The notes under the pieces: model-generated
The model's input: the letters and a program-made list of their open reading frames with translations, nothing else
Databases searched by the model: none
What the model was told of the DNA's origin: nothing
Program-made: the position numbers and the translations under genes
Shown: positions 1 to 17,184 of the stretch, in pieces
Layout of the letters: the number at the start of each line of letters is the position of its first letter
Position numbering within the stretch: the first letter of the stretch is position 1
Assembly (NCBI GenBank): GCA_025774805.1
Contig: JALGZR010000102.1
Coordinates: 1 to 17,184 of the forward strand
Source: a bacterium
GTDB lineage: Bacteria; ARS69
Length of the DNA: 17,184 bases
Direction: 5' to 3'

Positions 1-69
1 CTCGGCATCCTCGTTCGTGATCTTTCCCTCCGCCAGCATCTCCAGGACCTTCTTCGTTTCGCGCGACAT
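1..69 (-). CDS. SHOCT-like / LiaX-YvlB N-terminal domain protein (partial, runs off left edge)
   Basis: Only the first 23 codons are in the window, read leftward from an ATG at 69. They begin MSRETKKVLEMLAEGKI and continue TNEDAE. This short helix-turn-helix segment, 'K-V-L-E-M-L-A-E-G-K-I-T-x-E-x-A', is typical of the SHOCT-like N-terminus found on YvlB/LiaX-type and DUF4097 proteins, which are often linked to cell-envelope stress. A strong Shine-Dalgarno (AAGGAGAT, about 5 nt before the ATG) fixes the start. The gene follows the small membrane protein gene by 42 nt and is probably third in the DUF2089 operon. The rest of the protein, and so its real function, is outside the window. Confidence 0.7.
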   Translation of the reverse strand, partial: MSRETKKVLEMLAEGKITNEDAE

Positions 70-111
70 GACGTATCTCCTTCCCATTCGCGACTCTCTC
101 GCGAGTTGCGG

Positions 112-378
112 TCAGAGGAACCAAACGAGCAGGCGAATGTCGTCCGACGAGCAGACGTCGAGCCTCAATCCGCGCAGCTGACAGAGGGCGTGCAGAGCGG
201 CTCTCGCCCCCGCGTGCCGGCCCGTCGTCGACCCCGGCCGGCGCCGAAGCGCATCCGCGAGACGGACTCCGCCGATCGCCAGGACCACGAAGGGCCAGAG
301 CAGGAAGAGCGGCAGGGGGAGGGGGAGGAGCCACCGCCTCCGCGGGCCGATCGCGACCAGGGCGAGCGCCGGCATCAT
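112..378 (-). CDS. Small membrane protein coupled to DUF2089 gene
   Basis: This 88-residue product starts MMPALALVAIGPRRRW. It has one or two closely spaced hydrophobic stretches (about residues 4-10 and 16-38, rich in L, P and F), followed by a basic stretch (RRR at 45-47) and a more polar tail with two cysteines (66 and 76). The ATG at 378 overlaps the TGA stop of the DUF2089 gene as ATGA, so its translation is probably coupled. I recognise no named family. Small hypothetical membrane proteins between a DUF2089 gene and a SHOCT/DUF4097 gene are a common arrangement, which supports a real gene despite the small size. A role as membrane anchor or sensor partner is inference. Confidence 0.6.
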   Translation of the reverse strand: MMPALALVAIGPRRRWLLPLPLPLFLLWPFVVLAIGGVRLADALRRRPGSTTGRHAGARAALHALCQLRGLRLDVCSSDDIRLLVWFL

Positions 379-728
379 CCGGAGAGCTCCTCCAGCGCCC
401 GCTCGATGGAGATCTCGCCGCGCTCCAACCGCTCGAGGACGAGCTCGTTCGGGGATGGGACGTCGAAGCTCCGGTCCAACTGGGACGCGAGGGCGTTCAG
501 ACGGTTCTTCACCGTCGGATAGCTGATTCCGAAGAGATGCTCCATCTTCTTGATTGACCCGTGGTGCCGCACGAAGGCCACCACAAACACCTGGTCCTCG
601 AGAGAGAGACGGGCGAGGGCGGGAACCTGGAAGTCCGTCTCCATTCTCAAGTTGCAGCTCGGACAGACCATTCGGCTCACCGTCATCGGCCGATCGCAGT
701 TGGTGCAGCGGGCTTTGGATATGTCCAT
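375..728 (-). CDS. DUF2089 family zinc-ribbon/HTH protein
   Basis: The product is 117 residues. The N-terminus holds a zinc ribbon with two CxxC pairs (CTNCDRP at about 8-14 and CPSCNLRM at about 22-29). A helical region follows (LSLEDQVFVVAFVRHHGSIK, then MEHLFGISYPTVKNRLNAL), which reads as a helix-turn-helix. The C-terminus (LERLERGEISIERALEEL) is a SHOCT-like helix pair. This order matches DUF2089, a family of presumed small DNA-binding regulators with no well-defined target. The ATG at 728 is preferred over the upstream in-frame ATG at 818 because AGAAAGGA lies just before it and the extra upstream residues would cover the promoter. It is first in a leftward operon with the membrane and SHOCT-like genes, which suggests an envelope-related regulatory module (inference). 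Confidence 0.85.
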   Translation of the reverse strand: MDISKARCTNCDRPMTVSRMVCPSCNLRMETDFQVPALARLSLEDQVFVVAFVRHHGSIKKMEHLFGISYPTVKNRLNALASQLDRSFDVPSPNELVLERLERGEISIERALEELSG

Positions 729-750
729 TCTCCGATTCCTTTCTGAGCCC

Positions 751-779
751 AATATCGCCGATCGAATTAGAAATGTCAA
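751..779 (-). promoter_or_regulatory. Sigma70-type promoter of the DUF2089 operon
   Basis: On the minus strand a perfect TTGACA (779-774) is followed after 17 nt by GATATT (756-751, 4/6 to TATAAT). It lies in the only AT-rich patch of a GC-rich gap. Transcription would start near 744, giving a leader of roughly 15 nt before the ATG at 728. Confidence 0.65.
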
Positions 780-1132
780 TATACTGATCAAGAAAATTAA
801 TCCGAGGCAGGCCGGCACGGGAGCACGGGGAGCGGAGGCCCGGCCGGAGGGATCCCGGGGACCCGGGGGGGCTGCGGTGACGGCCGGCTCCGGGGGCCGG
901 CCGGGCCGGCGAGGGCGGGTGTCGCGATCGCGCGACCCGGGCGCGCGGGCGAGCGCCGCGGGGGTTCCCCCGGACGGGGTTCCGGTTGGCCCCCCGGGGG
1001 TCCTTGATTAGAGTCTCCTCCGCATCCGCTCGCGCGAGCCGCGTCCCGTCCGAGAGAACTGCCCCCCGATGGGCCGTCTCCGATCCCGAACCCCGGCCGC
1101 CGACCCGCTGCCGCCGCAAAGGCTGGAGAGAG
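780..1132. other. GC-rich divergent intergenic region with hairpins
   Basis: The gap between the DUF2089 start and the glycosyltransferase start spans 729-1132 and has no convincing gene. Open frames across it translate to low-complexity G/P/R/A runs. It holds a perfect 7-bp hairpin (882-888 with 896-902), a 6-bp GTCGCG/CGCGAC hairpin in the 919-935 area, and a near-palindrome of C and G runs at 988-1003. I see no clear promoter for the rightward glycosyltransferase gene here. Confidence 0.5.
892..919 (+). other. Potential G-quadruplex motif
   Basis: Four G-runs occur on the plus strand at 892-896, 903-905, 913-915 and 917-919, with loops of 6, 7 and 1 nt. This fits the usual G3+/N1-7 rule. 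The first run overlaps the right arm of the 882-902 hairpin, so the two structures could not form together. It lies about 215 nt upstream of the glycosyltransferase start. In such GC-rich DNA it could be chance. Confidence 0.35.
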
Positions 1133-2773
1133 ATGCAGGCTAGGGTCCTTCTCGCCGTCGGAACCCTCGTGGCCCTCGGCCTGGCCTGGAGCAACCGATT
1201 CCTCCAGGACGACGCCTACATCGTCTTCCACTACGCGCGGAATCTGGCCGAGGGGCGGGGGCTGACCTGGTTCGGGGAGCGGATCGAGGGATATACCGAC
1301 TTCCTCTGGGTCCTGTGGATCCGCCTGGGGATTCTGTTTCGGGCGGATCCGCCCGCCTGGTCGCAGTTCGGGGGGTTGCTCGCCCTGGTCTGGGTCCTGC
1401 ACTCCTTCTGGCACATCTCGCGGCGGCTCTTCGAGCCGCCGCTCGTGAGCTTCGCCGCCCTCCTCCTCCTCGCTACGAACCACACCTTTTCGTCGTTCGC
1501 GACGGGCGGACTCGAGACCATGCTCCAGACCGCGCTACTCTGCGGCGCGGTCCGGCGCTCTCTGGATCTCCGGGACCGCGATCGCCCGGGGGCCGGGTCG
1601 AGTGCGGCGATCTCCCTGACGCTGGCGGGCGCGATCCTCACCCGAATGGACAGCGCGGTCATCGCCGCTCCCGTCGGCGGGTGGACCCTCGTGCACCTGA
1701 TCCGCCGGCGAGCCTCTCGCGCCGTCCTGGCAGGCTTGATCGCTCCGGGCGCCGGCATCGTGGGCGGCTGGCTGATCTGGAAGCTCGGGTACTACGGACA
1801 CCTTCTTCCCAACACGTATCAGGCCAAGGTCCCGGACGGTCTCTTCCACGACGTCTCCGGTCTTCTCTACGTGCGCCATTTCTTCCAGGAGTACTGGCTC
1901 TGGCCCGTACCCGGGCTGGCCCTCGTCTCCCTGGTGGCGAGGCGGTCCCGCGTCCGGCCGCCGCCGGGGATCGGACTGCTGACGACGATCGCGATCGCCT
2001 GGTTGCTCTACGTCGCGGCCGTCGGGGGCGACTTCATGGAGTTCCGGATGCTGGTGCCGGGACTTCCCTTCCTGATTCTCGTGCTGTTCTGGCTGGTGGT
2101 CGGACCGATCGGGAAGGGGCTCGTGAGGCACCCCCTGGCCACTGCCGCGACCGTCACCGCCCTTCTCGTCGTGGGATCCGTCCAACACGGCCGGAGCTTT
2201 GCGGGGATCCGATCGGGGATCTGGGTCGACAGCCTCGACGAGCTCTCGACCTTCTACGGCGTCTACCCGGAAGAGAGGTGGGACGCGATCGGGACGAAGC
2301 TCGGGCAGGAGCTCGCGGACGCGGATCCGATTCTCGCTCTGGACGCCGTCGGAGCGATTCCGTACTTCAGCCGACTGAGAACCGTGGACATGTGGGGTCT
2401 CAACGACCGCGTGGTTCCGAGGGAGGGGACCGTCCTGCCGGAATCCAATCGACGACCGGGGCATCGACGGCACGCGACGCTTTCCTACCTGAAGGAGCGG
2501 GGCGTCCACCTCGTGATCGGTCACCCGACCGTGGTCGACCCGGCGGACTTCACGCATCCGCGGTGGGACGTCTCGCTGGCGCGGTGGACGCGCGAGATCG
2601 CCATCGGATTCAACCGGGAGGACATCGGAGTGGCCACCCTCGTCGCGATGCCGTTGGAGGAGGGTCGGTCTCTCATGATGTGGAATCTGACGCCGAGCCC
2701 GGCGCTGGACGAGGCGATCGAAGAGCGCGGATGGCTGAGAAGAAGGGTCAAGGTCCCGGACGTGCCGAACTAG
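1133..2773 (+). CDS. GT-C type membrane glycosyltransferase (AftB-like, 546 aa)
   Basis: This is a multi-pass membrane protein with a first membrane segment at residues 5-22, followed by a DD motif at 26-27 (FLQDDAYIVFHYARNLAEG) and ERIEGYTDFLWVL at 49-61. That signature is typical of the GT-C family that includes mycobacterial AftB and related polyprenyl-phosphate-sugar arabinosyl/mannosyltransferases. The two aspartates are the expected catalytic or donor-binding pair. Several more hydrophobic helices run to about residue 360. A soluble C-terminal part follows, with the family-typical ALDAVGAIPYFSRLRTVDMW and GLNDR. The ATG at 1133 is chosen because GGAGAG precedes it and the upstream extension is non-membrane filler. 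It probably transfers a lipid-linked sugar to a surface glycan or protein; the donor and acceptor cannot be told. Its TAG stop lies inside the CTAG at the left end of the first repeat element. Confidence 0.8.
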   Translation: MQARVLLAVGTLVALGLAWSNRFLQDDAYIVFHYARNLAEGRGLTWFGERIEGYTDFLWVLWIRLGILFRADPPAWSQFGGLLALVWVLHSFWHISRRLFEPPLVSFAALLLLATNHTFSSFATGGLETMLQTALLCGAVRRSLDLRDRDRPGAGSSAAISLTLAGAILTRMDSAVIAAPVGGWTLVHLIRRRASRAVLAGLIAPGAGIVGGWLIWKLGYYGHLLPNTYQAKVPDGLFHDVSGLLYVRHFFQEYWLWPVPGLALVSLVARRSRVRPPPGIGLLTTIAIAWLLYVAAVGGDFMEFRMLVPGLPFLILVLFWLVVGPIGKGLVRHPLATAATVTALLVVGSVQHGRSFAGIRSGIWVDSLDELSTFYGVYPEERWDAIGTKLGQELADADPILALDAVGAIPYFSRLRTVDMWGLNDRVVPREGTVLPESNRRPGHRRHATLSYLKERGVHLVIGHPTVVDPADFTHPRWDVSLARWTREIAIGFNREDIGVATLVAMPLEEGRSLMMWNLTPSPALDEAIEERGWLRRRVKVPDVPN

Positions 2774-2927
2774 CCCGGACCATTCATGAACGACCTGCTG
2801 CGATCGCGGATCCGCACCACCGGACGGGCGTCCTCGCGTCTCGCACCCTGCGACGTATCGTTCAGATACGACTCGGGTTCGAGCCCCTGCGGGTGCGCGA
2901 CGGCCCTTCATGAATAGTCCGGGCTAG
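2770..2927. mobile_element. MITE-like structured repeat element, copy 1 (158 bp)
   Basis: The ends are inverted repeats of 21 bp matching at 20 positions: left arm 2770-2790 (starts CTAGCCCGGAC, ends TTCATGAA) and right arm 2907-2927. The interior is non-coding and highly structured: GGACG/CGTCC hairpin (2822-2833), CGTATC/GATACG hairpin (2854-2870), GGGTTC/GAGCCC hairpin (2875-2886), the last two enclosed by a CGCACCC/GGGTGCG stem (2842-2848 with 2891-2897). A second copy lies at 10832-11015. It sits between the convergent glycosyltransferase and peptidase genes. CTAG at both outer edges is either part of the ends or a target-site duplication; being palindromic, the two cannot be told apart here. 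There is no transposase, so any mobility would be in trans. Confidence 0.75.
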
Positions 2928-2930
2928 CCT

Positions 2931-2946
2931 GCATTTCTCACGAGGC
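2931..2946. repeat. Short shared motif GCATTTCTCAC...GAGGC, copy 1
   Basis: GCATTTCTCACGAGGC lies 3 bp right of the first MITE-like element. A close relative, split by 7 extra bases, is at 5748-5770. Both lie just downstream of a leftward gene for a sorting-domain protein. It may be a fragment of another dispersed repeat. Confidence 0.4.
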
Positions 2947-2948
2947 TT

Positions 2949-2963
2949 TGCTGCTGCTGCTGC
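2949..2963. repeat. (TGC)5 trinucleotide repeat
   Basis: Five tandem TGC units lie between the first MITE-like element and the peptidase stop codon. It is short and non-coding on the annotated strand. No function is suggested. Confidence 0.5.
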
Positions 2964-2979
2964 TCGCCGCGCCGATCGG

Positions 2980-4995
2980 CTATCTCGCCAGCACCATTCT
3001 CCGGCGCAGCACCCCGTCCGGACTCACGAGTTGATAGAAATAGACCCCGCTCGCGACGGCCCGCCCCCGATCGTCGGTGCCGTCCCACACGATCGTGTGC
3101 TCACCGGCGGACCGTGAGCCCCGGTCGAGGGTCCGGACCATGCGTCCCCGAACGTCGAAGACGCGCAGGGAGACGGTCGCGGTTCGCGACAACCCGAACC
3201 GGATCCTCGTGAGCGGCCCGAACGGGTTGGGCGTGTTCTGCCCGAGCCAGGCGGGGACCCGGACGGAGAGCGGGTCCGAGACTCCCACCGGGCCCTCCGT
3301 GAAGTCGGCCAGGATCTTGTCCGCCGGGTCCATGACCAATCCGGTCGGCGGGTTCGCCACCTCGAGGTCGAACGTCTGAGTCCGCAGCGAGTCCCACACG
3401 ATGAAGCCCTGGTTCCCGCCCGTCGTCTGCACGCGCACCCGAATGGGCATCTTGTAGATCGGGTAGGACGGCGACTGGACCTGACGGACCCCGAGATGGA
3501 CGGTGTAGGGGCCCGTTCCGCTGGTCGACCAGCCGTATTCGTAGTCGGGCCGCCCCTCCTGATAGACCCAGGGATCGAAGAACCAGTTCAGATCGTCTCC
3601 GTAGACGGCCTCGGCCGCGGCGATCAGGTCCTCCGTGGTGGCATTCCCGTACTCGAAGGCGATGCGGTAGTCGAGAAGGAGCTGGAAGAAGTCCGTGTCG
3701 CCCAGGATCCACCGCAGCATGTGGAGGATCCACGCCCCCTTCTCGTACACGATCGGGTGCCAGACCCAGTCCGGATCGTAGACGGTCCCGCTCCACGGCC
3801 CGTTGTCCATGGCCAGCATGGCGAGCCGGTAGGCCAGGTTGCCGCCGAGATGCCCTTGCCACAGAGCCTCCGCGTAGGACGCGAACCCCTCGTTCAACCA
3901 GACGTGCCGCCAGTCTTCGGCCGTAACGCAATCCCCCCACCACATGTGGGCCAGCTCGTGGACCAGGACCCAGTCATAGGTGTGGTCGCCGGTGATGAGG
4001 CCCTGGGGATAGGCCACGATCGTCTGCTCCTCGACGGCCGGCCCCGGAGGGGTCGAGAACATGCCGTACTTCTCGCCGAGGAACGGATACTCCCCGAAGA
4101 CGGAGGCAAAGTACGTCATTGCCGACACCGTGATGTTGAAGCTCTCGAGCGCGTCCGAGTAGAGCTCGGGATAGACGAAGTGCTGGATGTCGGCCGACCC
4201 GCCCGTTCCGGTGTACGTCTCCTCGATGGTCACGTAGTCGGTGGCGCCGAGGGCGATGAGGTAGGGAGCGACCGGGTAGGCGTGGTCCCAAACGAACGTG
4301 CGCGTGCCGTCCCCGTTGTCGACGTTTGAGCTCAGGATTCCGTTGGAACAGGCAAGCATCGTGTCGGGAACGGTGATCGTGAGGGAAAACGTGCTCTTGT
4401 CGTCGGGAACGTCTTTGCAGGGGCGCCAGTGGTGACTGATGGGAATCACCGTCTCGACGTCGTTCGAGTAGGGAGTGCTCAGGGTATAGACGAGGGGGGT
4501 GCCTCCGTGATCCCCGAAGAGCATCGACTTGTTTCCGATCTGCGGGGGCCTGCCGTGGTAGGCGACGGACACCGAGTGCTGCGATCCGACCGCGGGAGGC
4601 GACGCGAGCGTGACGATCACCTGATCGGTCCTGTGGACGAACGGTCGCGGCGTTCCGTTCACGGTAACGCTGTCGACGGCGAGGCTGTCGGTCAGGTCGA
4701 CGGCCAGCTCGGTCAGTCCGGAGTCCGCCACCGTCACGGTCAGAACGCCGCGTCCGGTGATGGCCTGTCCGGGGAAGTCGACGACGAGCTCCAGATCGAC
4801 GTGATCGACGTCGTAGCCGTAGACCACGTCGCGCTGCCAATCCCGAAGGAAGCGGTCGGGGACGACGCGGGCGAACGCCTCCTCGGATCGCCACAGATAG
4901 CTGCGATCGACGGGAACATCGGGTTCGGCCGTCGCGGTGGCCGCGAGAGCCCCGAGAACAGGGGTCAGAACGGAGATGCCGAGGAGAATGCGGAT
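2980..4995 (-). CDS. Secreted M1-family metallopeptidase with FlgD-like C-terminal sorting domain
   Basis: The frame encodes about 671 residues. After a signal peptide (RILLGISVLTPVLGALAATA, probable cleavage after ATA) comes a beta-rich N-terminal domain. The gluzincin core has HELAHMWWGD (His346, Glu347, His350) and NEGFA with Glu369, so HExxH-18-E is intact for zinc. YEKGA (Tyr417) supplies the expected transition-state tyrosine. In place of the usual GxMEN exopeptidase motif it has GPAVEEQT. The last 90 residues (GQNTPNPFGPLTRIRFGLSR onward, VFDVRGRMVRTL, ASGVYFYQL) form a FlgD/T9SS-type C-terminal domain. The nearest standard start is GTG at 4827, but the 56 codons above it encode the signal peptide and mature N-terminus. 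No ATG, GTG or TTG occurs there before the in-frame TAG at 5043. I place the start at the ATC at 4995, preceded by AGAGAGGG at good spacing. Likely role: extracellular peptide degradation. Confidence 0.85.
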   Translation of the reverse strand: MRILLGISVLTPVLGALAATATAEPDVPVDRSYLWRSEEAFARVVPDRFLRDWQRDVVYGYDVDHVDLELVVDFPGQAITGRGVLTVTVADSGLTELAVDLTDSLAVDSVTVNGTPRPFVHRTDQVIVTLASPPAVGSQHSVSVAYHGRPPQIGNKSMLFGDHGGTPLVYTLSTPYSNDVETVIPISHHWRPCKDVPDDKSTFSLTITVPDTMLACSNGILSSNVDNGDGTRTFVWDHAYPVAPYLIALGATDYVTIEETYTGTGGSADIQHFVYPELYSDALESFNITVSAMTYFASVFGEYPFLGEKYGMFSTPPGPAVEEQTIVAYPQGLITGDHTYDWVLVHELAHMWWGDCVTAEDWRHVWLNEGFASYAEALWQGHLGGNLAYRLAMLAMDNGPWSGTVYDPDWVWHPIVYEKGAWILHMLRWILGDTDFFQLLLDYRIAFEYGNATTEDLIAAAEAVYGDDLNWFFDPWVYQEGRPDYEYGWSTSGTGPYTVHLGVRQVQSPSYPIYKMPIRVRVQTTGGNQGFIVWDSLRTQTFDLEVANPPTGLVMDPADKILADFTEGPVGVSDPLSVRVPAWLGQNTPNPFGPLTRIRFGLSRTATVSLRVFDVRGRMVRTLDRGSRSAGEHTIVWDGTDDRGRAVASGVYFYQLVSPDGVLRRRMVLAR

Positions 4996-5039
4996 GGGCT
5001 GCCCTCTCTTTCTCTGTCGACGGCCGGCGGCCCTTTTCG

Positions 5040-5045
5040 ACTATA
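5040..5045 (-). promoter_or_regulatory. Possible -10 box of the M1 peptidase gene
   Basis: TATAGT (5/6 to TATAAT) reads leftward at 5045-5040, about 45 nt above the proposed start at 4995. No good -35 hexamer lies at 16-18 nt spacing, so support is weak. Its position would put the whole signal-peptide region inside the transcript. Confidence 0.3.
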
Positions 5046-5190
5046 GCGATTCGACGGGCGGATCGCATCCGATCACGCTCCCGGCCCGGTTCTCCGTTTT
5101 TCGCCCATTTTACCCCGGCCGGTGGGTTCTTCCCCCATCCTCCCCGTGGGGAGCGAAACGAATCTCGTCGGTAGACCAAGGAGGCGTTCC

Positions 5191-5730
5191 ATGCGAACCA
5201 TGCGAGCCGCAATCTCGATCGCTTCGGCCCTTGTCGTCCTCGCCGGCGCGACGGCGCCGGACGGCCGTGAACCGGGCGGGGCGGCTCTCGAAGGCTCCCT
5301 CGCCGACTCGGGACCCGTCGCCGAGCACGGAACGTTCACGGGAGAGCTCCTTCCCGTGTTCTTCGTGAGGGACGTCCTCGTGAGCGTCGCCTTCTACCGG
5401 GCGGCGGGCTTCGAGTTGCGCCATTTCTTCGACTACGACTCCGGCGAGCAGGTCCCGGAGTGGACGAAGAGCGAGCCGGCGATCTGGGCGCTGATGGCGG
5501 CGGAAAGCTTCGAGTTCGCCCTTCACCGGACCGTGAATCCGGACGAGCTCGTCGTCGGCGGGATGCGCCACTACTTCCTGGTGGAGGACGTGGATACCCA
5601 CCGCCGGGGCGTCGTCGCCCGCGGCATCGACGCGGGAGATCTGATCGATCGACCCTGGATGCGGTTCTTTTCGGTCACGGACCCCGACGGTCACGAACTG
5701 TTCTTCGGAACGAGACCGGACGAGTCCTGA
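5191..5730 (+). CDS. Exported VOC-fold (glyoxalase/bleomycin-resistance-like) protein
   Basis: The 179-residue product starts with a signal peptide (MRTMRAAISIASALVVLAGA), then a variable linker of about 30 residues. A single vicinal-oxygen-chelate domain follows at about 54-174 (LPVFFVRDVLVSVAFYRAAG; HYFLVEDVD; FFSVTDPDGHELFFGTRP). Two beta-alpha-beta-beta-beta modules are visible. The end of the second, 'TDPDGHELFF', is the usual VOC signature with the acidic residue that often binds metal. The start at 5191 has a strong AAGGAGG 6 nt upstream; a longer frame from 5122 lacks this and would bury the signal peptide. The substrate cannot be told, and VOC proteins are mostly cytoplasmic, so the export signal is notable. 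It is divergent from the M1 peptidase gene. A CTCCCC/GGGGAG hairpin (5140-5153) lies in its presumed leader. Confidence 0.75.
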   Translation: MRTMRAAISIASALVVLAGATAPDGREPGGAALEGSLADSGPVAEHGTFTGELLPVFFVRDVLVSVAFYRAAGFELRHFFDYDSGEQVPEWTKSEPAIWALMAAESFEFALHRTVNPDELVVGGMRHYFLVEDVDTHRRGVVARGIDAGDLIDRPWMRFFSVTDPDGHELFFGTRPDES

Positions 5731-5747
5731 CGGACCCTGACGAGCCC

Positions 5748-5770
5748 GCATTTCTCACCCGTCACGAGGC
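5748..5770. repeat. Short shared motif GCATTTCTCAC...CACGAGGC, copy 2
   Basis: GCATTTCTCAC (5748-5758) and CACGAGGC (5763-5770) match the motif at 2931-2946, with 7 additional bases between the shared halves. It lies in the convergent gap between the VOC and FG-GAP genes. A small CCGTC/GACGG hairpin (5777-5794), 7 nt past the FG-GAP stop, could act as a weak terminator but lacks a U-run. Confidence 0.35.
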
Positions 5771-5801
5771 CGGCCGCCGTCCCCGGGGAGACGGATCGAC
5801 T

Positions 5802-7541
5802 TCAGAGCACCACGACCTTCACGGTCGTGCTCCGCCTCCCCACGGTGAACCGGGCGAAGTAGACCCCTCCGGCGACACGGGAGCCGTCCCTTCCGGTGGC
5901 CTGCCACTCCCACGTGTGCAGGCCGTCGGACAGGGGTCCGTCGTGCAGGGTGCGGACCTTGCGTCCGCTCACGTCGAAGATGGCGAGCTCGGCGCGCCGG
6001 GCACCGTCCCCCCGATAGTGCAGGACCGTCGCATGGCGGACCGGATTCGGCCTCACCTGAATAAACCCCGCCGTGGAGGCGAGATCCTCCGCGGAAACCG
6101 CGCTTCCCGTGTTCCGGAAGAGGTAGTTCCCCTTGTTCGAGTCCCAGTTCGTGATGCCGAGATCGAGATCGGCCGAGTAGGTGTAGCGGACCTCGATCCG
6201 CTCGCCGAGCCCGGGCGGAGTGGCCAGGGACAGCCAGCCGCCCCCGAGGTGTTCGACGTAAGCGGTCGGGGGAAGGGGCGTGCCGTTCACGGTGACCTCG
6301 TCCACCGAGCGAACGGGACTGCGGCCGAGCTTGACGTAGGTGCGGGCGCCGTCGCCGCCGGCGACGGTGACTCCGTCCGAGCGCAGATCGTCGTTGTCGA
6401 CGTCTCCCCAGAACATGTTCTCGATCACGCTGCTCGTGCTGCTCGTCCAGGCGGCGGTCACCCCGAGGGCGCCCCCGAAGTTCTCGTAAATCCTCGCGGG
6501 GTCCCACCAGCGGCCCGCGCCGAGATCGGCGTCCCCGTCGAAGTCGACGTCCACCCAGGACACGTGCGACCCGTAGTCCGAGGACAGGGACTGCCACACG
6601 GGGAACGCCGACAGCGTCCCCAGCGTGTTCTCGTAGACCTTGAACCGCCCCGATCCTCCCTCCTGGAAGTTGTCCGCCACGGCGAGTTCGGGATAGCCGT
6701 CGTGGTTCCAGTCGCCGAGCGCGGCGGTGTTGCCGTACTCGGGCGCGTCCGAGCTCTGCCAGTCGGCGGAGTCGGGCAGTCCGCCGCCGGCGGTCTGGCG
6801 ATTCAGGTAGAGCCGGTTCGCACCGATGATGCCGCAGAAGAGAAGGTCCTGATCCCCGTCGAGATCCACGTCGTCCCACGTCACGTCGAGGGCGTAGGCC
6901 GAATCCGGCTCCTGCCACGAGGGCGTCGCCTCGAAGGTCCCGCCGATGTTGTAGAAGACCATGGAGCGCTCCGGCCGCCCCGTGTAGGACTCTCCGGCCG
7001 CGCAGGCGAGGTCGAGGTCCCCGTCGCCGTCGGCGTCGCCGAGAGCCACCGAGAAGCAGTACATGCGGATGCCCGACACCCAGACCGGAGAGGCGATGTA
7101 CGCTCCGGCGCCGTCGTTCAGATAGAGCTTCGCCTGACCGGGCTGGCTGAATCCGTTGAGACCGAGATAGACGCCCACCACGAGGTCGGGGAGATCGTCG
7201 CCGTTGACGTCCCCCACGTCGAGATGGCCGTTGTAGTCCCGGTCACCCGAGACCCACGCGGGCGTGAGGGGCAGGGTGCCGTCGCCGTTGTTGTAGTAGA
7301 TGACGACGCGCTGTCGCGAGATGTCGTTCCCGTTCGCGACCACCATGTCGAGCCAGCCGTCCCCGTTCACGTCCGACCAGGCCCCGCCCGTCGCCACGTA
7401 GCCCTCGGGCGTCGACGTCCAGGCGGGAGTCGTCTCGAGGGGAATCACGGCACGCGTGGCCCCCGCGGGGAGCAGGAGCGATGCGATCAGGAGAGAGGCG
7501 AGAACGGGGGGAGTCTTGGCGGTGAGCCGGTCGGTGAGCAT
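5802..7541 (-). CDS. Secreted FG-GAP/VCBS repeat protein with C-terminal sorting domain
   Basis: This 579-residue protein has a signal peptide (PPVLASLLIASLLLPAGATR, cleavage probably after ATRA). About seven FG-GAP/VCBS-type repeats follow with Ca-binding-like Asp loops: DVNGDGWLDMVV, DVNGDDLPDLVV, DADGDGDLDLAC, DVDLDGDQDLLF, DWNHDGYPELAV, DVDFDGDADLGA and DVDNDDLRSDGV. Together these suggest one seven-bladed beta-propeller. A linker leads to a C-terminal FlgD-like domain (RPNPVRHATVLHY, IFDVSGRKVRTL, VAGGVYFARF), the same type as in the M1 peptidase, so both likely use one export and anchoring route. The ATG at 7541 has AAGGAG before it; the upstream in-frame ATG at 7601 lies within the likely promoter. 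Function is probably surface binding or adhesion, and the ligand is unknown. Confidence 0.85.
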   Translation of the reverse strand: MLTDRLTAKTPPVLASLLIASLLLPAGATRAVIPLETTPAWTSTPEGYVATGGAWSDVNGDGWLDMVVANGNDISRQRVVIYYNNGDGTLPLTPAWVSGDRDYNGHLDVGDVNGDDLPDLVVGVYLGLNGFSQPGQAKLYLNDGAGAYIASPVWVSGIRMYCFSVALGDADGDGDLDLACAAGESYTGRPERSMVFYNIGGTFEATPSWQEPDSAYALDVTWDDVDLDGDQDLLFCGIIGANRLYLNRQTAGGGLPDSADWQSSDAPEYGNTAALGDWNHDGYPELAVADNFQEGGSGRFKVYENTLGTLSAFPVWQSLSSDYGSHVSWVDVDFDGDADLGAGRWWDPARIYENFGGALGVTAAWTSSTSSVIENMFWGDVDNDDLRSDGVTVAGGDGARTYVKLGRSPVRSVDEVTVNGTPLPPTAYVEHLGGGWLSLATPPGLGERIEVRYTYSADLDLGITNWDSNKGNYLFRNTGSAVSAEDLASTAGFIQVRPNPVRHATVLHYRGDGARRAELAIFDVSGRKVRTLHDGPLSDGLHTWEWQATGRDGSRVAGGVYFARFTVGRRSTTVKVVVL

Positions 7542-7571
7542 GGGGGTCTCCTTGGGCGCAGGTGCTCTTCG

Positions 7572-7601
7572 ATGATACCCGAAGGAGAGAGCCCGAACCA
7601 A
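7572..7601 (-). promoter_or_regulatory. Promoter of the FG-GAP protein gene
   Basis: On the minus strand TTGGTT (7601-7596) is followed after 18 nt by TATCAT (7577-7572, 5/6). Transcription would begin near 7565, about 24 nt before the ATG at 7541. Confidence 0.45.
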
Positions 7602-7642
7602 CCGGCTCCCCGGAGTCGGTGCTCGCGATCCCGCGACGAAGA

Positions 7643-7662
7643 ACCGGTCGGGGCCGACCGGT
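7643..7662 (-). terminator. Terminator-like hairpin after the symporter gene
   Basis: A perfect 9-bp inverted repeat ACCGGTCGG/CCGACCGGT with a 2-nt centre begins 8 nt past the symporter stop codon. On the minus strand it is followed by TCTTCGTC, a poor U-tract, so termination efficiency is uncertain. It separates the symporter from the FG-GAP gene. Confidence 0.45.
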
Positions 7663-7670
7663 CCGATCGG

Positions 7671-9128
7671 TCACGGGCGCGACTCCTCCCGATCCGGCGG
7701 GAGCAGGCTGATCAGCAGGATGGCGGCGGCGGAGCAGAGAAAGGCGGGAATGAGCTCGTAAATCCCGGTGGGCTCCTTCAACCAGAGCCTCCACCCGACG
7801 GTCACGACGGTACCGAGGATCATGCCGACGACGATGGCGAGACGTCGGGTCCTCTTCCAGTAGAGCGAGAAGATCACCGCGGGACCCAGGGATGCCCCCA
7901 GTCCTCCCCAGGCGAAGAGAACCAGCCAGAACACGAGATCGTGGGCGAGGTAGGCGAGGATCAGAGCCAGGCCGCCCGAGATCAGAACGACAATCCGGCT
8001 GACCCGCAATCGCTGCGCCTCGGCGATCGCCTCCCGCTTCTTCAGGATCTTCTCGTAGACGTCTCGAACGAACGTCGACGCCACGACGAGAAGCTGGGAG
8101 TCGGCGGTGGAAAGGATCGCCGCGAACACGCCTCCGACGAGCAGTCCGTAGAGAGCCGGTCCGAAGAAGTGGGAGGAGAGGACGAGATAGACCATCTCCG
8201 AGTCGGCGTTGGGGAGGTCCTCGCTCCGCGGCACGATCGCTCGGCCGAGCAGACCGATGAGCACGGCGCCGAAGCCCAGCACGACGTTCCACAGCGTGCC
8301 GACGACGGCGGCCGGCCGCAGGTTTCTCGGATCGTCGATGGACATGTAACGGACGAGGATGTGCGGTTGCCCGGGAGAGCCCAGACCGATGCCCAGGAAT
8401 CCCACGATGGCTCCGAGTCCCACCGAGCGGGGATCCAGGTATCCCGGGTCGAGGCCGGTGAGGATCTCGCGCAACACCCGCTCCCCCCCGAGCTGCGCGA
8501 GGCCGACCGCCGGCAGAACGACGAGCCCGATCAACATGATCACGGCCCTCAAGACGTCGTTGTAGGCGACCGCGATGTAGCCCCCGAGGACGACGTAGAC
8601 CAGGATCAGCCCCGCGGAGATCAGGAGACCGGCGGCGGGACCGATGCCGAACGCACTGCTCAGCGTCTTCGCTCCCCCCGAGAGCTGCGCCGACACGTAG
8701 GCGGTGATGAAGATGCCGATGATGATCGCGCCCACGACTCGGATCACCTGCCTCGTGTCGCCGGTGCGCGTCTCGAAGTAGTCCAGAAGGGTAATCGAAC
8801 CGTACTCCTCCGTTCGCGCCCGGAGACGTCTTCCGATGTAGATGAATTGGAAGAACTCCACGGTCGTGTAGCCGAGAATCGCCCAGACCGCACCGGCCCC
8901 CATCGTGTAGGCCATCCCGCTGACGCCGAGAACCAGCCAGGCCGACCTTCCCGAGGAGACGGCGGACAGGGCCACGACGAAGCGGTTCATGGCCCGACCC
9001 CCCAGGAAGAAGTCGGACTGCGATCGCGTTCGTCCGAGCGTGAGGAAACCCACGAGGACCGGCAGGAGCAAGGTCACGAGGAACACCGCGAAAGCGAGCG
9101 GGTGGGCGAGCTTCTCGTACGCGTTCAT
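7671..9128 (-). CDS. PutP-like sodium:solute symporter (SSS family)
   Basis: The product is 485 residues and hydrophobic throughout, with about 13 membrane helices, as in PutP. It carries FLGGR (41-45), the TM2 motif LSAVSSGRSAW (54-64), ITLLDYFETR (112-121), GQPHILVR (253-260) and AAILSTADSQLL (336-347). Ala337, Ser340 and Thr341 fall at the same numbers as the sodium-site residues of E. coli PutP. The C-terminus GIYELIPAF also matches PutP. Proline is the best guess, but SSS members vary in substrate. The gene is divergent from the pyrimidine locus, so uptake of a pyrimidine or beta-amino acid is possible but unsupported by the protein itself. The ATG at 9128 has GAGG close upstream. Confidence 0.85.
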   Translation of the reverse strand: MNAYEKLAHPLAFAVFLVTLLLPVLVGFLTLGRTRSQSDFFLGGRAMNRFVVALSAVSSGRSAWLVLGVSGMAYTMGAGAVWAILGYTTVEFFQFIYIGRRLRARTEEYGSITLLDYFETRTGDTRQVIRVVGAIIIGIFITAYVSAQLSGGAKTLSSAFGIGPAAGLLISAGLILVYVVLGGYIAVAYNDVLRAVIMLIGLVVLPAVGLAQLGGERVLREILTGLDPGYLDPRSVGLGAIVGFLGIGLGSPGQPHILVRYMSIDDPRNLRPAAVVGTLWNVVLGFGAVLIGLLGRAIVPRSEDLPNADSEMVYLVLSSHFFGPALYGLLVGGVFAAILSTADSQLLVVASTFVRDVYEKILKKREAIAEAQRLRVSRIVVLISGGLALILAYLAHDLVFWLVLFAWGGLGASLGPAVIFSLYWKRTRRLAIVVGMILGTVVTVGWRLWLKEPTGIYELIPAFLCSAAAILLISLLPPDREESRP

Positions 9129-9178
9129 CGTCCTCGGCGGCCGGGCACGGAGGTCGGCACGGAAGGTGGACGGTCGAG

Positions 9179-9207
9179 ATGATAACGGTCCGGACCGGAA
9201 CTGAGAA
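9179..9207 (-). promoter_or_regulatory. Symporter promoter with palindromic operator candidate in the spacer
   Basis: On the minus strand TTCTCA (9207-9202, 4/6) is followed after 17 nt by TATCAT (9184-9179, 5/6). Transcription would start near 9172, about 44 nt before the ATG. The spacer holds a perfect 12-bp palindrome, CGGTCCGGACCG (9186-9197), placed where a repressor would block RNA polymerase. Confidence 0.45.
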
Positions 9208-9300
9208 CCGTACGGAGCGTCGGCCGGGCCTTGCCCGCCCCCTCGCTGGGAGCGCGGGTTTCAACCTCTCCCTTCCCAACGACTTCCCGGACCGGCGCCC

Positions 9301-9329
9301 TTGTCGCCGGTTCCCGACTGGTGTAGCCT
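9301..9329 (+). promoter_or_regulatory. Possible promoter of the pyrimidine catabolism locus
   Basis: TTGTCG (9301-9306) and TAGCCT (9324-9329) are separated by 17 nt and lie 45 nt before the dehydrogenase ATG. Matches to consensus are only 4/6 and 3/6, so this is tentative. Confidence 0.3.
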
Positions 9330-9374
9330 GACTCCACTCTGGGAAAACGCCCCGCGAGCGCGAGGAGGTACGGC

Positions 9375-10835
9375 ATGGCAGTGGAGAGCGCGGTCGAGAC
9401 GCTGCGGAACTACGTGAACGGCGAGTGGATCGACGCGGCGGCGGGTGAGACCCGGGAGGTTCGAAACCCGGCCACCGGGGAGGTGATCGGACGCGTCCCG
9501 ATGGGCGGAGCGGCGGATGTCGACCGGGCGGTCCGGGCGGCGGCCGAGGCCTACGAAGCCTGGCGGCGAGTGCCTCCCGTCGAGCGGGCGCGATACCTGT
9601 TCAACCTGAAATTCCTCCTCGAGGAGAGAGCCGAGGAGCTCGCCCGCGTCGTGACGCTCGAGAACGGCAAGACGTTTCACGAGTCCCGGGGAAGCGTGAG
9701 GCGGGGAATCGAGTGCGTCGAGGTGGCGAGCGGGGCGCCGTCGTTGCTGATGGGCATGGCCATCGAAGACGTCGCGGCGGGGATCGACTGCGAGTCGATC
9801 CGGCAGCCGCTCGGCGTGTTCGCCTGCATTGCCCCGTTCAACTTTCCCGCCATGGTTCCCCTCTGGTTCTATCCGTTCGCCGTCGTGTGCGGAAACACCT
9901 TCGTGTGCAAGCCGTCGGAGCAGGTGCCCCTCAGCCAGAGGTTTCTCTTCGAGCTCGTGCACGAGGCGGGCTTTCCGCCCGGCGTCCTGAACCTCGTGAA
10001 CGGGGGGAGGGAAGCCGCGGACGCCATTCTCCGGCACCCACAGGTGTGTGGCGTCTCGTTCGTCGGCTCGAGCCCGGTCGCGAAGCACGTCTACGAGACG
10101 GCGGCCGCCCACGGGAAGCGCGTCCAGGCGCTCGGCGGCGCGAAGAACTTCCTCGTCGTGATGCCCGACGCCGACATGGACAAGGCGCTCGACTCGATCA
10201 CCGAGTCCGCCTACGGCTGCGCCGGAGAGCGCTGTCTCGCGGGAACGGTCGTCTTGGCGGTCGGAGAGAGCCACGGCGCGGTCCGCGAGGGGCTCGCGAA
10301 GCGCGCCCGCGCCCTGAAGGTCGGCGACGGAGCGAAGGAGGGGGTCGAGATGGGGCCCGTCATCTCGGAACCCCACCGCCGTCGTGTCCTCGGTTACATC
10401 GAGAAGGGGATCGAGGAGGGGGCGGATCTCGTCGTCGACGGCCGGGAGAACCCCGCCGATCCGGCCGGCTACTTCCTCGGCCCGACCCTCTTCGACCGGG
10501 TCACCCCCGACATGGTCATTGCGCAGGAGGAGATCTTCGGACCGGTGCTCGGGATCGCCCAGGCCGAATCGCTCGATTCCGCGCTCGAGATCATCCACGC
10601 CCATCCCCTCGCGAACGCGAGCTCCATCTTCACGACGAGCGGGAGGCACGCGCGCGAGTTCAAGTACCGCATTGAGGCGAGCATGACCGCGGTGAATCTC
10701 GGCGTCGCGGCACCGATGTCGTTCTTCGGATTCGGCGGTGCGAAGGGCTCGTTCTTCGGCGATCTGAAGGCCCACGGCCGGGAGGCGTTCGACTTCTTCA
10801 CCGACAAGAAGATCGTCATCTCGCGCTGGTCCTAG
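9375..10835 (+). CDS. mmsA: CoA-acylating (methyl)malonate-semialdehyde dehydrogenase
   Basis: This 486-residue aldehyde dehydrogenase superfamily protein has PFNFP with catalytic Asn156, GSSPVAKHVYETAAAHGKRV (231-250), LGGAKN (253-258) and GCAGERC with catalytic Cys287. LGGAKN replaces the usual Glu-containing ALDH motif, a mark of the CoA-acylating MmsA group, which lacks the general-base glutamate. The enzyme converts malonate or methylmalonate semialdehyde with CoA and NAD+ to acetyl-CoA or propionyl-CoA plus CO2. Next to the pyrimidine genes it fits the final step for beta-alanine (from uracil) and beta-aminoisobutyrate (from thymine). The ATG at 9375 has AGGAGGT upstream. The TAG stop lies inside the CTAG at the left edge of the second repeat element, which separates this gene from the next by 230 nt. 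Confidence 0.9.
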   Translation: MAVESAVETLRNYVNGEWIDAAAGETREVRNPATGEVIGRVPMGGAADVDRAVRAAAEAYEAWRRVPPVERARYLFNLKFLLEERAEELARVVTLENGKTFHESRGSVRRGIECVEVASGAPSLLMGMAIEDVAAGIDCESIRQPLGVFACIAPFNFPAMVPLWFYPFAVVCGNTFVCKPSEQVPLSQRFLFELVHEAGFPPGVLNLVNGGREAADAILRHPQVCGVSFVGSSPVAKHVYETAAAHGKRVQALGGAKNFLVVMPDADMDKALDSITESAYGCAGERCLAGTVVLAVGESHGAVREGLAKRARALKVGDGAKEGVEMGPVISEPHRRRVLGYIEKGIEEGADLVVDGRENPADPAGYFLGPTLFDRVTPDMVIAQEEIFGPVLGIAQAESLDSALEIIHAHPLANASSIFTTSGRHAREFKYRIEASMTAVNLGVAAPMSFFGFGGAKGSFFGDLKAHGREAFDFFTDKKIVISRWS

Positions 10836-11015
10836 CCCGGACTACTCATGAATGATCTGCTACGATCGCGGATACACGCCACCGGACGGGCGTCCTCGGG
10901 GTCCGTACCCTGCGACGTATCGTCGAGATACGCCTCGGGTCCGGACCCCTGCGGGTGCCCGCCCGGTGGGCGTCTCCGCAATCTCGCGACGATCTTCATG
11001 AATAGTCCGGGCTAG
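10832..11015. mobile_element. MITE-like structured repeat element, copy 2 (184 bp)
   Basis: The terminal inverted repeats are 10832-10852 and 10995-11015 (20 of 21 match); the right arm is identical to that of copy 1. Conserved inner parts are the GGACG/CGTCC hairpin (10884-10895), the CGTATC/GATACG hairpin (10916-10932) and the GGGTCC/GGACCC hairpin (10937-10948), the last two enclosed by GTACCC/GGGTGC (10905-10910 with 10953-10958). It is 26 bp longer than copy 1, the extra sequence lying near the right end. It sits between two co-directional genes of one pathway, so it would be transcribed and could fold as a terminator, attenuator or RNA-processing site. Confidence 0.75.
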
Positions 11016-11065
11016 CCCGGGCAGGGGGCGACCGTCCCCGGACTCCCGGAGGAAAGGGGAACACG

Positions 11066-11938
11066 GTGAGCAGAATCGTTCGGGGCGGGTTGATCCAGTG
11101 CTCCAATCCGATCAACGACGACAGTCGGCCCGTGGCCGAGATCAAGCAGGCCGCCTTCGAGAAGCATCTCCCGTTCATCGATCAGGCGGGCGAGAAAGGG
11201 GTGCAGATCCTCTGCCTGCAGGAGATCTTCAACGGCCCGTACTTCTGTCCGAGTCAGGACTCGAAATGGTGCGACACGTCGGAATCGATCCCGGGACCGA
11301 CGATCGAGGCCCTCATCCCGTACGCGAAGAAGTACGAAATGGTCCTCATCGTACCGATCTACGAGCGCGAGCAGGCCGGGGTCTACTACAACTCAGCGGG
11401 CGTCATCGACGCGGACGGGACCTATCTCGGGAAGTACCGGAAGAACCACATCCCCCATACCGCCGGCTTCTGGGAAAAGTACTTCTTCAAACCGGGGAAT
11501 CTCGGCTACCCCGTGTTCTCGACGAGATACGCGCAGGTCGGCGTGTACATCTGCTACGATCGGCACTTTCCCGAGGGGGCCCGGCTCCTCGGCCTGAACG
11601 GGGCCGAAATCGTGTTCAACCCGTCGGCGACGGTCGCCGGTCTCTCCCAGTATCTCTGGAAGTTGGAGCAACCGGCGCACGCCGTCGCGAACGGCTATTT
11701 TATGGGCTGCCTGAACCGGGTCGGCACGGAGGCGCCCTGGAACATCGGAAAGTTCTACGGAACGAGCTACTTCGTCGATCCGCGCGGGCAGTTCCTCGCA
11801 GAGGGGTCGGAGGACGATGACGAGCTCGTCGTCGCGGACATGGACCTCGACGTGATCGAAGAAGTTCGGCGCACTTGGCAGTTCTTTCGAGACCGGCGGC
11901 CGGAGACGTACGAGGACATGGTCGAGCTGCTCCCCTGA
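11066..11938 (+). CDS. Beta-ureidopropionase (N-carbamoyl-beta-alanine amidohydrolase), nitrilase superfamily
   Basis: The product has 290 residues. The nitrilase catalytic triad is complete: Glu53 (CLQEIF), Lys126 (YRKNHIP) and Cys163 (YICYDRHFPE). The stretch around GFWEKYFFKPGN (134-145) is characteristic of beta-ureidopropionase (UPB1 group) rather than general nitrilases. It hydrolyses N-carbamoyl-beta-alanine to beta-alanine, CO2 and NH3, the third step of reductive uracil breakdown. The start is a GTG at 11066 with AGGGGA 5 nt upstream; no in-frame ATG nearby gives the conserved N-terminus. It follows the second repeat element by 50 nt and precedes dihydropyrimidinase by 28 nt. This is the nitrilase-type enzyme, unrelated to the M20-type beta-alanine synthase of some bacteria and yeasts. 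Confidence 0.9.
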   Translation: MSRIVRGGLIQCSNPINDDSRPVAEIKQAAFEKHLPFIDQAGEKGVQILCLQEIFNGPYFCPSQDSKWCDTSESIPGPTIEALIPYAKKYEMVLIVPIYEREQAGVYYNSAGVIDADGTYLGKYRKNHIPHTAGFWEKYFFKPGNLGYPVFSTRYAQVGVYICYDRHFPEGARLLGLNGAEIVFNPSATVAGLSQYLWKLEQPAHAVANGYFMGCLNRVGTEAPWNIGKFYGTSYFVDPRGQFLAEGSEDDDELVVADMDLDVIEEVRRTWQFFRDRRPETYEDMVELLP

Positions 11939-11966
11939 ATCCTGATCCTGACTCGGGAGGAAACCG

Positions 11967-13346
11967 ATGGGAGTCCTGATCAAGAACGGAACGATCGTGA
12001 CCGCCCTCGACGAGATGCGGGGCGACATCCTCTGCCGGGACGGGACGATCGTCGACATCGGACGAGAGATCTCCGGGAACGGGGAGGACGAGGTCGTCGA
12101 CGCGTCGGGTCACTGCGTCTTCCCGGGGGGACTCGACCCGCACGTGCACATGGCGCTCCCCTTCATGGGGACCGTGTCCACCGACGACTTCGAGAAGGGG
12201 GGGACCGCGGCGATCGCCGGGGGAACGACATCGTTCATCGACTTCGTGATCCCGAACCGGGGCGACGACCCGATGGAGGCCCTCGCCGCGTGGCACGAGA
12301 AGGCGAAAAACGCCGTCACCGACTACTCCTTTCACATGTCCGTAACCTGGTGGGGCGAGAAGAGCGAAGAGTGGCTTGCGCGTTGCGTGCGGGAGAAAGG
12401 CATCACCTCGATCAAGGTCTTCATGGCCTATCGCGGCGCGATCGGCGTGGACGACACGGAGCTCGTCCGCGCACTCACCGCCGCCGCCAAGCTCGGAGTG
12501 ATCGTCACCGTGCACGCGGAGCACGGGGAAATGGTGGTCGAGCTCCAGAACAAGTTCTTCGAGGCGGGCCGGGTGGAGCCGAAATACCACGCCCTGTCCC
12601 GACCCTCACCCGTGGAGGGCGAGGCGACGAATCGCGTGCTCATGCTCGCCGAGCTCACCGGAGCGACCGTGTACATCGTGCACATGACGTGCGCGGAGGC
12701 GGTGAAGGCCCTCGCCGAAGCCCGTGAGCGGGGGCAGCTCGCGTACGGGGAGACCTGTCCCCAGTACCTCCTCCTCGACGACAGGGTTTATGAGAAGCCC
12801 GACTTCGAGGGGGCGGCGTACGTGATGTCTCCTCCGATTCGTCCCCTCGGACACCAGGAGCCTCTCTGGGCGGGGCTCCAGTCGGGCATCCTCCAGGTGG
12901 TCGGAACCGATCACTGCCCGTTCAACCAGAACGGACAGAAGGACATGGGTCGGGACGACTTCCGCAAGATCCCGAACGGCGCCGCCGGCATTCAGGACCG
13001 GCTGTCCCTGCTCTGGCACCACGGAGTGCGCGCGGGCCGGATCGATCGGCATCGCTTCGTGGACCTCACGTCCACGCGGGCGGCGAAGATCTTCCACCTC
13101 TATCCCCGCAAGGGATCCATCTCCGTCGGAGCCGACGCCGATCTCGTCGTATGGGATCCGGAGGGGACGCGGACGATCTCCGCGAAGACCCATTTGCACG
13201 GGAACGACCGCAGCATCTTCGAGGGATTCGAGGTGAAGGGGATCCCGTCGACCGTGCTCGTGAACGGGCGAATCGCCTACCGGGACGGGGACCTCGAGGT
13301 CGAGCCCGGATCGGGCCGGTTCCTCGAAAGGAGGGTGCCCGAATGA
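11967..13346 (+). CDS. hydA: Dihydropyrimidinase (D-hydantoinase family)
   Basis: The 459-residue amidohydrolase has all binuclear zinc ligands: His59 and His61 (DPHVHM), carboxylated Lys150 (SIKVFMAY), His183 (VHAEHGE), His239 (VHMTC) and Asp315 (GTDHCPF). Tyr155 is the expected substrate-positioning residue. SPPIRP (288-293) and NGAAGIQDRL are usual for dihydropyrimidinases. It opens dihydrouracil or dihydrothymine to the N-carbamoyl-beta-amino acid, which the preceding gene product hydrolyses. Specificity for pyrimidines over hydantoins is inferred from the neighbours. The ATG at 11967 has GGGAGGA about 6 nt upstream. The TGA stop overlaps the next gene's ATG as ATGA. Confidence 0.92.
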   Translation: MGVLIKNGTIVTALDEMRGDILCRDGTIVDIGREISGNGEDEVVDASGHCVFPGGLDPHVHMALPFMGTVSTDDFEKGGTAAIAGGTTSFIDFVIPNRGDDPMEALAAWHEKAKNAVTDYSFHMSVTWWGEKSEEWLARCVREKGITSIKVFMAYRGAIGVDDTELVRALTAAAKLGVIVTVHAEHGEMVVELQNKFFEAGRVEPKYHALSRPSPVEGEATNRVLMLAELTGATVYIVHMTCAEAVKALAEARERGQLAYGETCPQYLLLDDRVYEKPDFEGAAYVMSPPIRPLGHQEPLWAGLQSGILQVVGTDHCPFNQNGQKDMGRDDFRKIPNGAAGIQDRLSLLWHHGVRAGRIDRHRFVDLTSTRAAKIFHLYPRKGSISVGADADLVVWDPEGTRTISAKTHLHGNDRSIFEGFEVKGIPSTVLVNGRIAYRDGDLEVEPGSGRFLERRVPE

Positions 13347-14662
13347 ACCCGAAGACTGCCGCCGACGTGGCCCGCGCCACCCGCGACAAGCACGCCGAGT
13401 ATCTGATGCCCTCCGTTGCGAACTACTACGGGGAACCGATCGTCCTCGATCGGGGAGAGGGCATGTTCGTCCGCGACGTGGACGGAAACGAGTACCTCGA
13501 TTTCTTCGGCGGGATACTGACCGTCTCCATCGGGCACTGTGATCCGCGCGTGACCGGCCCGATCAAGGCGCAGGTCGACCGACTCGGGCACGTCTCCAGT
13601 CTGTATCCCGTCGTCCCGGTGGTGGAGCTGGCGGAGCGCCTGGCCCGGATCACGCCGGGAAGGCTCCAGAAGTGCATCTTCAACGCCTCCGGCACCGAGG
13701 CCGACGACACGGCGACCGTGCTCGCCCAAGTCTACACCGGGGCCATGGAGATCATCGCGCTGCGCCACGGGTACTCGGGTCGAGGCACGCTCGCCCAGGC
13801 GCTCACCGGTCACAGTCCCTGGCGGGCGATTCCGACGCAGGTCCCGGGAATCAAGCACGCTCCCTCCCCGTACTGCTATCGCTGCCCTCTCGGAGCGAAG
13901 TACCCGGAGTGCGAGGTGCGGTGCGCCCGGGATCTCGAGGAGCTCATCCAGACGACCACCGTCGGGCGCGTGGCCGGCTTCCTGGCGGAGCCGATCCAGG
14001 GGGTCGGCGGCTTCATCACGCCCCCGCCCGAGTATTTCGAGATCGCGGTCGAGATCGTCCGCAGGCACGGAGGGGTCTTCATCTGTGACGAAGTGCAGAC
14101 CGGATTCGGCCGCACGGGTCGTCACATGTTCGGCATCGAGCACTGGGGAGTGCAGCCGGAGATCATGACGATGGCGAAAGGGATCGCGAATGGAATGCCG
14201 ATCGCCGTCGCGATCGCCACTCCCGAGATCGCGGACGCCTTCCAGAAGCTGACGATCTCGACGTTCGGAGGGAACCCGGTCTCGTGCGCCGCCGCGAACG
14301 CCACGCTGGACGTCATCGAGACGGAGGATCTCCCCGCCAAGGCCGAGAAGACGGGGAATCGCCTCCGCGCCGGACTCGAGGAGCTCATGGATCGCTTCCC
14401 GTCGAAGGTCGGAGACGTTCGGGGGAAAGGGCTCATGCAGGCGATCGAGCTCGTCGTGGACGAGGCGGACGGCGACCGCACGCCCGACGCCGCCGCCACC
14501 GTGCGCTTCTTCGAGGAGACGAAGAGGCGCGGCCTCCTGATCGGCAAGGGAGGACTGGCGGGCAACGTCGTGCGGATCTCGCCTCCTCTCGTCGTGTCGG
14601 AGGGCGAGGTCGACGACGCCTTGCGGATCATGGGCGACGCGCTGGCGGCAATGGAGAGCTGA
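13343..14662 (+). CDS. Class III PLP aminotransferase, probably beta-alanine transaminase
   Basis: The 439-residue fold-type I aminotransferase shows ASGTEADD (115-122), HGYSGR (142-147), CDEVQTGFGRTG (248-259) and the PLP lysine Lys279 (TMAKGIANG). It resembles the AGXT2/4-aminobutyrate group. Its place in the operon makes beta-alanine (and beta-aminoisobutyrate) the likely amino donor, giving the semialdehyde substrate of the dehydrogenase; pyruvate or 2-oxoglutarate as acceptor cannot be decided. It has a cysteine-rich insertion, C178-x2-C181-x8-C190-x3-C194, able in principle to bind a metal. The ATG at 13343 shares 4 nt with the dihydropyrimidinase stop (ATGA) and has GAAAGGAGG about 8 nt upstream, so translation is probably coupled. 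A longer frame from 13151 would overlap the upstream gene by nearly 200 nt and is rejected. Confidence 0.87.
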   Translation: MNPKTAADVARATRDKHAEYLMPSVANYYGEPIVLDRGEGMFVRDVDGNEYLDFFGGILTVSIGHCDPRVTGPIKAQVDRLGHVSSLYPVVPVVELAERLARITPGRLQKCIFNASGTEADDTATVLAQVYTGAMEIIALRHGYSGRGTLAQALTGHSPWRAIPTQVPGIKHAPSPYCYRCPLGAKYPECEVRCARDLEELIQTTTVGRVAGFLAEPIQGVGGFITPPPEYFEIAVEIVRRHGGVFICDEVQTGFGRTGRHMFGIEHWGVQPEIMTMAKGIANGMPIAVAIATPEIADAFQKLTISTFGGNPVSCAAANATLDVIETEDLPAKAEKTGNRLRAGLEELMDRFPSKVGDVRGKGLMQAIELVVDEADGDRTPDAAATVRFFEETKRRGLLIGKGGLAGNVVRISPPLVVSEGEVDDALRIMGDALAAMES

Positions 14663-14663
14663 C

Positions 14664-16070
14664 GTGGACGGCGTCGCCGGCACCGGACCGGGCCCGGGTC
14701 GGCTCGAGGAGCGTTTCGCGGAGAAGCGACCGCCCCTCTCGGACACCGAAGCGGTGAGGGAGGCGGCGCGCTGTCTCTACTGCTACGACGCTCCGTGCAT
14801 TCGGGGCTGTCCCACCCACATCGACATTCCGACCTTCATCCGGAAGATCGCGACGGGGAATCCGCGGGGCGCCGCGCGGACCATTCTCACCTCGAACCTC
14901 CTCGGCGCGAGCTGCGCGAAGGTCTGTCCGGTGGAGGTGCTCTGCGAGGGACAGTGCGTCTACGTGTCCGACGGTCGGACGCCGATCGCCATCGGCCGGC
15001 TCCAGCGATGGGCGATGGAGAGTGGCGGCGGTCCGGAGCTTCTCGAGCGGAAGCCGAAGACCGGACACTCCGTCGGGCTCGTGGGCGGAGGCCCCGCTTC
15101 GCTCGCGTGCGCCGGTGAGCTCGCGCTGAAGGGACACGCGCCCGTCATCTACGAGAGAAGCGAGATGCCCGGGGGTCTCAATCTCTCCGGGATCGCGCCC
15201 TACAAGCTGAAGGTCGACGAGGCGCTGGAGGAAGCGGAGGCCATTCTCGCGCTGGGAGTGAAGCTCCGGCCGGGGACGGAGGTGGGAGGAAACGTAACCG
15301 TGGACGAGCTGTTCGCCCGCCACGAGGCCCTGTTCCTCGGGCCGGGCCTCGGCTCGGACTCGCGGCTCGGCGTTCCCGGAGAGCGGGGGCCGGGAGTGGA
15401 GGGAGCGGTGGCCTGGATCGAGCGGATGAAGCTCGACCCCGCCGCGTCCGTCGCGGGGATTCGCCGGGCGATCGTGGTCGGAGGGGGAAACACGGCCATC
15501 GATGCCGCGCGCGAGCTCCGCGGACTCGGCGTCGAGTCGGTCACCGTCGCCTACCGGAGGACGGTCGAAGAGATGCCCGCCTACGAGCACGAGGTCGGCC
15601 CGGCCCGCCGCGAAGGGGTCGTGGTGCTCGAACGGACCGCGGTGGCGGCTTTCGAGCGCACGGAGGAAGGGGGACCGCTCGCCCGGGTGCGCCTGGTCGA
15701 GGCCGAGAACGGGCGTCCCACCGATCGCGAGCTCGTCACGCTTCCGGCCGACCTCGTTCTTCTCGCGATCGGACAGTCGACGCTCGCCGATCTCGTCCGG
15801 CTCTTCCCGGATGTGAAGTGCGACCGGCAGGGTCGAATCGTCGTGGACCCCGAGACGTTCGTGACGGGGAACCCCCGCGTCTTCGCCGGAGGCGACGCGG
15901 TGAACGGAGGGAAGGAGGTCGTGAACGCGGTCCACGACGGGCAGGTCGCCGCGCGCGCCATCGACCGGCTGCTTCGCGAGGGCGCTCTCGCGCCGCCGGT
16001 TCCCGTCCCGCCGAAGAGCGTCGGCGGGCCCGACTCCAGACCGAAACCGCCGGGAGCCTCCCATGCCTGA
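14664..16070 (+). CDS. preT: Dihydropyrimidine dehydrogenase, FAD/Fe-S subunit PreT
   Basis: The 468-residue protein has an N-terminal Fe-S domain with two cysteine groups: C37-x2-C40-x4-C45-x3-C49 and C84-x3-C88-x5-C94-x3-C98. An FAD dinucleotide fold follows (GLVGGGPASLACAGEL, from 138), then an NAD(P)H-binding fold (VVGGGNTAIDAARE, 271-284) with YRRT (297-300), and a second FAD contact near the end (FAGGDAVNGG). This is the glutamate-synthase small-subunit-like half of dihydropyrimidine dehydrogenase. It takes electrons from NAD(P)H and passes them to PreA. It starts with GTG at 14664, one base after the preceding stop, with GGAGAG upstream. The last 25 residues are a proline-rich tail probably not part of the fold. 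Glutamate synthase small subunit is the alternative; the adjacent preA rules in favour of PreT. Confidence 0.9.
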   Translation: MDGVAGTGPGPGRLEERFAEKRPPLSDTEAVREAARCLYCYDAPCIRGCPTHIDIPTFIRKIATGNPRGAARTILTSNLLGASCAKVCPVEVLCEGQCVYVSDGRTPIAIGRLQRWAMESGGGPELLERKPKTGHSVGLVGGGPASLACAGELALKGHAPVIYERSEMPGGLNLSGIAPYKLKVDEALEEAEAILALGVKLRPGTEVGGNVTVDELFARHEALFLGPGLGSDSRLGVPGERGPGVEGAVAWIERMKLDPAASVAGIRRAIVVGGGNTAIDAARELRGLGVESVTVAYRRTVEEMPAYEHEVGPARREGVVVLERTAVAAFERTEEGGPLARVRLVEAENGRPTDRELVTLPADLVLLAIGQSTLADLVRLFPDVKCDRQGRIVVDPETFVTGNPRVFAGGDAVNGGKEVVNAVHDGQVAARAIDRLLREGALAPPVPVPPKSVGGPDSRPKPPGASHA

Positions 16071-17184
16071 TCTCTCCGTGAGCTTCGTCGGGATCGAGAG
16101 CCCGAACCCTTTCTGGCTCGCCTCGGGACCGCCCTCGAACGGCGGCGAGCAGGTGCTGCGTGCCTTCGATGCAGGGTGGGGCGGCGCCGTCTGGAAGACG
16201 CTGGGGAATCCGATCGTCAACGTCTCGAGCCGGCTCGGCGGACTCGACTTCGGCGGTCAGCGCCTGATGGGGCTGAACAACATCGAGCTGATCACCGATC
16301 GTCCCCTCGATGCGAACCTCCGGGAGATGGCCGAAGTGAAGCGGCGCTTCCCCGATCGCGCGGTCGTCGCGTCCCTGATGGCCGAGAGCCGGGAGGAGTG
16401 GGACGAGCTCATCCGTCGGTGCGAGGACACCGGCTGCGACGGCCTCGAGCTCAACTTCGGCTGCCCGCACGGCATGTGCGAGCGGGGCATGGGGTCGGCC
16501 GTCGGGCAGGAACCGAAGGTGCTCGAGGACCTCGTCGGGTGGGTGAAGGAGACGGCCTCAGTCCCGATCATCGCGAAGCTGACGCCGAACATCACCGACA
16601 TCCGGGACCCCGGAATGGCGGCGGTTCGGGGAGGCGCCCACGCCGTCTCGCTGATCAACACGTTGCAGAGCCTGATGGGCGTCGACCTCGACCGCCTCGT
16701 CCCCCGCCCCGTCGTCGGGAACGCGTCCACGCACGGCGGATACTGCGGGCCGGCGGTGAAACCGATCGCGTTGAGAATGATCGCGCAGCTCGCGCGCGAG
16801 CCGGAGTTCACGATTCCGATCAGCGGCATCGGCGGGATCACGACCTGGAGGGACGCGGCCGAGTTCCTGGCGCTCGGCGCCTCGAACGTGCAGGTCTGCA
16901 CCGCGGTGATGCACCACGGCTACCGGATCGTCGAGGATCTCATCGAGGGGCTGGCCGGTTTCCTCGCCTCCAAGGACATGAAGAGCGTGACCGATCTCGT
17001 GGGGGCGGCGCTCCCGGCCTTTCGTGAGTGGGGCGAACTCGATCTCAACTACCACGTCGTGGCGGAGATCGATCCGGGCAAGTGCATCGAGTGCCAGCTC
17101 TGCTACGTGGCCTGCCACGACGGAGCCCACCAGTGCATCCACCTGCCGGGGGCCGAGCCCGCTCCCGGACACGTGGCCCCGGGC
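16063..17184 (+). CDS. preA: Dihydropyrimidine dehydrogenase, FMN/Fe-S catalytic subunit PreA (partial, 3' end missing)
   Basis: 374 codons are present without a stop; the family is about 410 residues, so roughly 40 are missing. The body is a dihydroorotate-dehydrogenase-like FMN barrel with Lys172 (AKLTPN), NFGCPHGMCERGMG with the active-site acid Cys134, NAST (220-223) and phosphate-binding SGIGGI (254-259). A C-terminal ferredoxin domain has the first [4Fe-4S] set C341-x2-C344-x2-C347-x3-C351 and Cys358 opening the second. It reduces uracil or thymine to the 5,6-dihydro form using electrons from PreT. The ATG at 16063 overlaps the preT stop by 8 nt, in line with equal production of both subunits. 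Cys139 stands where related enzymes often have glycine. Confidence 0.92.
   Translation, partial: MPDLSVSFVGIESPNPFWLASGPPSNGGEQVLRAFDAGWGGAVWKTLGNPIVNVSSRLGGLDFGGQRLMGLNNIELITDRPLDANLREMAEVKRRFPDRAVVASLMAESREEWDELIRRCEDTGCDGLELNFGCPHGMCERGMGSAVGQEPKVLEDLVGWVKETASVPIIAKLTPNITDIRDPGMAAVRGGAHAVSLINTLQSLMGVDLDRLVPRPVVGNASTHGGYCGPAVKPIALRMIAQLAREPEFTIPISGIGGITTWRDAAEFLALGASNVQVCTAVMHHGYRIVEDLIEGLAGFLASKDMKSVTDLVGAALPAFREWGELDLNYHVVAEIDPGKCIECQLCYVACHDGAHQCIHLPGAEPAPGHVAPG

Follow-up and report, generated by a model that had tools for sequence, protein, structure and literature searches.

Two copies of a palindromic MITE, very probably of the IS1380 family, and its preference for CTAG sites

The stretch of DNA analysed here (17,184 nucleotides, called the window) contains two copies of a short non-coding element, which raises the question of what kind of element this is and which transposase, if any, has moved it. 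The original prediction described the copies as MITE-like and suggested that they were either passengers of a transposase acting in trans or a domesticated structured repeat, of a family which was not recognised. A family name can now be given: the elements are with high probability a non-autonomous MITE of the IS1380 family. They are short, have no transposase gene, carry terminal inverted repeats, are present in many copies and have inserted at sites found empty in relatives (the last for copies in Nitrospira). The features of the window are as follows, family 1 being the family of the two copies and family 2 a sister family; the CTAG tetranucleotides are listed as target copies, which is how they are best read.

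1098..1143, minus strand: solo family 2 end; its ATG (1133-1135) starts the ORF ending at 2773
2770..2773, plus strand: CTAG target copy, left of copy 1; TAG 2771-2773 terminates the upstream ORF 1133-2773
2774..2923, plus strand: MITE copy 1, 150 bp without target copies, with a 26 bp internal deletion relative to copy 2
2850..2874, minus strand: apical core of copy 1, GAGTC-hairpin-GTCGC, by comparison with the cores of other elements
2924..2927, plus strand: CTAG target copy, right of copy 1, common to the adjoining sister-family end
2924..2969, plus strand: family 2 element end, CTAGCCTGCATTTCTCACGAGG..., immediately next to copy 1
10832..10835, plus strand: CTAG target copy, left of copy 2; TAG 10833-10835 is the stop of the aldehyde-dehydrogenase-like gene 9375-10835
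10836..11011, plus strand: MITE copy 2, complete, 176 bp excluding target copies, an almost perfect palindrome
10912..10936, minus strand: apical core of copy 2, GAGGC-GTATCTCGACGATAC-GTCGC, conserved in other phyla
11012..11015, plus strand: CTAG target copy, right of copy 2

Counted with the target copies, copy 1 (2770-2927) is 158 bp and copy 2 (10832-11015) 184 bp long, and the difference of 26 bp is an internal deletion in copy 1. Terminal inverted repeats of 21 bp had been predicted and were recovered on recomparison: the ends 2770-2790/2907-2927 and 10832-10852/10995-11015 are each self-complementary at 20 of 21 positions, the right arms of the two copies are identical, and dinucleotide-preserving shuffles of the window gave 0 matches as good as the ends of the two copies. 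The common interior with scattered substitutions holds as well, the left 130 bp of the copies matching at 85%, and so does the structured nature of the element; the 184-bp copy 2 folds into a single hairpin across its whole length with a folding energy of -119.6 kcal/mol (z -11). The observation is confirmed, with one correction to the boundaries. The flanking CTAG at either end is most plausibly duplicated target, which leaves 2774-2923 and 10836-11011 as the elements proper, with inverted ends of 17 bp.

The joined flanks of Nitrospira copies were searched against 29 genomes of that genus, and about eight insertions had an uninterrupted orthologue in which one tetranucleotide is present at the empty site and two at the filled site (for example gtccCTAGCC..GGCTAGgagt filled and gcccCTAGgagt empty). 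These empty orthologous sites show true insertion for the Nitrospira copies, as distinct from the two copies of the window. The target flanking both ends is YTAR, i.e. (C/T)TA(G/A), mostly CTAG, and CTAG is found on both sides in 59 of 125 elements. The left and right tetramers are neither equal nor symmetric in 53 of the 125; pairs such as ATAG/CTAT and GTAG/CTAC occur. Since the tetramers often differ, a duplication of 4 bp is not proven and a 2-bp duplication of TA is not strictly excluded.

Two copies in the window had been taken to mean many in the genome, and this proved correct. The 5.1-Mb genome has 62 family 1 ends with at most 3 mismatches against 0 for a reversed control pattern, and it carries dozens of full or partial copies, with a canonical full length of 184 bp, though copies are often internally shortened (67-158 bp). 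The sister family, family 2 (ends TAGCCYGCATTTCTCACCAGG, about 181 bp), is commoner with 155 ends genome-wide, and one of these abuts copy 1 with the CTAG in common. A search of 1.1 Mb of the genome, which assumed TA-flanked inverted repeats only, returned almost solely families 1 and 2. Another inverted-repeat family, the third, has TAG ends (TAGCCTTGATCTTCCGGAAA, 198 bp) and was seen at G000:C105:14267-14464 (L315). There are also minimal palindromes of 33-35 bp which consist of two head-to-head ends (L067, L081, L088, L123, L125 and L163); some of them end a gene, and they are possibly products of internal deletion. One copy (L050, G000:C261:26149-26283) has palindromic flanks, CCATGGCGG-CTAG...CTAG-CCGCCATGG, which indicates insertion at the centre of a pre-existing palindrome. 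An IS110-like transposase frame lies within another copy (L151:830-2184), the palindrome of which seems to be its target; as it sits inside an element we read it as a secondary insertion and reject it as the mover.

The exact family 1 end was searched for in 84,980 genomes and found at at least 116 places. The matches listed come from Nitrospira, Planctomycetota, Myxococcota, Desulfobacterota, Gamma- and Zetaproteobacteria, Eisenbacteria, Krumholzibacteriia, Acidobacteriota, Armatimonadota and others, and where the contig permits, most of those listed are paired with a second end at a distance of about 160-230 bp, most commonly 181-186 bp. Most of the records are MAGs, and lone unpaired matches should not be over-read. 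The number of ends in 19 carrier genomes ranges from 2 to 140. In four further genomes from the taxonomic family of the window the exact end had no match, and the distribution is therefore patchy. Viral and plasmid collections contain almost no copies; an 18-base exact match, TAGCCCGGATTATTCATG, was observed on four plasmids of one Persicobacter strain (CP012860, CP012862, CP012863 and CP012865).

In each of the two window copies the left TAG serves as stop codon of the gene upstream (2771-2773 and 10833-10835). This placement is frequent. With a codon-usage gene finder run on 1.11 Mb of the same genome 200 ends were scored; a gene runs towards the end within 300 bases at 111 of them, in 59 of these 111 the gene stops at the TAG within that end's tetramer, and only 3 of the 200 ends are inside genes. 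Seen from the genes, 62 of about 840 called stop codons (about 7%) lie in an element end, 60 of them TAG, one TAA and one TGA, and the 60 make up a part of 265 TAG stops. CTAG is itself under-represented, with 265 occurrences against 871 expected from trinucleotides in 1.1 Mb. The 163 CTAG without an element are divided between stop codons (66), other non-called sequence (61) and genes (36). A preference for stop codons beyond CTAG is unneeded, as the 59 stop-codon ends among about 110 elements (a number estimated from the 200 ends) compare with 66 of 127 non-genic free CTAG; CTAG targeting suffices to account for the placement, provided that insertions within genes are lost. CTAG is seldom found within coding sequence and occurs often as ...C-TAG where genes end, and because a duplicated target would preserve the TAG, an insertion at a stop codon would be harmless. 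The surviving copies would hence lie in intergenic positions, where they frequently form the 3' end of a gene. At a Nitrospira site (L377:570-2187, G008:C39) an IS1182-family element lies in the CTAG stop codon of a gene and is followed immediately by a TAGCCCGCATTATTCATGAC element, which is related to this MITE; other IS families hence use the same sites, and that stop codon has been used repeatedly.

The ORF 1133-2773 encodes a membrane protein (MQARVLLAVGTLV...) with its ATG inside the solo family 2 end and its stop in the CTAG of copy 1, so that repeats may provide the start as well as the stop of this frame. Family 2 supplies the start codon of 12 genes against 7 and 3 in control frames, which is too weak for a claim.

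At the apex of the hairpin both families of this genome have the motif (C)GAGGC-hairpin-GTCG. Allowing at most 1 mismatch per side it is present in 26 of 82 other elements against a mean of 3.9 (maximum 8) in shuffled palindromes, a count to be taken as supporting evidence only, the pattern having been defined after inspection. When 25 elements of several phyla, selected for bearing the motif, were aligned, all 11 consensus pairs showed double changes. Within the window's own genome the pairs near the ends, 11-15 among them, change mostly on both sides and interior pairs mostly on one. Such pair changes could be explained alike by selection on structure, by constraints from the transposase or by palindrome-correcting mutation.

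The alternative of a domesticated repeat has to be weighed against these observations. It holds that the element is now a structured RNA or a hairpin of the 3' UTR which selection maintains as a terminator or as an mRNA 3'-end element, and that mobility explains its origin only, so that it can be held alongside the IS1380 reading. The strength of the hairpin (z -11), the apical core with compensatory changes across several phyla, the two-sided changes in the terminal pairs and the many copies directly 3' of stop codons all fit. However, the availability of CTAG explains the placement, copies are often internally deleted, presence and absence vary between relatives, quasi-palindrome correction can also keep palindromes paired, and an Rfam search with the element gave no match to a known RNA family. 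We consider this alternative rather unlikely. Domestication as the original prediction had it may still apply to the conserved apex, but the empty sites show past mobility. A further suggestion, offered tentatively, is that one MITE lineage has spread among many phyla while keeping the apical GAGGC-hairpin-GTCG structure, possibly for a function in transposition at the DNA level or as RNA at the 3' ends of genes whose stops the elements supply.

Which transposase could have moved the elements? The predicted passenger of a transposase in trans is made likely by matching ends on IS1380 elements. In a Krumholzibacteriia MAG with 43 ends (L399) the start codon of an IS1380 transposase (DDE_Tnp_1_4) is 97 bp from ...TTCATGAATAATGCGGGTTAA, an end which agrees with the family 1 end at 16 of 17 positions, and in a Myxococcota MAG with 117 ends (L404) TAGCCCGGATTATTCACGAG is followed by an apparent IS1380-like gene start at the contig edge. 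IS1380 elements on named plasmids have the ends CCCGTCTTATGCACGA, CCCGTCGTATTCACC, CCCGCCTTATTCACC and CCCGGATTTCTCATGA between copies of CTAG or CTAA. The named IS1380 element ISPa33 has CTAA directly repeated (CTAA|CCCGGATTTCTCATGA...|CTAA) and is identical to family 1 at 14 of 16 positions at both ends; the MITE is found at the same CTAG, CTAA and TTAA sites as IS1380 elements, with a duplication of either 2 or 4 bp. The window's own genome has only one IS1380 remnant of 131 aa, without ends, and no complete IS1380 element with exactly the family 1 ends (CCCGGATTATTCATGAA) was recovered from the genomes searched. It also counts against the IS1380 reading that PF13701 has a match in only 7 of the 20 genomes searched, and that IS5-, IS1182- and IS630-type elements use CTAG-type targets too. 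Multi-copy ISs commonly break assemblies; several of the ends searched are at contig edges, and the MAG of the window may miss such ISs. A non-autonomous MITE may also have lost its intact partner, a partner in the same genome being usual and not required.

Other transposase families can be compared on the same points. An IS630/Tc1-mariner MITE would insert at the TA inside CTAG with a 2-bp duplication of TA; the TA at the centre of the target and end pairs such as those given above would suit it, and so would the preference of IS630 for TA in CTAG reported by Tenzen and Ohtsubo (1991), as cited in PMC2170065. But DDE_3, the IS630 transposase, is absent from the window's genome, just 6 of 19 carrier genomes have it and none of them has it with these ends, and the matching ends are on IS1380 instead, which makes an IS630 origin very improbable. 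The window's genome also has no Y1, DDE_Tnp_1 or DUF4096 transposase, and the DDE_3, DDE_Tnp_1 and DUF4096 genes of the other carriers examined do not have these ends as their own. An origin from IS5/IS1182-type elements (DDE_Tnp_1, DUF4096) was rejected, as the own genome has none and those in a Nitrospira genome use CTAG with other ends. On a Nitrospira contig (G008:C16, L346-L365) two TA-flanked repeats were noted, TAGGAGCCTGTCCGAGTAAT (135 bp), which matches IS1182-type ends of the same genome, and TAGGGAAGGTCTGATTAATT (104 bp), which matches IS5-type ends. A repeat of the REP/BIME type, mobilised by a RAYT (Y1) transposase, would likewise be palindromic, intergenic and of high copy number, with solo palindromes of the 33-35 bp kind, but with no Y1_Tnp in the genome, target-site copies at both ends, precise empty sites and no one-sided GTAG-type tag of REPs it is extremely improbable.

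For the IS1380 reading the following mechanism is proposed. An IS1380-family transposase acting in trans would recognise the inverted ends CCCGGAYTATTCATGAA and excise the element, presumably by cut-and-paste chemistry, and the element would be inserted at a YTAR tetranucleotide, preferably CTAG, leaving one copy of the tetranucleotide on each side. We infer that an IS1380 transposase moved the particular copies in the window. This would be a simple route to harmlessness, with a target that is rare in genes, common at stops and duplicated so that the stop survives. With about 7% of the called genes in 1.1 Mb ending in elements, 3' ends are shaped on a genome scale, and the elements are a potential source of error in annotation and assembly.

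MITEs are a known kind of element, and in the literature searched, which was covered in part, we found neither a description of an IS1380-derived MITE nor the end sequence ATGAATAATCCGGGCTA; this family provisionally appears to be undescribed there. The closest known systems are the IS1380 family ISs (ISPa33, ISSp1 and ISBdi2), which like the window elements have CCCG..TT.TCA-type ends and YTAR (mostly CTAG) flanks, but these encode a transposase (about 1.6 kb), whereas those of the window measure 150-176 bp, are non-coding and form a palindrome over their entire length. A 100-nt MITE of Pseudomonas syringae, MITEPsy1, likewise duplicates CTAG or YTAA; its ends, unlike those of the window elements, resemble ISPsy2 (GGAAGGTCTGA...), and well conserved copies are reported only from P. 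syringae pathovars (PMC3189936). ERIC/RU-1, Correia/NEMIS and RUP are likewise intergenic MITEs of about 100-160 bp with inverted repeats, a stem-loop and terminal TA (PMC2229807), but have other ends, a narrow host range each, TA and not YTAR as target, and no link to IS1380. YPAL/RU-2 of Yersinia is also an intergenic palindromic element, of about 168 bp, with empty and filled sites, and is reported as possibly affecting upstream transcripts; it differs in that its duplications span 3-26 bp and its termini lack TA (PMC2229807). The bacterial MITEs which we found described have narrow host ranges, whereas the ends and core of the present one can be recognised in many phyla.
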